Notes under the pieces: generated by a model
Told to the model about the DNA's origin: nothing
Seen by the model: the letters and a program-made list of their open reading frames with translations, nothing else
The model's database searches: none
Assembly: GCF_026870155.1 (NCBI RefSeq)
Contig: NZ_CP113975.1
Location: 4,712,001 to 4,776,000 of the forward strand
Source of the DNA: Flavobacterium marginilacus
GTDB lineage: Bacteria > Bacteroidota > Bacteroidia > Flavobacteriales > Flavobacteriaceae
DNA: 64,000 nt
Direction: 5' to 3'
Shown here: in pieces, positions 1-64,000 of the stretch
Layout of the letters: every line of letters begins with the position of its first letter
Position numbering within the stretch: position 1 is the first letter of the stretch
Position numbers and translations under genes: made by a program

Positions 1-411
1 AAAGTCCTGTTCGACTTCCTGAGGGAAGAAATGAGCGACGATAAAGCGAAACACAAAATCTTACCACCGAGTAAATTTGGGCTGGTCCAGATTACCAGAC
101 AACGCGTAAGACCAGAAGTTATTATCAAAACAAGAGAAGAAGATCCAAACAATGAAAACGGCGAAATTGAAGCGCCTATTTTAATCATTGACAAAATCGC
201 TTCCGATCTTGAAAGAGTATTAAAAACCCACAAAAAAGTAGTGCTTAATGTACATCCTTTTGTGGCTGCATACCTCAGTAAAGGTTTTCCATCATTGCGT
301 TCAAAATGGTTTTTTGAACACAAAAAATGGGTGAAAATCATACCACGTGACGCTTACACGTATTTAGAGTACCATTTCTATGACAAAAAAGGAAATGTTA
401 TCAACGAATAA
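1..411 (+). CDS. rng: Ribonuclease E/G family protein, C-terminal fragment
   Basis: The frame is open from base 1, so only the last 136 residues of the protein are present; an internal ATG at 31 should not be taken as the start. The segment KILPPSKFGLVQITRQRVRPE is typical of the end of the catalytic core of RNase E/G (the FGLVQITRQR stretch is highly conserved), followed by a small C-terminal region ending WVKIIPRDAYTYLEYHFYDKKG. The family cleaves single-stranded RNA in rRNA maturation and mRNA turnover in the cytoplasm. There is no long disordered tail, so it is RNase G-like rather than an E. coli-type RNase E. A terminator follows at once. Confidence 0.9.
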   Translation, partial: KVLFDFLREEMSDDKAKHKILPPSKFGLVQITRQRVRPEVIIKTREEDPNNENGEIEAPILIIDKIASDLERVLKTHKKVVLNVHPFVAAYLSKGFPSLRSKWFFEHKKWVKIIPRDAYTYLEYHFYDKKGNVINE

Positions 412-414
412 AAC

Positions 415-448
415 AAAAACCGCTTTTCGAAAGATTGGCGGTTTTTTT
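415..448 (+). terminator. Intrinsic terminator after the RNase G gene
   Basis: A 9-bp stem, AAAAACCGC (415-423) with GCGGTTTTT (438-446), closes a 14-nt loop and runs into a T tract. It begins 4 bp after the stop codon. Confidence 0.8.
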
Positions 449-561
449 GTGCATTTTTAAAAAATATTTATCAAAAGAAGCAGCTGTTAAAAAAGCTTTT
501 TTTATTATTTTCACTATATATAAAAGCAACTATTTTCTTAAATTTTTGCGGTACCATTAAG

Positions 562-1356
562 ATGAGATACGAAGTGAAACTATTACAAAGTCAAAAGAAA
601 AGAACTCAGCTTTTTACACTTCTATGTTTATTTCTTTTTTCCTGTTCCTTTGCCCAAAAAGACACCATTTACTTTGATTATTGCTGGAAAAACTGCCCAA
701 AAGATCAGGCAATATATTACCGTATTCCGTCTGAAAAAATAGAAACCAAAAAAGCAGTCGGCTATCATATCAGGAATATTGATTCTGCCTATTGTATAAA
801 AGACTATTATTTAAAAAATCATAAATTACAATTTCAAGGTTATTCCAAAGACAAAGAAGGACAGGAATTAATCGGTATTTCTACATGGTATGACGAAAAC
901 GAAACACTCGTATCAACCCAAAACTTTAATCGCAAAGAAAGCCACACTCCAAAACTTCTGGACTGGCAACCCATTTTTTACATTAATTATTCCATAACAG
1001 TTAAAAGCCAATTTACAGGCGGTTTGGAATTTTGCCTAGACTGCGAGAATAAAACCAAACTTTTTATGGGTTTAGGATATGGAATAAGCAGTTATGACGG
1101 TAAATACTTTGGTATTCCCGATGCATATTTTTCTTTGAACACGGGAAACGCCATATTTATTAAAGCCGGAGGTTCAAACCGTAACCTGTATTCACTTGCC
1201 GGACTGTCATTTTTGAATTTTATCGACCTCGGATTTGGCTATTCCTATCCTTTAACACAAGATGAAAAACCGGAATTAAAAGGTTTTACTTTTGGGCTGA
1301 CCTTCAGACTCACTAACAACAATAAAGCCTATATTCCACTCCGAATTGGGTTTTAA
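562..1356 (+). CDS. Uncharacterised secreted protein, possible small outer-membrane barrel
   Basis: This 264-aa protein is not recognised. The N-terminus has a positive stretch (residues 10-14) followed by a hydrophobic core ending FSCSFAQ|KD, a plausible Sec signal peptide with AQ cleavage typical of Bacteroidetes. The C-terminal half (about 140-264) alternates short glycine- and aromatic-rich strands (LFMGLGYGISS, YFSLNTGNAIFIKAGG, LGFGYSYPL) and ends in Phe, as outer-membrane beta-barrels do. The N-terminal half contains a MORN-like stretch around KLQFQGYSKDKEGQELIG. It is preceded by 150 bp of AT-rich sequence and transcribed alone. Start choice among early Met codons is uncertain. Confidence 0.6.
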   Translation: MRYEVKLLQSQKKRTQLFTLLCLFLFSCSFAQKDTIYFDYCWKNCPKDQAIYYRIPSEKIETKKAVGYHIRNIDSAYCIKDYYLKNHKLQFQGYSKDKEGQELIGISTWYDENETLVSTQNFNRKESHTPKLLDWQPIFYINYSITVKSQFTGGLEFCLDCENKTKLFMGLGYGISSYDGKYFGIPDAYFSLNTGNAIFIKAGGSNRNLYSLAGLSFLNFIDLGFGYSYPLTQDEKPELKGFTFGLTFRLTNNNKAYIPLRIGF

Positions 1357-1493
1357 AACGAATCTGTCTGGCGAAAAATCACTTCATTTAAAATCCTTGC
1401 ATAACATTATATTTACGATTTCATCGGATTTTAATAATCTCATTTTTAAACAAATAAAAAAAGTAAGGTTTTATTTTTACCATTATTAATTTT

Positions 1494-2222
1494 ATGAAAA
1501 TGAAGAAGCTTTTAGAAATAATAAACAAAAACAACTTTTTTTATATTGGCAGTTTGCTATTGACTATCTCGGCTGTTCTTTTTTTATGCACTAATACAAA
1601 GGCTGACAGCTTCATTATTCTGAATGGCTTTCACACACCTTCACTAACAGTCTTTTTTCAAAATATTACTATTTGCGGAGATGGCCTTTTCACTTTATTG
1701 CTATTTGCGGTTATTATGCTTTCCTTCAAAAAACATAGAGAATTAGGAATGCTTTTGCTCCTTGGGTATTTAAGTTCCGGAATTTTATCCCAAATCATAA
1801 AACATTTTGTTATGTCTCCAAGACCCAGCGTATATTTCGAATCTCTTCATTACAGCTATTATTTGGACACTTTTTCAAATTGCAGAATTGGATTTCGAAG
1901 CTTCCCTTCAGGTCATACCGCCTCGGCATTTGCAATGGTGACCGTTTTTACAAATTATTTTAAAAGAAGGCATATCTGGGCTTTTTCATTATTATTCGCG
2001 ATGGCGATAGGGTATTCCCGAATTTATCTGGCCCATCATTTCCCAATTGATGTATTAGCGGGAGCTGCTTTAGGCATTCTATCGGGTACTTTCAGCATTT
2101 TATGGTACAGAAAAAATAAATTCAAGATCAAAAAAGCGGGTATTCAAATTACTAGGCAATACAATTTAGCGATGCATAATTTTAAAACTCAGCATAAACC
2201 AAAAATAAATGGATCTTATTAA
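1494..2222 (+). CDS. PAP2-family membrane phosphatase
   Basis: The 242-aa polytopic protein carries the complete PAP2 signature: K103-x6-R110-P111, P138-S-G-H141 and S175-R-x5-H182-x3-D186, where the two histidines form the phospho-enzyme and relay. Such enzymes dephosphorylate lipid phosphates, including undecaprenyl diphosphate or lipid A phosphate, with the active site facing the periplasm. The gene overlaps the next gene (GtrA) by 14 bp, which in turn overlaps a GT39 transferase by 1 bp, so the three are surely cotranscribed. I infer a role in polyprenyl-phosphate recycling for, or dephosphorylation of the acceptor of, the GT39 enzyme; substrate is not visible from sequence. The start ATG-AAA-ATG offers two Met positions. 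Confidence 0.85.
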   Translation: MKMKKLLEIINKNNFFYIGSLLLTISAVLFLCTNTKADSFIILNGFHTPSLTVFFQNITICGDGLFTLLLFAVIMLSFKKHRELGMLLLLGYLSSGILSQIIKHFVMSPRPSVYFESLHYSYYLDTFSNCRIGFRSFPSGHTASAFAMVTVFTNYFKRRHIWAFSLLFAMAIGYSRIYLAHHFPIDVLAGAALGILSGTFSILWYRKNKFKIKKAGIQITRQYNLAMHNFKTQHKPKINGSY

Positions 2223-2586
2223 ATTTTTTAAATTTGGATTGGTTGGGTTTTCTGGACTCCTGATAGATTTCTCAATAACTTGGATTTGTAAAGAAAAATT
2301 GTTGCTTAATAAATACCTTTCCAATTCATTTGGATTCCTTTTTGGTGTTGTAAACAATTATTTTCTGAATAAATATTTCACTTTTCACAATACCGATAAC
2401 CATCTTGCAACTCAATTTTTAAGCTTTCTGATTATCTCCGTTATCGGTTTTTTATTGAATACCTCGTTTCTTTATCTGCTTCAAAAAAACACCAAAATCA
2501 ATTTCTATGTCTGCAAGGCAATCGTAACAATAATTGTTTTTGTCTGGAATTTTACCGCAAACTCATTGTACACCTTTAAATTATAA
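2209..2586 (+). CDS. GtrA family small membrane protein
   Basis: A 125-aa protein with about four hydrophobic segments and the GtrA-type start FFKFGLVGFSGLLIDFSITWI, then NSFGFLFGVVNNYFLNKYFTF, and ending in FVWNFTANSLYTFK, the usual family ending. GtrA proteins are thought to flip polyprenyl-phosphate-linked sugars or otherwise assist membrane glycosyltransferases. The start overlaps the PAP2 gene by 14 bp and the stop shares an A with the next start (TAATG), consistent with translational coupling. Its placement directly before a GT39 enzyme supports delivery of a lipid-linked sugar donor to it. Confidence 0.85.
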   Translation: MDLIKFFKFGLVGFSGLLIDFSITWICKEKLLLNKYLSNSFGFLFGVVNNYFLNKYFTFHNTDNHLATQFLSFLIISVIGFLLNTSFLYLLQKNTKINFYVCKAIVTIIVFVWNFTANSLYTFKL

Positions 2587-4121
2587 TGAAAGAAAATCAG
2601 CAATTAACCTTAATTATAGCGCTAGCAACACTTGCTAGATCTATTATTGCCGTATCAATAGGCTTGGGCAACGACGAAGTGTATTATCTGACGTATGCCC
2701 AGCACCTGCAATGGAATTATTTTGACCATCCGCCAATGGTTGCGTTGCTAATTCGGCTGACAACTTTTAATCTCAATTTGACTAATGAGCTTTTTGTGCG
2801 TTTGGGATCAATTATTTTTGGAGCTGTTAACACTTATCTTATTTATTACATCTGCAAAGGAATTAAAAATAAAAAAGCGGGTTTAATTGCTTCGTTGCTT
2901 TATTCAGGTTCCTTGTATTCGAGCATAATTGCAGGAGTATTTATTTTACCGGACTCTCCTCAATTATTTTTTTGGCTGATTAGTATTCATTTTTTAATTC
3001 AGATTGTTTCAGGAACAGCCGAAGCTAAAAAACTTAATAACCGCCTAATTCTATTTGGTTTATTCAGCGGATTGTGTATTATGAGCAAAATTCACGGGAT
3101 TTTTTTATGGGCTGGTTTTGGGTTGTACATTTTATGCTACCAAAGAACTTTACTAAAAAATGGTTATCTGTATTTATCAGTCCTGATTACTTTGCTCATT
3201 ATTTCGCCAATTTTAATTTGGAACATCGAAAACCATTTTATAACCTATACCTATCACAGCCAAAGAGTCTCAATTAGCAGGGGAATCAATATTTCCGGCT
3301 TTTTTAGGGAGTTTTTCGGAGGCCTTTTTTATAACAATCCGATTAATTATTTTTTGATATTTTGCTCTTTAACTGCCATTTGGAAAAACAAAATCGACAT
3401 TTCCACAGCTGTCAAAAGACTGCTTCTTTTGATAAGCCTTCCTTTAATTCTATTGTTACTTTCTATCTCATTCTTCAGAGACACTTTACCACATTGGTCG
3501 GGTCCGGCTTTTGTCACACTCTTGATACTCACTTCCTGCTACATTTCAGATGAAATAGAAAAAACCAAGGACAGAAATTCAACATGGAGAAAATTAGTAA
3601 ATACCTCCTGTGTATTGATTTCTCTAATTGCGCTGGCAGGCATCCTAACCATAAATTTCTATCCAGGAACAATTGGAAGCAAAAATGAAATATCCTTGGG
3701 CAAAAAGGACTTTACACTTGATATGTATGATTGGAACTTCTTCAAAACTGAATTTGAAAAAGTCCGCAATAAAAACATAGAATCGGGTATAACAAAAACC
3801 ACTTTCGTCATAAATAACAAATGGTTTCCTGGAGCGCATATTGACAATTATATTGCACAGCCTCTGGGTCTAGACTTTATAGCTTTAGGAAAGCTGGAAG
3901 ACATTCATACTTATGATTGGTTAAATGCCTATAAAAAACAGCTAAAAATTGGTGATGATGCTTATTTTATTACTGTTTCGAATAGTTTTAGTGATCCGAA
4001 TGAATTATACAAAAAGAGTTTTGAAAAAATTAATCCCCCAATAATTATTAAACAATTCAGGAATAAAAAACCTGTTCGAAATATGCTGGTTTATTTACTT
4101 CAGAATTATACTGGAGAATAA
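2586..4121 (+). CDS. GT39-type (ArnT/PMT-like) membrane glycosyltransferase
   Basis: 511 residues with a dozen or so hydrophobic segments and a soluble C-terminal region from about residue 360. The first periplasmic loop has GNDEVYYLTYAQHLQWNYFDHPPMVALLIRL, which matches the acidic-plus-HPP pattern of the ArnT/PMT_2 superfamily (catalytic Asp/Glu in the loop after TM1, then DHPP). These enzymes transfer a sugar from a polyprenyl phosphate to lipid A, protein or other envelope acceptors at the periplasmic face. It is the last gene of the PAP2-GtrA-GT39 unit. Acceptor and sugar cannot be read from sequence. Confidence 0.85.
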   Translation: MKENQQLTLIIALATLARSIIAVSIGLGNDEVYYLTYAQHLQWNYFDHPPMVALLIRLTTFNLNLTNELFVRLGSIIFGAVNTYLIYYICKGIKNKKAGLIASLLYSGSLYSSIIAGVFILPDSPQLFFWLISIHFLIQIVSGTAEAKKLNNRLILFGLFSGLCIMSKIHGIFLWAGFGLYILCYQRTLLKNGYLYLSVLITLLIISPILIWNIENHFITYTYHSQRVSISRGINISGFFREFFGGLFYNNPINYFLIFCSLTAIWKNKIDISTAVKRLLLLISLPLILLLLSISFFRDTLPHWSGPAFVTLLILTSCYISDEIEKTKDRNSTWRKLVNTSCVLISLIALAGILTINFYPGTIGSKNEISLGKKDFTLDMYDWNFFKTEFEKVRNKNIESGITKTTFVINNKWFPGAHIDNYIAQPLGLDFIALGKLEDIHTYDWLNAYKKQLKIGDDAYFITVSNSFSDPNELYKKSFEKINPPIIIKQFRNKKPVRNMLVYLLQNYTGE

Positions 4122-4124
4122 CTT

Positions 4125-4336
4125 CAACCCATTGGGTTAAATTATTTTTAACCACATAGAAACATAGAATTTCCTATGTATTTAAAAGAATTTGATAGGC
4201 GTTTTACTTTTCGCATAGCCAATCTATGTGAAAAACAGTGCTGTTTTCTATCTATTCTTTGACGATTAATTATAAATCTATGTCTCTATGTGGTTAATTT
4301 TTTATTTAATTTGAATTTCATCCAACGGGTTAACAT
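4125..4336. repeat. Nested inverted repeat filling the pbpC/GT39 gap
   Basis: The 230-bp gap between convergent genes is nearly all one palindromic element. Inner arms TTAACCACATAGA (from 4149) and TCTATGTGGTTAA (ending 4296) pair almost perfectly and continue as AACATAG/CTATGTC; the outer arms AACCCATTGGGTTAA (4127 onward) and CCAACGGGTTAAC (ending near 4334) are also complementary. No ORF lies inside. It resembles short palindromic intergenic repeats of flavobacteria, but copy number cannot be judged here. Confidence 0.6.
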
Positions 4337-4351
4337 TCATTCGTTCTAAAG

Positions 4352-6745
4352 TTACTCCTTCACAATCTCAATTTTTCTTCGGATTTCATTTCCAAATTCA
4401 TCGACTACGGTGATGTAATGGAATCCCGTCGTGGCCGAAATAGGCATTTCGTGAAAAGTTTTGGTTGTGCCTTTAAAAGCATTATCGACATACCAAAACA
4501 GTTTGCTTTCGCGTTGCGAATGGGCTACTTTCAGGATTACGGGCTGTACCTCGCTATTAAAATTTTTGGTAAGATAGATTTTGCTGTTGGTTTTGGGATA
4601 AATAAAATCCATTGTTGTGGTTTGCGATCCCATACAATCATTTCTAAACGGGGGCAACGGCAGATACTCTATGTGTTGGCTTTTGTAATACCAAGCCATT
4701 ACGGGAGGCAAAACAAACCAATTTTTGGTCACAATATTATCGACACTTTCACAACTGCTGTTGACCTGAAACTGCAGTGTTTTGTCCAAATGCACCGTTT
4801 TGTGATAGGGACAAACAGCCGTGTTTTTTCCTTTTTTGGGAACCCATTGTTTAATTGTCGGACAGCCTTCTTTGGCAATATATCCACTCAAATTACAAAC
4901 CTCAACCTCTTCCAAATCCTTATACGGAGTATCAAACCATCTCTGTCTTGGCAACAAATTAAAAACATCAAACAAAATAGGAGCAGAACTGCTAACTCCC
5001 GTCAATGTTGGTCTTCCTTCCCCTGTAGCGTTGCCTACCCACACTCCTACAACATATCTCGCGTTCGTTCCTATCGCCCACGCATCGCGATTACCAAAAC
5101 TGGTTCCGGTTTTCCAAGCAATCTTGAGCGAACTGTCATAAAATTTCCAAGCCTCGTCACCTTCAGGGCGGTTGACTTGTTCCATTGCGTTATACGTAAG
5201 CCAAATCGAACCGGCTCCCAAAATGTTCTTTTGCTTCGTCTCGTCCCCAAAATCTACTTGAAAACGATCATCATAATTGAGTTCTGCAAATTCATTGGTT
5301 CTGTATTGTCCATTATTTTTATTGAAATAATTCAAAGTGGAAGATAAGCCTGCATAAGTTCGGCACAAATCCCACAAATTACTTTCGGCTCCACCCAAAA
5401 TGAGCGACAAACCATAATGATCCGGCGGTTTTGAAATATCGCGCAACTTGAACCGTTGTAATTCTTCGTAAAATTTGTTCACGCCAAAATCCTGCAACAT
5501 CAATACGGCAGGAATATTCAGGGAACGCGATAATGCCCTGTGTGCCGGAACAGCACCATCAAATGTCAGGTTGAAATTTTGCGGTGTATAACCCGAAATC
5601 TGCGTCGGAATGTCTGCCACCAATGTATTGGGCAACAATTCCCCGTCGTCGAGCATTGCCCCATACAAAAGCGGTTTGAGAATACTTCCTGTACTTCGGG
5701 GTGCATCGATAATATCCACATCTTTTTGGTGGTTACCATCCGTAGGCGAATTCCCCACGTAACTCATCACTTTTCTATTGGACACATCAATGACCAAAAT
5801 AGCCAAATTATGGACTTCATTTTGTTTGTATTGATTATAGTAATACTTCGCAATTTGATTGACCCTGTTTTGCAATCCAATTTCAATAGTAGTTTTCACC
5901 CTCTTTCCCGACTGATTCTTGGCAACACGTTGCAACAAATGGGGAGCAATTTGGGGCAAATCATACGGCTTTTGTGGCAAGGGTTCGTCTATCGAAAGTT
6001 CGTAGGTCTGTTTGTCAATTACTCCTTCTTTATTCAATTTCAACAAAAGCCGGTTGCGTTTATTCAGTAATTCTGTTTGGTTTTTTCCCGGATAAATTAA
6101 ACTTGGCGCATTAGGCAAAACAGCCAAAGTAGCGCTTTCTGCCCACGACAATTGGTGGGCTTGCACCCCAAAATACCGCCAAGAAGCCATTTCAAGACCT
6201 ACCACATTTCCTCCAAACGGAGCGTGCGAGGCATATAATTCTAAAATTTCGTTTTTGGAATATCCCAACTCCAATCGGGTGGCGAGAATGAGTTCGATTA
6301 TTTTCTCGAAATAGGTTCGGCTCTTACCATTTCTAGACAAGCGGATTACCTGTTGCGTCAAGGTGCTTCCTCCACGAACGACTTTGCCTGCTTTTCGGTT
6401 TTGCTGAAAAGCATTGAACATCGCCATAGGATTAAATCCTGGGTGCTTGTAGAAATACTCATCCTCAAAATAGACAATGCATTTCTTGAATTTATAGGGA
6501 ACGCTGTCTTGAGCAGGAAACCGCCATTGCCCGTCAAGCGCAATTTTGGCACCAAGCAATTCTCCTTCCCTGCTTTCAATCACCGTGGAATAAGGCTCCT
6601 GAAACAAAGTCCTAGGCAACGAAAAATAATAAACCATCAACAGCAAAAATGCTATTGATGATTTGATTTTATTCTTTTTTATCCAATTGATGATGCGTTG
6701 TGAGAACGCAATTAGTTTATTTTTCAAAGTTTTTTTATTTTCCAT
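4352..6745 (-). CDS. pbpC: Penicillin-binding protein 1C
   Basis: Bifunctional peptidoglycan synthase of about 797 aa, the normal PBP1C length. A short basic cytoplasmic tail and one TM helix (SSIAFLLLMVYYF) precede the GT51 domain (EDEYFYKHPGFNP, then GGSTLTQQ, with catalytic Glu at about residue 94), the transpeptidase domain (SILK with Ser354/Lys357; SLN; KTGTSFGNRDAW), and the C-terminal BiPBP_C domain that marks PBP1C. I chose ATG 6745 because the upstream 14 codons (MTVFRTLVFWKPVR) lie outside family homology. The next gene upstream is an alpha-2-macroglobulin lipoprotein; pbpC and a macroglobulin are neighbours in many Gram-negatives, where they are proposed to trap proteases and repair the wall after envelope damage. 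Confidence 0.95.
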   Translation of the reverse strand: MENKKTLKNKLIAFSQRIINWIKKNKIKSSIAFLLLMVYYFSLPRTLFQEPYSTVIESREGELLGAKIALDGQWRFPAQDSVPYKFKKCIVYFEDEYFYKHPGFNPMAMFNAFQQNRKAGKVVRGGSTLTQQVIRLSRNGKSRTYFEKIIELILATRLELGYSKNEILELYASHAPFGGNVVGLEMASWRYFGVQAHQLSWAESATLAVLPNAPSLIYPGKNQTELLNKRNRLLLKLNKEGVIDKQTYELSIDEPLPQKPYDLPQIAPHLLQRVAKNQSGKRVKTTIEIGLQNRVNQIAKYYYNQYKQNEVHNLAILVIDVSNRKVMSYVGNSPTDGNHQKDVDIIDAPRSTGSILKPLLYGAMLDDGELLPNTLVADIPTQISGYTPQNFNLTFDGAVPAHRALSRSLNIPAVLMLQDFGVNKFYEELQRFKLRDISKPPDHYGLSLILGGAESNLWDLCRTYAGLSSTLNYFNKNNGQYRTNEFAELNYDDRFQVDFGDETKQKNILGAGSIWLTYNAMEQVNRPEGDEAWKFYDSSLKIAWKTGTSFGNRDAWAIGTNARYVVGVWVGNATGEGRPTLTGVSSSAPILFDVFNLLPRQRWFDTPYKDLEEVEVCNLSGYIAKEGCPTIKQWVPKKGKNTAVCPYHKTVHLDKTLQFQVNSSCESVDNIVTKNWFVLPPVMAWYYKSQHIEYLPLPPFRNDCMGSQTTTMDFIYPKTNSKIYLTKNFNSEVQPVILKVAHSQRESKLFWYVDNAFKGTTKTFHEMPISATTGFHYITVVDEFGNEIRRKIEIVKE

Positions 6746-6825
6746 CCTAACAGGTTTCCAAAACACAAGTGTTCGGAAAACTGTCAAAATTTATATATTT
6801 TAGACAATATATTATCCGTAAAGTT

Positions 6826-7035
6826 TGTCATTCCGAGGTACGAGGAATCTCCGCAAGTGATTCCGCAATCAAAATCCCCAATCTTTGTCGAGCTTCTAAC
6901 GGAGATTCCTCCTGCGTCGGAATGACAAAATTGTGTAAAAAATGTGGCACGCAGATTTCGCAGATTTACGCAGATTTTTTTAAAAATTCTATCCGTTTAA
7001 AATCCGTTCCATCCGTGTCATCCGTGGCCCAAAAT
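6826..7035. repeat. Two dispersed-type intergenic repeats between pbpC and the macroglobulin gene
   Basis: The first element (6826-6929) is an inverted repeat: TGTCATTCCGAGG...GGAATCTCCG is mirrored by CGGAGATTCC...GTCGGAATGACA. The second (about 6943-7035) has repeated CGCAGATTT words and ends ATCCGTTCCATCCGTGTCATCCG; a sister copy with the same ATCCGTTTAAA and GTGTCATCCGTG words sits at about 51135-51240. Neither encodes a protein. With them, the gap between the pbpC start and the upstream gene stop is accounted for. Confidence 0.65.
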
Positions 7036-7047
7036 TCAACGGAATTC

Positions 7048-10000
7048 CTACTTCACCACCTGAACCCAAAACCCTTTAGTTCTTGCCAAAAACGTATTGT
7101 CATACATCGCCTCACATTGCAGTCCCGGTAAATAATACGTTCCCAAATAAGAGGCATTCAGCAATATTCTGAACGTTTTTGCTTCACCGGCTTTCAATCC
7201 AAAATAGAAATTAGTTCTATCGTCCCGGATATCAATATAATCGGCAAAATTGTTGGTTGCATCACCATAATCTGTGAAACGGGTATTCACAATTTCGAAT
7301 CCCGAAGGCAAAATCTGAGACAACGCCACATTTTCGACGTGTTCGTTCTTTTGATTTCGAACTGTAACCTCAGCAACGAACTCGGTTCCCTGATTAATTT
7401 TCGATACATTGATAACTCCGCCTTTTCTATTTTTGAAAACTATGGAAGCCGAAACATTGCTTTGTACCACATTTTCCTGCCCAATTGGAAGAATTCCGGT
7501 GTTCAGTAATCGGACGAACAATCTGTTTTTTCTGTTGTTTTTTAAGGTTACACTGTTTAGTCCCGCTGTGACAGTCAGACTTCTGTCGGCGATTGTTTTC
7601 ATCGTTTTAATTGCCTGCATTTTTCCGTCTTTTCCAAACTGAATATCGATTCCTTTGGCACCATTACTCACTGAGAATTTAGCCATCGCATACAAACAAT
7701 AAGCCGTAGTCTGCGTACTCATCCATTGGTCGCTTGACATAGCTTTGGCTAATTTTATCGCCATTGCAAATGCATTTTGCTTTTGCCCAAGCAACAACAT
7801 CGTTTCCAGAGCCATCGCCCGATTCCTGTCGGCTGAACCATAATAGTAATAGTTGTAATTGGAATCGTCTTCTATTTTACTGTTCAAGAATAAGGTCTGA
7901 CCCGCCGATTTTTGTCCGGCCAACACATAAGCCACCGCCAGACGTAATTTACTTTCGTTCGAAATCCCTTTCGTCTCGCGCAATCTGTTCATCGAAGCTA
8001 AATCAGGAACTCCGGCCAAAGCCAAAGTATATAAACGGTAGGCCTGCGCCAAATCATTTCCGTAACTCGGCATAAATCGCCATTGCTTGGCTTCTTTTTG
8101 TTGATACGAAATCCATTTGGTTTTAAAATTAATTGGCAAAAAGTAACCTTTTTTCTCCGCTTCAATCATAAAGTGGCCGGCATAGGAAGTTCCCCAATCA
8201 TCGGCAACGGTTCCTCCTTGCCAATATGAAATTCCACCATTTGACAACTGAAAACTTCCAAGCCTAGTAATTCCGGCAGTAATATTTTTTTGAATTAAAC
8301 CTTTGCGCATGGCATCCAAATCGGCAATATCATTCAGATACAATTGCGGAAAAACAGACGATGTCGTTTGCTCGACACAACCGTGGGGATACTGAATGAG
8401 ATACTGTAATCGTCCGTTCAAATTGATGGTCGGCATCGACGAAATTTCTAATTTTGCCTTATTGCTTCCCGCAACGCCAAATGGTTTCCAAGAAATAGTT
8501 TTGGAACTGTTTGGTTCTAAAATCACATCGGTAAATGTATTGGTCACCGGATTCGGATTGGTCATATCGATTTCCACATCATAAACCGATTTCTCCTTGC
8601 CCGAAGTGGCCACAATCTGCACTTTACCAATCCCCGTCACTGAACCAACAGCCAAATTAAAATAAGCCATTTTTTCATCCGGCTGTGCAAATGATACTCT
8701 TTGAACAGCACTGCCAATCACTTTTAATCCGTTATTGGCTTTAACCTGAACCGTAACATTCTTGATGTTTTTTTCCATTGCAAAAACTGTAACCGGAATC
8801 GTCACTTTTTCCGATGGAGAAATTTTTCTTGGCAATGAAGCCAAAACCATCAACGGACTACGGACAGGGGTTGCTTTTTCGACGCTTCCATAAGCACTCG
8901 TAGTCGCATCTCCGGCCACCACCATCGTTTTTACAGAACCGATATATTTCGGCAATTTTATTTGATGCGTTTTGGTTTGTCCTTTTTCCAATTTAAAAGG
9001 TCCCATATAAATCACAACAGGTTTAAATCGGTTGGCTTTTTTGGCTTTTCCGCCACCCAAATCCTGATCACCTCCAATGCTAAAAACCTGATTCACTCTT
9101 CCGCCGTAAGCCCCAATCACATCATCGTAAATATCCCAAGTTTTTACTCCCAAAGCTTCTCGGACATAAAAACTGTCCCACGCATTTGGTGCTTTAAAAC
9201 GAGTCAAATCCAATAACCCTTCATCGACAATCGCAATGGTATAAGTCATTTCCCTGCCGGACTGTTCACTCACTTTTAGGGCAAATGATTGTTCAGGACG
9301 CAATACATCCGGCATCGATAATTTTGGCGTAAGTATCGTGTTTTTGTCCACCACTTCAATAGGCACAATTCCATACATTCTGATAGGAGAATCGTTCTTA
9401 GTCGAAGCGTGCGGTTGCAAAAGCGTAATATTGAAATACACATTCGGAGCCATCGAAGCCGTAATCGGAATGGTCACTTTCGTCTCTCCTTTTTGGGTCT
9501 TCGCCCAAAGAGTTTGCACTACTTTTGAGCCATTTTCGATAGAAATAAAAGCGCGTCCTCCTTCACTCGAAGGGAAAGAAATTTGGGCATTTTCTCCCAC
9601 GGCATATTTTTCTTTGTCAGTAGAAAAAACCAACATATTGGCCGTTGAAGCATCAGTGTTTCTCGTTTTTCCCGACCAAACCGGCCAATCAATGTTTACT
9701 GTCAAAGCTGTTGCGTGTCCGCCAACCTCATCCGAAACCCTAATTAAATAACGCCCCCATTCTTCATCAGTCAATGCAAATCGTACCGCTCCTCTTCCGT
9801 TGGCATCGGTATTAATTCTAAAAGTTTTATACGAAGTCGTGGCGTTATCCGAATTATAATTGGACAAATTATCGCTTGACGCATCCCACCACCAACGCCA
9901 TTCAACCTTATAGATTTTCACTTCGAGATTTTTAACCGACTTTGGACGTCCGTTTTCATCGACGGTGACAATATCAAACTGATTCACTTTACGGGTTTCA

Positions 10001-12729
10001 AGCATCCCGTATTTGCTGAGTTCCGGCGATTTAATCCCCACATAAGTATTGAACGGGGAATAGGCTGTCGAAATAACATCGGTACTGAAATCACCACCTT
10101 CCTCATATACTTTTGTGATAAACGAAGCTTTGAGCATACCCGGTGAAACACCCTGTATTTTGGGGTTTATAGCCGTACTTGCTTTTCCGTTGGCATCCAA
10201 TTTACCCGAAAAAACAGTAATTTCTTCGGTACTAAATTGACGTACCAAATCGTCAAAAGTATATTTCTCGTAATTCTTAAAAGTTGTTGTTTGTGGCGAA
10301 AATTTAGCCTGCATTTCGACATTCAAATTTTTGGCCACGGCACCGTGAAGCCACGTCACTTCTAGATTACTTGTGTTTGGATACGAAGACGAAAGCATCG
10401 CTCTTTTGAACGTATTTTTAATTTTCAAACGATTCGGTTTGATAGTTTCGATTTTGATGCTTTTGTAAAACTTGGCACCGCCGACACTGACCATTGCTTC
10501 CCAATTTCCAGTAGGCGCATCAGCTTCTGTGGGAACTGTAAAAGCATAATGATTCCATTCATTTGTTTTTTGGACCGTCTGATAAGTGACTTTTCCGTTA
10601 GGATCACTCAATCTGAATTTAATCGGATGTCCCAACGGAAGTTTATTCGAAGCATCGTTCAAAATAAAGGACAAATACAAATTATCTCCCGGTCTCCAAA
10701 CCCCGCGTTCTCCATAGATAAAACCTTTGAGACCTTTTTGCAAAGTTTCACCGGACACATTAAAATTACTCACCGACAACGAATTTCCGTCATCAAGTCG
10801 AACATAAGTTGACTGCGTTCCGTAAGTGACAATCGCAAAATAGGCAAATGTATCCAACTGAAAACTTGCAATCCCTTCACTGCTTGTCGCTACGGTTCCT
10901 AATTTTTGTTGCTGAAAACTGTACAAATCCACTCTCGCGTTGGCAATCGGTTCGGTTGTAATGATGTTGCTTACCGCAAATAAATACGATTTGTTTTCGC
11001 CTCTTTTGGCGATAACCCCAACATCGGACGCCAAAATATTAGTTCCGATTCTAGCATTGTAATAATAGGAATTCGTGCAGGGATCTTGGCTTTCTCTCCA
11101 ATCATAATCTTCATAATAGTAATCGTCGTAGGCATTTTGACTATAATTCACGTCTTTCTCATCGACTTCTTCTTCCTCATTTTCACTGTCATCAGCTTCT
11201 GAATTTTGACATTTGTATAACGAATAAGCCTTTTTATACGAGAACTCCACTCTGTAAATCGCACCCGGTTCCGGACTTATAATTTTGGATAAATCCAAAG
11301 CAAAAGTGTTCCATTTACTTGAATTGACTAAATTCCCTTCGTTAAGAGTAAGCGTTGATTTTGCAATTGGCTGACCCACTCTTTTCAGATTTCGGGTACC
11401 GTTTAATTCGTTATCCTGCAGAAACTGAAGAATGTTGTTTTTGTAAATCTTAAACACTTTTACATCAACAGCCCGAAGATTTACCGCTTCAAAATTGAGT
11501 TTTAAATTGCTCGAACTTGGCAGAATTGTTCCGTTTTTGATGAAACGAACGTTCGGTTTTATTTCGTCAAATGAAATCTTCTCCGAATAATTTTCATTTA
11601 GCTTTTTGCCATATTCACTTTCGATTCCCTGAAAAACTTCCAATAATAATTCACCTGTAAGTTTTTGAGAAACGACAGCAACGGGCTCAGGTTCGGCAAC
11701 CGTAACAACTTCTTCAGGTTCTGCAACCGAAGCCGTGTCCTGAGGAACACTAGCTGTATCAACTGCAACGGTCGATGTTTCGGTTACAGCCACGACTTCA
11801 GGAGCCACTTCAACAGGTTTCTCTACGGCTTTTTCATTGTTAAAATAAACCTTCAACACATTTCCTTGGGTCGAAAACTTTAAATTATTGGTGTTTTGAA
11901 TTGCCACCAAGCCCTTGAAATCCTGCCCTTTTTCCAACGGTTCCGAAAAATTGATCGACAACATTTGGTTATTTCCCTCCTGCAATTCGGTTTTTAAAAC
12001 TTTGAATTCATTCAGAGCCGTAATCGGGAAATCGATAGTTCCTTTTTGGTCCATATCATAATCAGTCCCATCAAAGTTAATCTCAAGATTGCTTGGAGAA
12101 TCCAATCGCTGAATACTGTCAATTCTGAATTTAAATTCTTTTCCAACTGCATTCGATTTCTCAAAAATCAAATGTAAATCTTTTCCATTATGCTCCGCTT
12201 CCACCAACTTTTTGGCGGTTTCAAAATCCATATTATCCGCGGTTTTCAAAACACAATTCAAATATTGATATTCTTTGCTGTAGGACTGAACATCGAGTGT
12301 ATTGACAATAAAATCCTGCTTAATGGTTTTTATCGTGAAATTGAAATTAGAAAGTTCCTTATTCTTTTCGGCCACTTTCGGATTCAATTTGTCCAAATGC
12401 AAAGTCACTTGATATTCCGTACCCGAATCCAACTTTTTATCGGGTATAAAAGCAATCGTATTGCTCGAAAGTGCCACGACTTTTCCGTCAACACTTGGAG
12501 AAATATCAAATAAATCGCTATCCAAAGTCTGATTGACTTTCCAATTATTATTGTCAAAAGCCAAAACCACACGAATATCCGATTGCGCCGAGACAATTCC
12601 CCCCGTAAAACTGACTATATACTCTTTAAATAATGAAAAATCGGAATTAAAATCGGAGGCTGATTTTCTACCACACGCCTGAAACAAAAAAAACACACAA
12701 AACACGTAAATTAATCCTTTTGTTTTCAC
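7048..12729 (-). CDS. Bacterial alpha-2-macroglobulin family lipoprotein (YfhM/ECAM-like)
   Basis: A 1893-aa envelope protein. The N-terminus is a lipoprotein signal (FFLFQAC|GRKS), with Gly after the Cys. Multiple MG beta-domains follow, with an acidic, Tyr-rich insertion around residues 505-545 (DDSENEEEEVDEKD). The thioester motif GCVEQTTS is present with Cys1451 and Gln1454, a variant of the classical CxEQ; it lies in the alpha/alpha-barrel region (TED) and is followed by the C-terminal receptor-like domain. The family is thought to entrap proteases that breach the outer membrane through thioester crosslinking. It is followed by pbpC in the same orientation, the classic partner. A Val/Glu/Pro/Thr-rich stretch (about 300-350) looks like a linker. 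Confidence 0.93.
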   Translation of the reverse strand: MKTKGLIYVFCVFFLFQACGRKSASDFNSDFSLFKEYIVSFTGGIVSAQSDIRVVLAFDNNNWKVNQTLDSDLFDISPSVDGKVVALSSNTIAFIPDKKLDSGTEYQVTLHLDKLNPKVAEKNKELSNFNFTIKTIKQDFIVNTLDVQSYSKEYQYLNCVLKTADNMDFETAKKLVEAEHNGKDLHLIFEKSNAVGKEFKFRIDSIQRLDSPSNLEINFDGTDYDMDQKGTIDFPITALNEFKVLKTELQEGNNQMLSINFSEPLEKGQDFKGLVAIQNTNNLKFSTQGNVLKVYFNNEKAVEKPVEVAPEVVAVTETSTVAVDTASVPQDTASVAEPEEVVTVAEPEPVAVVSQKLTGELLLEVFQGIESEYGKKLNENYSEKISFDEIKPNVRFIKNGTILPSSSNLKLNFEAVNLRAVDVKVFKIYKNNILQFLQDNELNGTRNLKRVGQPIAKSTLTLNEGNLVNSSKWNTFALDLSKIISPEPGAIYRVEFSYKKAYSLYKCQNSEADDSENEEEEVDEKDVNYSQNAYDDYYYEDYDWRESQDPCTNSYYYNARIGTNILASDVGVIAKRGENKSYLFAVSNIITTEPIANARVDLYSFQQQKLGTVATSSEGIASFQLDTFAYFAIVTYGTQSTYVRLDDGNSLSVSNFNVSGETLQKGLKGFIYGERGVWRPGDNLYLSFILNDASNKLPLGHPIKFRLSDPNGKVTYQTVQKTNEWNHYAFTVPTEADAPTGNWEAMVSVGGAKFYKSIKIETIKPNRLKIKNTFKRAMLSSSYPNTSNLEVTWLHGAVAKNLNVEMQAKFSPQTTTFKNYEKYTFDDLVRQFSTEEITVFSGKLDANGKASTAINPKIQGVSPGMLKASFITKVYEEGGDFSTDVISTAYSPFNTYVGIKSPELSKYGMLETRKVNQFDIVTVDENGRPKSVKNLEVKIYKVEWRWWWDASSDNLSNYNSDNATTSYKTFRINTDANGRGAVRFALTDEEWGRYLIRVSDEVGGHATALTVNIDWPVWSGKTRNTDASTANMLVFSTDKEKYAVGENAQISFPSSEGGRAFISIENGSKVVQTLWAKTQKGETKVTIPITASMAPNVYFNITLLQPHASTKNDSPIRMYGIVPIEVVDKNTILTPKLSMPDVLRPEQSFALKVSEQSGREMTYTIAIVDEGLLDLTRFKAPNAWDSFYVREALGVKTWDIYDDVIGAYGGRVNQVFSIGGDQDLGGGKAKKANRFKPVVIYMGPFKLEKGQTKTHQIKLPKYIGSVKTMVVAGDATTSAYGSVEKATPVRSPLMVLASLPRKISPSEKVTIPVTVFAMEKNIKNVTVQVKANNGLKVIGSAVQRVSFAQPDEKMAYFNLAVGSVTGIGKVQIVATSGKEKSVYDVEIDMTNPNPVTNTFTDVILEPNSSKTISWKPFGVAGSNKAKLEISSMPTINLNGRLQYLIQYPHGCVEQTTSSVFPQLYLNDIADLDAMRKGLIQKNITAGITRLGSFQLSNGGISYWQGGTVADDWGTSYAGHFMIEAEKKGYFLPINFKTKWISYQQKEAKQWRFMPSYGNDLAQAYRLYTLALAGVPDLASMNRLRETKGISNESKLRLAVAYVLAGQKSAGQTLFLNSKIEDDSNYNYYYYGSADRNRAMALETMLLLGQKQNAFAMAIKLAKAMSSDQWMSTQTTAYCLYAMAKFSVSNGAKGIDIQFGKDGKMQAIKTMKTIADRSLTVTAGLNSVTLKNNRKNRLFVRLLNTGILPIGQENVVQSNVSASIVFKNRKGGVINVSKINQGTEFVAEVTVRNQKNEHVENVALSQILPSGFEIVNTRFTDYGDATNNFADYIDIRDDRTNFYFGLKAGEAKTFRILLNASYLGTYYLPGLQCEAMYDNTFLARTKGFWVQVVK

Positions 12730-13058
12730 TTTTATTGAGAGTTAATGGGTTACGAACGAAGACTATGGCAACGGCTCACAGTTAAAAATCATAACTGCAA
12801 AACCGGTACAATATTGTAGTAAATGTATATAATTTTAAGAAGAAAATTCTTTGCGCGAAAATTATTTTTTGGAGGTGCTTTTTAAAGTTAATTTTACTGC
12901 ATCATGCATAATATAAACATACTAAACCTTGGTTTTTTCTCGCAAAGACGCGAAGACGCAAAGTCATAATGGGATTTCTTTGCGTCTTCGCGCCTTTGCG
13001 AGAATTATATTTAGAAAAAGCTTAGCAAGAAATCTTTAATCTCGTTTTGCTAAAAGTT
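12730..13058. other. Gene-free gap holding a dispersed hairpin repeat
   Basis: 329 bp between the start of the macroglobulin gene and the end of tadA. The 5' side is AT-rich and must hold the macroglobulin promoter, although I see no clear TAnnTTTG. The rest is dominated by the long hairpin at 12939-13002 listed separately. Confidence 0.5.
12939..13002. repeat. Long hairpin of the CGCAAAGACGCGAAG repeat family
   Basis: Arms of 25 bp (12939-12963 and 12978-13002) pair with a single mismatch around a 14-bp loop. Related sequence recurs at about 51045-51117 and in part at 55628-55656, so this is a dispersed intergenic family rather than a local terminator. Confidence 0.75.
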
Positions 13059-13502
13059 TTACTTCCTTCTCTCAGCGAAAAACCTTTTCATCAATTCCGA
13101 AGCTTCATCGGCCATAACCCCGCTAATGACAACGGTTTTAGGATGCAGTTTAGTTCCCATTTTCTCAAAACCACGATGATCGTCGCTTGCACCATAAACA
13201 ATTTTGGCAATTTGGCTCCAATATAAAGCACCGGCACACATTTGGCAGGGTTCCAACGTAACGTAAAGCGTGCAGTCTTTCAGGTATTTTCCGCCGAGAT
13301 AATTCGCCGATGCGGTTATGGCCTGCATTTCGGCGTGGGCGGTAACGTCATTGAGTAATTCAGTTAAATTATGGCTTCGGGCAATGACAGTGTTATTCAC
13401 CACCACAACGGCACCCACAGGAATTTCGCCTTTCTCGAAAGCCATTTCGGCTTCCTGCAAAGCTTTTTTCATAAAATATTCGTCGGTGAAAATGTTTATC
13501 AT
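13059..13502 (-). CDS. tadA: tRNA-specific adenosine deaminase TadA-like nucleoside deaminase
   Basis: A 147-aa cytidine/adenosine deaminase-fold enzyme with the zinc motif HAEMQAI (His ligand and catalytic Glu) and PCQMCAGAL (two Cys ligands), and the TadA-like start FMKKALQEAEMAFEKGEIPVGAVVV. TadA converts A34 to inosine in tRNA-Arg(ACG); length and motifs fit this better than guanine deaminase, though that cannot be fully excluded. The first codons (about 29 bp) are repeated at 13745-13773, so the native upstream region of tadA has been displaced by an inserted segment carrying a small ORF. Confidence 0.9.
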   Translation of the reverse strand: MINIFTDEYFMKKALQEAEMAFEKGEIPVGAVVVVNNTVIARSHNLTELLNDVTAHAEMQAITASANYLGGKYLKDCTLYVTLEPCQMCAGALYWSQIAKIVYGASDDHRGFEKMGTKLHPKTVVISGVMADEASELMKRFFAERRK

Positions 13503-13773
13503 GAATTTTTTAAAAAACTATAATTTGAAATTTTTAGGATGTACAATCTTTTTTCTGGCTTCTTCAGTGGTATAACCAACTTCTCCCGCATCCGAAAGCT
13601 TGATTATATCATCCAAATGATTTTTATATGCTGTGGTTGTTAATGGTTTCCCATCTGTCGAATAGGTATAAATATCATTATTCTTAAGAATATTTCTACG
13701 TTGTACTTCTACATTCATACTGTCCTGATTTACTTCAAAGTTATAAATATTCTTAGGTGAAAATGTTTATCAT
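13485..13773. repeat. Direct repeat of the tadA 5' end bordering a small ORF
   Basis: GGTGAAAATGTTTATCAT occurs at 13485-13502 (tadA start) and again at 13756-13773, 271 bp away. Extended leftward the match is 27 of 29 bases. The second copy reads as a tadA start that hits a stop after six codons. The sequence between is therefore an insertion that duplicated the first codons of tadA. Confidence 0.7.
13518..13718 (-). CDS. Small uncharacterised protein (66 aa)
   Basis: Reads MNVEVQRRNILKNNDIYTYSTDGKPLTTTAYKNHLDDI... with mixed charge and no membrane segment. I do not recognise the family; the shape (short, charged, degradation-like C-terminus with EEARKKIVHP) is reminiscent of small antitoxin-like proteins but no toxin is beside it. 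It lies in the segment that separates tadA from its duplicated 5' end, so it probably arrived with that insertion. It would read through into tadA 15 bp downstream. Confidence 0.5.
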   Translation of the reverse strand: MNVEVQRRNILKNNDIYTYSTDGKPLTTTAYKNHLDDIIKLSDAGEVGYTTEEARKKIVHPKNFKL

Positions 13774-13832
13774 AAAACAAAAATACACTTTTGAATGAAT
13801 TTTTATTACTTTTAAAATCATAAACACAGCAT

Positions 13833-14750
13833 ATGGAAAGAAAATATAAAATCACAATTCCCGAACCTTGCCAAGAGGATTGGAATAAAATGACACCAAA
13901 TAAAAATGGTCGTTTTTGCGGTAGCTGTTCCAAAAATGTTGTTGATTTTACCAATAAATTACCCGAAGAAATTCAAGCTTATTTTCTGCAACATACCAAC
14001 GTTTGCGGAAGATTTAAAAAATCACAATTGGATTCTTTAACTATTCAAATCCCAAATCGGATATTATTTTCACAAACACAATATCACAAAATGTTTTTAT
14101 TGGCTTTATTTGTAGCAATGGGAACGACTTTATTTAGCTGTGCCGATAAAAACGGAAACAAGCAAAAGATTGAAAAAATCGAAGTCGTTGAAGACTCTTT
14201 CGAAGTAAAAGGCACTATCACTAAAGAACCGACACCTAATAAGAAAAAGACTTTAAATAATACACAAATTAAACCTCAAATTAAAAAATCGATCACTACC
14301 ACAACCAAAACTAGTGCAACTGAAATTCCTATTATTTATGAAGACAATACAATATATGGAGGCATCGGATTTAGTATATATCCTGAATACCTTGGAGGAA
14401 TAAAAAACTTCAATAAATACATCAAAGAAAATTTTAATTTTTCAAAAAAATCAAAACATCTAAATGACACATTGATTGCTACTTTTGTCATTGCGAAAAA
14501 CGGCAAATTAGATTCAATAAATGTCTCAAAGGATTTAGGATTCGGTACAAAAGAAGAACTCATAAGAATATTAAGCGACTCAAAAAAATGGTATCCTGGT
14601 GAAGAAAATGGAAAAAAAAAGAATTGCAAATTTCAATTATTTGTTACAATCAAATCGGACACTATTAAAAAATCTTTTTTTAGAACCAAAATTATCCCCA
14701 AGATTGACACTATCAAGCTTGAACGAATTTCCAAATTTAAAAATGATTAA
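13833..14750 (+). CDS. Membrane-anchored protein with Cys-rich N-terminus and TonB-C-like domain
   Basis: 305 aa. The N-terminus PEPCQEDWNKMTPNKNGRFCGSCSKNVVDFT is a Cys motif (C-x2-C plus lone Cys) seen at the start of several Bacteroidetes membrane proteins, followed by a TM segment (FLLALFVAMGTTLFSC). A Lys/Thr-rich linker (about 115-165) leads to a C-terminal region (GGIKNFNKYIKENFNF...ATFVIAKNGKLDSINVSKDLGFGTKEELIRIL...WYPG) that follows the TonB C-terminal domain pattern. It may energise or contact a periplasmic partner, but no TonB receptor or ExbBD is nearby, so the role is open. Confidence 0.65.
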   Translation: MERKYKITIPEPCQEDWNKMTPNKNGRFCGSCSKNVVDFTNKLPEEIQAYFLQHTNVCGRFKKSQLDSLTIQIPNRILFSQTQYHKMFLLALFVAMGTTLFSCADKNGNKQKIEKIEVVEDSFEVKGTITKEPTPNKKKTLNNTQIKPQIKKSITTTTKTSATEIPIIYEDNTIYGGIGFSIYPEYLGGIKNFNKYIKENFNFSKKSKHLNDTLIATFVIAKNGKLDSINVSKDLGFGTKEELIRILSDSKKWYPGEENGKKKNCKFQLFVTIKSDTIKKSFFRTKIIPKIDTIKLERISKFKND

Positions 14751-14766
14751 TCTAAGTTTTAAAACT

Positions 14767-15873
14767 CTAGTACCCTAAATTCAAATCATAAGATACACTT
14801 CTCCCTCCACCTTTTGGAATTAAAATACTTTTTTCGGTCAAATCCTGCAAATCTCTTGTGGCGGTTGCTCTTGAGGTTTTTGTGATGGAAACATATTTTA
14901 TGGCTGTCATGCCTCCTTCAAAACCAGAAACTCCGTTTTCAAACATTTTCAAAACGGCCTTTGCTTGTCTTTCGTTCATCTGACTTTTGAACTTGTCCAT
15001 AAATTTTGTTTTGTTCAATGTAAAAAGTACCGTTTGTTTGGCGCTTTTTTGAGATTCCAAAATCAATGTGGAAAAATATAAAATCCAATCCGTAATTTCG
15101 AGGGTTAGTTGCGCCTGTTTCAGGGAATCATAGTATTGTTTTTTATTTTGTTCGATAGTACTTGAAATACTCATCAATACAGGTCGGTTCAAAGACTCCG
15201 AAAGACATTTTTCGGCAATAGCCCTCCCAATTCTTCCGTTTCCGTCTTCAAAAGGGTGAATACTTTCAAAATAAAGATGCGATATCGAAGTTTTGATCAG
15301 TACATTTTTAATATCAGTTGGTTTTATTTCAAAATCATTATACCAATTAATGAATTTCTCCATTTCGGAAGGTACTTCATTGGAAGGAGGCGCTTCAAAA
15401 TGGATAATTTCTTTGCCAAAAGAACCAGAAACAATCTGCATTGACTCACTTCCTGATCTATACTCTCCTACGCTAATATGCTTAGAAAATTCCATAAGAG
15501 TGGCATGCCAATCCTTAATGGTAATCTCGGTCAATTTTTCAGCATAGGAATTTCGAACCTCCACCATCAGTTTTCCGATACCTTGGGCATTTTTGTCTCT
15601 AATTTGACCTATCGCCTCCGTCATCCCTAAGTTTTTCTTAATCGAAGACATTACATCCTGTCTGCTATAAAATTCCCCTTCTATCTCCGAAGTTTTAATC
15701 GCCTCTGCAATCATAAACTGTAAAATCGTTTCCTGTTGAACCTCACCTGACAATGAATCTACAAGACCTTTTAATTCGCCTGTTTCCAATGCAAAATCCA
15801 CACATAAAGAGTTCAAAACGGAATCGTTAAATATAAATTTAGGCCAATTCGGAAGTTGCCAATTGTAGTTCAT
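14767..15873 (-). CDS. Fic-family AMPylase with N-terminal inhibitory motif and C-terminal winged helix
   Basis: About 368 aa from ATG 15873; a longer reading would need a TTG at 15933 and would run through an operator. Numbering from that longer form: DUF4172-type N-domain (NWQLPNWPKF), inhibitory helix TSEIEG (81-86, matching S/T-x3-E-G/N), Fic core HPFEDGNGRIGR (226-237, all catalytic residues present), and a C-terminal winged-helix region that fits a DNA reader (GGMTAIKYVSITKTSRATATRDLQDL). Fic proteins transfer AMP to hydroxyl side chains and are autoinhibited by the Glu of the inhibitory motif. The promoter is flanked by two matched inverted repeats, so I infer direct autoregulation. 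No separate antitoxin gene is present. Confidence 0.9.
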   Translation of the reverse strand: MNYNWQLPNWPKFIFNDSVLNSLCVDFALETGELKGLVDSLSGEVQQETILQFMIAEAIKTSEIEGEFYSRQDVMSSIKKNLGMTEAIGQIRDKNAQGIGKLMVEVRNSYAEKLTEITIKDWHATLMEFSKHISVGEYRSGSESMQIVSGSFGKEIIHFEAPPSNEVPSEMEKFINWYNDFEIKPTDIKNVLIKTSISHLYFESIHPFEDGNGRIGRAIAEKCLSESLNRPVLMSISSTIEQNKKQYYDSLKQAQLTLEITDWILYFSTLILESQKSAKQTVLFTLNKTKFMDKFKSQMNERQAKAVLKMFENGVSGFEGGMTAIKYVSITKTSRATATRDLQDLTEKSILIPKGGGRSVSYDLNLGY

Positions 15874-15944
15874 GAGGCGATTAAATAGATTATTCGCCTC
15901 AAATATAGTGATTTTTTGAGGCAAATAAAACAAATAATTGCCTC
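15874..15944 (-). promoter_or_regulatory. fic promoter between two identical-format operators
   Basis: On the minus strand two 27-bp inverted repeats, GAGGCAA-N13-TTGCCTC (15918-15944) and GAGGCGA-N13-TCGCCTC (15874-15900), are separated by 17 bp. The -7 element TATATTTG (15900-15907) lies between them and touches the second, which abuts the ATG. A dimer bound to either site would cover the -33 region or the transcription start. The probable ligand is the winged helix of the Fic protein itself. Confidence 0.75.
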
Positions 15945-16068
15945 ATTTCTTTTGCCACAAATTCACGAATGAATAATTATTAGTGAATTGCTTCGCCAAT
16001 TCGCTATCGCTCGGGTAGTGGCTATAAAACTTTAAATTTAAAACCGTAAATTCGCTTTTTAAATAATA

Positions 16069-17850
16069 ATGAAAAGCAATTTACTCGAACATATCTACTC
16101 CCCAACCGATTTACGCCAGCTTGACGAAGCGCAACTTCCGCAATTGGCACAGGAATTAAGGGATTTTATCATCAATATTGTTGCTACCAAAGAAGGCCAT
16201 CTTGGCGCCAGCTTGGGTGTGGTCGAATTGACTATTGCTTTGCATTATGTTTTCAACACTCCTGAAGATTTATTGGTTTGGGATGTTGGTCACCAAGCCT
16301 ACGGACATAAAATATTGACTGAGAGAAGAACCATTTTTCATACTAACCGTCAACTGAAAGGCATTTCGGGTTTCCCAAGGAGAAGCGAAAGTATTTACGA
16401 CACTTTTGGCGTAGGCCATTCTTCCACTTCCATATCAGCAGTTTTAGGAATGGCGATTGCTTCGAATTTGAAAGGTGATTTCGAAAAACAACATATAGCC
16501 GTAATCGGTGATGCTTCAATTGCTTCAGGAATGGCTTTCGAAGGGCTGAATCATGCCGGTGTTACCGATGCTAACTTGTTAGTTATTCTTAATGACAACG
16601 CCATCGGAATTGATCCGAGCGTTGGTGCTCTCAAAAAATATCTTACTTCAGTAAAAGAAGGAAAAAATCCGAAGCAAAATAATATGATTCGGTCACTGAA
16701 TTTCAATTATTCGGGACCAATTGATGGAAATGATATTTTTGCAGTAATAAAAGAACTTAAACGCCTGCAAAAAATAAAAGGACCAAAATTCTTGCACCTT
16801 ATCACCACCAAAGGCAAAGGACTTCAACAGGCAGAAGAAAATCAGGTGAAATATCATGCGCCAGGTAAATTTGATGCCACAACAGGCGAAATTATCCCGA
16901 AACACGAAGAACATTTACCTCCAAAATACCAAGATGTTTTTGGTCTGACCATTTTGGATTTGGCCAAAAAGAACGAAAAAATAGTTGGAATAACTCCAGC
17001 AATGCCTTCCGGAAGTTCACTAAAATTCATGATGGACGCTTTCCCGAAACGTGCCTTTGATGTTGGAATTGCAGAACAGCACGCCGTAACATTATCCGCC
17101 GGAATGGCCACACAGGGAATGATTGTGTATTGCAATATTTATTCTACTTTCCTACAACGCGCCTACGATCAGGTGATACACGATGTGGCTTTACAAAATT
17201 TACCCGTTATTTTTTGCTTGGACAGAGCCGGTTTGGTTGGCGAAGACGGCGCGACGCATCACGGCGTTTTCGACTTGGCATATTTACGATGCATTCCCAA
17301 CATGATTGTTTATGCGCCGCTAAATGAAATTGAACTACAAAACATTTTATACACCGCACAATTAGGATTGAGACATCCTATTGCTATTCGTTATCCACGA
17401 GGCAGAGGCGTTATCAGTGATTGGAAGAATCTACATTTTGGCAAATATCAACAAATTGAAATAGGAAAGGCTAAAATTTTAAAAAGTGGCACAAAAATTG
17501 CGGTATTATCTGCCGGAGCAATTGGCAACAATGTTACTTTGGCTTTGGCCAAAATAAAGCATCGGGAGAAATTTGCTCATTATGATTTTGCTTTTATCAA
17601 ACCATTGGATGAAAACGAACTGCATACCATTTTTGATCAATTCGAAACCGTTATAACCATTGAAGATGGCGTAACTAAAGGTGGTTTCGGAAGCGCAATT
17701 CTGGAATTTGCAGCAATGTATCATTATTCTTCCAAAATAAAGGTTTTGGGAATTCCAGATATCTTTATCGAACAAGGATCAATTGATGAGCTGCAACAAT
17801 ATTGCAGTATTTCCGTTGATAGTTTAGAAATAGTTTTCTCAAGTTATTGA
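16069..17850 (+). CDS. dxs: 1-Deoxy-D-xylulose-5-phosphate synthase
   Basis: 593 aa with the transketolase-like three-domain layout of DXS: GHLGASLGVVELTIALH and DVGHQAYGHKILTERR (N-terminal), the thiamine-diphosphate/Mg motif GDASIASGMAFEGLNHAG...NDN, and in the Pyr domain VGIAEQHAVTLSAGMA with catalytic Glu. It condenses pyruvate and glyceraldehyde-3-phosphate in the first step of the MEP isoprenoid pathway, feeding quinone, carotenoid and polyprenyl phosphate synthesis. It stands alone between fic (divergent) and a DUF3078 gene 39 bp downstream in the same direction, which may be cotranscribed. Slightly shorter than the usual 620-640 aa. Confidence 0.96.
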   Translation: MKSNLLEHIYSPTDLRQLDEAQLPQLAQELRDFIINIVATKEGHLGASLGVVELTIALHYVFNTPEDLLVWDVGHQAYGHKILTERRTIFHTNRQLKGISGFPRRSESIYDTFGVGHSSTSISAVLGMAIASNLKGDFEKQHIAVIGDASIASGMAFEGLNHAGVTDANLLVILNDNAIGIDPSVGALKKYLTSVKEGKNPKQNNMIRSLNFNYSGPIDGNDIFAVIKELKRLQKIKGPKFLHLITTKGKGLQQAEENQVKYHAPGKFDATTGEIIPKHEEHLPPKYQDVFGLTILDLAKKNEKIVGITPAMPSGSSLKFMMDAFPKRAFDVGIAEQHAVTLSAGMATQGMIVYCNIYSTFLQRAYDQVIHDVALQNLPVIFCLDRAGLVGEDGATHHGVFDLAYLRCIPNMIVYAPLNEIELQNILYTAQLGLRHPIAIRYPRGRGVISDWKNLHFGKYQQIEIGKAKILKSGTKIAVLSAGAIGNNVTLALAKIKHREKFAHYDFAFIKPLDENELHTIFDQFETVITIEDGVTKGGFGSAILEFAAMYHYSSKIKVLGIPDIFIEQGSIDELQQYCSISVDSLEIVFSSY

Positions 17851-17889
17851 AATTAATTAATTTGCGCCACAAAATACCACTATCCTACT

Positions 17890-18906
17890 ATGACCACTTT
17901 AACTAAATTTTTTATAGTCTTATTTCTGTTTTTTTCCACACACAGTTTTACTCAAATCAAAATAGTTACTAGTGTTGCTGACACTACCAATGTAAAACCT
18001 AAAAAAAACATCTCACCGTCTACAGCCATCATTACGGCCATACCCGACACTATTTCCAATTGGACAAACAAAACCATATTGGGCACAGATATTTCAGAAA
18101 TGGCATTTGTCAACTGGAGTGCTGGGGGAACAAGCGCTATAACAGGCTTAATAAGAGGCCAATTAAAAAGAGATTATAAAGATGATAATCAAGTTTGGGC
18201 CAATGAACTTATTTTCAGATATGGAATGAACAAACAAGAAGGAACTGAACTTAGAAAAACAGATGATGTTTTTAAACTCAATTCTACTTATGGATATAGA
18301 TATAACCCCACTTCGAATTGGTATCACTCAGCAAAATTCAACTTCAACACCCAATTTACCAACGGTTATAAGTATCCAAATACCACAAATCCAATATCGA
18401 GACCATTTGCTCCTGCTTATATTTTCTTGGGAGCAGGATCGGAATACATTCTTAAAAAAGAGAAATTAAATCTTTATCTATCACCTTTAACTTTAAAAAG
18501 CACGCTTGTCCTCGACCAAACCTTAGCGGATCAAGGTGCATACGGTGTAAAAAAAGCTGTTTATGATGCACAAGGAATTTTAATCGAAAATGGACAGCGC
18601 TCCAAAACAGAGCTTGGTATCTTGGCAACCTGTTCTTTTGAAAGAGAAATTTTTAACAATATTTACCTAAAAAACCGCTTAATCTTATACACGGATTACC
18701 TTCATAATTTTGGCAATATTGATGTTGATTGGCAGGCTTTGGCCGATTTAAAAGTAAATGACTATGTAAAAGCAAACATTGGCTTCAATTTAGTTTATGA
18801 TGAAGATATTGATGTCATTAAAGAAGAAAATGGCGTGAAAATTAACGAAGGACCTAAAGTACAGCTAAAACAAGTACTGGGAATCGGATTGGAATATGCT
18901 TTTTAA
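17890..18906 (+). CDS. DUF3078 family secreted protein
   Basis: 338 aa with a Sec signal (FFIVLFLFFSTHSFTQ|IK), then a barrel-like sequence opening with MAFVNWSAGGTSAITGLIRGQLKRDYKDDNQVWANEL, the hallmark of DUF3078 proteins of Bacteroidetes, and ending VLGIGLEYAF with a terminal Phe. These are predicted outer-membrane proteins of unknown function. It follows dxs at 39 bp on the same strand; there is no obvious functional link. Confidence 0.85.
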   Translation: MTTLTKFFIVLFLFFSTHSFTQIKIVTSVADTTNVKPKKNISPSTAIITAIPDTISNWTNKTILGTDISEMAFVNWSAGGTSAITGLIRGQLKRDYKDDNQVWANELIFRYGMNKQEGTELRKTDDVFKLNSTYGYRYNPTSNWYHSAKFNFNTQFTNGYKYPNTTNPISRPFAPAYIFLGAGSEYILKKEKLNLYLSPLTLKSTLVLDQTLADQGAYGVKKAVYDAQGILIENGQRSKTELGILATCSFEREIFNNIYLKNRLILYTDYLHNFGNIDVDWQALADLKVNDYVKANIGFNLVYDEDIDVIKEENGVKINEGPKVQLKQVLGIGLEYAF

Positions 18907-18960
18907 AACAGAAGAGAACCTAAAATGGCTCTCTTCTGCCTTTATAAAAACTATAAAACT

Positions 18961-20298
18961 TTAATAAGCGTTGATTGTTCTATAAAACAACAAGGCATTT
19001 CCATCTGTCAGCATTGAAACGAAATGGCAGATATGAAGCAGTCTTTCATATAGATTTTCTTTCTCCAAATGATGTTTTTCAGGCAGCATTTTCAATATCA
19101 GATTGTCATAATTAGACATTTTTCCTTCGTACTTATTATTGAAAGCCGTTACAAATTTATCCAACAGCGTTTGAATAATCTGGTATCCGACTATTTCCTT
19201 TTCCACGACTTCGCGGCTCTGATAAATATTCTTGATACTAATCTTAATAATATCATCCATCTGAGCCTTATATTTGCTTTTATCGGTCAAGGCAAAAGGA
19301 AATTCTCCGTTCATGATAGCTTCTTCATTTTCGATAAAAACTTTTACCGCATCATTGATTAAACTCCCGATTGCCAAAGCGCGCAGATAACTGATTCGGT
19401 CTTCTTTGGTTTCCAATGTTTTGTACTTTGAAGTATCAATGCTGTCTTTTACCAATTTGATTAAATATTCTAAAGCAAAATCCTCGGAAACCAAACCTAA
19501 ATTGATTCCATCTTCAAAATCAATTATCGTGTAACAGATATCATCGGCAGCTTCTACAAGATACGCAAGCGGATGTCTTTCAAAACCAATATCATCTCCT
19601 GTTTTATTGGGAATCATCCCCATTTCGGAAGCGACTTCCTGAAAGAATATTTTATCGGTTTGAAAAAAACCGTATTTTTTATCGGCTATGTTTTTTGTTG
19701 GTTTTTTGGGCAGACTTTCTTTTGGGTATTTCATAAAAGCGCCAAGTGTGGCGTAAGAAAGCCTGATTCCGCCATCAACGCCGGGACGGGAACTGTTCAA
19801 TACCGAAAATCCATTGGCATTTCCTTCAAAATCTATTAAATCCTGCCATTCTTTGGCAGACAACTGGTCTTTGTATTTTAATCCTTTTCCAATCGAAAAA
19901 TATTCACCAATAGCTTTTTCTCCCGAATGTCCAAAAGGAGGATTCCCAATATCATGTGCCAAAGATGCCGCTGCCACTATAGCTCCAAAATCATTCATCT
20001 GGTAACCGTGAACTTCCTGTAAATATGGGTATTTTTCAAGTATTTTTTTTCCAACTAATCGCCCCAAGGAACGCCCGACTACCGAAACCTCCAAACTGTG
20101 TGTCAATCGGGTATGTACAAAATCGGTTTTGGAAAGCGGAATCACCTGTGTTTTGTCCTGTAAACTTCTAAAAGCAGAGGAAAATATGATTCGGTCATAA
20201 TCGACTTCAAAGCCTAAACGGGTTTCGTCCTGTTCGATTCTAAGCCTTTTGCCTGTGTCTCCCTGTCTTTTTAGTGATAATAATTGTTCCCAGTTCAT
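18961..20298 (-). CDS. dgt: Deoxyguanosinetriphosphate triphosphohydrolase
   Basis: About 445 aa from ATG 20298 (MNWEQLLSLKRQGD); the 18 codons upstream are not family-like. HD-domain residues are visible: HTRLTHSLEVSVVGRSLG, AHDIGNPPFGHSGEKAI and EAADDICYTIIDFEDG. The enzyme hydrolyses dGTP to deoxyguanosine and triphosphate, tuning dNTP pools. A -7 element TATTTTTG at 20350-20357 (minus) overlaps the end of the upstream RDD gene, and this promoter stretch is repeated in front of the RDD gene. Confidence 0.93.
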   Translation of the reverse strand: MNWEQLLSLKRQGDTGKRLRIEQDETRLGFEVDYDRIIFSSAFRSLQDKTQVIPLSKTDFVHTRLTHSLEVSVVGRSLGRLVGKKILEKYPYLQEVHGYQMNDFGAIVAAASLAHDIGNPPFGHSGEKAIGEYFSIGKGLKYKDQLSAKEWQDLIDFEGNANGFSVLNSSRPGVDGGIRLSYATLGAFMKYPKESLPKKPTKNIADKKYGFFQTDKIFFQEVASEMGMIPNKTGDDIGFERHPLAYLVEAADDICYTIIDFEDGINLGLVSEDFALEYLIKLVKDSIDTSKYKTLETKEDRISYLRALAIGSLINDAVKVFIENEEAIMNGEFPFALTDKSKYKAQMDDIIKISIKNIYQSREVVEKEIVGYQIIQTLLDKFVTAFNNKYEGKMSNYDNLILKMLPEKHHLEKENLYERLLHICHFVSMLTDGNALLFYRTINAY

Positions 20299-20347
20299 TG
20301 TGATTTTAGATTTTAAATTGGTGATTTTAGATTGATGAATCCAAAAC

Positions 20348-20882
20348 ATCAAAAATACATTTTATTTTAAGATTTTTCTAAAGATAACAATGCTAGATGT
20401 TCATTCTTTTGCTGTTCCAGTTTAGATTTTATGACAACAAAAGTTCCGGAATTTTCATCATGCAAACCTAAAGTACGTCCTCTTAAAAAAGTTAATGGTT
20501 CAAAAGGAAAAATACGCAGTATAGTTCGAGTCAAGATAGTCATAGGACTAGGTTTTGAGCCATCTGCCATAACAACAATCGTTCTGGTTAAATATTTGGC
20601 GAGGGAACGAGAAAGAAAAACCTCTGTAAGTCCGTAATACAGAAAACTAATAGAACTCCAAAACAAATATCTTCCAATCATATCTAATGAGTTTATTTCA
20701 TTTGAAATCGTTGAAGAATTTAAAGAAGTAACCACCAATCTCAAAATAATTAACTTTATTAAACTGTCTATAACCCAATTTAAAAATCGCTTTGGCTTTG
20801 ATGCCAACAAATATTTTTTGATTCTAAATTCTTCCATTTAAATTTTGCTTGAAATCAAAAATACATTTTATTTTAAAATTTT
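20348..20882. repeat. Promoter-bearing direct repeat flanking the RDD gene
   Basis: A 29-bp sequence differing at one base occurs at 20348-20376 and 20854-20882. On the minus strand each copy carries TATTTTTG, a -7 match; one serves dgt, the other the RDD gene. The repeats enclose the RDD gene almost exactly. Confidence 0.65.
20367..20837 (-). CDS. RDD family membrane protein
   Basis: 156 aa with three hydrophobic segments. The first contains RFLNWVIDSLIKL, an RDD-type start although the diagnostic triplet appears as NWVID rather than R-D-D, and the last holds GRTLGLHDENSGTFVV, the usual C-terminal Gly-Leu-His-Asp block. Function of the family is largely unknown (some are ion transporters or antiporters). 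It is bordered by a direct repeat that includes its own and the dgt promoter. Confidence 0.75.
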   Translation of the reverse strand: MEEFRIKKYLLASKPKRFLNWVIDSLIKLIILRLVVTSLNSSTISNEINSLDMIGRYLFWSSISFLYYGLTEVFLSRSLAKYLTRTIVVMADGSKPSPMTILTRTILRIFPFEPLTFLRGRTLGLHDENSGTFVVIKSKLEQQKNEHLALLSLEKS

Positions 20883-20889
20883 AGCAACA

Positions 20890-20962
20890 AATACTTTCAA
20901 AGTCGCCCGCGTGAGGGATAAAAGCAGGCTACCGAAGTAGCGCAGATAGCCCGACCACATAA
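20890..20962. repeat. Short GC-richer intergenic repeat downstream of the Lrp gene
   Basis: This gap holds GCCCGCGTGAGGGATAAAAG, then AGCAGGCTACCGAAGTAGCGC and GATAGCCCGACC, which is clearly richer in G+C than its surroundings and contains small palindromes. No ORF. It resembles a mobile palindromic repeat rather than a terminator because there is no T tract. Confidence 0.4.
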
Positions 20963-20966
20963 TTAA

Positions 20967-21428
20967 TCAAATTGCCAATGCCGTACTGTGCTTGATTTCG
21001 CCCATTACAAAAACGCTTTGTGTATTGCCGATATTCTCGATAGTGGAGAGTTTGTTCATTACAAAATCCTGATAACTAGACATATCTTCGACCAAAATTT
21101 TTAGCATAAAATCATAATCGCCGGCAATGTTATAGCATTCGATGATTTCGGGAAGCGCCACGATGTCTTTTACAAAATTGCTTCCGACGTTTTTGGCGTG
21201 TTCTTTTAGGCGGACATTGCAAAAAACGGTCATTCCGAGATTTAGTTTTTTCTTGTCCAATAATGCTACGTATTTCATGATATAACCATCGCGTTCGAGC
21301 CTTTTGATGCGTTCATAAACGGGTGTTACGGTGAGAAATAATTTACCAGCCAGCTCTTTTATGTTGATATTGGAGTCTTCCTGCAGGTGTTTCAGGATTT
21401 GTAAATCGATACTGTCAATAGTGTCCAT
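20967..21428 (-). CDS. Lrp/AsnC family transcriptional regulator
   Basis: 153 aa with the AsnC-type N-terminal helix-turn-helix (DSIDLQILKHLQEDSNINIKELAGKLFLTVTPVYERIKRLERDGYI) and a C-terminal RAM ligand-binding domain (IIECYNIAGDYDFMLKILVEDMSSYQDF). It is divergent from metE, separated by 156 bp, and so may sense an amino acid and control methionine synthesis. Its own -7 element TAATTTTG lies at 21469-21476 on the minus strand. Confidence 0.9.
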   Translation of the reverse strand: MDTIDSIDLQILKHLQEDSNINIKELAGKLFLTVTPVYERIKRLERDGYIMKYVALLDKKKLNLGMTVFCNVRLKEHAKNVGSNFVKDIVALPEIIECYNIAGDYDFMLKILVEDMSSYQDFVMNKLSTIENIGNTQSVFVMGEIKHSTALAI

Positions 21429-21468
21429 AGTTTTTTTTACGGTTAAAGATGAAAAATGCAGTCCTAAT

Positions 21469-21560
21469 CAAAATTAATTACTAAAAATTAGCATATATAC
21501 ATTTCATTTTACTGAATTAAACCGCTAATTTAAGTTTAATTTTCTAATACAATACCTTTG
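21469..21560. promoter_or_regulatory. Divergent Lrp/metE promoter region
   Basis: Two Bacteroidetes -7 elements point outward: TAATTTTG (21469-21476, minus) for the regulator and TACCTTTG (21553-21560, plus) for metE, 24 bp before its ATG. The short metE leader leaves no space for a SAM or cobalamin riboswitch. The AT-rich 75 bp between is the likely Lrp binding area. Confidence 0.6.
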
Positions 21561-21584
21561 TTCAGTAATAAATACTGATAAATA

Positions 21585-23909
21585 ATGAAAACAAATAATT
21601 TAGGTTATCCAAGAATTGGAAGCAACAGAGAATTGAAAAAAGCGAATGAATTATACTGGGCTGGAAAAATTACTGCCGAAGAACTATTAGCAACAGGTTC
21701 TGCTATTAGAACGCAAAACTGGAAATTACAAGCCGAAAACGGAATTGATTTAATCCCATCGAATGACTTTTCACTGTATGACCAAGTATTGGATCTAACG
21801 CTGACTCTTGGTGCTATTCCAGAGCGTTACTATGAATTCTCGAGAACAAATAATTCACTTGATTTGTATTTTGCGATGGCTCGTGGCGCTCAAAAAAACG
21901 GACAGGATGTTGTGGCGATGGAAATGACCAAATGGTTTGACACGAACTATCATTATATTGTACCTGAATTCACTAAAAACCAAAAATTCGAATTGTTTTC
22001 GACCAAAGTTATTGCTGAATTTATTGAAGCCAAAAACCTTGGAATTATTACAAAACCTGTTTTAATTGGACCTGTTTCTTATTTATTATTGGGAAAAGAA
22101 AAAGAAGAAGGTTTTCATAGAATTGACCTTATTCATAATTTGCTTCCTGTTTATTTTGAGATTTTAAAAAAGCTGGAAGCCGAAGGCGCGACTTATATTC
22201 AGCTTGACGAACCATTTTTAGCATTGAATTTGACAAATAAAGAGCGTGAGGCGATTGCGTATGTTTACAATGAAATCAACGCTAATTTTCCGAATCTAAA
22301 AGTAGTTTTGGCAAATTATTTTGATTGTTTTGGGGAGAATATTGAAACAGCTTTGGCTTTGCCTGTGGATACTTTTCATTTGGATTTAGTACGTTGTCCA
22401 TTACAATTGGATGATATTTTAGAGTCTGGAAAACTGGCAGGCAACGTAAATCTTTCTTTGGGAGTTGTTGATGGAAGAAATATCTGGAAAAATGATTTCA
22501 AAAAATCGCTGGCTTTAATCGAAAAAGCAGTTAATGCCTTGGGAAAAGACAGAATCCTGATCGCCCCTTCCTGTTCATTGATTCACTCTCCATGTGATTT
22601 GGATCTGGAAACGAATGACCAAACATTAACTCCCGAAATCAAGCAATGGCTGGCTTTTGCCAAACAAAAAATTCAGGAAATAGCGCTTTTAAAATCTTTT
22701 GCTACAAATGAACAGCAAGCAGAAACATCTCTTCGATTCATTGAAAATACTGTAGCCAATGAAAACAGAAAAACTTCAAAATTAATTCACAACGAAGGCG
22801 TTAAAAATCGTGTAGCGAGTATTACTGCTGGAGATGACCAAAGACAAAACGCTTTTGCTATAAGAAGAAAAAGTCAGACCGAAGCTTTAAAACTTCCTTT
22901 GTTTCCAACGACAACTATTGGTTCTTTTCCGCAGACTGCAGAAGTAAGAAGCTGGAGAGCTAAATTCAAAAGCGGCCAATTAACGCAACAGCAATATGAC
23001 GATTTACTTCAAAAAGAAACAGAGGAAACCATCCGTTTTCAGGAAGAATCAGGAATTGATGTTTTGGTTCATGGAGAATTTGAGCGTAATGATATGGTGG
23101 AATATTTCGGCGAGCAATTGGACGGATTTACGTTTACCAAAAACGGCTGGGTACAAAGCTACGGAAGCCGTTGTGTAAAACCGCCTGTTATTTACGGTGA
23201 TGTTTCGCGTCCTACTCCTATGACTGTAAAATGGGCAGAGTTTGCACAATCACTGACTCCAAAATGGGTAAAAGGAATGCTTACTGGTCCTGTAACTATT
23301 CTGCAATGGTCATTTGTACGTAATGATCAGCCACGTTCGGAAACGTGTACTCAAATTGCTTTGGCGATTCGTGATGAAGTAGTAGATTTGGAAAAAGCAG
23401 GAATTAAAATCATTCAGATTGATGAACCTGCGATTCGTGAAGGATTGCCATTGCGTAAAGAAGAGTGGGCAAATTATTTAGACTGGGCAATTAAAGCTTT
23501 TAGAATCTCCGCCAGTGGTGTTGCTGATGATACACAGATTCACACACATATGTGCTACAGCGAATTCAACGATATCATTCAAAACATAGCCGATATGGAT
23601 GCCGATGTCATTACTATCGAATGTTCGCGTTCGCAAATGGAGTTACTGGATGCTTTTGCTGATTTTAAATATCCAAACGAAATTGGGCCTGGAGTATATG
23701 ACATTCACTCGCCTCGTGTTCCTTCGAACGAAGAAATGGTTCACCTGCTAAAAAAAGCATCTTCGGTTATTCCTGCGGATCAGTTATGGGTAAATCCTGA
23801 TTGCGGATTGAAAACGCGTCATTGGGATGAAACCAAAAAAGCCTTGATCGAAATGGTGAATGCTGCGAAGAAAATGCGTGTGGCTGTTGAGGATATTGCA
23901 ATAGTTTAA
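21585..23909 (+). CDS. metE: Cobalamin-independent methionine synthase
   Basis: 774 aa, full length. The N-terminal half (LGYPRIGSNRELKKANELYW) is a degenerate barrel; the C-terminal barrel carries substrate and zinc motifs: HGEFERNDMVEYFGEQLDGF, IQIDEPAIREGLPL, HTHMCYSEF (His and Cys zinc ligands), ECSRSQ and NPDCGLKTR (Cys ligand). It transfers methyl from methyl-tetrahydrofolate to homocysteine without B12. Transcribed alone, divergently from an Lrp-type regulator. Confidence 0.97.
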   Translation: MKTNNLGYPRIGSNRELKKANELYWAGKITAEELLATGSAIRTQNWKLQAENGIDLIPSNDFSLYDQVLDLTLTLGAIPERYYEFSRTNNSLDLYFAMARGAQKNGQDVVAMEMTKWFDTNYHYIVPEFTKNQKFELFSTKVIAEFIEAKNLGIITKPVLIGPVSYLLLGKEKEEGFHRIDLIHNLLPVYFEILKKLEAEGATYIQLDEPFLALNLTNKEREAIAYVYNEINANFPNLKVVLANYFDCFGENIETALALPVDTFHLDLVRCPLQLDDILESGKLAGNVNLSLGVVDGRNIWKNDFKKSLALIEKAVNALGKDRILIAPSCSLIHSPCDLDLETNDQTLTPEIKQWLAFAKQKIQEIALLKSFATNEQQAETSLRFIENTVANENRKTSKLIHNEGVKNRVASITAGDDQRQNAFAIRRKSQTEALKLPLFPTTTIGSFPQTAEVRSWRAKFKSGQLTQQQYDDLLQKETEETIRFQEESGIDVLVHGEFERNDMVEYFGEQLDGFTFTKNGWVQSYGSRCVKPPVIYGDVSRPTPMTVKWAEFAQSLTPKWVKGMLTGPVTILQWSFVRNDQPRSETCTQIALAIRDEVVDLEKAGIKIIQIDEPAIREGLPLRKEEWANYLDWAIKAFRISASGVADDTQIHTHMCYSEFNDIIQNIADMDADVITIECSRSQMELLDAFADFKYPNEIGPGVYDIHSPRVPSNEEMVHLLKKASSVIPADQLWVNPDCGLKTRHWDETKKALIEMVNAAKKMRVAVEDIAIV

Positions 23910-23990
23910 TGTTTATTATAAAACCATTAAGATTTTTTTATGGTAAAAGTTCATCATTTCACAGCAAAATTTAAAAATGTTTTTATAAAC

Positions 23991-24022
23991 AAAGGCTTCC
24001 AGCTTCCATTCAGGAAGCCTTT
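23991..24022. terminator. Bidirectional terminator between metE and higA
   Basis: Perfect 10-bp stem AAAGGCTTCC (23991-24000) / GGAAGCCTTT (24013-24022), followed by a T-rich run on the plus strand. It sits between convergent genes. Confidence 0.7.
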
Positions 24023-24034
24023 GTTATTTATACC

Positions 24035-24328
24035 TTAAACTATTTTAACTGGTATTATATTTTTAAATTCATTTTTCTTAGCATTATTTTCTTCTTCCAA
24101 ATCATAATCATCTTGAAGTCCGAGCCAAAACTTAGCTGTAGTTCCAAAATAAACAGACAGTCTTAAAGACGTATCAGCGGTAATTCTACGTTTTCCCTTT
24201 AAGATCTCGCTTACTCTAGTTTGCGGAATAAAAGTTTCTTTAGACAATCGATAAGCAGTTATACCTAATGGCTCTAAAAACTCTTCTTTCAAAATTTCTC
24301 CAGGATGTATATTTTTTAAATTTTCCAT
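24035..24328 (-). CDS. higA: HigA-type antitoxin (XRE family)
   Basis: 97 aa with the family opening NIHPGEILKEEFLEPLGITAYRLSKETFIPQTRVSEILKGKRRITADTSLRLSVYFGTTAKFWLGLQ, i.e. the HigA XRE helix-turn-helix. It neutralises HigB and represses the operon. Located 12 bp downstream of higB, in the inverted toxin-first gene order normal for HigBA. Confidence 0.92.
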   Translation of the reverse strand: MENLKNIHPGEILKEEFLEPLGITAYRLSKETFIPQTRVSEILKGKRRITADTSLRLSVYFGTTAKFWLGLQDDYDLEEENNAKKNEFKNIIPVKIV

Positions 24329-24340
24329 AACTGTTTTCTT

Positions 24341-24622
24341 TTAATGATAATCTATAATTTGTACTTCAAAAGCATTGTCATTTTCCCAATTAAAAATTAT
24401 ACGCCATTGATTATTAATTCTAATACTATAGAGGCCAGAGAAATTTCCACTCAGCTTTTCCAGATGATTAGCAGGTGGAATTCTTAAATCAGTCACATTT
24501 TGAGCATTATTAATCATCCTTAGCTTTCTTCTTGCCACATTCTGAATTTCAGAAGGTAACTTTCTTGATTGGATTCCATTCCAAACCTTTTCTGTTTCTT
24601 TATCTCCAAAATTTTTTATCAC
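24341..24622 (-). CDS. higB: HigB-type toxin (RelE superfamily)
   Basis: 93 aa: MIKNFGDKETEKVWNGIQSRKLPSEIQNVARRKLRMINNAQNVTDLRIPPANHLEKL...GLYSIRINNQWRIIFNWENDNAFEVQIIDYH. This is a typical ribosome-dependent mRNA interferase of the HigB group with the IR(I/V)N-x-QWRI-F core. Intact. A -7 element TATCTTTG sits at 24648-24655 (minus), with two TAACGC words between it and the start (about 24625-24647) that could be a HigA operator. Confidence 0.92.
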   Translation of the reverse strand: MIKNFGDKETEKVWNGIQSRKLPSEIQNVARRKLRMINNAQNVTDLRIPPANHLEKLSGNFSGLYSIRINNQWRIIFNWENDNAFEVQIIDYH

Positions 24623-24698
24623 AATTAACGCTTTGCAGTACTAACGCCAAAGATAAGTATTTTATTTTTAAATGAGAATATAATTATTTCTATAAAAA

Positions 24699-24730
24699 AA
24701 GCCTAGTAAATTTTATAATCTACTAGGCTT
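24699..24730 (-). terminator. Terminator of the SDR gene
   Basis: Perfect 10-bp stem AAGCCTAGTA/TACTAGGCTT; on the minus strand it is followed by a run of seven T. Confidence 0.8.
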
Positions 24731-24750
24731 GTATTTCAATTTGATTTTAT

Positions 24751-25500
24751 TTACAAAGTCGCAGCTCCACCATCCAATAACAGCTCACCGCCAATCATAA
24801 ACTTAGAATCATCGGAAGCTAGATACAGAAATCCTGCTGCCATTTCTTCGGAAGTTCCTAAACGTTTGGCAGGAATTCCTGATGCAAAATGAGTTTTGGT
24901 TCCGTTGGCTTCTTCTTCTGAAGCTCCGTTTCTTGAAAATATTGGTGTATCAATTGGGCCAGGAGAAAGTACATTTACACGGATATTTCTATCCAATAAT
25001 TCAGCAGATAATGTTCTGGCCAATGAACGGACTGCCGCTTTGGAAGCCGAATACGCCGCTGTAGTTGCAAAGCCTTTATGCGCCACAGTCGAGGCCGTAA
25101 TAACCACCGAAGCGCCGTCATTAAGATGCGGTAATGCTTTTTGAATCGTAAAGAAAACTCCTTTGAAATTAATATCACTGGTCTGGTCAAACATTTCTTC
25201 GGTAAAATCGGCTAAAGGAGCTGCGATAAATACACCTGCATTCACTACTAATACATCAATTTTTCCAAAAGTATCTTTTATCGTTGTATAAGTTCTATCA
25301 ATGTTTTGAATATCCGATACATCGCTTACCAAACCAATCGAACCATTTGCGATTTCATAAACAGCTTCATCTATGGTTGCTTTATTTCGTCCTGTTATGG
25401 CCACTTTCGCTCCTTCTTCTGCGAATAATTTTGCAGTTGCCAATCCTATTCCGCTGTTACCACCAGTGATTACAGCTACTTTGTTTTGTAATTTTTTCAT
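24751..25500 (-). CDS. SDR family oxidoreductase
   Basis: 249-aa classical short-chain dehydrogenase: nucleotide motif TGGNSGIG near residues 12-19, NAG at about 90, catalytic Ser in VITAST and Y-x3-K in YSASKAAV, and the SPGPIDTP block. The substrate cannot be predicted. Its upstream region contains a near-perfect copy (18/20) of the palindrome found in front of the ABC exporter, so it probably belongs to the regulon of the adjacent ArsR-type regulator. Confidence 0.9.
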   Translation of the reverse strand: MKKLQNKVAVITGGNSGIGLATAKLFAEEGAKVAITGRNKATIDEAVYEIANGSIGLVSDVSDIQNIDRTYTTIKDTFGKIDVLVVNAGVFIAAPLADFTEEMFDQTSDINFKGVFFTIQKALPHLNDGASVVITASTVAHKGFATTAAYSASKAAVRSLARTLSAELLDRNIRVNVLSPGPIDTPIFSRNGASEEEANGTKTHFASGIPAKRLGTSEEMAAGFLYLASDDSKFMIGGELLLDGGAATL

Positions 25501-25535
25501 ATTCTAATTATAATTTGATTGTTTTAAGTATTTAA

Positions 25536-25555
25536 ATATCTAAATATTTCGATGT
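25536..25555. promoter_or_regulatory. Putative ArsR-type operator upstream of the SDR gene
   Basis: Matches 18 of 20 positions of the perfect palindrome at 25889-25908, sharing AAATATTTCGAT in full. It lies 36 bp upstream of the SDR start. Confidence 0.6.
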
Positions 25556-25572
25556 TTTTGATTAAAAAAAAG

Positions 25573-25860
25573 CTAAAGCACCAAACTGCTGATGTAAGCC
25601 GCATAAGCTTCGCAGACTTCTTTATTGATTACAAATTTTAAATTACGTCCTTCTTTATCCGCAATCAATAAATCAGCATCTATGAGCTGTTTTATATGAT
25701 GTGACATGGTAGACTGCGCCAGATTAAATTCAGCAGAAACATCGCAACATTGCGTACAGCTGTTATTGTTGCTGACGATTTTCATAATCTTTAAACGATA
25801 GGGGTCGCCCAGAGCTTTTGAGATTTTTTCGACTTGTTTTATGTTTAATTCGGTAATCAT
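25573..25860 (-). CDS. ArsR/SmtB family winged-helix regulator
   Basis: 95 aa: KALGDPYRLKIMKIVSNNNSCTQCCDVSAEFNLAQSTMSHHIKQLIDADLLIADKEGRNLKFVINKEVC, a standard ArsR fold with recognition helix STMSHHIKQL. The Cys cluster SCTQCC just before the recognition region could bind metal or sense oxidation, but a known metal motif (ELCVCDL) is not conserved exactly. A -7 element TATCTTTG at 25865-25872 lies only 4 bp before the ATG, implying a leaderless transcript. It sits between the SDR gene it probably controls and a divergent exporter. Confidence 0.88.
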   Translation of the reverse strand: MITELNIKQVEKISKALGDPYRLKIMKIVSNNNSCTQCCDVSAEFNLAQSTMSHHIKQLIDADLLIADKEGRNLKFVINKEVCEAYAAYISSLVL

Positions 25861-25888
25861 AGGGCAAAGATAAAAATATATTTTTAAT

Positions 25889-25922
25889 ATATCGAAATAT
25901 TTCGATATTTAATTTAAATTTG
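25889..25922 (+). promoter_or_regulatory. Palindromic operator and exporter promoter
   Basis: A perfect 20-bp palindrome ATATCGAAATATTTCGATAT (25889-25908) is followed 6 bp later by the -7 element TAAATTTG (25915-25922). The palindrome thus covers the spacer of the exporter promoter and lies 29 bp upstream of the ArsR start codon, so one bound dimer could shut both. Confidence 0.75.
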
Positions 25923-25982
25923 CATCCAGCTTACATTCAAGATAATGATCTGTTTGAATTATTCCCTTCAAAAATACTCTTT

Positions 25983-27731
25983 ATGAAAACTTTATATACT
26001 TATCTCAAAACCCATAAAACACTTTTGTATATAGCATTATTTTTGGCCACAATAAATCAGTGTTTTTCTTTATATGATTCGATAATTATTGGTAAACTCC
26101 TCAACGAATGCGGAGTTGGCGTGGCTAATTTCAATCACAATCAGGGCAGCTTTGTCAAAGCTGTTGCAGGATGGTTATTATTATCATTAGGCGCAGCGAT
26201 GGTTTCCAGAATTGCCAAAAACTTTCAGGATTACTTTACCAATATCATCATACAGCGTACGGGCGCACAAATGTATACTGATGGAATTCAAAAAGCACTA
26301 CAGCTGCCTTTTCAGGATTTTGAAGATCAAAGAAGCGGTGAAACCTTAGGCAAACTTCAGAAAGTAAAAATTGACTGCGAAAAATTTATCACGCTGGCAA
26401 TTTCTCTAATATTTCAATCAATAGTCGGAATCGTATTTGTCGTAGTCTATGCGATAAGCATACATTGGCTTTTGGGTCCGATATTCTTAGTAACAGTTCC
26501 AGTAATTGCGTTTATCAGTTCTTTTTTAGGGAAAAGAATTAAATTAGTTTCAAGAGAAATTTTAGGAGAAACGACTGCTTTGGCCGGAGCCACAACTGAA
26601 TCACTCAGAAACATTGAACTTGTAAAAAGTCTGGGATTAACCGAACAGGAAGTAAATCGATTAAATACTACAACTATCAAAATCCTTGGATTAGAACTCA
26701 AAAAAGTACGTTTCATCCGTTCGCTTAGTTTTATTCAGGGTACAACGGTTCATTTTATGAGAACCAGTTTAGTTTTTGCGCTGTATATGTTCATTTTTAA
26801 CGGCATCATCAAACCTGGCGATATGATAACATTAATGTTCTTTTCTTTCTTTTTGTTTAATCCGCTGCAGGAACTCGGTAACGTAATTGCAACTTTCAAT
26901 GAAACGAAAGCTTCGATGGACAATTTTGGTGATTTGATGAATTCTAAAAGTGAAGAAACACCAGCAAATCCTAAAACTATTGGCGCTATTAACCATCTGC
27001 GTTTTGAGAATATTTCATTCAAACACCAGACTGCCAGCTCCTATGCTGTTAAAAATATTTCTTTTGATGCCAAAGCCGGAGAAACCATCGCTTTTGTAGG
27101 ACCTTCAGGAAGCGGAAAGACGACTTTGGTCAAAATGCTTGTCGGATTATACAATCCGGCAGAGGGTGCTATTTTTTACAATGAAAAAAACGCCAAAGAC
27201 ATAGATCTTACCGAATTAAGACAGCAGTTAGGTTTTGTTACACAAGATGCGCAATTGTTTTCAGGAACAATAAAAGACAATTTATTATTTGTAAAACCCA
27301 ATGCGACCGACGAAGAAATCAATGATGTTTTACAAAAATCAGCCTGTCAGAATTTATTAAAACGTGCCGAAAATGGTATTTACACTACTATCGGTGAAGG
27401 CGGCATCAAAGTATCGGGAGGTGAAAAACAGCGTTTATCCATTGCCAGAGCTTTGCTTAGAAATCCGCATTTATTACTTTTCGATGAAGCAACATCAGCA
27501 TTGGACTCCATTACCGAAGAAGAAATTACAAAAACCATCCGAAGTATTTCGTCTAAACAGGATCAGATTACGGTATTGATCGCGCATCGTTTATCGACCA
27601 TTATGCATGCTGATAAGATATTTGTTCTTGAACAGGGACAAATCATCGAACAGGGAAAACATCAGGATTTATTAGATGAAAAAGGCTTGTATTATGCAAT
27701 GTGGAGACAGCAGATTGGGGAGAGAAAGTAG
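25983..27731 (+). CDS. ABC transporter, fused permease and ATPase half-transporter
   Basis: About 582 aa from ATG 25983; the promoter -7 at 25915-25922 would place the longer reading (25920) inside the promoter. N-terminal exporter-type membrane domain with six hydrophobic segments, then the ATPase: Walker A GPSGSGKTT, Q-loop FVTQDAQLF, signature VSGGEKQR, Walker B LLLFDEATSALD and switch His AHRLST. Probably works as a homodimer exporting a hydrophobic compound or peptide. Divergent from an ArsR-type regulator with a shared operator. Confidence 0.92.
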   Translation: MKTLYTYLKTHKTLLYIALFLATINQCFSLYDSIIIGKLLNECGVGVANFNHNQGSFVKAVAGWLLLSLGAAMVSRIAKNFQDYFTNIIIQRTGAQMYTDGIQKALQLPFQDFEDQRSGETLGKLQKVKIDCEKFITLAISLIFQSIVGIVFVVVYAISIHWLLGPIFLVTVPVIAFISSFLGKRIKLVSREILGETTALAGATTESLRNIELVKSLGLTEQEVNRLNTTTIKILGLELKKVRFIRSLSFIQGTTVHFMRTSLVFALYMFIFNGIIKPGDMITLMFFSFFLFNPLQELGNVIATFNETKASMDNFGDLMNSKSEETPANPKTIGAINHLRFENISFKHQTASSYAVKNISFDAKAGETIAFVGPSGSGKTTLVKMLVGLYNPAEGAIFYNEKNAKDIDLTELRQQLGFVTQDAQLFSGTIKDNLLFVKPNATDEEINDVLQKSACQNLLKRAENGIYTTIGEGGIKVSGGEKQRLSIARALLRNPHLLLFDEATSALDSITEEEITKTIRSISSKQDQITVLIAHRLSTIMHADKIFVLEQGQIIEQGKHQDLLDEKGLYYAMWRQQIGERK

Positions 27732-27781
27732 TTTTACAAACTTTTGAAATAACTTAAAAAAACTGATTTTTTTAGAATTAG

Positions 27782-27813
27782 ACCTAACAGGTTTTAAAAA
27801 CCTGTTAGGTTTT
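27782..27813 (+). terminator. Strong terminator after the ABC exporter
   Basis: ACCTAACAGGTTTT (27782-27795) pairs with AAAACCTGTTAGGT (27797-27810) and is followed by TTTT. The AACAGG/CCTGTT palindrome is of a kind repeated widely in flavobacterial genomes. Confidence 0.75.
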
Positions 27814-27855
27814 CGCTGAAAAACTGCAAATAACAGATAAAACTCCTACTTAGCA

Positions 27856-28368
27856 TTAATTATTATTACGGCGTTTTTCATTTTTCCCTTTATAATATTC
27901 TTCAAAAGACCTATTATATCTCAATAAAAAAGGTAATCCATCAGCTCTTTTTACTATAAATTCTTTATTGGAATCAGCTGTTTTTACAATGATTTTTACG
28001 GTTTCTTCAAAATAAACGGGTCTGGATTCAATCACAGTTATTTCGGTCTTAAAATTTTGAATCATTTGTTTTCCAGCCGTTACAAAAGTGGTGTCGTGAG
28101 TCATTATAATCGAATCGTCCTCAGAAGGTTTTTGGCTGCTGTATTGGATTTCAATCTTCTTTCCGTTCTTTTGGAATTTGGCTTCCCAAATGAATTTACT
28201 GCCTATAGCACCATAATTGGTTCCTGACAACTGAATGGATTTATTGTTTTTGTTTTTTAGAATACTGTTGAGATAAAAGTAAAATTCAGTTGCGGAATTG
28301 TTGGTTTGTGCCGTTGAAGAAATCGTAACACATAGAAATAAAAACACAGTAAAAATCAGCTTTTTCAT
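27856..28368 (-). CDS. Uncharacterised secreted protein (170 aa)
   Basis: Clear Sec signal peptide MKKLIFTVFLFLCVTISSTAQ|TN, followed by a small beta-rich domain and a basic tail (GKNEKRRNNN). No family recognised. Single gene; a 120-bp gap separates it from the next gene on the same strand. Confidence 0.7.
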   Translation of the reverse strand: MKKLIFTVFLFLCVTISSTAQTNNSATEFYFYLNSILKNKNNKSIQLSGTNYGAIGSKFIWEAKFQKNGKKIEIQYSSQKPSEDDSIIMTHDTTFVTAGKQMIQNFKTEITVIESRPVYFEETVKIIVKTADSNKEFIVKRADGLPFLLRYNRSFEEYYKGKNEKRRNNN

Positions 28369-28489
28369 AGCAGCTCAATCGTATAAAAATTAAGAATTGA
28401 CAATTATTTAATGGTGTCAAATATACTTATTTCTTACATAACACTTTAATCGGAAAATATACTTTTGGATACAAAAACAGGACAAAACA

Positions 28490-28789
28490 CTAAACCCATC
28501 TGTCTATCAGCTCCAGATAATAATAGTATTCCTGATCATTTCCATCACCATCTTCGCCAACAAATTGCAATTGAATTTCCTGCAGCACTTCAATGATTTC
28601 ATCCACTTCCATATCATTTAAATCGACAGCATAGTTACTGGCAGCGATATCTTTTTTCTTTTGCTTCTTTTCTGATTTTGGAATTTCATTATGCGCAAGA
28701 TTATCCAATAATTTATCCATTAGTTTCACTTTCCCTGCTTCAGAAAGTGCCTTAATAGTATTTGTAAGGGTTACATAATCTATTGTCAT
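28490..28789 (-). CDS. Uncharacterised acidic cytoplasmic protein
   Basis: About 99 aa from the ATG for MTIDYVTLTNTIKALSEAGKVKLMDKLL (an upstream MYT would add three residues). A basic KKQKKKD patch is followed by a strongly acidic C-terminus (DLNDMEVDEIIEVLQEI...GEDGDGNDQEYYYYLELIDRW). No recognised domain. It lies just downstream of a PIN toxin-antitoxin pair but 93 bp away. Confidence 0.6.
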   Translation of the reverse strand: MTIDYVTLTNTIKALSEAGKVKLMDKLLDNLAHNEIPKSEKKQKKKDIAASNYAVDLNDMEVDEIIEVLQEIQLQFVGEDGDGNDQEYYYYLELIDRWV

Positions 28790-28881
28790 TGTATACAATT
28801 TTAAAGCAGGTTTATAAAGTAATAACTACAGCTGCTCTTAAATATTGTAACTATTAACATTTGTCATTACAATCAGTTCCT

Positions 28882-29304
28882 TTAATTTCCTGACATTGTT
28901 TTCAGAAAAGTTTCAGGTGTCATTATTGACAAATTACTCATTTTATAATCTTTAATATTACGTGTTACTATTACTTTAATATCATTTTTATTTTCTACCG
29001 AATAGTTTTGCAAAGCATCTTCAAAATCTTTGAAATCTGAATTTAATGCTTCTATAACCGTAGTTTTATCAATAACAACAACATCTACTATCTTTAGTAG
29101 TTTTTTCAGATTCCCGATTACCTTTTCGTGTTTTGCTGTCTTTCGCAAAAGGTTATAAATATTGCTAATCATCACGGGAGTTACATAGCCGTACAGTTTG
29201 CCTTTTTCGCATAAACTCAAAATTTTTGACGCCTCTTCTGAAAATGGTTCTCGGTCAAAAAAGAAATCAAGAATTACATCCGTATCAATTAAAATTTTAT
29301 CCAT
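28882..29304 (-). CDS. PIN-domain toxin (VapC-like)
   Basis: 140 aa with PIN acidic residues: DTDVILDFFFDREPF at the start, E in the SEEASKIL helix, DFEDALQ and TRNIKDYK near the end. PIN toxins are Mg-dependent RNases cutting tRNA or rRNA. The start codon overlaps the stop of the upstream antitoxin by 1 bp, so they are translationally coupled. Confidence 0.88.
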   Translation of the reverse strand: MDKILIDTDVILDFFFDREPFSEEASKILSLCEKGKLYGYVTPVMISNIYNLLRKTAKHEKVIGNLKKLLKIVDVVVIDKTTVIEALNSDFKDFEDALQNYSVENKNDIKVIVTRNIKDYKMSNLSIMTPETFLKTMSGN

Positions 29305-29552
29305 TACAAATATTTATCAGATAAGCGGTCGGTAAGTTCTTTTTTGTAATCAAAATTCTCAGGTAATTTAAACGACCCTCTTAAAGATTTAACTGTCGGA
29401 GTTAGCTCTTCTTCTTTGTCAGCTTCCTCATTAGTTAATGCTTTCAGATAGTTTTCAATTAAATCAGAAAGACTTCTTTCTCTTTTGCGAGCATATTTTT
29501 TAGCCTTTTCAATTACGGACTGTTCGATTGTCAATGTGAGTTTACTATTCAT
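29304..29552 (-). CDS. DUF6364-type antitoxin
   Basis: 82 aa: MNSKLTLTIEQSVIEKAKKYARKRERSLSDLIENYLKAL is a ribbon-helix-helix DNA-binding motif, followed by an acidic linker and a C-terminal toxin-binding tail (RGSFKLPENFDYKKELTDRL). Partner of the PIN toxin. Two direct ACGTGTATT words 24 bp apart upstream are likely operator half-sites. Confidence 0.85.
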   Translation of the reverse strand: MNSKLTLTIEQSVIEKAKKYARKRERSLSDLIENYLKALTNEEADKEEELTPTVKSLRGSFKLPENFDYKKELTDRLSDKYL

Positions 29553-29594
29553 GATATTGAAATTTAAGTAAAATTACGAAAAATAATATTTAAT

Positions 29595-29627
29595 ACGTGT
29601 ATTTTAATTTTATTTCACACGTGTATT
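29595..29627 (-). promoter_or_regulatory. Operator-like repeat upstream of the PIN module
   Basis: ACGTGTATT occurs at 29595-29603 and 29619-29627; the second is embedded in the palindrome ACACGTGT. They sit 43-75 bp before the antitoxin start, where a ribbon-helix-helix repressor would bind. Confidence 0.5.
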
Positions 29628-29693
29628 GATTAACGGATTACATTAAAAAACTTAACATAGGAAGATTTAAAATACCCGCAAAACGCTTTAGCT

Positions 29694-29765
29694 AGAGATT
29701 TAGCTTCAAATCGTTTCTTTGCTTCCTTGTTAGCACCAGTATTTCATTTAAAACATCATTTAATC
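29694..29765 (-). pseudogene. Degenerate copy of the 3' end of the antitoxin-like gene at 30277
   Basis: About 70 bp are clearly homologous to 30307-30376: both share TTTAGCTTCAAATCGTTTCTTT and CATTTAAAACATCATT with scattered changes between. The reading (minus) keeps AKKRFEAK but is frameshifted upstream, so it is a relic. Together with the intact gene it brackets the 22-bp array. Confidence 0.65.
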
Positions 29766-29854
29766 AAAAACAAAAGCCACTCCGTAGTGAAGCAGCTTTA
29801 TTGATGTTCTTTGTGGGTACAGATTTCAAATCTGCACCATCGGGCGGGGTTAAT
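29766..29854. repeat. Palindromic remnants preceding the 22-bp array
   Basis: Contains an imperfect hairpin (AAGCCACT...AGTG...AGCTT, about 29777-29800) with a T-rich exit on the minus strand, and CAGATTTCAAATCTG (29819-29833), a perfect palindrome around its central base, followed by CACCATCGGGCGGGG. Such GTGGG(C/T)AC-led elements recur at 30569. No ORF. Confidence 0.45.
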
Positions 29855-30118
29855 CACCAATAATATTGGTACAAAACACCTGTACTATTGGTCTTAAGCA
29901 CCTCTATTATTATGGTTAAACACCAATACTATTGGTGCAAACTACCTGTTATATTGGCTTTAATCACCAACACTGTTGGTTATAAGCACCTCTATTATTA
30001 TGGCTAAACACCAATACTATTGGTGCAAACTACCTGTTGTATTGGCTTTTATCACCAATACTATTGGTGTTTTACACCAATAGTACAGGTGTTAAGCACC
30101 TCTATTGTTATGGTTAAG
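29855..30118. repeat. Twelve-unit tandem array of 22-bp palindromic units
   Basis: Twelve contiguous units of exactly 22 bp start at 29855, 29877, 29899 and so on to 30097, with a truncated thirteenth at 30119. Each has a 17-bp dyad (for example CACCAATACTATTGGTG) plus a 5-bp AT linker. Half-sites come in at least three types (CACCAATA, CACCTGTA, CACCTCTA) that are recombined between left and right arms. Units 3-6 and 7-10 form an 88-bp higher-order repeat. The period is not a multiple of three and stops are frequent, so it is not coding. Confidence 0.92.
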
Positions 30119-30176
30119 CACCTGTTTTTAGTAAATCAACGCATATATGGGCTGGATTGCTAAATACATTTGGAGC

Positions 30177-30209
30177 AAAAAAAATGCCTCTTTTGAATTT
30201 AAAGAGGCA
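30177..30209 (-). terminator. Terminator of the orphan antitoxin-like gene
   Basis: Stem TGCCTCTTT (30185-30193) / AAAGAGGCA (30201-30209); read on the minus strand it ends in a run of eight T. Confidence 0.75.
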
Positions 30210-30276
30210 GTTGGTATTGAAGTTTAATAGTGTTGCTGAGTAGTCTAAATGAAATTATTGTTTTTTATTAACTTAA

Positions 30277-30510
30277 TTATATTGTGCTTGTGCTAGATGT
30301 AGCAAATTTAGCTTCAAATCGTTTCTTTACTTCCTCATATGTTGCAATATCTCCATTTAAAACATCATTCAAACCCTTTTGAATAATCTGATTTTCAAAA
30401 TCAGAAATCTGGTTTTTGTTTTTTAAATCAAGAATTTCTTCAATGATTTTCTCGTCATTCAACCCTTGAATCCATTGCAATAGATTTTGTTTTTCGACTA
30501 CAATATTCAT
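30277..30510 (-). CDS. Antitoxin-like small protein without visible toxin
   Basis: 77 aa from ATG 30510: MNIVVEKQNLLQWIQGLNDEKIIEEILDLKNKNQ...IIQKGLNDVLNGDIATYEEVKKRFEAKF. In Bacteroidetes, proteins with this layout usually precede a RelE/ParE toxin gene and act as antitoxin; here the downstream space holds only a terminator and the 22-bp array. The promoter is intact (TAAATTTG at 30533-30540, minus). A degenerate second copy of its 3' end lies at 29694. It may be a solitary antitoxin left after toxin loss; the family assignment is by recall of sequence style only. Confidence 0.6.
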   Translation of the reverse strand: MNIVVEKQNLLQWIQGLNDEKIIEEILDLKNKNQISDFENQIIQKGLNDVLNGDIATYEEVKKRFEAKFATSSTSTI

Positions 30511-30548
30511 AATGAGCAATTTAATTATTGAACAAATTTACGAAAAAT

Positions 30549-30687
30549 AAGTTTCGAAGATATTATTTGTGGGCACAAGCGGGACGCTTGCGCTAGCGGG
30601 AAAATTGCCCCACAAACCTCCCATATATTCCGGTGAAATACTACGCTTAGCTGTGAACATTTCGACATAAGCATCGTTTAAACTCAT
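30549..30687 (-). pseudogene. Short ORF remnant with embedded GC-rich palindrome
   Basis: From ATG 30687 the frame reads MSLNDAYVEMFTAKRSISPE then YMGGLWGNFP, and then runs into the repeat GCTAGCGCAAGCGTCCCGC and stops. The first 30 codons look protein-like but match no family I know; the rest is repeat-derived. Probably the 5' relic of a lost gene disrupted by a palindromic repeat at about 30569-30602. Confidence 0.4.
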
Positions 30688-30804
30688 TTTATCTTTAAAT
30701 TATTGGGTGAAATTATGTTTAGAACGGTGCTTAAATGGTTGAATTATTCAACTTTCATTTAAAGACATATTTTATGACTTGACAACATTATTTATTAAAA
30801 ACTA

Positions 30805-30859
30805 AAAACTACTTAAAACTACTTAAAACTACTTAAAACTACTTAAAACTACTTAAAAC
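30805..30859. repeat. Decamer tandem repeat
   Basis: Five and a half perfect copies of AAAACTACTT, followed directly by AAAGGGATTGCAAC. Likely a slippage-prone microsatellite; copy number would vary between strains. Confidence 0.85.
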
Positions 30860-30981
30860 AAAGGGATTGCAACGTTATAATTAATTATTAATAAGCCCAT
30901 GAATAGTATAAACAAATTTTGTGTATAAAATTTACAGATAAAATTCATCTGTATTCAAATTACATATATATTTGTAAAAAA

Positions 30982-31010
30982 ATAACCCGCCTATATGACG
31001 GGTTACTTTT
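30982..31010 (-). terminator. Terminator of the 35-aa microprotein gene
   Basis: Stem AACCCG/CGGGTT around CCTATATGA; on the minus strand it exits into TTATTTTTTT. It starts about 15 bp after the microprotein stop codon. Confidence 0.7.
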
Positions 31011-31020
31011 ATTAAAAAGG

Positions 31021-31128
31021 TTATTTTTTCTTTTGTCCTTTTATTGTCCGATATATTATTTCTAATATACCAAAAACGTTAAGAACAATTCCAGAAACAA
31101 TTAACCAAAACTCCGGATCAGCATCCAT
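31021..31128 (-). CDS. 35-aa single-span membrane microprotein
   Basis: ATG 31128 to TAA 31021 encodes MDADPEFWLIVSGIVLNVFG then ILEIIYRTIKGQKKK: an acidic N-terminus, one hydrophobic helix of about 20 residues and a basic tail, an orderly membrane topology. It has its own promoter-like upstream region (a 72/78 copy of the nrdB one, with -7 TAAGTTTG at 31210-31217) and its own terminator. That architecture argues strongly for a real expressed gene although it is too short for gene finders. Function unknown. Confidence 0.65.
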   Translation of the reverse strand: MDADPEFWLIVSGIVLNVFGILEIIYRTIKGQKKK

Positions 31129-31144
31129 AAAAAAAGTTTTAGAA

Positions 31145-31167
31145 ACCACAGTTGGCGCTGTGGTTTT
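31145..31167 (+). terminator. Hairpin between the microprotein start and its upstream element
   Basis: AAACCACAG (31144-31152) pairs with CTGTGGTTT (31159-31167) around TTGGCG, followed by TGTTCTTTT on the plus strand. It lies in the leader of the microprotein transcript (minus), so it may act there as an RNA hairpin or attenuator rather than as a terminator; no plus-strand gene ends here. Confidence 0.5.
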
Positions 31168-31193
31168 GTTCTTTTACAAAGGTTATACTTTAT

Positions 31194-31271
31194 TGCGGTT
31201 ATAAAAAGTCAAACTTATTCACAATAAGCCATATTTCTTAACAAAAAATAAAAATAAGAATATTTTTCATA
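31194..31271 (-). promoter_or_regulatory. Copy of the nrdB promoter element, upstream of the microprotein
   Basis: 72 of 78 bases match 35477-35554 without gaps. It contains (minus) -7 TAAGTTTG (31210-31217) overlapping the palindrome CTTATT-GTG-AATAAG. Confidence 0.8.
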
Positions 31272-31630
31272 TAAAATTAAAACACTGTAAATCAATGATT
31301 TGTGTACTTGCTAAGTGCGAAAACCGTTAAATATAACAGAATTCTTATTACAACAAAACGATAATATAGTAAGTACTTAATTCAATAATCTTATTTAATA
31401 TCCTTACAGATGATAGTTTTCCTGTTTGAAACATTTTTTTAAAGTAACAATCACTTTTTTGATCTACACAGGCCATTTTTTTATTTATGCTCATGTGATT
31501 GCTTCGTCCCTCGCAATGACAAATAGCTGATTATAAAACCAATTGCCCTAGCCCTGACAGCAGTGGAAATCCTTTTTTTTCCGATTTTCTCGTGATAAAA
31601 AGATTGCAACGGATAGCAGGATTAGCTCCC
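31272..31630. other. AT-rich gap plus a dispersed repeat
   Basis: 31272-31490 is AT-rich with nothing I can identify. From about 31500 come TTGCTTCGTCCCTCGCAATGAC and a repeat of the form CTAGCCCTGACAGCAGTGGAAATCC...GATTGCAACGGATAGCAGGATTAG (31547-31627). The same family, in reverse orientation, is the target of the insertion sequence at 52559. Confidence 0.55.
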
Positions 31631-31633
31631 AAA

Positions 31634-31672
31634 TAAAAAAAGCCATTCTCCTCAAATAAAAGGAGAACGGCT
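31634..31672 (-). terminator. nrdA terminator
   Basis: Stem AGCCATTCTCCT / AGGAGAACGGCT with one mismatch (31641-31652 and 31661-31672); the minus-strand exit is a T run. Confidence 0.8.
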
Positions 31673-31715
31673 GTTTCTAGTTTTATAAGATTGCTTCGTT
31701 CTATGCTAATGTGAC

Positions 31716-34136
31716 TTATGAGCCACACATTTCGCAATCCTCTGGACCAGCATTTTTAGCCAGTTCAATCATTGCTCTGTATTCTTCAGCGGTCATTGGA
31801 GCATCTACCTCAACCGCTTCAAGGACTCTTGCCTGTGGTTTAGAATCTGGAATGGCTTCCTGTTTTTTATCGTTGTTTAATGTGAATTTAATCGCATCAA
31901 CCGCTGCTTTGGTTCTCAAATAGTACATTCCGGTTTTCAATCCAGACTGCCACGCGTAGAAGTGCATTGAAGTCAGTTTTGAATAATTGGCATCCTGCAT
32001 GAACAAGTTCAACGATTGTGACTGATCCACGAAATATCCTCTTTGACGGGACATATCGATGATATCTTTCATAGACATTTCCCAAACGGTTTTGTACAAT
32101 TCTTTCAAATCCTGCGGGATAATATCAATGCTTTGCACCGATCCGTTGTGACGCATGATTTCTTGTTTCAAGTTCTCATTCCACAATCCAAGTCTTACCA
32201 AATCGTGCAATAAATGTTTGTTTACCACGATAAATTCTCCAGACAGTACACGTCTTGTATAGATATTTGAAGTATATGGTTCGAATGCTTCGTTATTACC
32301 CAAGATTTGAGAAGTCGAAGCCGTTGGCATTGGCGCAACCAATAATGAGTTACGAACACCGTTCTTAACCACTTCTTTTCTAAGCGAAGCCCAGTCCCAT
32401 CTTCCTGATAATTCTTCGTCTTTCAATCCCCAAAGATTGTGCTGGAATTCTCCGTTTGACATTGGAGATCCTTTGAAAGTGGAATAAGGTCCTTCTTCAA
32501 CTGCCATTTCCATCGATGCGGTACAAGCAGCAAAATAAAGGGTTTCGAATATCTCCTGATTTAAAGTTTTGGCTTCATCACTTGTAAAAGGCATACGCAG
32601 CATGATAAAAGCATCTGCCAGTCCCTGCACTCCAAGACCGATTGGTCTGTGACGCATATTGGAATTTTCGGCTTCTTTTACAGGATAATAGTTTCTGTCG
32701 ATTACTCTGTTCAGGTTACGGGTAACACGTTTGGTTACATCAAACAGCAATTGGTGATTGAATTTTCCGTTTTCAATAAACATTGGCAGAGAAATCGAAG
32801 CCAGATTACAAACGGCTACTTCATCAGCAGATGTATATTCTAAAATCTCAGTACATAAATTCGAAGAACGAATAGTCCCCAGGTTTTTCTGATTAGATTT
32901 TCTGTTGGCAGCATCTTTGTACAGCATATATGGCGTTCCAGTCTCAATTTGTGATTCTAGGATTTTCTCCCATAATTCACGAGCCTTGATAGTTTTTCGG
33001 CCTTTTCCTCTAAACTCGTAATCGGTATATAAAGCTTCGAATTCTTCTCCATACACATCATACAACCCAGGACATTCGTTAGGACACATTAAGGTCCAGG
33101 TAGAATCTTCCTGAACACGTTTCATGAATAAATCAGAAGTCCACATGGCGAAGAATAAATCTCTGGCGCGCATTTCTTCTTTACCAGTATTCTTTTTCAA
33201 GTCCAAGAAATCAAAAATATCAGCATGCCAAGTTTCGATGTAAACAGCAAAACTTCCTTTGCGTTTTCCTCCTCCCTGATCTACGTAACGTGCCGTATCG
33301 TTGAATACTCTCAGCATTGGCACAATTCCGTTTGAAGTACCGTTTGTGCCGCGGATATAAGAACCTGTCGCACGAACGTTGTGAATAGAAAGTCCAACTC
33401 CACCTGCAGACTGAGAAATTTTTGCGGTTTGTTTTAAAGTATCGTAAATCCCGTCAATACTATCGTCCTGCATTGCCAAAAGGAAACAAGAAGACATCTG
33501 AGGTTTTGGCGTACCAGCGTTGAATAATGTTGGTGTTGCGTGGGTAAAATACTTTTTGGACATTAAGTCGTAAGTCTCCAAAACCGATTTTAAATCGTCT
33601 AAGTGGATTCCTACTGCAACACGCATCAGCATATGCTGCGGACGCTCTACGATTTTTCCATTTATTTTTAATAAATAGGAACGCTCCAGTGTTTTAAAAC
33701 CAAAATAATCGTAGTTAAAATCTCTGTTATAAATGATATGTGAATCCAAAAACTCGGCATTTTCCATAATCACTTTATGAACCTCTTCAGCTAATAATGG
33801 TGATTCCTGATTGGTTCTTGGGTTAATGTAATGATACATTTCATTCATCGTTTCCGAGAATGATTTTTTGGTATTCGAATGTAAATTTGATATTGCAATA
33901 CGAGCAGCCAATTGTGCATAATCCGGGTGAGCAATTGTCATAGAAGCAGCAGTTTCTGCAGCAAGATTATCCAGTTCAGATGTAGAAACCCCATCATACA
34001 ATCCCTCAATAACGCGCATGGCAACTTTAACCGGGTCAACCAATTCGTTCAAGCCATAACATAACTTTTTAATTCTCTCTGTAATTTTGTCAAACATTAC
34101 AGGCTCTTTGTGGCCATCTCTTTTTACAACGTACAT
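31716..34136 (-). CDS. nrdA: Ribonucleoside-diphosphate reductase, alpha subunit
   Basis: 806-aa class I RNR large subunit. N-terminal ATP-cone ([22 protein letters not shown]), the [15 protein letters not shown] and CNLASISLP catalytic blocks ([22 protein letters not shown]), and the redox-active C-terminus CEMCGS. Catalyses NDP to dNDP reduction with NrdB. Transcribed after nrdB across a 284-bp spacer; likely one operon driven by the nrdB promoter. Confidence 0.97.
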
Positions 34137-34420
34137 ACTCTATCAAATTTATTTAGTGAATGAATTGTGACTTACGAACAGTAGGAATTCATAATTCATT
34201 TTTTTACTCGGTGTCAATCCATAACTTACTTCGATATTTCGTTTCATCGCATAAAAATGAAATGAAACAAAACGCCGTAATAAATCCCGATAAAAACCGG
34301 ACTGAATTAACTTAGTTTTTAGATTTGGGAATCTGAAAAAACTATTTAATTATAATTGTTCTTTTATTGTTTTTTAACCGTTTCAAATACTTATAACGTA
34401 TTTTATATCAAAATTGTATT

Positions 34421-35401
34421 TTAAAAATCAGCGTCGAAGCTTATTTTTTGGGAATCACCGCCTTCGGCAACTTTAACCCCTGCTTTTTGATATTCGGCAA
34501 CTTTTTTCTCAAAGAAATTGGTTTTTCCCTGAAGTGAAATCATATCCATGAAATCAAATGGATTAGCAACATTGTATTCTCTGTCACAACCCAATTCTAC
34601 CAACAGTCTGTCGGCAACAAACTCTAAATATTGAGTCATTAAACCTGCATTCATTCCGATTAAACTTACCGGAAGTGATTCGGTGATAAATTCTCTTTCT
34701 ATATCCAAAGCATTAACGATAATGCTTCTTATTCTTTCTTTTGGCACTTTATTTACCAAATGGTGATTATGTAAATGAACTGCAAAATCACAGTGAACAC
34801 CTTCATCACGGGAAATTAATTCGTTTGAAAATGTCAAACCTGGCATCAAGCCGCGTTTCTTTAACCAATAAATAGAACAAAATGCTCCTGAAAAGAAAAT
34901 TCCTTCTACTGCTGCAAAAGCAATCAGCCTTTCGGCAAAAGAATCAGACTCAATCCATTTTAATGCCCAATCCGCTTTTTTTCTGATAGCTGGAAAAACA
35001 TCCAAAGCATTAAACAATTCCGATTTTTCGTTTTCATCCTTTACATAAGTATCAATCAGAAGAGAATAGGTTTCGCTGTGAATATTTTCCATCATGATCT
35101 GGAAACCATAGAAAAATTTAGCTTCGGCATATTGTACTTCATTTACAAAATTCTCTGCTAAGTTTTCATTTACAATTCCATCTGAAGCGGCAAAAAAAGC
35201 CAAAATGTGTTTTATAAAATAACGTTCGTCATCATTTAACTTATTATTCCAATCATTTAAATCCTGAGACAAATCAATTTCTTCGGCTGTCCAAAAACTT
35301 GCTTCCATCATTTTGTATCTTTCCCAAATATCATGATGCTTAATTGGAAAAATTACGAAACGATTTTTATTTTCCTGTAAAATTGGTTCTATTTTAGACA
35401 T
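34421..35401 (-). CDS. nrdB: Ribonucleoside-diphosphate reductase, beta subunit
   Basis: 326-aa class I small subunit. Metal-ligand helices are visible: [15 protein letters not shown] (Asp/Glu), [19 protein letters not shown]-like [17 protein letters not shown] (Glu, His) and [32 protein letters not shown] (Glu, His). It houses the dimetal-tyrosyl cofactor that initiates catalysis in NrdA. It leads nrdA and has a distinctive upstream element duplicated in front of a microprotein. Confidence 0.96.
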
Positions 35402-35476
35402 GAGATCTTGTTGTTTATTTTGATTTTTTTTATTGAAAATAGATGCGAAAATCGAATTACAAAGATTGTGAAATAA

Positions 35477-35554
35477 TGCGGTTATTAAAAGTCAAACTTA
35501 TTCACAATAACTCCTAGTTTTTAACAAAAAATAAAAATAAGAATATTTTTCATA
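35477..35554 (-). promoter_or_regulatory. nrdB promoter element
   Basis: Carries -7 TAAGTTTG (35493-35500, minus) overlapping TTATT-GTG-AATAA, whose plus-strand reading TTATTCACA also resembles a DnaA box (TTATNCACA). DnaA control of nrd operons is known in E. coli; here it is only a suggestion. The whole element recurs at 31194-31271. Confidence 0.65.
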
Positions 35555-35661
35555 CAAATTACAAATAATTGATTTTCAGGTTTTTAAAATAAATAAAGTA
35601 GCTTAAACTCCCATAAAATAACGGAATTTCAAAAAAAAGAGAAACAATTTTAGAGTTACAC

Positions 35662-36234
35662 TTATAAACCTTTTTTCAGGTCTTCGGCAACTTTTTCAAG
35701 TTCCATATACCAGTCATTTCCAAAGCGGCGGATAAGTGCTTCTTTGACGAATTTATACACAGGAACTTCGAGTTCTTTGCCCAAAGAACAGGCATCATCA
35801 CAAATATCCCATTTGTCATAATTAACAGCCGCAAACTCGGTAAAATCCTTTACACGTACTGGATATAAATGACAGGAAACAGGTTTTTTCCAGTCGACTA
35901 TTCCTTGATTGTAAGCCTGCTCTATACCGCAAAGTGCAGTTTTGCCGTCAAAAATGACATAAGCACAATCTTTATTATCAATCAGCGGTGTTTCAAGATC
36001 ACCGTCCGTACCATTAAGCCATGTTCCTTGTGCTTCGATAGCCTCAATTCCCTCTTTTCTTAAAAATGGTTTTACTTTTGGATAAATTTCTTCTAATATC
36101 TTGGTTTCGGCCAGACTCAATGGTGCTCCTGCATCGCCATCGACACAGCATGCCCCTTTGCAGGCAGACAGATTACAGACAAATTCTTTTTGGAGTATAT
36201 CCTCCGATACGATGGTTTTTCCTAGCTGAAACAT
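35662..36234 (-). CDS. DUF3109 family Cys-rich protein
   Basis: 190 aa with many Cys in metal-cluster spacing: CNLSACKGACC near the start, then CAYVIF, CGIEQAYNQG, SCHLYPVR and CDDAC. This is the DUF3109 arrangement, distantly like YkgJ Fe-S/zinc proteins; function unknown. The -7 TACCTTTG (36239-36246, minus) is 4 bp from the ATG, so the mRNA is probably leaderless. Confidence 0.88.
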   Translation of the reverse strand: MFQLGKTIVSEDILQKEFVCNLSACKGACCVDGDAGAPLSLAETKILEEIYPKVKPFLRKEGIEAIEAQGTWLNGTDGDLETPLIDNKDCAYVIFDGKTALCGIEQAYNQGIVDWKKPVSCHLYPVRVKDFTEFAAVNYDKWDICDDACSLGKELEVPVYKFVKEALIRRFGNDWYMELEKVAEDLKKGL

Positions 36235-36501
36235 TTTGCAAAGGTAACCAAAGATTCAGGAAATAAAAAACCACATTTAAACTTACTCCGCTTAAAGAAA
36301 CAAATTAACACATAACAGCAATTTTACTTACATAAACACACTAATCGAATTTATTGCCTGACTACACCAATCCGCCAACAGCGGTTCATTCACTACAAAA
36401 TATTGATGATTTTGCAATAAAAATCCTTAAAAAGAAAAAAAATATGTATTTTTGAGAACCCAAATCATTTTAGACGAATTATTCATTAAAGAATTCTCAC
36501 T

Positions 36502-37080
36502 ATGATAAATTTCAATCTGAAAGAGATAGTAACTGTAGGAATGGTACTTTTTGCTGTAATTGATATAGTAGGATCTATCCCGATTATTGTCGGATTAAGA
36601 GCCAAGCACGGTCATATTGAATCTGAAAAAGCATCTTTGGTTGCGGCATTCATTATGATACTATTTCTGTTTGTAGGCGAAGAATTCCTAAACTTAATAG
36701 GCATTGATGTTCATTCCTTTGCCGTAGCCGGATCCTTTGTTTTATTCTTTTTAGCATTGGAAATGATTTTGGGAATCCATCTTTATCGGGATGAAGAAGC
36801 AAGCTCAGCTTCTATAGTACCAATAGCTTTTCCGCTTATTGCAGGCGCAGGTACAATGACAACTTTGCTCTCTTTAAGATCTCAATATCATGCCACAAAT
36901 ATTATCATAGCCATCGTACTAAATATTATTATTGTTTATGCTGTTTTAAAATCATCCAGAAAAATTGAAAAAATGCTGGGTAAAAATGGACTTGGCGTTA
37001 TTAGAAAGACCTTTGGCGTAGTTCTTTTAGCAATAGCTGTTAAATTATTTGCCACTAATGTTAAAGGTTTGTTTCTCTAA
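36502..37080 (+). CDS. MarC family integral membrane protein
   Basis: 192 aa with about six TM segments and MarC signatures: FAVIDIVGSIPIIVGL near the start and PIAFPLIAGAGTMTTLLSL in the middle. The family (UPF0056) is of unknown function despite its name. A -7 TATTTTTG is at 36447-36454. Confidence 0.9.
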   Translation: MINFNLKEIVTVGMVLFAVIDIVGSIPIIVGLRAKHGHIESEKASLVAAFIMILFLFVGEEFLNLIGIDVHSFAVAGSFVLFFLALEMILGIHLYRDEEASSASIVPIAFPLIAGAGTMTTLLSLRSQYHATNIIIAIVLNIIIVYAVLKSSRKIEKMLGKNGLGVIRKTFGVVLLAIAVKLFATNVKGLFL

Positions 37081-37199
37081 AAAAAAAAATTATAAATTTA
37101 CCCCCTAAAATCTTTTCTGGTAGAGATTATTTTGTACTTAAACATATAAATGATAATTTATGAATTAAAACTTTACCGGTAAAAACAAAAACATAACTT

Positions 37200-37403
37200 A
37201 TGAAAATTTTCACTAACATCTTAGTGCTTTTAGCCGTTTCGCTTCTTATTTTCAATATTACCTTAATTGATTTTCAAAATCCATTTAAAGGAGATAGTGT
37301 AATAGCGCTTGTTGGTGTGGTTGCTTCATTTTGTGCAGTATTGATTCTTCTTATTTTTAGAATGTCTAAAAAAATAGTTGAAAAAATGAACGACAACGCA
37401 TAA
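37200..37403 (+). CDS. Small two-span membrane protein
   Basis: 67 aa, two hydrophobic helices (IFTNILVLLAVSLLIFNITLI and VIALVGVVASFCAVLILLIF) with a short DFQNPFKGDS loop and a basic tail. No family recognised. It is 2 bp upstream of a flavoprotein gene, so they are cotranscribed; it might anchor or feed electrons to that protein, but this is inference. Confidence 0.75.
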   Translation: MKIFTNILVLLAVSLLIFNITLIDFQNPFKGDSVIALVGVVASFCAVLILLIFRMSKKIVEKMNDNA

Positions 37404-37405
37404 CC

Positions 37406-38011
37406 ATGTTTGATGTATTGATTATAGGCGGAGGCGTTTCGGGAATATCATGTGCGATGGTATTGGGTTCAGCCAAAAAAAAAGCATTTGTTACCGATAA
37501 AAAAATTGGGATTTTTACCCACCAGAAGACTTCTGCACTACAGGAAGCACTTTTCAACAATGCTTATGGAATTGCTCCAGGCAAATTAGGATCAGAATTA
37601 TTGATCGAAAGTGTTGATCATTTATCCAATACTTACCCTCATATTATCCAAATCCCAGAGGAAAAAATATTAAAAATCGAAGGAGTATATCCAGAATTCA
37701 CCGTTGTTACCAATAAAAACAGTTACAAAACAGCCAGTATCGTTATCGGAATTGGCTCTGCCAACACATTTGCCATAGAAGGTTTAATGCAGTTTGTTGA
37801 ACCGCACAAAAAAGCATTACCTGAAAAACAAAGAATCCAGCTTAAAAACATTGACCACAAAGTTGCCGAAGGCATCTATGTTATTGGGACTCTTGCCGGC
37901 TGGAGAAGCCAGCTTGCAATCGCCGCAGGAAGCGGAGCTGCTGTCGCAACAGATCTGCTTACTTTATGGAATGACGGAATTCAGACGCATTCACACGACA
38001 GTATTCGATAG
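37406..38011 (+). CDS. Short FAD/NAD(P)-binding oxidoreductase, thioredoxin-reductase-like
   Basis: 201 aa with an FAD-binding Rossmann start DVLIIGGGVSGISCAMVLGSA and a C-terminal GIYVIGTLAGWRSQLAIAAGSGAAVA, the FAD-ring block of thioredoxin-reductase-type enzymes. At two-thirds of the usual 310-aa length it lacks the NADPH domain and the CxxC pair, so it is likely an FAD-only relative (Bacteroidetes have many such short forms) rather than a truncation; no frameshift is visible. Confidence 0.8.
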   Translation: MFDVLIIGGGVSGISCAMVLGSAKKKAFVTDKKIGIFTHQKTSALQEALFNNAYGIAPGKLGSELLIESVDHLSNTYPHIIQIPEEKILKIEGVYPEFTVVTNKNSYKTASIVIGIGSANTFAIEGLMQFVEPHKKALPEKQRIQLKNIDHKVAEGIYVIGTLAGWRSQLAIAAGSGAAVATDLLTLWNDGIQTHSHDSIR

Positions 38012-38021
38012 AGACTATTTT

Positions 38022-38333
38022 TTATTTAACCGAAACAATCTCTTTCACTTTGATGTGGTTTTCAGTTTCAGTTTTCCAGATTTCTCCTTTTAACGAAACT
38101 TGTTCCCCTTCTTTAAGCTGTTTGTAATTTTGAGGTCCGCCAACATTTACAATGCTGATTAAAGCAAAATAAACTTCGTTTTTATCTGTATTAATTTTGG
38201 CTGTATAACCGTCTTTTCCAAATGCAACAGTAACAACTTTTCCTGAAACTGTATTTTTGTCTTTCATACAGGCGCAGGAAACTACAAAAGTTAAAATCAT
38301 TACTACTGCCAAAAATCGAATTATAATTTTCAT
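38022..38333 (-). CDS. Uncharacterised lipoprotein
   Basis: 103 aa with lipobox TFVVSC|ACMKD, then a small beta-barrel-like (OB-like) domain: GKVVTVAFGKDGYTAKINTDKNEVYFALISIVNVGG...LKEGEQVSLKGEIWKTETENHIKVKEI. Last gene of a five-gene minus-strand run (HupE-like, dCMP deaminase, S41 peptidase, NTF2-like, this). Function unknown. Confidence 0.7.
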   Translation of the reverse strand: MKIIIRFLAVVMILTFVVSCACMKDKNTVSGKVVTVAFGKDGYTAKINTDKNEVYFALISIVNVGGPQNYKQLKEGEQVSLKGEIWKTETENHIKVKEIVSVK

Positions 38334-38344
38334 GTTTATTTATT

Positions 38345-38719
38345 TTAATCTTTATTTTCAAACGCGATACAGCTTCCGGCAATCACTTTTAAACCGTCAT
38401 CAAACCGCTTCCAAACCCTGATATATCTATAATTCCCATCTAATGGTGAATTATAATACGTTCCTTTTAGCATAATGCTTACGCAAACAGCAGCCGAGTC
38501 GTCTATAATATTAATAACCTGATTCGAAGTTTCGAGAAGATCTATTTTCATTTTACCAGCGCGGTAACCTGCAAGATCAGCTTCTTTGGTAATCGTTTGT
38601 CCATTTGGTAAATTAAAAAGCAAATCATCGTGCAATACTCTTTGCAGAACTGAAATATCAGCATTTTTTACAGCTGACAAAAGCTCATTCTCTGCATTTA
38701 TAATTTCATTTTTCCCCAT
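38345..38719 (-). CDS. Nuclear transport factor 2-like protein (DUF4440 type)
   Basis: 124 aa, NTF2-like alpha+beta cone: IINAENELLSAVKNADISVLQRVLHDDLLFNLPNGQTITKEADL...YRYIRVWKRFDDGLKVIAGSC. Such proteins bind small ligands or act as enzymes; no catalytic residues can be assigned. Eleven bp before the lipoprotein gene. Confidence 0.8.
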   Translation of the reverse strand: MGKNEIINAENELLSAVKNADISVLQRVLHDDLLFNLPNGQTITKEADLAGYRAGKMKIDLLETSNQVINIIDDSAAVCVSIMLKGTYYNSPLDGNYRYIRVWKRFDDGLKVIAGSCIAFENKD

Positions 38720-38742
38720 TTAAAACAAAGATTTAGCATTTA

Positions 38743-40317
38743 CTATTTTGAATTCAGCACAGCCTTTATCATGGCATCTTCTTTCAGAACCATTTTATAA
38801 TAATAGATGTCTCCATACAATTGTCTGGCAAATTCGGCATTTACGTATCTTTTTACTAAGGATTTGTATTTACGCAAATCAACCTCCAAGCCGTTTTGGA
38901 CAAGATATTTCTGGAAAGTATTGAAATATAAATCGGTTGAATTGATTTTTGTCTTAAATTCATCAAAAGGCAGTTTTGCAAAAGCATTTCTGTTTTTGTC
39001 TAATTGCTCAAAAACAAAATGGCCGACAATTCCGGACTGCAGTAAATAAGAAACATTTTCTGTTCCGTGTTCTGCTTCCAATGGCACAAAAACATCCGGT
39101 ACAATACCGCCGCCGCCATAAACAATTTTTCCTTTTTTAGTTTTAAATTTCAAAGAATCCACCACTTTTATACTGTCTTTTTTGTACAGTTCTCCGTGTA
39201 AAAAACGCGAATCCGATTCTTTAAAATACTCTTCATTTCCTTTGGAATACGGTTTTTGAATCGATCTTCCGGTTGGTGTATAATATCTGGCAATTGTAAG
39301 CCGAACTGCCGAACCATCATTAAAATCCATTTCCCGCTGTACCAGTCCTTTTCCGAAAGAACGCCGTCCTACAATAGTTCCGCGGTCATTATCCTGTATT
39401 GCTCCCGCTAAAATCTCACTCGCCGAAGCACTGTTCTCATCAATTAGAACAAAGACCTTACCTGATTCAAAACTTCCTTTTTCGGTGGCGTACATTTTTT
39501 CGGCTGCTTCCTTAGCGCTTTTGGTAAAAACAATCAATTCTTTATCTTTCAAAAATTCATCGGCAATAGCAATAGCTTCTTCCATATATCCTCCGCCATT
39601 ATCGCGGACATCAATCACAAGGGATTTTACACCCTGCTTTTTTAAACTGACGAGGGCTTTTATAAATTCAGCATAAGTAGTTTCTGCAAAACGATTGATT
39701 TTGATATAACCTGTAGTGGCATTTAAACGCAAAGCTACATCAACGCTTTTCAGCGGAATCACGTCGCGTTTGATTTTGATTTTCATTTTTTTATGCTCCG
39801 ATTTTCGGTAAACGGTCAGTTCTATCTGAGAACCTACTTCTCCTTTCAGCGAAGAAAACAAACTGTCATTAGGCAGTTTTCGCCCAAATAATTTGGTTTT
39901 ATCTGCAAAAAGAATGCGGTCTCCTGCTAAAATTCCTGCTTTGGCCGAAGGACCATTTTTTACTGGCGCAATAACAGCAACTGAATCTTTAAACATATAA
40001 AAATTAATTCCAATACCCACAAAATCGCCTTTCATGGTTTCGGCAATTTCGGCTTGCTGCTGCGGCGGAATATAAACAGAATGCGGATCCAGCTTTGCCA
40101 GAATATTATCGACAGTAAGACTCACAATCGAATCCGTATTCACATCATCTACATATTCATTATCGATGAAATCAATCAGTTTATTAAGTTTTTCTTTGGT
40201 GTTTTTTTTAGAGGTAAAAGATTTGGATGACGGCGAACCCGACAGACTGCCTATAAAAATTCCGAGAGCGAAAATGCTCCCAATAAGTATGGGTAAATAT
40301 TTATTGTCGAATTTCAT
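38743..40317 (-). CDS. S41 family C-terminal processing peptidase with PDZ domain
   Basis: 524 aa: membrane anchor or signal (PILIGSIFALGIFIGSLSG), PDZ domain (about 100-180, GIGINFYMFKDSVAVIAPVKNGPSAKAGILAGDRI), then the tail-specific protease core with catalytic Ser in NSASASEILAGAIQDN and Lys in GRRSFGKGLVQ. A CtpA-type envelope protease that trims or degrades periplasmic proteins. The upstream dCMP deaminase gene ends 4 bp before its start. Confidence 0.94.
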   Translation of the reverse strand: MKFDNKYLPILIGSIFALGIFIGSLSGSPSSKSFTSKKNTKEKLNKLIDFIDNEYVDDVNTDSIVSLTVDNILAKLDPHSVYIPPQQQAEIAETMKGDFVGIGINFYMFKDSVAVIAPVKNGPSAKAGILAGDRILFADKTKLFGRKLPNDSLFSSLKGEVGSQIELTVYRKSEHKKMKIKIKRDVIPLKSVDVALRLNATTGYIKINRFAETTYAEFIKALVSLKKQGVKSLVIDVRDNGGGYMEEAIAIADEFLKDKELIVFTKSAKEAAEKMYATEKGSFESGKVFVLIDENSASASEILAGAIQDNDRGTIVGRRSFGKGLVQREMDFNDGSAVRLTIARYYTPTGRSIQKPYSKGNEEYFKESDSRFLHGELYKKDSIKVVDSLKFKTKKGKIVYGGGGIVPDVFVPLEAEHGTENVSYLLQSGIVGHFVFEQLDKNRNAFAKLPFDEFKTKINSTDLYFNTFQKYLVQNGLEVDLRKYKSLVKRYVNAEFARQLYGDIYYYKMVLKEDAMIKAVLNSK

Positions 40318-40321
40318 TTTA

Positions 40322-40753
40322 TTAATCTTCTAAAACAGGAATATGCTCTACTTCAATACCTGCTTTTATTAAAAATTGTATTCCGGAATCGTCTCGGTAA
40401 CCATTATGATACACCACTCTTTTTATTCCGGACTGATGAATCAGCTTACTGCATTCCTTACATGGCGAAAGCGTAATGTATAAAGTGGCTCCTTCGCAGG
40501 ATTGTGTGGATCTTGCAACTTTCAAGATTGCATTGGCTTCGGCATGCAGCACATCCCAGCGGGTTAATCCGTCTTCATCCTCACAGCAGTTTTCAAATCC
40601 TGACGGGGTTCCATTGTACCCGTCCGATATAATCATTCGGTCTTTTACTATAATCGCTCCAACCTGCTTTCTTTTGCAGTAAGACAATAAACCCCATTCT
40701 GTTGCAATTCTAAGATACGCTTTATCGTATTTATTCAATTTAACTTTCTCCAT
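40322..40753 (-). CDS. Deoxycytidylate deaminase family protein
   Basis: 143 aa with zinc-dependent deaminase motifs HAEANAILKVAR and TLSPCKECSKLI, and dCMP-deaminase-type KYDKAYLRIATEWGLLSYCKRKQVGAIIVKDRMIISDGYNGTPSGFENCCED. Converts dCMP to dUMP for dTMP synthesis. Similar to ComEB but lacking that name's context. Cotranscribed with S41 peptidase and the HupE-like gene. Confidence 0.9.
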   Translation of the reverse strand: MEKVKLNKYDKAYLRIATEWGLLSYCKRKQVGAIIVKDRMIISDGYNGTPSGFENCCEDEDGLTRWDVLHAEANAILKVARSTQSCEGATLYITLSPCKECSKLIHQSGIKRVVYHNGYRDDSGIQFLIKAGIEVEHIPVLED

Positions 40754-40763
40754 AAAATCTTTA

Positions 40764-41354
40764 TCATTTCCAGATTTCGCTTTCTACAATCATTGGTAAA
40801 ACTACGCCAATTATAAATGCCGACATTACTAAAGCCCAATCTCTTTTTGAAAATCGAAAAACGGTCTGCACTATATATGACAAAATCAAGACTACAATAA
40901 CAACCGTAATCTGAGCCGCTTCTATTCCTAATGCAAATTCGCACATTGGCAGTAATTTTGAGGCAGCACTGCCTCCCAATAATGTTTTAAAATAATTTGA
41001 AAATCCCAATCCATGGATAATTCCAAAAAATAACGTTATTATAAAAACCAGATTAACACTGCCGTTTTTACTGGTTTTCCCTGCAGTAAATAAATTATAG
41101 AAAGCGGTTATCAAAATCGTAATGGGAATCAGTAATTCAACAACATTTACTTTGACAGTAATAATTTCAAAAACCGAAAGAAAAAGTGCTGCAGTATGTC
41201 CCAATGTAAATATAGTCACTAAAAGCAATATTCTTTTCCAGTCATTAAAAGAAAATGGTACCGATAATGCAATCAAAAACAAAACATGATCATAAGCATG
41301 TATATCCAATACATGCTTTAAACCTATCTGAAAGTATATTAAAAATTCTGACAT
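40764..41354 (-). CDS. HupE/UreJ family membrane protein
   Basis: 196 aa, about six TM segments with conserved His/Asp: GLKHVLDIHAYDHVLFLIAL and FGIIHGLGFSNYF. Family members are proposed Ni/Co permeases, and this shorter UreJ_2-like form is common in Bacteroidetes. No urease or hydrogenase gene is nearby, so the metal role is open. First gene of the operon. Confidence 0.88.
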   Translation of the reverse strand: MSEFLIYFQIGLKHVLDIHAYDHVLFLIALSVPFSFNDWKRILLLVTIFTLGHTAALFLSVFEIITVKVNVVELLIPITILITAFYNLFTAGKTSKNGSVNLVFIITLFFGIIHGLGFSNYFKTLLGGSAASKLLPMCEFALGIEAAQITVVIVVLILSYIVQTVFRFSKRDWALVMSAFIIGVVLPMIVESEIWK

Positions 41355-41506
41355 TGCTAAAGTGAATTAAATTGATATGGGGACGTAAACTTACGATTAA
41401 TTTTGAAAATGAAATATTAGAAATCAATGATATTAAAAACGGACAAAAAGTAAAATTAGTACTAAAAAATTAACTAACTTTATATCAAACCTTAAACATT
41501 AACATT

Positions 41507-41938
41507 ATGCCTTTTTCAGATTTATTCAACAGCGAAAACATTCAAAAAAACAGAGGTCATTTTTCAGCCATTGTGCGTGTTGCCCACGCTGATGGCAATA
41601 TCACTGAACAAGAGCAGAATTTTTTGGATAAATTAGCTTTGGCACTTCAGATTTCTAAAGAAGAGTACGACGAAATTTTAGAAGATCCATCAAAATACCC
41701 AATCAACGCTCCCTACTTATATATAGAAAGACTGGAAGCTCTTTATAAGCTGGCAAGAATTGTACACCGCGACCACCAATTGGGCGATTTGCAGGAACAT
41801 TTATTGATTAAATTTGCATTAGCCTTAGGTTTTACTCCTGGCAATGTAAATTATATTGTAAATAAAGCACTCAAATTAGTAGACATGGCGGTAGATGAAG
41901 AAACTTTTTTGTATGAAATGAAAAACATGTATAAATAA
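41507..41938 (+). CDS. TerB-like protein
   Basis: 143-aa all-helical protein with the TerB pattern IVRVAHADGNITEQEQNFLDKLALALQISKEEYDEIL and a second acidic helix pair. TerB domains bind metal or act as signalling modules; no other tellurite-resistance genes are present, so it is probably housekeeping. Confidence 0.85.
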   Translation: MPFSDLFNSENIQKNRGHFSAIVRVAHADGNITEQEQNFLDKLALALQISKEEYDEILEDPSKYPINAPYLYIERLEALYKLARIVHRDHQLGDLQEHLLIKFALALGFTPGNVNYIVNKALKLVDMAVDEETFLYEMKNMYK

Positions 41939-41945
41939 TAATTAT

Positions 41946-42028
41946 GAATTGAAAATTACGAATTACGGAATGCTGTACGGTAAGATTTTTTACTTATTAC
42001 TGCATAGTGTACTCGTAATTTTCAATTC
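41946..42028. repeat. Inverted repeat between TerB and fbp
   Basis: GAATTGAAAATTACGA (41946-41961) is perfectly complementary to TCGTAATTTTCAATTC (42013-42028). With a 51-bp loop it is a dispersed-type palindromic element between convergent genes; it could also end both transcripts. Confidence 0.65.
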
Positions 42029-42039
42029 GCAATTGCACT

Positions 42040-43059
42040 TTAATATTTACTCAATTTTGCTTTATGCATAAACTCTTCGGCTTTTTCAACCATATTTAAG
42101 CTTCCGCAAAAGAAAGGCACACGCTGATGCAGTGCTGCAGGCTGAATTTCCATAATGCGGTCAAAACCATCCGAAGCTTTTCCGCCGGCCTGTTCTACAA
42201 TAAAAGCCATAGGATTACATTCGTACAGCAGACGCAGTTTACCTTTTGGCGATTTAGTGCTTGTCGGATATATATAAATACCTCCTTTTATCATATTTCT
42301 GTGAATATCAGCAACAAGACTTCCTATATAACGAGAAGTGTACGGACGGTCTTCTTCTTCGAGCTGACAATATTTGATATAATCTTTTACACCTTGCGGA
42401 AAATGAACATAATTTCCCTCGTTAATCGAGTAAATATTTCCGTCTTCTGAAAATTTCATGTTGGGATGCGAAAGGTAAAAAGTCCCAATCGCTGGGTTTA
42501 AAGTGAATCCATTTACACCGTAACCTGTTGTATAAACCAGCATCGTCGAAGTACCATAAATCACATAACCAGCCGCTACCTGATTTATACCCGGCTGCAG
42601 AAAATCTTCTAATGTTACTGGAGTTCCTATTGGCGTGATTCTTCTGTATACTGAAAAAATAGTCCCAACAGAAACGTTTACATCAATATTGGACGAGCCG
42701 TCCAATGGATCCATCAAAAGCACATATTTATTGTTATGGCTGTTATCACTTCCCTGCACAGTTATAAAATCATCGTTCTCTTCGGATGCAATGCCACAGA
42801 CAATTTCGCGGTTAATCAAGGTCTGTATGAAAATTTCATTGGCATAAACATCCAGTTTCTGCTGATCTTCCCCTTGAATATTCTGTTCACCAGCTGCTCC
42901 GACAATATCAACTAATCCAGCCTTGTTTACTTTATAATTAACAACTTTGGCCGCCAGCCGGATTGAATTAATGATTCTCGATAATTCACCCGAAGAATAT
43001 TGAAAAGCCTTTTGATTTTCAATGATAAATTCGCCTAATGTTTTGTTTCTTTCTTCCAT
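42040..43059 (-). CDS. fbp: Class I fructose-1,6-bisphosphatase
   Basis: 339 aa with [20 protein letters not shown] (metal and phosphate site), SEENDDF and the C-terminal [23 protein letters not shown]. Key gluconeogenic enzyme that hydrolyses fructose-1,6-bisphosphate. Confidence 0.97.
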
Positions 43060-43230
43060 TACGAAATCGATGTAGTTATTTTGAAGTCACAAATATCGTT
43101 TTTTTTGTTATAATGAAAAAAATAATGCTTACTTAGTTTCTCAGTATTGTATATTTGCTACATTTTCCATAAAAAACAACTGTGTAATCGTCTGTTTTTT
43201 AATAGAATTATAGAATAATAATACAAATCT

Positions 43231-43710
43231 ATGAAAATACGCAAAGGACAAAAAGAAGACATGAATGGTGTTCTGGCATTGATTCAGGAATTGGCGGTAT
43301 TCGAAAAAGAGCCAGATGCTGTTTTAATTACTGCAGATGATCTTATTCGAGATGGTTTTGGAGACAGACCTTTGTTTGAAGTTTTTGTTGCCGAAGCTGA
43401 GGAGCAGATTGTAGGGATTGCATTGTATTATTACCGTTACTCTACTTGGAAAGGAAGGACAATCCATCTGGAAGATTTAGTTGTAAAGGAAAGTATGCGC
43501 GGAACAGGACTTGGCTATGCTTTATATTCTGAAGTTATCAAACAGGGGCAGAAAGACAAAGTCCGAAGAATTGAATGGAACGTACTGGACTGGAATACTC
43601 CTGCAATTGATTTTTATAAAAAATCGGGAGCAAAAATATTAGACGAATGGCGCGTAGCTCAAATGGACGAAACAGCTATTAACTATTTTGTAGAAAACAA
43701 ATTAAAATAA
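43231..43710 (+). CDS. GNAT family N-acetyltransferase
   Basis: 159 aa; acetyl-CoA binding motif A LVVKESMRGTGLGYALYSEV and a C-terminal WNVLDWNTPAIDFYKKSGAK, which resembles the spermidine/diamine acetyltransferase group. Promoter -7 TATATTTG at 43150-43157. Followed at 56 bp by aspartate kinase. Confidence 0.9.
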   Translation: MKIRKGQKEDMNGVLALIQELAVFEKEPDAVLITADDLIRDGFGDRPLFEVFVAEAEEQIVGIALYYYRYSTWKGRTIHLEDLVVKESMRGTGLGYALYSEVIKQGQKDKVRRIEWNVLDWNTPAIDFYKKSGAKILDEWRVAQMDETAINYFVENKLK

Positions 43711-43766
43711 AAAGTGAATAATTTCAGACTGAAAATCTGAAATATGAAATTTAAATCTGAATAAAA

Positions 43767-45023
43767 ATGAGGGTATTCAAATTTGGCGGTGCATCAGTAA
43801 AAGATGCAGCCGGTATTAAAAACGTTTATGACGTTTTACAGCAAGCAGGTTATGAAGATGTATTGGTAATTGTTTCGGCAATGGGGAAAACGACTAATGC
43901 ACTCGAAGATGTTATCAAAAATTATTTTGACAAATCACCAGAATTAAATTCATCGGTGCAGGAAGTTAAAAAGTATCACAATCAAATCCTTTTGGATTTA
44001 TTTGAAGATGAAAAAAATGAAGTTTTTACAGCTGTAAATACTCAATTTGCAGACTTAGAATATTTCTTAGCTCATAATAAATCACCAAATTATAACTTTG
44101 TTTACGATCAGATCGTAAGCTTCGGGGAACTAATATCGACAACAATTCTGAGTCATTTTATGTCTTTCAAAGGAATTCAGACACAATGGCTGGATGTTAG
44201 AAATTTTGTAAAAACAGATTCTACTTACCGTGATGCAGAAGTAGACTGGGAATTGACACAGAAAAATATTGCGAATAACGTTAAACGCAAAATCTTAAAT
44301 ATTACTCAAGGATTCTTAGGTTCTGACGAGAATAATTTCACAACCACATTAGGCCGTGAAGGATCTGATTACAGCGCTGCGATTTTTGCATACTGTCTAA
44401 ATGCCGAGAGCGTAACCATCTGGAAAGACGTACCCGGAGTAATGAATGCTGACCCAAGATATTTTGAAAATGCAAGTCTGCTGAACCAAATTTCGTATCG
44501 TGAAGCCATCGAGTTGGCTTTTTACGGAGCATCGGTAATTCACCCAAAAACATTACAGCCGTTACAGAAAAAAGAAATTCCGTTATACGTTAAATCGTTT
44601 ATCAATCCAACGCTAAAAGGAACATCTGTTTCTAAAGGAGAGGATTTAGAACCGTATTTACCTTGTTTCATTGTAAAAAGAAACCAATTATTGATTTCTC
44701 TTTCATCAATAGATTTTTCTTTCATCATGGAAGAAAACATCAGTGAAATCTTTGGCTTATTCCACCAATTCAAGTTAAAAGTAAACCTTATTCAGAATTC
44801 GGCAATCAGTTTCTCTGTTTGTGTTGAAGATAAATTTGGAAACTTCAATGACTGTAACGCAATCCTTTCGAAAAAATTCAAAGTGGATTTTACCGAAAAT
44901 GTTACGCTGTACACTATCAGACATTTTAATGAAAACGCTGCTCAAACGGTAGAAGAAAACAAAACTGTATTGTTAAAGCAGGTAAGCAGAGAAACAATGC
45001 AAATTGTGACTAAAGAGAATTAG
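43767..45023 (+). CDS. Aspartate kinase, monofunctional
   Basis: 418 aa: FKFGGASVKDAAGIKNVYDVL start, catalytic GREGSDYSAAIFAYCL and WKDVPGVMNADPR, then a shortened ACT-type regulatory part (KVNLIQNSAISFSVCVED). First step of the Asp-family pathway (Lys, Thr, Met). The regulatory region seems degenerate compared with two full ACT domains, so feedback control may be altered. Confidence 0.93.
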   Translation: MRVFKFGGASVKDAAGIKNVYDVLQQAGYEDVLVIVSAMGKTTNALEDVIKNYFDKSPELNSSVQEVKKYHNQILLDLFEDEKNEVFTAVNTQFADLEYFLAHNKSPNYNFVYDQIVSFGELISTTILSHFMSFKGIQTQWLDVRNFVKTDSTYRDAEVDWELTQKNIANNVKRKILNITQGFLGSDENNFTTTLGREGSDYSAAIFAYCLNAESVTIWKDVPGVMNADPRYFENASLLNQISYREAIELAFYGASVIHPKTLQPLQKKEIPLYVKSFINPTLKGTSVSKGEDLEPYLPCFIVKRNQLLISLSSIDFSFIMEENISEIFGLFHQFKLKVNLIQNSAISFSVCVEDKFGNFNDCNAILSKKFKVDFTENVTLYTIRHFNENAAQTVEENKTVLLKQVSRETMQIVTKEN

Positions 45024-45072
45024 GTCAGATAGCAGATTTTAGTCTGCAGATGGCAGACTAAAAAATTACAAT

Positions 45073-45110
45073 AAAAAAATGGAAGCTGAGAAATTGGCTT
45101 CCATTTTTTT
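45073..45110 (+). terminator. Terminator after aspartate kinase
   Basis: AATGGAAGC pairs with GCTTCCATT, followed by seven T (stem within 45079-45105). Confidence 0.8.
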
Positions 45111-45318
45111 ATGGCAGACGGATGATATATTGAACGGATTTACGCTGAATTTTTTTTAAACCTGAAATTAGAACTAATCTGAATCCTATCTAAAATTGAT
45201 TAATTGCTTTGCCTCATTGTAAACAAAAACTAATAGAAGTTCGAATAAGGCTTTTAAAATCTGTAATATTCCTTATTTCACAAAAAAACTCTTTTTAACG
45301 GCAAGCAATAACATCTAA

Positions 45319-46644
45319 TTAATTCACCATCGTTGTATAGTTCTTAATATATGTTTTCGAGTCTACTCCAAAAGGTATTTTTATGAAATTACCCTCAGGT
45401 GAAATCAGTATTTTGGTAGGATAACCAGTCACTTCAAATAAATCATTCATTTTTTTGTCAATCTCGCTAACAGGAAAAGTATATTTATTTTTAGTCATAA
45501 AACCCGATAAATCCTGAGAATTATACGAAAAAGTATAAATCTTTAACTTCGAATTATTACTATTCTCAACAAATAAGGATTGTAAGTCCGGTAGTTCTTT
45601 CACACATGGACTGCACCAAGTACCCCAAACATCAATATAAATCCATTTGTTAGGTTTTACAGTTAAATCTAATTCTTCATTTTCAAATTGTATTTTTAAT
45701 TTAGGAACAGGTTTACCCTTATTATGTATATAACTAGTCCAATAATCTCCAAATGAAATATTACTTTTTAATTTTCCATAAAACTCCTGTAATGATTTTA
45801 AATTGTAATCTGAAGGAGTTCCAAAAGCAATATCGCTTAACAAAACCAATGCTTCCGAATTTCGATTATTTTCAACTAAATATTTTTGATATTTAGCCTG
45901 AAATACAAATTCATTAGTATTACCAGTTAAAAGAACCACATCATAAAAATAGGCATGATCGTATAGCTTGTCATTTAAGTCGGGACTGTAATCCGAAGCT
46001 TTTTTTAAAAATTCTTCAATATTTGGATTAATACTATACAAACTGTAATAACTATAAGCCAAAATATATCTATACCAGGCTCTTTTCTCACCCTCTAATC
46101 TGCCAGCTTTAATTTTAACGATATAATCATAAGCTTCCAACTTCTTTATATTTGACTGTACTATTTTTTCTTTGCTTATATTATCTATGGCTTTTTGTTT
46201 ATCTAATTCCTGCACTATCAAAAGATTATATCTCTCTGCCTTAGATTCATAATTTACGCTATCTTTTGAAGTACTATTTAGCTCTTCTAAAATCTTCTTA
46301 AAATCATTCTCGTTTTTTGCGCTTATTGATTTGCTCCATAAATAAATTGGGGCTATGATACTGTTAATTTTCTCATTTTTTTTAAGAAAGAGTTGTTCCA
46401 GGTATTTTTGTGCATATAAAGAGTTCTGCAATCGTTGGGAAAGTGTATTATGAATTCTGTCAATAAACATTGGCGGATATAAACGGTATAATTCCATAGA
46501 AGATTCAACAGCTTTTTCTGTTTCTCCATTGTCCCACAAACCGCTGAGGGAATTGGATAATGTAAACGCTTCCTTTGGAATTTGCCCTATACATAAATTC
46601 AAGAAGAATAAACTGAAAATAAAAGGCATCAATAGCTTGTTCAT
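45319..46644 (-). CDS. TlpA-like thioredoxin-fold secreted protein
   Basis: 441 aa with a Sec signal (FIFSLFFLNLCIGQ|IPKE), a helical N-terminal region of about 290 residues with repeat-like helices (TPR-like), and a C-terminal thioredoxin domain with GTWCSPCVKELPDLQ (CxxC) and GYPTKILISPEGN (cis-Pro). Likely a periplasmic or surface-anchored disulfide reductase. It is divergent from the large SprA-like protein with 271 bp between. Confidence 0.85.
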   Translation of the reverse strand: MNKLLMPFIFSLFFLNLCIGQIPKEAFTLSNSLSGLWDNGETEKAVESSMELYRLYPPMFIDRIHNTLSQRLQNSLYAQKYLEQLFLKKNEKINSIIAPIYLWSKSISAKNENDFKKILEELNSTSKDSVNYESKAERYNLLIVQELDKQKAIDNISKEKIVQSNIKKLEAYDYIVKIKAGRLEGEKRAWYRYILAYSYYSLYSINPNIEEFLKKASDYSPDLNDKLYDHAYFYDVVLLTGNTNEFVFQAKYQKYLVENNRNSEALVLLSDIAFGTPSDYNLKSLQEFYGKLKSNISFGDYWTSYIHNKGKPVPKLKIQFENEELDLTVKPNKWIYIDVWGTWCSPCVKELPDLQSLFVENSNNSKLKIYTFSYNSQDLSGFMTKNKYTFPVSEIDKKMNDLFEVTGYPTKILISPEGNFIKIPFGVDSKTYIKNYTTMVN

Positions 46645-46885
46645 AATTGTCTTTATAAATTGGTATACTTTTTTATGGTCTAATAAAATTTAAGCCTATC
46701 ATTCCAAATTTGGTAAATAACCTTGATAAAAATCAGACTCTGCTTTTATCAAATATACAATAATTCTTATAACTTTTTAAAAAGTCTCGACTTTAGCTCA
46801 ACTCTATCGAAAAGCAAAAAATCGTGTCATCCAAGTGCCATTTCTCCAGTTTATGTCATTTAACATATCATAAAATAATATACAC

Positions 46886-46893
46886 TAATTTTG
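46886..46893 (+). promoter_or_regulatory. -7 element of the SprA-like gene
   Basis: TAATTTTG, 22 bp upstream of the ATG at 46916, matches TAnnTTTG. No clear -33 TTTG is seen. Confidence 0.5.
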
Positions 46894-46915
46894 GCACTTT
46901 GGAGTTATACTATTT

Positions 46916-49900
46916 ATGCTAAAAAAAGTACTATTTTGGATTGTCATTTTATATTTTTCTGGACTTCAGGCTCAGGAAATAGACTCGGCGTACAGCACCA
47001 AAAAAATAGCTTTTACTACAGATACCATTCATTTGGAACAAGTGAGTATCAATCCTAGTTTTTTTAAAATTTTGGATCATAAAAACCAGATTGTCGACAG
47101 CACTTCCTACGAAGTCAACTTCCCAAAGGGCATTATTTTATTCAAAAACCGAAACATTCCCCCTACTGATTCCCTGACGGTTCATTATTTAAAACTGCCT
47201 GATTTCCTAACCAAGGAATATACCATTTACGACAGCAGTAAAATCATCGATAACAATGCCACTAATCAAAGTTTATACCGCATCGAAAACCCAACGTCTC
47301 CAAAAAACATTCCGTTTGACGGACTTATTACAGATGGCAGTCTTTCCAGAGGTGTTACTGTCGGCAATAATCAAAATGCAGTAGTCAATTCGAAACTGGA
47401 CTTTAGGATTACGGGGAAACTATCGGATAAAGTGAGTATTCGTGCCTCCATTCAGGATACCAACATTCCGGTTCAGGAAGGAAGCTATTCCCAACGGCTG
47501 AACCAATATGACAATATCTTCATGGAACTTTTTACCGACAGCTGGAATGTTCGTGCGGGTGATGTTTTTATTGGCAACAACTACACTCGATTCCTTACTT
47601 TCAACAAGAAAATACAGGGATTATTGACAACCGTCAACTTTGGTAACGAAGACAAAAAGACAACTGTTTTTGCTTCGGGGGGACTCGTGACTGGAAATTA
47701 CACCAGCAGTAATTTCAAAGGACAGGAAGGCAATCAGGGACCTTATAAATTGGTCGGAAAAAATGGTGAATTATATGTTTTGGTCATCATTGGTTCGGAA
47801 AGGGTCTATGTCAATGGCATTTTATTGAAGAGAGGTCAGGAGAACGATTATATTATTGATTACAATTCGGGGGAGATTGTCTTTACACCACAATTTCCTA
47901 TTACTTCCGAAATGCGGATTGTAGTCGAATACCAATTTTCCGAAAACAATTACTCCCGATTTATCACTTATGACGGAGGCACTTTTACGGACAAAAAATG
48001 GAATTTTGGAGCCATCGTATATTCAGAAAGTGATTTGAAAAATCAGCCCGTTCAGCAAAATCTTTCACAAGACCAAGCTTTGATTTTGAAAGATGCTGGA
48101 GACAATACCCATTTGATGGTCGCTCCATCGGCTATTGTTGCCGACTATGACGAGAAAAAAATACAGTATAAAAAAAGCACACAAGGAACTGCTACAATCT
48201 ATGCATATTCCACAAACCCAAATGACGAATTATATAATGTTACGTTTACTTTAGTCGGTCAAGCTAAAGGGAATTATATTTTAACCAACCCAACAAGTGT
48301 TGATAAAATATTTGAGTATACAGCTCCTGTCAACGGAGTTTTACAGGGAAATTATGAACCAGTCATTCAATTGATTGCACCATTGAAATCTCAGGTGGCT
48401 ACTTTTTTTGGAAAATACAATCCTTCCGAAAAAACGGCTGTAGCATTTGAACTAGCAGTGAGCAACAATGACCAAAATTTATTTTCCTCCATAGACGACG
48501 CAAACAATCAGGGAATATCTGGCGAAATCAAAGCAAAACAACGTCTTTATTCCAAAAAATGGAACATTGATGCATTTGCTAATTTTCAAGCCGTTCAAGC
48601 CAATTTTAAGCCCGTAGAACGTATTAATAGCATTGAATTTTACCGCGATTGGAATGTCACTTCATCTGTAATAACTGGAAACCAAAGTCTGCTGGGAACT
48701 GGTTTTAATTTTAGTTTGGTTCCAAAAAAAGACTCTTCGACGGTAGCCAACATTACTTATGAATTTGAGAAATTAGCCCTTTCCAATACCTATTCGGGGA
48801 TAAAAAACAATCTTAACACCAATTTTGAATTCAAAAAATGGAGCATAAAAAATGATGGGAGCTATCTAAAAAGTGATGACGTAGAAAACGCTTCCACTTT
48901 TTTGAGGAATCTTTCACAGTTTCGTTATCATAACAAAAAAAATTGGGTTGGAGGTTCTTTACACTTTGAGGACAATCAGGAAATCAACAAGGCAGCACAA
49001 AAATTCTCTTTGTTGAGCCAGCGCTTTTCGCAATACGGAATATACGCAGGACATGGTGACAGCACAAAGGTATATGTTCAGTTGGGCTACGCCAGAAGAA
49101 TAAACGACAGTGTTCAAAACGGATTACTGCAGAGGGTGAACACTTCAAACAGTTATAATTTTCAATCCAAATTATTGAAGACAGAAACCCGTGATATTTC
49201 GATATTTATCAATTACAGACAATTGAATTATACCGATCCTGCCTTAAAAAACACGCCTTCGCTCAACTCCAGAATTACATATAACGATCAGTTTTTCAAT
49301 AAATTGATTCAGAGCAACACCCGTTATGAAACCAATTCGGGAACAATGCCTTTTCAGGATTACACTTATGTTGAAGTTCCAGCCGGTCAGGGGAAATACA
49401 CTTGGAATGATTACAACGGAAACGGAATCAAAGATTTAGAAGAATTCGAAATCGCTCCATTTTCGGATTTGGCAAAGTACACCCGAATATTTCTACCCAA
49501 TCAAACTTATATCAAAACCAACCAAAACAGATTCTCACAATCATTTATCATCAACCCTATTATTTGGCAAAACAGTACCAATTACAAAAAAACCTTATCT
49601 CATTTTTACATGCAGACCTCCTTTATTATGGATCAAAAAGTCAAAAATGACGGAGATCATTTAGAACTCAATCCATTCGAATCCTCTACGGATGCTATTT
49701 TGGGACTCATAAAAACGTTTACGAATAGTTTGTCCTATAATCATGGAAAAAGAGAACATTCGGTTACGTATACTTTTACAAAAAATGAAACCCAGAATCT
49801 ATTGTCCATTGGCACACTGAAAAATGAAAACAGTTTTCATCAATTGGAATACCTGCATTTACTAAAAAAAAGCTGGCTGTTTGATCTAATTGGTAAAACC

Positions 49901-50350
49901 ATTCAAAACCAAACAGAGTCCCTCACCTTTGCCGAAAAAAACTATAACATCGAAGGTCATTCGTGGTTTCCAAAGATCAGCTACTTGTTTTCAGACAAAA
50001 TCAGTTTGGATGTTTTTTATGAATACCTCAACAAGGAAAATAAAATTGGGAGTCTCGATACTTTAGAACAAAACCGATTTGGCACCGCATTCAGTTATAC
50101 AGGCAGTTCGAAATTTAACATCAATAGTGAAATCTCATTGTATAAAAATGACTTTACCGGCAACGAATATTCATCGGCGGGATATCAAATGCTGGAAGGT
50201 CTGCAAAAAGGGCAAAACATTACATGGAGAACTTTATTCCAAGTAAACCTGACTAAATTTTTAGACTTGAATTTAATTTACCAAGGGCGAAAAAGTGAAA
50301 CAAGCGACGTCATTCACACAGGAAGCGTTGAGTTAAGAGCTTATTTTTAA
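46916..50350 (+). CDS. Large outer-membrane protein with SprA-like core
   Basis: 1144 aa with signal peptide (LFWIVILYFSGLQAQ|EID). The block GSLSRGVTVGNNQNAVVNSKL then DFRITGKLSDKVSIRASIQDTNIPVQ closely follows the repeated barrel module of the gliding/type IX secretion protein SprA (family knowledge: GSISRG-x-GNNQ...SG-L...I-A-ITD-NIP-Q). SprA itself is about 2400 aa and forms the T9SS outer-membrane channel; this is half that size and ends in a barrel-like C-terminus with terminal Phe (SVELRAYF). It may be an SprA relative with a separate role. No other T9SS genes are here. Confidence 0.65.
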   Translation: MLKKVLFWIVILYFSGLQAQEIDSAYSTKKIAFTTDTIHLEQVSINPSFFKILDHKNQIVDSTSYEVNFPKGIILFKNRNIPPTDSLTVHYLKLPDFLTKEYTIYDSSKIIDNNATNQSLYRIENPTSPKNIPFDGLITDGSLSRGVTVGNNQNAVVNSKLDFRITGKLSDKVSIRASIQDTNIPVQEGSYSQRLNQYDNIFMELFTDSWNVRAGDVFIGNNYTRFLTFNKKIQGLLTTVNFGNEDKKTTVFASGGLVTGNYTSSNFKGQEGNQGPYKLVGKNGELYVLVIIGSERVYVNGILLKRGQENDYIIDYNSGEIVFTPQFPITSEMRIVVEYQFSENNYSRFITYDGGTFTDKKWNFGAIVYSESDLKNQPVQQNLSQDQALILKDAGDNTHLMVAPSAIVADYDEKKIQYKKSTQGTATIYAYSTNPNDELYNVTFTLVGQAKGNYILTNPTSVDKIFEYTAPVNGVLQGNYEPVIQLIAPLKSQVATFFGKYNPSEKTAVAFELAVSNNDQNLFSSIDDANNQGISGEIKAKQRLYSKKWNIDAFANFQAVQANFKPVERINSIEFYRDWNVTSSVITGNQSLLGTGFNFSLVPKKDSSTVANITYEFEKLALSNTYSGIKNNLNTNFEFKKWSIKNDGSYLKSDDVENASTFLRNLSQFRYHNKKNWVGGSLHFEDNQEINKAAQKFSLLSQRFSQYGIYAGHGDSTKVYVQLGYARRINDSVQNGLLQRVNTSNSYNFQSKLLKTETRDISIFINYRQLNYTDPALKNTPSLNSRITYNDQFFNKLIQSNTRYETNSGTMPFQDYTYVEVPAGQGKYTWNDYNGNGIKDLEEFEIAPFSDLAKYTRIFLPNQTYIKTNQNRFSQSFIINPIIWQNSTNYKKTLSHFYMQTSFIMDQKVKNDGDHLELNPFESSTDAILGLIKTFTNSLSYNHGKREHSVTYTFTKNETQNLLSIGTLKNENSFHQLEYLHLLKKSWLFDLIGKTIQNQTESLTFAEKNYNIEGHSWFPKISYLFSDKISLDVFYEYLNKENKIGSLDTLEQNRFGTAFSYTGSSKFNINSEISLYKNDFTGNEYSSAGYQMLEGLQKGQNITWRTLFQVNLTKFLDLNLIYQGRKSETSDVIHTGSVELRAYF

Positions 50351-50412
50351 ATGTTTTATCGTATATTAAAAATAAATTTGTAAATTTAGGTTCAATCTAA
50401 AAACCTATCGTT

Positions 50413-50955
50413 ATGAAATTACAAATTCACAAAAAAACCACACTGTTAAGCTTGAGTAAAAAATTATTGGTATTAAGTTTCTTCTTTATTGCTACGAACA
50501 CTTTCTATGGTCAAACTTCTAAAACCAAAGAAGAAGCAACTGTCGAAAAAAAAGCTAAAGAAACCAAGAAAAAAGCAGACAAAGCAACGAAAGACTCCAA
50601 AGAAACAGCCGATAAAGCCGTAAAGGAAACCAAGAAAAAAGCAGACAAAGCATCAAAAGACTCCAAAGCAACAGCCGATAAAGCCGTAAAGGAAACCAAA
50701 AAAACAGCAGACAAAGCAAGTAAGGATTCCAAAACTACAGCCGATAAAATGGCAAAAGAAACTAAAAAAACAGCAGACAAAGCAACGAAAGAAGCGAAAA
50801 AAGAAGCTGCAAAAACTTCGGATAAAACAAAATCGGCAGTCAAAACAGCTGATAAAGTAACTGGAGAATACAATGGCAAAAAAGTATACACCGGTCCTCA
50901 GGGAGGTAAATATTACATCAATTCAAACGGGAATAAAACTTATATAAAACAATAA
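50413..50955 (+). CDS. Secreted Lys/Ala-rich repeat protein with PBCV-adaptor-like C-terminus
   Basis: 180 aa. A signal-like N-terminus (LSKKLLVLSFFFIATNTFYGQ|TSK) leads to about eight repeats of an 11-residue type (KKADKASKDSK, KATADKAVKETKK) that must form a long, highly basic helix like histone H1 tails, and a C-terminal motif (NGKKVYTGPQGGKYYINSNG...YIKQ) with the PBCV-basic-adaptor pattern. Probably DNA- or polyanion-binding at the cell surface. Follows the SprA-like gene at 62 bp on the same strand. The antisense frame is open throughout but that is a by-product of the repeats. Confidence 0.75.
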   Translation: MKLQIHKKTTLLSLSKKLLVLSFFFIATNTFYGQTSKTKEEATVEKKAKETKKKADKATKDSKETADKAVKETKKKADKASKDSKATADKAVKETKKTADKASKDSKTTADKMAKETKKTADKATKEAKKEAAKTSDKTKSAVKTADKVTGEYNGKKVYTGPQGGKYYINSNGNKTYIKQ

Positions 50956-50978
50956 ATCTGTTTTTTTGAGTTCAACAT

Positions 50979-51010
50979 AAGGCTTTCCGAAATCTGGAAA
51001 GCCTTTTTTA
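50979..51010 (+). terminator. Terminator after the Lys-rich protein
   Basis: AAGGCTTTCC (50979-50988) / GGAAAGCCTT (50996-51005) followed by T5. Confidence 0.85.
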
Positions 51011-51369
51011 TTTAATCGATTTCTCGCTAAAATTTGTTTCAGAATAAATCTCGCTGAGACGTGAAGGCACAAAGAAATAAATTCTAATCTTTGCAGCTTC
51101 GCGTCTCCTGCGAGAATGAATTAAGACCAAAAAATGCCCCACAGATAACACGGATTTAAATGGATTGACACAGATAAACCTAAACTGGCTTTAAAAAAAT
51201 CAGCGATAATCCGTTTAAATTCGTGTCATCCGTGTCCAAAAAAACACAACACATTCACCCCAAAAAATAAACATGCCACTTATCGTTTAAAATAATCTTT
51301 TAGTAATACATTGCAAACATTAAAAAGCAGCACACCAAGTATCTTAGCCTTACAACTAAACCGTAAGAC
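51011..51369. repeat. Gap with two dispersed repeat families
   Basis: 51045-51117 is a degenerate copy of the CGCAAAGACG...hairpin seen at 12939. 51135-51240 is a copy of the CACGGATTTAAAT...GTGTCATCCGTG repeat, the same family as 6943-7035. Beyond that the sequence up to the next gene is AT-rich with no visible features. Confidence 0.55.
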
Positions 51370-51375
51370 TTGCAC

Positions 51376-52437
51376 ATGAATTTGAACTCCGAAAATAAAA
51401 CCATTTTAGTAGCGCCCTTAAACTGGGGACTAGGTCATGCTACCCGCTGCATCCCAATTATCAAAGCATTGCAGGAAAATAACTTCACACCCATAATTGC
51501 TTCTGATGGGATTGCTCTTGAGCTGCTTCGCAAAGAGTTTCCGTACCTAAAAACCCTCGAATTGCCTTCCTACCAAATCGAATATGCCAAAAACGGCAAA
51601 AACTTTAAATGGAAACTGATAAAAAGCTTACCCCGAATGCTCGAAGCCATCAGCGAAGAGAAAAAAATTGTAAAAAAATGGATTAAAAAACACCAAATCG
51701 ACGGAATCATATCCGATAACCGACTCGGAGTTTACAGCAAAAAAATCCCGTCTGTCTTTATCACGCACCAGCTGAATGTCCTGACCGGAAACACCACTTG
51801 GCTTACCAGTAAAATACACCAGCATATCATAAAAAAATATACCGCCTGCTGGATTCCCGATGTCAATTCCGAATTAAATCTTACCGGAAAACTGGGACAT
51901 TTAGAGAACAATTCGCTAACCCTAAACTATCTGGGTCCCTTGAGCCGAATGCACAAAATGGCATTACCCATCCAGTATGACCTGATGATTATTTTATCCG
52001 GACCCGAACCTCAGCGGGGATTATTGGAAGCCCACCTTACCGAAGAACTAAAACGTTACGAAGGAAAAGTCGTTTTCATAAAAGGAATCATCGAAGCCGA
52101 ACAGAAGAAAGAACAGATAGGAAATGTAACCTACTATAATTTCATGAAAACCCGCCAGCTGGAACACACCTTCAACGAAAGCGAAAAAGTCCTCTGCCGA
52201 TCCGGCTACACCACAATCATGGACTTGGTAAAACTGAACAAAAAAGCTTTTTTCATCCCCACTCCCGGACAATACGAGCAGGTTTATCTCGCCGAAAAAC
52301 TTCAGAAGGAAGGTCTTGTTCCCTTTACCTGTCAAGAGCGTTTTAAAATCGAAGATATTTCAAAAATTGATCAGTATCAAGGACTGCCAAAATTAGAAAG
52401 CACCGTCAATTGGGAACAACTGTTCAGAGTCTTTTAA
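51376..52437 (+). CDS. Glycosyltransferase, GT28/MurG-like
   Basis: About 353 aa from ATG 51376 (an earlier TTG start is possible). N-terminal NKTILVAPLNWGLGHATRCIPIIKAL and C-terminal Glyco_tran_28_C-like block (SGYTTIMDLVKLNKKAFFIPTPGQYEQVYLAEKLQ), the pattern of nucleotide-sugar-binding GT-B enzymes. Acceptor unknown. It is separated from the Lys-rich protein by a terminator and a repeat-filled gap. Confidence 0.82.
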   Translation: MNLNSENKTILVAPLNWGLGHATRCIPIIKALQENNFTPIIASDGIALELLRKEFPYLKTLELPSYQIEYAKNGKNFKWKLIKSLPRMLEAISEEKKIVKKWIKKHQIDGIISDNRLGVYSKKIPSVFITHQLNVLTGNTTWLTSKIHQHIIKKYTACWIPDVNSELNLTGKLGHLENNSLTLNYLGPLSRMHKMALPIQYDLMIILSGPEPQRGLLEAHLTEELKRYEGKVVFIKGIIEAEQKKEQIGNVTYYNFMKTRQLEHTFNESEKVLCRSGYTTIMDLVKLNKKAFFIPTPGQYEQVYLAEKLQKEGLVPFTCQERFKIEDISKIDQYQGLPKLESTVNWEQLFRVF

Positions 52438-52558
52438 ACTAAGTGCTATTAAAGTTTTTAGGAGCAGAAAGATTGGGCGTTTTCAGGAAGCATTAGTCCC
52501 GCTTTTCATTTCAATCTTGTTTGCCGAACACCGGCAAACAAGGATTTCCACTGCAATC

Positions 52559-54007
52559 CTACCGTGTGGACACAAATACAATTTCGTTATTTTTATCACT
52601 AAATAAAGATATAATATGCGAAGATATTTTACAGACATTGATGATTCTCGACTATTAAAAAGGAGTAATTTAATATTAGATAGTTTATTTCATAATTGTG
52701 TTCATTCGATACGTCAGCTTACACAAAGCGATTCAGAATGTAAAGCAGTTTATCGTTTCTTGCAGAACAAAAGAGTTTCAGAATCGAAATTAATTAAAAA
52801 CATGTCAGCAAACTGCTGTTTTTCAGCTCAAGACAAAACAGTTTTATGTATACAGGACACAAGTGAGGTCAATTTATATAATCATAAAAACAGAGTTAAA
52901 AAAGACGAATTTATAGGATTGACTAATGCTGCAACAAAAGGAGGAATTGGATTTTTACTGCATCCTAGTTTCGTTATAGATGCTTATAGTTTTGTTCCGT
53001 ATGGCTTTTCAGATGTAAAAATATGGAACAGGCCTTTAGAGAAACTTACAAAAAAGGAAAGGAATTATAATTTGCTTCCAATTGAAGAAAAGGAATCTTA
53101 TAAATGGATAGAATCTTCCCAAAAATCCAAGGAAGTTTTAGAGAAATCAAAAAAAGTCATCATCATTCAGGATCGAGAAGGTGATATTTATGAGCAATTT
53201 GCAATGATTCCAGATCAAAAGACGGAATTATTGGTAAGAGCAAGAGCAAACAGAACGCTACTAAACAAGGTTAAATTGTTTAGTTTTATAGCCAATGAAC
53301 CTCTTAAAGGGAAATATACGATAGAATTAGAAGGTGATAAAAGAAGAAATATAAACAAACGGGAAGCTACCTTAGAAGTTAGATTTTCTGAAGTAACTAT
53401 CCAAAAAAATGATTTAGTTTCAAAGAATGCACCCAAAAGCCTTGATTTATATATCATCGAAGCAAAAGAAATTGGCGATAACATTGATAATCCAATATGC
53501 TGGAGATTACTAACAACCATTAAAGTCTTAGACCTAGACACAGCCTTAAAATGTATCGAATGGTATACTTGTAGATGGATTATAGAAGAGGTTTTTAGAA
53601 TTCTAAAAAAGGAAGGATTTAATATAGAAGCAAGCGAATTAGGTTCTGCAAAATCTATTCGAAAATTGTCTTTAATGATGATGGAGACAATTGTCAAACT
53701 ATTTTTAATGCAAATAGCATATAGTATTCCAGAGGAAGAAATAGAAGCGAGAAGTTGTTTTTCAGATCAAGAACTTGAATGTTTAGAATATCAAATGATA
53801 AAATTAGAAGGAAAAACAGAAAAATTAAAAAATCCTCATATCCAAAAGGATTTAAAAAGATATGTTTGGGTTATTGCAAGGCTTGGTGGATGGAAAGGAT
53901 ATGCAAGTGGGAGAAAACCAGGAATAACCACTTTCTCTATCGGAATACAGAAATTTGCTTCAATAATGGAGGGATGGCAATTGTTTTTAGATGTGTCCAC
54001 ACGGTAG
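52559..54007 (+). mobile_element. IS4-family insertion sequence, complete, 1449 bp
   Basis: Terminal inverted repeats CTACCGTGTGGACACA are perfect over 16 bp at both ends (52559-52574 and 53992-54007). The element is flanked by a 9-bp target duplication ACTGCAATC (52550-52558 and 54008-54016). 9-bp duplication plus transposase motifs place it near the IS50-like branch of IS4. Intact duplications and ORF suggest a recent insertion. Confidence 0.93.
52616..54007 (+). CDS. IS4-family transposase
   Basis: 463 aa. N-terminal DNA-binding region (SIRQLTQSDSECKAVYRFLQN), then DDE residues: Asp in CIQDTSEVN, Asp in IIQDREGDIYE, and the IS4 signature Y-(2)-R-(3)-E-(6)-K in YTCRWIIEEVFRILKK. It reads from 57 bp inside the left end and its TAG stop is formed by the last three bases of the element. 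Catalyses cut-and-paste transposition. Confidence 0.95.
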   Translation: MRRYFTDIDDSRLLKRSNLILDSLFHNCVHSIRQLTQSDSECKAVYRFLQNKRVSESKLIKNMSANCCFSAQDKTVLCIQDTSEVNLYNHKNRVKKDEFIGLTNAATKGGIGFLLHPSFVIDAYSFVPYGFSDVKIWNRPLEKLTKKERNYNLLPIEEKESYKWIESSQKSKEVLEKSKKVIIIQDREGDIYEQFAMIPDQKTELLVRARANRTLLNKVKLFSFIANEPLKGKYTIELEGDKRRNINKREATLEVRFSEVTIQKNDLVSKNAPKSLDLYIIEAKEIGDNIDNPICWRLLTTIKVLDLDTALKCIEWYTCRWIIEEVFRILKKEGFNIEASELGSAKSIRKLSLMMMETIVKLFLMQIAYSIPEEEIEARSCFSDQELECLEYQMIKLEGKTEKLKNPHIQKDLKRYVWVIARLGGWKGYASGRKPGITTFSIGIQKFASIMEGWQLFLDVSTR

Positions 54008-54169
54008 ACTGCAATCGGGGCTAAGGAGAGATTTTGTGTTTTATAGTTATTTTTTCAAAACTAATTTGGTTCAGAATATTTAGAATTGTTATGGCTGTCA
54101 TTATTTCTTAACTAACTCTTTTTGAAATATTATTTTACGAATTATCAGAGTCGTATATTAATGTAACTT

Positions 54170-55504
54170 TTAATCTTTTTTAAAATTTTTCTCTTTCTTT
54201 TTATTTATATCATCTAATAATGACTTAAAACTCTTTTTTGAAGATTCACGGATAAGAAAATCTTCTTGAAAAAGTTCTTTATACGTTTCCTTAAAAATAT
54301 CTGTTTCTCTAAAAACTTTAAAGAGTGGCCATTCTTGATACTCTTCTTTTCCAATCATTTCATCATTTGTTCCAATTTTCAACATCCATTTCTTTGAATC
54401 TTCATAATTCTCTTTTAGTACTGCAACCGCCAACTTAAATTCGTTACCGAGTGAAAAATCTTCAGAATCAAGAATTTTATCCGTAGTTTTTTTATCGTTG
54501 TCTAAATAATGTGCTAGTGCTTTATTAATAACAAAAGTTTTTCTCATCTCATCGTTTCCATTCTTTTTAATTTCTTCTGTTGCAAATTTCAACAACACTT
54601 TCGCAATGTCGTAATATCCATTATATATTAGGTCAAAACATATATTATTTAAGTTTTTATCAGCTTCAACTAATCTATGGGGTAAAAACTTTCTCCAGAG
54701 AACTTGACATAATTTCACTCCAATTTCAAAATTTGCCTTATATGCAGAGTCAAAATAATGAGGGTCTACATCGAGAACATCTCCAAAATTAATTTTATCA
54801 CAATCTTTTACTTTATGTTTTTTGCAATTATCTATATATTGTTGCGATACTATACCGTTTGTGTGAACAAATAAATTTCTACGTTCAGCAACTTCAATAA
54901 AAGTAGGTAATATAGGTAGGTTTGTAGTAAGCGTAAATTCTTTCCCTGTTAGCTTTGTGATTCGTCTTTCCAGAATTTTAAATTGCTCATAATGACTCTC
55001 TCGTAATAACTTTTCTACGTCTTTTTCAATTACTTCAGCCTTTATCTCATTAATATCATTATACTTTAAAATGTCTTGAAAACTAAAATCTTTTTCTAAT
55101 GAATAAGCTAATTCTGGTTTAACTTCAAATACTGCTCTATATAAATTTCCGAGGTACGCATCATATTGACTCACTAACGCAACTATCAAAGTTCTGGGAA
55201 GAATATCCATAGCAGTGGTTGCTATTTCATGGTCTGTATCTAAACGATTGAATAGATTAAATTGATCTAGAGGAATTTTAAAAGTTTTTTTACCGTCTTC
55301 GTCTTGACTAGTGTTTTTCTCAATAAATTTATTCAATTTGTTCTGACTCCCGCGAAGTTTCAATGAAAGCAATCCTAAGGTTAAGGGTAAAGTTTCAGCT
55401 AAAGCTTCTATTTCTAATATGTAATCGTCTATTGCTGATTCAAAAAACTCAAAGTCTTCTAATTGTTGCAATTCTATATTTTCGGATTGATGTTCTTCTA
55501 TCAT
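54170..55504 (-). CDS. Putative HEPN-domain protein
   Basis: 444-aa mainly helical cytoplasmic protein. Residues 205-215 read VAERRNLFVHT, an R-x4-H motif (R209, H214) with Asn after Arg, the hallmark of HEPN ribonucleases; the preceding helix VALVSQYDAYLGNLYRAVF also fits a HEPN fold. The C-terminal 180 residues look like a helical repeat. HEPN proteins are frequent RNA-cleaving effectors in toxin-antitoxin and anti-phage systems, but no partner gene is visible. It lies next to an IS element. Recognition is by motif only. Confidence 0.55.
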   Translation of the reverse strand: MIEEHQSENIELQQLEDFEFFESAIDDYILEIEALAETLPLTLGLLSLKLRGSQNKLNKFIEKNTSQDEDGKKTFKIPLDQFNLFNRLDTDHEIATTAMDILPRTLIVALVSQYDAYLGNLYRAVFEVKPELAYSLEKDFSFQDILKYNDINEIKAEVIEKDVEKLLRESHYEQFKILERRITKLTGKEFTLTTNLPILPTFIEVAERRNLFVHTNGIVSQQYIDNCKKHKVKDCDKINFGDVLDVDPHYFDSAYKANFEIGVKLCQVLWRKFLPHRLVEADKNLNNICFDLIYNGYYDIAKVLLKFATEEIKKNGNDEMRKTFVINKALAHYLDNDKKTTDKILDSEDFSLGNEFKLAVAVLKENYEDSKKWMLKIGTNDEMIGKEEYQEWPLFKVFRETDIFKETYKELFQEDFLIRESSKKSFKSLLDDINKKKEKNFKKD

Positions 55505-55776
55505 TTTTCAAATATGTTCTAAAAATTACGCATATATAAATCTGGCAAACACCTATATATCACTTTTCAAATATAAAAAATAATAATCACAAACCTACAA
55601 AATACAAGTTCCCTTTTATCATTCAGCACTTCGCGACTCTGCGCCTTGGCGAGCCTAATTTCACGCTAAAACACAAAGCCCACAATATTTAAAAACTCCA
55701 AAAAGTCAATAAAAAAGTCGGAACCACCACAGTAGATCCGACTTTTTAAAAATCCTTTAAATTCCAAAAAGAAAAA
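55505..55776. other. Gap with fragment of a dispersed repeat
   Basis: AT-rich; 55628-55656 (CTTCGCGACTCTGCGCCTTGGCGAG) is a partial copy of the family at 12939. A weak hairpin AAAAAGTCGGA...TCCGACTTTTTA at about 55710-55747 probably terminates phoU (minus). Confidence 0.5.
55710..55747 (-). terminator. Probable phoU terminator
   Basis: AAAAAGTCGGA (55712-55722) pairs with TCCGACTTTTT (55736-55746); on the minus strand the exit is T-rich. Confidence 0.65.
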
Positions 55777-56457
55777 TTATTCTCTAGGCAGTATATCATC
55801 TATTTTGTCATGCTTGATAATTTTGGCATTGACCATAAAATAAACATACTCAGCTATATTGGTACAATGTTCTGAAATACGTTCTAAATGTTTTAAAACA
55901 ATTATTAAGTTCGTTCCAGAAACAACCGCCTTGGAATTCGTTTTCATTTCATTGATAATTTCATGAATAGTATCTTCTGATTTGTTTTTGATTTCTTTGC
56001 TCAAAACAAATATCTCTCCGATCGTGCTTTCCTGACGTGTTAAAAAATAATTATTCGTTTTGGCAGTAATCAGTTCTACCTGTTTGGTTATATCAGCAAT
56101 AGAAAACTTCACAATCAAATCGTGTTTTTCTTTGATGTTTTTTGACTTTTTTACAATGCTAAGAGACAAATCACCTATGCGCTCAATTTCATTGCTAATC
56201 TGCATCGCCGACATAATAAAACGCAGATCCGAAGCTACAGGCTGCTGCAATGCAAAGATACTTTGACAGATTTCATCAATCTTAACATCCAGTTTATCAA
56301 TTTTAGATTCCGTTTTTTTTATGATTTTTTCTTCTGCCACTCCTGGCTCCTGCAAAAGTATTTTAACGGCTTCACTCACTTGGTTTTCCGCCAATTGCCC
56401 GATTTTTTCAATAATGCCTTTTAATTTTCCTAATTCTATTTCGAAATGTGTTGTCAT
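55777..56457 (-). CDS. phoU: Phosphate signalling protein PhoU
   Basis: 226 aa in two three-helix-bundle repeats with E/D-rich metal-binding turns (ISNEIERIGDLSLSI and LKHLERISEHCTNIAEYVYFM). Links Pst transporter state to PhoR and prevents runaway phosphate uptake. Last gene of the pst operon, 148 bp after pstB. Confidence 0.94.
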   Translation of the reverse strand: MTTHFEIELGKLKGIIEKIGQLAENQVSEAVKILLQEPGVAEEKIIKKTESKIDKLDVKIDEICQSIFALQQPVASDLRFIMSAMQISNEIERIGDLSLSIVKKSKNIKEKHDLIVKFSIADITKQVELITAKTNNYFLTRQESTIGEIFVLSKEIKNKSEDTIHEIINEMKTNSKAVVSGTNLIIVLKHLERISEHCTNIAEYVYFMVNAKIIKHDKIDDILPRE

Positions 56458-56605
56458 CTTTTTTTATTTAAAAGTTTAAAAATTGTTTACAAGTTTAAAA
56501 AAATTAAACGTTTAATAATCTAAGGGAAATTATACTAAGCAGCGAATCAACATCACTCCCCGCGAATTAAACGATTTAAAACCATATTAAACTAATTTTA
56601 AACAA

Positions 56606-57364
56606 TTATCCAAATCTTCCCGTAATATAATCTTCGGTTTGTTTTTGGACAGGATTAGTAAATATCGCATTTGTTTTGCCCATTTCTATTAAATTCCCCA
56701 TATAAAAGAAAGCAGTCTGGTCACTCGTTCTCGCAGCCTGCTGCATATTATGGGTAACAATAATGATGGTGTACTGTTCTTTTAGCTGATGAATCAGTTC
56801 CTCAATTTTTGAAGTCGAAATAGGATCTAATGCACTCGCTGGCTCATCCATCAAAATAATGTCCGGACTTACCGCCAATGTTCTTCCTATACACAAACGC
56901 TGCTGCTGACCGCCCGAAAGCCCGAGTGCCGAATCATCCAGACGGTCTTTCAGCTCATCCCAGATAGCTGCCTGACGCAGTGAAGTTTCTACGATTTCAT
57001 CCAATTGCGCTTTATCTTTTATTCCGTTGATTCTAGGACCGTAAGCAATATTTTCATAAATGGATTTTGGAAAAGGATTCGATTTTTGAAAAACCATTCC
57101 AATCTTTTTGCGGATATTAACAACATCAACATTTTTATTATAAATATCAATTCCTTCCACAAGCATTTCTCCTTTAATAGAAACACTAGGAATCAAATCA
57201 TTCATTCTGTTAATGCATCTCAAAAAAGTAGATTTCCCGCAGCCAGAAGGTCCAATCAAGGCAGTCACTTTATTGGCCGGAATTTCCATTGTGATTTCGT
57301 TAAGTGCTTTTTTTTCACCGTAGTACAGTGACAAATCATTAACTTTTATTTTTATGTCTTTCAT
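56606..57364 (-). CDS. pstB: Phosphate ABC transporter ATPase PstB
   Basis: 252 aa: Walker [10 protein letters not shown], signature LSGGQQQR, Walker [13 protein letters not shown] and switch HNMQQAAR. Drives phosphate import with PstA and PstC. Confidence 0.97.
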
Positions 57365-57405
57365 ATTTTATATCTAAAAGGATAATTTATTTTATGAGCA
57401 AATCA

Positions 57406-58350
57406 TTATTTCGTTTTTCTTCTGATTCGTGCTCTAATGATAACTGCCACTATATTTAACGATAATGTCAAAATGAGCAATACCAAGGTTGTAGCAAACT
57501 GAATCGGCATTGTTTTCTCCACATCCGAAGACTGGGTTGACATGATATAAATATGATATCCAAGATTCATAAACTGATCGCTCAAAGAACCTGGCAGTGT
57601 AGCAAGATAATAAGCAGCTCCAGTAAACAGAATTGGAGCAACTTCACCCGCTCCCCTGCTCACAGCAAGAATAGTTCCGGTCATAATACCAGATACTGAT
57701 TCGGGCAGAATTACTTTGCGGATTGTCTGCCATTTGGTTGCTCCAAGTGCCAGACTTGCTTCTCTCATTTCTCTCGGAATCGTTTTTAGAGCTTCTTCGA
57801 CAGAAACAATAATAACCGGCAGCGTCAATAAAGACATTGTTAAGCTTGCCCAAAGAATATTAGGCTGTCCCCAGCGCAGCTGTCCGTCATTGAGAACGGT
57901 ATCTGCACCTGCCCCAATAAACTGTATAAAAAATCCAAGTCCAAAAAGACCAAATATTATAGAAGGCACAACAGCCAAGGTACGTACTGAGAATCGCACC
58001 GCTGCAGCAAATTTGGAATTTTCACTGGCATATTCTGTCAAATAAAGTGCTGTAATAGTACCAAAAGGAACTGCTGCAATAGACATTACTATAACCAAAA
58101 TAAAAGTTCCGATTAAGGCTGGAAAAATTCCTCCTTCGGTCATACCATTGGTTGGAAAAGAAGAAATAAATTCCCAGGAAAATTTGGTACGCCCTTGGTG
58201 TACTATAATTCCTAATATTATAAAAAGGATAGCAACAATAAGGATTACAGCCAATTGGGTTATCCCAATGAAAAATTTTCCTTTTGTTTCCGAAACACTT
58301 TTTTTACTGGAAAAAAAATGATTTTCTGTTTGATTTACAACTGTATCCAT
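57406..58350 (-). CDS. pstA: Phosphate ABC transporter permease PstA
   Basis: 314 aa, six TM segments, with the ABC-contact EAA loop EALKTIPREMREASLALGATKWQTI. Two bp after pstC and 41 bp before pstB. Confidence 0.95.
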   Translation of the reverse strand: MDTVVNQTENHFFSSKKSVSETKGKFFIGITQLAVILIVAILFIILGIIVHQGRTKFSWEFISSFPTNGMTEGGIFPALIGTFILVIVMSIAAVPFGTITALYLTEYASENSKFAAAVRFSVRTLAVVPSIIFGLFGLGFFIQFIGAGADTVLNDGQLRWGQPNILWASLTMSLLTLPVIIVSVEEALKTIPREMREASLALGATKWQTIRKVILPESVSGIMTGTILAVSRGAGEVAPILFTGAAYYLATLPGSLSDQFMNLGYHIYIMSTQSSDVEKTMPIQFATTLVLLILTLSLNIVAVIIRARIRRKTK

Positions 58351-58352
58351 AA

Positions 58353-59585
58353 CTATTTACCTTGGAATTTTTTCAATAATTTACCTTTCACATAAAACTC
58401 CGCTACTGCATTTAATGCAAATGAGAAGATAAAAAGCAATGAGCCTATAAAAAACAACACACTGTAATGCGTTTCTCCAAAAACCGTTTCGGCCATTTCA
58501 GAACCGATGGTTGCCGCAAACGTACGTACGCTTTCAAAAGGATTGGCAGAAACTAAAGCCGCATTTCCAGTGGCCATCAGCGCAATCATGGTTTCTCCAA
58601 AAACCCTTCCTATACCTAATAATAATGCTGCAAAAATCCCTGGAGTTGCCGCTGGAAGAATCACAAAAAATGCAGTCTGCCATTTACTGGCTCCCAAAGC
58701 TAAACTTGCTTCGGTATACGTTTTTGGTACAGCTGCCAGCGCATCTTCGGAAATTGTATAAATAATCGGAATTGCCGCCAAAGCCATAGCTACTCCTCCA
58801 ATAAAAGCATTCAGTCTGGAATCGTATCCAAAAACATCCTGAAAGAAACTTGCCAATACCATCAAAGCAAAAAAACCAATAACTACTGACGGGAAAGCAG
58901 CCAGCATTTCGATAATAGGTTTAATTATTTCTTTAACCCTTTTGGAAGCAAAACAGGAAGTATACAAGGCTGCCAAAACGGCCAATGGACCAGCAATAAG
59001 CATTGCGATAATAGTTACTTTCAGAGTTCCAATTAACAATCCGAACAAACCAAATCTAGGATTATCAGAAACTGGCACCCATTCTGTAGTAAAAAATGTA
59101 CTCCATGTTTTGTCTGCTCCTTCTTGATTTTGTGAAACTATTTCAGCCTTTTCATCTGTTGGAGAAACTGATAAATCTTCCTTTGGAGCATCTCCGTACG
59201 ATTCCGGCTTTAACTCTTCATTGGAAACAGATTCTGTACCATAGGTTTCTGGTTTTAATTCAGCTTCTGGCTCAGCACCGTAGGATTCCGGCTTCAGCTC
59301 TTCTGTTGTTTCAGCCCCGTAGGACTCTGGTTTCAATTCGGCAGCCGCTGCTCCGTAAGATTCTGGTTTATTAGCTGCAGCTTCAGTTACTGTTTTAGAA
59401 TCTGCCGAAGAAAATAATGGCAATGATTCTTTGAAGACAAAAATGAAGATTAAAAAGATAACTGCTATAGATAGAAAAGCAACTGATGAAATAATTTTTT
59501 CAGCAAGAAACTCAGAAATCCTGAATTGTTTCTTTAGGCTTTCTTCTGTAAAAATCTTTGTTTTTGGGGATAATTGGGAATCCAT
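58353..59585 (-). CDS. pstC: Phosphate ABC transporter permease PstC with repetitive loop insert
   Basis: 410 aa, about 100 longer than usual. After TM1 (residues about 34-52) there is an insert with five KPE(S/T)YG repeats at residues 73-78, 85-90, 98-103, 111-116 and 126-131, embedded in acidic E/A spacers. The remaining permease is standard, with EDALAAVPKTYTEASLALGASKWQ as the EAA loop. The insert would face the periplasm between TM1 and TM2. Preserves frame and so is not a sequencing artefact signature. Confidence 0.93.
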   Translation of the reverse strand: MDSQLSPKTKIFTEESLKKQFRISEFLAEKIISSVAFLSIAVIFLIFIFVFKESLPLFSSADSKTVTEAAANKPESYGAAAAELKPESYGAETTEELKPESYGAEPEAELKPETYGTESVSNEELKPESYGDAPKEDLSVSPTDEKAEIVSQNQEGADKTWSTFFTTEWVPVSDNPRFGLFGLLIGTLKVTIIAMLIAGPLAVLAALYTSCFASKRVKEIIKPIIEMLAAFPSVVIGFFALMVLASFFQDVFGYDSRLNAFIGGVAMALAAIPIIYTISEDALAAVPKTYTEASLALGASKWQTAFFVILPAATPGIFAALLLGIGRVFGETMIALMATGNAALVSANPFESVRTFAATIGSEMAETVFGETHYSVLFFIGSLLFIFSFALNAVAEFYVKGKLLKKFQGK

Positions 59586-59672
59586 TTTATTTATTTAGGA
59601 ATTCATATGTAGATACTGTCTGCATTTGTTTAAGATCAATTAAGGTTACTTTCATTTAGCATTCAGCAGACA

Positions 59673-59714
59673 TAAATATCCCTCATTCTGTAATATTTGA
59701 AGTGAGGGATATTT
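59673..59714 (-). terminator. Intercistronic hairpin between pstS and pstC
   Basis: Perfect 12-bp stem AAATATCCCTCA (59673-59684) / TGAGGGATATTT (59703-59714), without a strong T run on the minus strand. More likely an mRNA-stabilising or attenuating hairpin that lets pstS be made in excess than a full terminator. Confidence 0.6.
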
Positions 59715-59723
59715 TACTTTTTA

Positions 59724-60557
59724 TTATTTTAAAGGATAATATCCAACATCAGCAATAAGCCCCTGCCCTTCAGGACTCAAAATCCAATCGATGAAAGCTT
59801 TAGCCTCTCCTGTTGGTTTTGATTTCAAATACATATACAAATATCTTGAAATTGGATAGGTATGGTTTTTAATTGTAGCTGCAGTTGGCAGAATACCTGC
59901 GCTCTTATCGTCTTTCTTCACAGCACAGTCTTTTACTCCTTCAGCATATGCTGCACCGCCATATCCAATAGAATATTTATCTTTTTTCACAGCATTTACA
60001 ATCGCTGCAGTTCCAGGCAGAGTTTGGCACGATGGAGAAAAATCTGTTTTAACTACATTGTCTTTGAAGAAACCAAAAGTCCCTGAACTGCTTTCTCTTC
60101 CGTATAATTTAATTGGAGCATCAGGACCGCCAACTTCATTCCAGTTCGTAATTTTACCAGCAAAAATCTGACCAATCTGCTTCAATGTAAGCGATGCAAC
60201 TGGATTTGCTTTATTCAGATAAACAGACAAACCATCTTTGGCACAAGGAATTTCAACTCCCATTGTATTGTATCTCGCTTTTAATTTTTCAATTTCAGAT
60301 GCCTTGATAGGACGGCTTGAATTAGCAATATCTGTTGATCCGTTAATTAATGCCGCAAGACCTACTCCAGATCCGCCTCCTGTTACCTGAATAGAAGCTC
60401 CTGGATTTTTTTTCATATATACCTCTGCCCATTTTTGAGATAAAATAACCATTGTATCTGAACCTTTTACTGTCACTTTATTTACTGTAGTAAATGAAAA
60501 TCCAATAGTCATTACCACTACTAAAAGGACTGCTATTTTAAATTTAGTTGTATTCAT
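59724..60557 (-). CDS. pstS: Phosphate-binding protein PstS
   Basis: 277 aa from ATG 60557; the 14 codons upstream (MRFYFCRKLKRHLK) lie outside homology and overlap the leader. Signal peptide (FKIAVLLVVVMTIGFSFTTVNK), then KGSDTMVILSQKWAEVY, TGGGSGVGLAALINGSTDIANSSR and YGRESSSGTFGFF, the phosphate-binding loops. First gene of the pst operon. Confidence 0.95.
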   Translation of the reverse strand: MNTTKFKIAVLLVVVMTIGFSFTTVNKVTVKGSDTMVILSQKWAEVYMKKNPGASIQVTGGGSGVGLAALINGSTDIANSSRPIKASEIEKLKARYNTMGVEIPCAKDGLSVYLNKANPVASLTLKQIGQIFAGKITNWNEVGGPDAPIKLYGRESSSGTFGFFKDNVVKTDFSPSCQTLPGTAAIVNAVKKDKYSIGYGGAAYAEGVKDCAVKKDDKSAGILPTAATIKNHTYPISRYLYMYLKSKPTGEAKAFIDWILSPEGQGLIADVGYYPLK

Positions 60558-60582
60558 TTTTAAATGTCTTTTTAATTTTCGA

Positions 60583-60616
60583 CAAAAGTAAAACCGCAAC
60601 GTTAAGCCTATGTTAA
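60583..60616 (-). promoter_or_regulatory. pstS promoter with probable Pho box
   Basis: On the minus strand two TTAAC(A/G) repeats 11 bp apart (60611-60616 and 60600-60605) are followed after 9 bp by -7 TACTTTTG (60583-60590). The arrangement is repeated at the porin gene. Confidence 0.75.
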
Positions 60617-60748
60617 GTAAGCATTATTCAATCTTTACTATTTAACCATTTTTACAATAATTTTACAATAAATAAAAAGTAACATAACCATAAAAAGATT
60701 ACTAACACTGAATATCAGCAATATATAAGAAATAACACAGATAAAAAC

Positions 60749-60785
60749 TAAAAAAAGGCTGTTTCACAAATTGCAAAACAGCCTT
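60749..60785 (-). terminator. Terminator of the porin gene
   Basis: AAGGCTGTTT (60755-60764) / AAACAGCCTT (60776-60785); T run on the minus strand. Confidence 0.8.
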
Positions 60786-60828
60786 GTTTTATATAAAAAA
60801 TCACCCCGAATATTACACTAAAATTGTT

Positions 60829-62181
60829 CTAAAAGTTAACCTGAAATCTCAAAGTTGCAGTATTATTTCGAACATCGTCATTATATATGCCGCCAATAGC
60901 AGCACTCGTTTCGTTGATCGGCATTGTATATCCTAAACCAATTTTTGTATTGGTTGTAAAAAAGTAATGAAAAGCGAATCCCCAAGTATGTACTTTCAGA
61001 TCATTTATAACAGTCACGTCGTTTCCAGACAATTTGCTGTTTGGATCAAATGAATCGTAACGGATTCCCCCTTGGAATTTTGTTCCAAAGTTTTTCTCTA
61101 AAGTTACATAATAACCAAAAAAGTCTCTTTCACCGCTAAAATTAAATGAAGGGTTATTATTCACGATAGCACTTCCTGCAGTACCCGAAATAATCCCGGT
61201 ATTAAACTCCGATTTTAAAGCAATCCCTCCTAAAATATCATAATACAATTGAAGCTCTCCTCCAAACCATTGTTTTCTCAATTTATCTCCAACTGCTGCT
61301 GTAAATGGTTTATTATCTGTATCGCTATAGGTTCCTGCAGCAAAAACGGTATTTTTTCCATAAAAACCACTTGCTCCAAAATCAATTCCTAAACCTGCGT
61401 TAGGAAACTTTAAAGAATATGTTGCCCTTGCAACAATGTCTTTTTCACTGTCAACATCTGCAACCTGATTAGCAATTGGACCTTCACCAAAGTTCCCATT
61501 GAATGCAGCGATTTGAATTTTTAAAGGAATTTCATATTGAGTAATGAAATTCGCTTCAATTTTTGCTCCCAAATCTCTTTCCTGCGGATACAAAATACCC
61601 GACATTCTGCTTCTTTCTAAAATGATTCTGTCTCTTGAAGAAAACTCAACCTCATAATCCGGGCGGTTAAATTGTCCAACCCATAACTGAAAAGTATTAA
61701 TCCAGGTATCATTCAATTGAACGTACGCATCTTTTAGTGTTACTGCGCTGAAAGTAAAATTTGGCTGTAACACAAATGTCACTCCTTCCATAGGCTGGTA
61801 GGTGAATTTAACTCTGGCTCTTCTAATAACAAAAGAATTACTTACATCAACTGTATTGGTTGTTAATGGCACATTTGTTTCTGAAGTTCCTGGCTTTAAC
61901 TGAAATGGACCTCCTGAAGCTGGCACATTTTGATAATTATACATATCATACTGAACCTGCATGTATCCTGACATTCTCAGTTTAGACATTTTGTCAACCT
62001 GCTCCTGCAATGGAGATAATTGTTCATTTAAAGCATCAAATTTTAATTGATGTGCATTAATTGACTGCTGCAGGGAGTCAATGCTGATAGGTTTAATAGA
62101 TTTAACGGAGTCATTTTCTACTTCTTGAGCATTAACCATACCAAATCCAGACAACATTAATGCAACTATAACTTTTTTCAT
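60829..62181 (-). CDS. Phosphate-selective-type porin (OprP/OprO family)
   Basis: 450 aa. Signal peptide (VIVALMLSGFGMVNAQ|EVE), a coiled-coil-like stretch (SLQQSINAHQLKFDALNEQLSPLQEQVDKMSKLR), then barrel strands with VRRARVKFTYQP-like VIRRARVKFTYQPMEGV and QLWVGQFNRPDYEVEFSSRD, ending in NTATLRFQVNF (terminal Phe). Likely the outer-membrane path for phosphate feeding PstS. Placed between phoR and pstS, with its own Pho box. Confidence 0.9.
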   Translation of the reverse strand: MKKVIVALMLSGFGMVNAQEVENDSVKSIKPISIDSLQQSINAHQLKFDALNEQLSPLQEQVDKMSKLRMSGYMQVQYDMYNYQNVPASGGPFQLKPGTSETNVPLTTNTVDVSNSFVIRRARVKFTYQPMEGVTFVLQPNFTFSAVTLKDAYVQLNDTWINTFQLWVGQFNRPDYEVEFSSRDRIILERSRMSGILYPQERDLGAKIEANFITQYEIPLKIQIAAFNGNFGEGPIANQVADVDSEKDIVARATYSLKFPNAGLGIDFGASGFYGKNTVFAAGTYSDTDNKPFTAAVGDKLRKQWFGGELQLYYDILGGIALKSEFNTGIISGTAGSAIVNNNPSFNFSGERDFFGYYVTLEKNFGTKFQGGIRYDSFDPNSKLSGNDVTVINDLKVHTWGFAFHYFFTTNTKIGLGYTMPINETSAAIGGIYNDDVRNNTATLRFQVNF

Positions 62182-62211
62182 TTCTTTCTAATAAGAATGT
62201 TAATTTTGCCG

Positions 62212-62256
62212 CAAAGGTGATGCTGCAATGTTAAGTTAAAGTTAACACAATGTTAT
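62212..62256 (-). promoter_or_regulatory. Porin promoter with three-repeat Pho box
   Basis: Plus-strand TGTTAA (62229), AGTTAA (62240) and TGTTAT (62251) start at exact 11-bp steps; read on the minus strand they are TTAACA-like. Nine bp separate the last one from CACCTTTG (62212-62219), a one-off -7 element. Confidence 0.75.
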
Positions 62257-62383
62257 TTACATGATAATTTAATGTTAATGAGGGTTTTCTTAAGTAAACT
62301 AAAAATATTTTCCCTGCTTAAAATTCAGTTATATATTTGTATTTCAGTGTTTTAAATATTTGTTTTAATTTATTCTTAGATTA

Positions 62384-63484
62384 CTAAATCTTTAAATTTG
62401 ATTTCTTTTTTAAACCTAATTGATCCGTAATAAATGTCTTTTCAAGCGTAAATGAAAAATCAGACCCTATTCCAAACTCACTTTCGACGTAAATTTTTTC
62501 TTTATGCGCCTCAATAATATGTTTTACTATAGAAAGTCCTAATCCTGAACCTCCTTCAGTCCGCGAACCGCTTTTGTCTACTCTGTAAAACCGTTCAAAA
62601 AGGCGCGGAATATTTTGTGCTTCTATTCCTTCTCCGTTGTCAGAAATGCGTACCAAAACTTTTTTATTGGTTAAATTAACAATAGAAACTTCTGTCAGGC
62701 CGCCTTCTTTACCGTATTTAATGGAATTTACAATTAAATTTTCAACCACCTGCTGAATCTTGTCCTTGTCACCGTTTACAAAAATGGGCTGCAGATGATC
62801 ATTTTCAAAAGATAAAGTGACATTCTTTTTATCGGCTTTCATTTCCAACAAATCAAAAACATTCTGAATCAGTTTAACAATATCAAATTTTGTAAATTCA
62901 AGATTCAGATCTCCCGATTCTAATTTGGTAATCATATCCAGATCTTCAACGATATAAATCAATCGTTCAACACCTTTTTCGGCACGTTTCAAATATTTTT
63001 TTCTGATGGATTTATCTTCCATCGCACCGTCAATGAGTGTTGACAGATAACCCTGAACTGTAAACAGCGGTGTTTTTAGCTCATGAGAAACATTTCCTAA
63101 AAACTCTCTTCGATATTCCTCACGTATCTGCAGCATTTCTATTTCCAGCTTTTTATCCGTTGCAAATTTCTTAACCTCTCTAGTAAGAGTTTCCATATCG
63201 GTAGTGATCGGCTTATTGATAAAAGTGCTGGATTCTAATAATGATACATCATCGTATATTTTTTTTACTCTGCGGTAGATAAAACGCTCAACTCGATACT
63301 GAAGTACAAAAAAAGAAAACACATATACAAAAAACAGGCTGATAAAACCGAACAGGAGCATTTTGCTAAATGAAGGCCTATACAGTATTGAAGACAGGAT
63401 CATGCAAAATCCAGAGACAAACAAACTGATATACAATGCTGATTTTATAGCAAACTTGTAACTTTTTTTGAAACTAATATTCAT
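62384..63484 (-). CDS. phoR: Sensor histidine kinase, PhoR-type
   Basis: 366 aa: two TM segments at the N-terminus (residues about 13-60), then HisKA with FLGNVSHELKTPLFTVQGYLSTL (phospho-His) and the ATPase with NSIKYGKEGG (N box), DNGEGI (G1) and GGSGLGLSIVKHI (G2). No PAS domain is obvious. Downstream of an OmpR-type regulator and upstream of the porin, so it is inferred to sense phosphate status through Pst/PhoU. Confidence 0.9.
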   Translation of the reverse strand: MNISFKKSYKFAIKSALYISLFVSGFCMILSSILYRPSFSKMLLFGFISLFFVYVFSFFVLQYRVERFIYRRVKKIYDDVSLLESSTFINKPITTDMETLTREVKKFATDKKLEIEMLQIREEYRREFLGNVSHELKTPLFTVQGYLSTLIDGAMEDKSIRKKYLKRAEKGVERLIYIVEDLDMITKLESGDLNLEFTKFDIVKLIQNVFDLLEMKADKKNVTLSFENDHLQPIFVNGDKDKIQQVVENLIVNSIKYGKEGGLTEVSIVNLTNKKVLVRISDNGEGIEAQNIPRLFERFYRVDKSGSRTEGGSGLGLSIVKHIIEAHKEKIYVESEFGIGSDFSFTLEKTFITDQLGLKKKSNLKI

Positions 63485-63678
63485 TATTGATTTTGTGCGC
63501 GCATTATGGTTATTGAAAAGATTTTTAACTAAGATTCAAAGCTTCTAAGTTAAAAAAGTTTTATTACCTTTTCAAAACGTCAATATATTGATTATTGATA
63601 TTCGGGATGATTAATTATTTTACAAAATTTATGTATCGCTGATAAAATCAGATGATTTAAAATTTATGAGCTAAAAAA

Positions 63679-64000
63679 CTAAACTTCAAATTTATACCCT
63701 ACCCCTTTAATGGTTTTAAACAGATCATCACCTATTTTTTCGCGAAGCTTTCTAATGTGAACATCAATAGTTCTTCCTCCAACTACAACATCATTACCCC
63801 ATACCTTATCAAGAATCTCTTCTCTTTTAAATACTTTTCCAGGTTTAGATGCTAATAAATAGAATAATTCAAACTCTTTTCTTGGTAAAGCAATTTCAAA
63901 ATTATCCTTAACTATTTTATATTCCTCACGGTTAATTTCGATACCGCCTACATTTAGCGTTTCACTGCTTTGATCCTGCTCTTTTAATCTTCTTAACAAA
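63679..64000 (-). CDS. phoB: Response regulator, PhoB/OmpR-type, C-terminal part
   Basis: The frame runs off the window at base 64000; 106 residues of the C-terminal winged helix are present (LNVGGIEINREEYKIVKDNFEIALPRKEFELFYLLASKPGKVFKREEILDKVWGNDVVVGGRTIDVHIRKLREKIG). The receiver domain lies outside. It is the presumed binder of the TTAACA repeats at pstS and the porin. The kinase gene begins 194 bp further down. Confidence 0.9.
   Translation of the reverse strand, partial: LLRRLKEQDQSSETLNVGGIEINREEYKIVKDNFEIALPRKEFELFYLLASKPGKVFKREEILDKVWGNDVVVGGRTIDVHIRKLREKIGDDLFKTIKGVGYKFEV

Follow-up and report, generated by a model that had tools for sequence, protein, structure and literature searches.

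The window, a stretch of 64,000 nucleotides from Flavobacterium marginilacus, carries a tandem array in which 12 consecutive units of exactly 22 bp follow one another without gaps and a partial thirteenth begins (Table 1), as the initial annotation had described. The array is noncoding, as was also claimed, with no ORF of at least 50 aa crossing it. The 88-bp superrepeat noticed earlier is recovered by TRF (91% matches, score 321), which also returns 44- and 22-bp periods. The swapped half-sites are likewise there—unit 2 pairs CACCTGTA with TATTGGTC and unit 11 pairs CACCAATA with TACAGGTG—and unit 6 has both arms altered (CACCAACA/TGTTGGTT). Comparison with loci that retain the two genes described below, A and B, sets the minus strand of the array as the sense of gene B.

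Read in that sense, the array is followed by a REP-like palindrome, which was found with one base changed in a second genome of the species, and then by a DUF6364/PIN toxin-antitoxin pair, likewise on the minus strand. The PIN-domain gene is the likely partner of the DUF6364 antitoxin-like gene; the latter is co-directional with the array's B sense, lies inside a stretch matched in G493 (a genome of the same species) and is possibly cargo. On the other side, the terminator-like hairpin sits, by eye, where the hairpin behind gene A sits in intact loci, and beyond it is a small ORF for which no Pfam family was found. The array had been placed between an antitoxin-like gene and a broken copy of that gene's end; both are present, and because the fragment matches the end of the small ORF, the broken copy is the one on the left and the longer ORF the one on the right.

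Table 1. Features at and around the array, in positions of the window
Feature	Position	Strand	Basis or remark
PIN-domain toxin-like gene	28882..29304	-	PF13470, E=1.2e-18
DUF6364/ribbon-helix-helix antitoxin-like gene	29304..29552	-	PF19891, E=1.1e-27
Fragment resembling the end of the small ORF across the array	29698..29760	.	57/68 alignment columns identical to 30306-30369
REP-like palindrome	29813..29838	.	abuts the array on the would-be gene B side
12-unit array, 22 bp, CACCNNTA-type dyad half-sites	29855..30118	-	unit listing, TRF, similar home-genome arrays beside gene B
Start of unit 13, CACCTGTTTTT	30119..30129	-	also present where the two most similar arrays end towards gene A
Terminator-like hairpin (TGCCTCTTT..AAAGAGGCA and T-run on minus strand)	30177..30209	-	by eye
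Small ORF, 77 aa, antitoxin-like by eye	30277..30510	-	where gene A lies in intact loci

Half-sites seem to assort freely

The paired change in unit 6 had been read as a sign that dyad symmetry is maintained. In the window array the consensus dyad is stronger than under column permutation (p=0.005, the lowest value that the test can give). Of the 46 arrays kept, all with at least 6 units, 31 have a consensus dyad at p<=0.05 and 18 have one at p<=0.01 (27 and 21, respectively, in an earlier test on 45 arrays). A rule by which the two arms of a unit change together is not supported: arm matching is higher within than between units in only 19 of the 46 arrays, and in the window array the two values are 5.25 and 5.17 of 8 (p=0.46). 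Compensatory maintenance of each dyad was rejected on these counts. Because arms are no better matched within units than between them, half-sites seem to be drawn from a pool and to assort freely, and unit 6 of the window is an exception, not the rule. These results also bear on the idea of a role for the array as RNA or in the form of single-stranded hairpins. Folding is conceivable for perfect dyads such as CACCAATACTATTGGTG, but the arms lack within-unit compensation, no Rfam family matched in the array, and a terminator-like hairpin (by eye) splits A from the array in intact loci, so that we hold this explanation to be extremely improbable. The candidate of an RNA family in the array was rejected for want of an Rfam match.

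A module of gene A, array and gene B

Arrays of this kind are part of a module in which gene A (~165 aa) is followed by a terminator, the array and gene B (~120 aa), and which occurs in Flavobacterium and some other Bacteroidota. The home genome, to which the window belongs, contains six arrays, that of the window included, four of them beside B. A DNA search gave three further arrays, with similar ones beside B at C1:1244 kb and C1:1802 kb; two of these three lie between gene A, with its terminator-like hairpin, and gene B, and the third has B and no intact A. The fifth array (L115) is next to another copy of B and has both genes. The sixth, traced via mismatch matches 88 bp apart, consists of 14 units of 22 bp at L255:1430-1745 (C1 ~77.9-78.2 kb) with, by eye, only the tail of A and no B. 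The window array is adjoined by neither gene and, because of its context, looks like a gene-less copy of the module. A search of the home genome for the unit, as the initial annotation had proposed, led mostly to arrays: pattern CACCNNTANTANNGGTG occurs at 6 places in 5.3 Mb, all within arrays. Similarly, CACCAATANTATTGGTG occurs at 3 places exactly and at 4 with one mismatch, all 7 within arrays, and with two mismatches 6 of 10 places are within arrays.

Among 296 relatives, B is found in 24 genomes (E<=1e-6) and A in 25, and the two occur together in 15 against 2.0 expected (P=5e-13), with cut-offs that differ between A and B. The end of the array lies 8-151 bp ahead of the start of B in 42 of 44 loci. 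The A-array-B array-regulator module is undescribed in the libraries and literature searched; in that literature, judged by titles and abstract openings and mostly consisting of papers outside subscription, there is no description of array or module.

Gene A could not be assigned with confidence to any family in Pfam, NCBIfam or PHROGs and has no significant relative in the PDB. Its relatives number 432, and those of B 116 by protein search and 447 with a profile. Among the entries that carry a name, with the longer lists limited to their best 120, the A relatives go by "hypothetical protein" or the like; the names of the B relatives are "hypothetical protein," "transcriptional regulator" and "XRE/helix-turn-helix." Gene B from L053 has weak matches to HTH_3 (E=0.022) and to a PHROG transcriptional regulator (E=0.0008), and PF01381 is precomputed for the distant members P0245-P0247. 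AlphaFold2 gives B five XRE-type helices (18-80) and a further helix at 88-117 (pLDDT 75, pTM 0.48), a model on which B is probably a DNA-binding XRE-type helix-turn-helix protein with a C-terminal helix. No PDB match of this model falls below E=0.37; the XRE antitoxins HipB and HigA are among its best matches, which also include repressors and are all insignificant, and HigA is matched by sequence as well (E=0.46, insignificant). However, the HipB and HigA systems differ, in that no HipA- or HigB-type toxin was found by Pfam among 20 first downstream genes of B.

The period is kept while the unit changes

Upstream of 40 B loci, whose B proteins include relatives down to 24% identity, the best lag in a scan from 15 to 60 was 22 (13 loci), 44 (12), 21 (9), 43 (4; 43 being 21 + 22) or 42 (2), which accounts for 40 of 40. 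Each locus was compared with 100 dinucleotide shuffles, and 38 beat all of them; L127 and L128 showed no significant array upstream of B by this measure. A period score of at least 0.6 was reached upstream of B in 32 of the 40 loci versus 4 of 217 control windows located downstream in the same loci. The arrays of L135 and L136, where tblastn did not find B, were scored separately. While the period is kept, the units range between loci from the CACCAATA type to ACTACGCA..TGCGTAGT and TCCAATATCCCTTTGGGAG.

The same holds for part of the wider family. L165 and L166 have 21-bp arrays, that of L167 is weak and L168 has none that is clear; among more distant XRE proteins (L169-L176) an array was seen in 0 of 8, with top scores of 0.43-0.51 scored without shuffles. 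In a named collection of 21 loci, 8 of them new, 5 of the new ones beat their shuffles at lag 22, 43 or 44 (L291 narrowly), and L285 beat them at lag 28; no array was seen in L296 or L299. Periodicity is also found behind gene A: within 400 bp downstream of 16 divergent A genes, 14 regions scored above every shuffle, with a lag of 21, 22 or 42 (16 of 17 regions were counted, L231 being a repeat of an A partly represented by L124).

The array tracks the DNA-binding half of B

Array sequence tracks the DNA-binding half of B, and neither its C-terminus nor A. In Mantel tests on 36 loci with a k-mer array distance—L119, L120, L128 and loci whose B gene is short or interrupted having been dropped—array and HTH distances correlate at r=0.55 and, given the C-terminus, at 0.43, versus -0.17 for array and C-terminus given HTH. 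The corresponding values for 23 closer loci are 0.75, 0.76 and -0.44. In the 18 loci with A, the correlation of array with HTH given A is 0.81, and that of array with A given HTH is -0.61. The permutation p-values of these tests are too small because the loci are related, and HTH replacement in them may rest on few events. L104 and L110 are 85% identical in A and 89% in the C-terminus of B versus 57% in the HTH, and their array similarity is 0.37; for L104 and L105 it is 0.96.

In L110-L113 and in L114, B has a different DNA-binding half, a similar C-terminal half and a different array motif, and in L110-L113 gene A is likewise similar. From these sequences, domain replacement in the B genes of L110-L113 and L114 is possible.

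Arrays without gene B

Arrays also occur apart from B. In 12 of the 14 divergent A-array loci there is no B gene within the stretch fetched, and a B profile search of nine A-carrying genomes gave no B at E<=1e-3 in G013, G043, G198, G249 and G263, B elsewhere in G061, and weaker matches in G197, G269 and G134. G005 has an orphan array with no A and no B at E<=1e-3. Since A-array loci and orphans exist without B, all of A-array-B, A-array, array-B and array alone occur. The orphans L066, L067 and L069 are one locus in three genomes and, by eye, retain a stretch like the leader behind B. Another orphan 22-bp array lies at ~5705-5950 of L068, between genes that by eye are substrate-binding-protein-like and transporter-permease-like.

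Two findings favor binding by some other protein—A itself, a third regulator or a nucleoid protein—with B as one of several settlers adjoining the array: behind gene A, arrays with the same period are also seen at loci that gave no B, and orphans retain ten or more units. This is an unlikely explanation, as where B is present the array tracks its DNA-binding half and not A, and as B is predicted to be XRE-like while A has no recognized domain.

Arrays differ by whole units between two genomes of the species

Alignment of arrays between strains, another check that had been suggested, revealed differences in unit number: of five arrays compared between the home genome and G493 (all home arrays but the sixth), three differ by exactly one 22-bp unit. 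The window array is one unit shorter in G493, L051 one longer and L052 one shorter; L053 and L115 are equal. Substitutions, counted in the same arrays except L115 (no phase consensus), amount to 14/600 in arms, 9/282 in linker and centre and 22/878 in flanks, and half-site conservation between same-species genomes was rejected, as the substitutions do not spare the half-sites. In unit 6 of the window array both arms differ between the two genomes (AACA/TGTT versus AATA/TATT), but another unit altered one arm only. The window array changed faster (12/255) than three B-adjacent arrays (11/627), which speaks for decay, and we read it as a platform that has lost A, B and the leader described below.

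In part, arrays behave as expected of a neutral satellite, a functionless tandem repeat growing and shrinking by slippage: whole units differ and half-sites are unconserved between these two genomes, and gene-less copies exist. Yet a period of 21, 22 or 43 bp persists across unrelated units, the position of the array relative to A and B (following the one, preceding the other) is fixed, and its sequence tracks B's DNA-binding half, all of which makes this explanation improbable. Of the options originally considered—a nucleoprotein array, a silencer/partition-like site or a mobile satellite—a phased nucleoprotein array fits best, because the period is constant while units change and because the array tracks the DNA-binding half of B. 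The satellite-like side is real too, in the form of gene-less copies at several sites and whole-unit differences between strains.

Cargo behind gene B turns over

Cargo behind B turns over while its surroundings stay the same. In six genomes, as far as the fetched stretches extend, an HlyIII-like gene is followed in constant order by A, array, B, cargo and aconitase (the stretches of L261 and L263 start with the HlyIII-like gene and that of L271 with A; for the home genome, G000, the HlyIII-like gene is in L053). In this slot, two genomes of the same species differ, with a NACHT gene in G000 (L053:7410-9209) versus a PD-T4-6-like protein kinase gene in G493 (L267:13368-14903). The other four have a PDC-S31-like DUF2971 gene (G227), Abi_alpha (G030), a trypsin-like gene with an LmuA match (G153) and three genes of which the one tested had no match (G171). 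A 421-aa gene adjoining aconitase is common to two of the six. Cargo also differs in two further locus groups, in which L265 carries PycC- and PycTM-like genes, and L269 a Ppl-like gene versus an MNT/HepT pair in L270.

All 33 ORFs of at least 90 aa between B and the right-hand shared gene in the 11 loci of these three groups are oriented as B, an orientation that says less in the second and third groups because some or all of the right-hand genes there also point B's way. At least one defence-type match (PADLOC, NACHT or HepT) is present in 8 of the 11 loci; such a match is lacking in L262, L264 and L266, where a single cargo gene per locus was tested. With PADLOC, matches were obtained for 6 of 20 first downstream genes (that of L121 on the opposite strand) versus 1 of 20 upstream neighbors, a contrast weak by itself because its probability is ~0.046 one-sided and 0.09 two-sided; the samples, from 36 first downstream genes and 32 upstream neighbors, were unmatched by locus. 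In 26 of 36 loci, B and the first downstream gene share a strand, the other ten loci being distant family members, several of whose neighbors are by eye housekeeping genes. Conserved flanks around strain-variable defence genes, which define a defence hotspot, are thus found in three locus groups of the close subfamily, the window not being among them. In L265, two cyclase-like genes and then a PycTM-like gene lie behind B (3412-5690), a cargo whose sequence suggests a Pycsar-type system.

Close loci share ~130 bp after B, comprising a TAnnTTTG promoter-like site, often a foldable stretch and TATA..AGTT, after which the cargo-side sequence starts. Of 44 loci, 22 have TAnnTTTG in the 150 bp that follow B (a count made without shuffle control). 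A TAnnTTTG promoter just upstream of B was dismissed as weak, since 9 of the 44 loci have the motif no more than 140 bp from the B start versus 3.5 expected. The junction expression matched 17 of 24 hand-chosen close loci in its general form and 4 more through alternatives added by eye, and the AGTT pattern is in 5 of the 8 new loci. One junction regular expression, run on 14 loci and the window, found the B-side junction in 8 loci and scattered other matches, none of which could be placed at the 3' end of cargo; L264 and L266 have one match after the TetR-like gene that bounds the cargo.

A probable operator array and its relation to known systems

In the explanation we favor, with a probability of roughly 0.6, dimers of B are aligned along one face of the array, where they autoregulate B and may also gate cargo, and the array of the window is the module's operator part in orphan form. 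In this mechanism, B dimers would occupy the inverted half-sites that recur every 21-22 bp and, because this distance is two helical turns, typically about ten of them would be aligned on one face of the DNA as a filament. The complex would be well placed to autoregulate B because the array ends so shortly before the B start, and it could also gate the cargo behind B, which is often of defence type. The window array may be bound in trans by home B proteins of the same unit type. Adjacency of the array to A and B, constancy of the period, tracking of B's DNA-binding half and turnover of cargo are observed, and binding, the dimer filament, autoregulation and gating are inferred from them. Co-occurrence of A and B, the concentration of CACCAATANTATTGGTG in arrays, the XRE-type model and the one-unit differences between strains also count in favor of the explanation. 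It is weakened by the A-array loci of genomes without B at E<=1e-3 and the gene-less array of G005, by substitutions that do not spare half-sites and that came faster in the window array, by arms matched no better within units than between them, by consensus dyads at p<=0.05 in no more than 31 of 46 arrays, by the relatedness of the Mantel loci, by L127, L128 and those new loci that lack an array of the expected period, and by the pTM of 0.48 and the insignificant PDB matches of the B model.

KfrA of RA3 (PMC7783346) has an N-terminal DNA-binding domain, a helical C-terminal part and an operator of repeats in both orientations at its own gene. B resembles it in its HTH and alpha-helical tail (AlphaFold2) and in the array of inverted repeats at its gene. 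Differences exist, though. According to PMC7783346, the KfrA operator consists of five 9-bp repeats overlapping -35 and -10, the tail has ~300 residues (54-355), and the gene is plasmid-borne; here, dyads recur every 21-22 bp in typically about ten units with periods of 21, 22, 43 and 42/44 and not 9 bp, the C-terminal helix of B spans ~30 residues, and the loci lie on chromosomes and include gene A and cargo. The likeness, in that a DNA-binding protein with a helical tail is encoded next to repeated sites, lends some credit to a centromere-like or chromosome-organizing site with B as a ParR- or KfrA-type protein. We judge this very improbable: B has no plasmid or phage match at E<=1e-5, six arrays of differing sequence are in one chromosome, and Pfam identified no ParA- or ParM-like family, nor any partition-type motor NTPase, among 20 first downstream genes (A is without a Pfam family, and of the upstream neighbors the HlyIII-like one was run through Pfam). 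A plasmid or phage origin of B was rejected on the same absence of matches at E<=1e-5, the plasmid search having been made with B of L053 against 72,556 records.

Other systems share single traits with the operator array that we favor. BldC, a MerR-like protein, forms a cooperative multimer head-to-tail on direct repeats (PMC5859096); repeated DNA sites are common to both, but here they are inverted half-sites and not direct repeats. CRISPR arrays differ in that the window array consists of gap-free 22-bp units without spacers. In core defence hotspots, for example those of Pseudomonas aeruginosa, defence genes are at fixed chromosomal places (PMC10250203); here, the A-array-B module and leader form one border.

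Integrons provide a different parallel: a constant platform with a promoter-like sequence and a recurrent GTT junction precedes changeable one-way genes. The AGTT junction of the module's leader recalls the integron core site, and cargo is one-way. A broader and rather doubtful reading along these lines is that A-array-B is a new kind of cassette platform, in which a helically phased operator array of changeable specificity would keep the neighboring slot silent or poised and defence genes would be exchanged behind a conserved promoter, with AGTT as the fixed junction and along a recombination route without an integron integrase in cis, gene-less arrays being spent or trans-controlled platforms. 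An integron proper was rejected, with no integrase above cut-off in the home genome: TIGR02249 (IntI) gave 7 pieces below cut-off, the best at 113.7 versus 265 bits, and similarly loose matches are found in 14 of 14 control genomes.

If the explanation that we favor is true, a noncoding repeat marks both a regulator family and slots of defence-gene exchange in Flavobacterium, and the array could serve as a marker for finding further unknown defence genes. The many array-protein pairs with different motifs would then be a natural experiment on the joint change of DNA-binding specificity and a multi-site operator.

Other repeats and RNAs of the window

Near the array, a 10-bp repeat, ACTTAAAACT, is present in about six copies at 30801-30859 (97% matches, TRF). 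A second tandem array, with a period of 33/66 bp, is located at 50556-50802 (87% matches at 66 bp, TRF), and two Flavo-1 RNAs (RF01705) score above the gathering threshold at 31546-31627 (+) and 52491-52575 (-).
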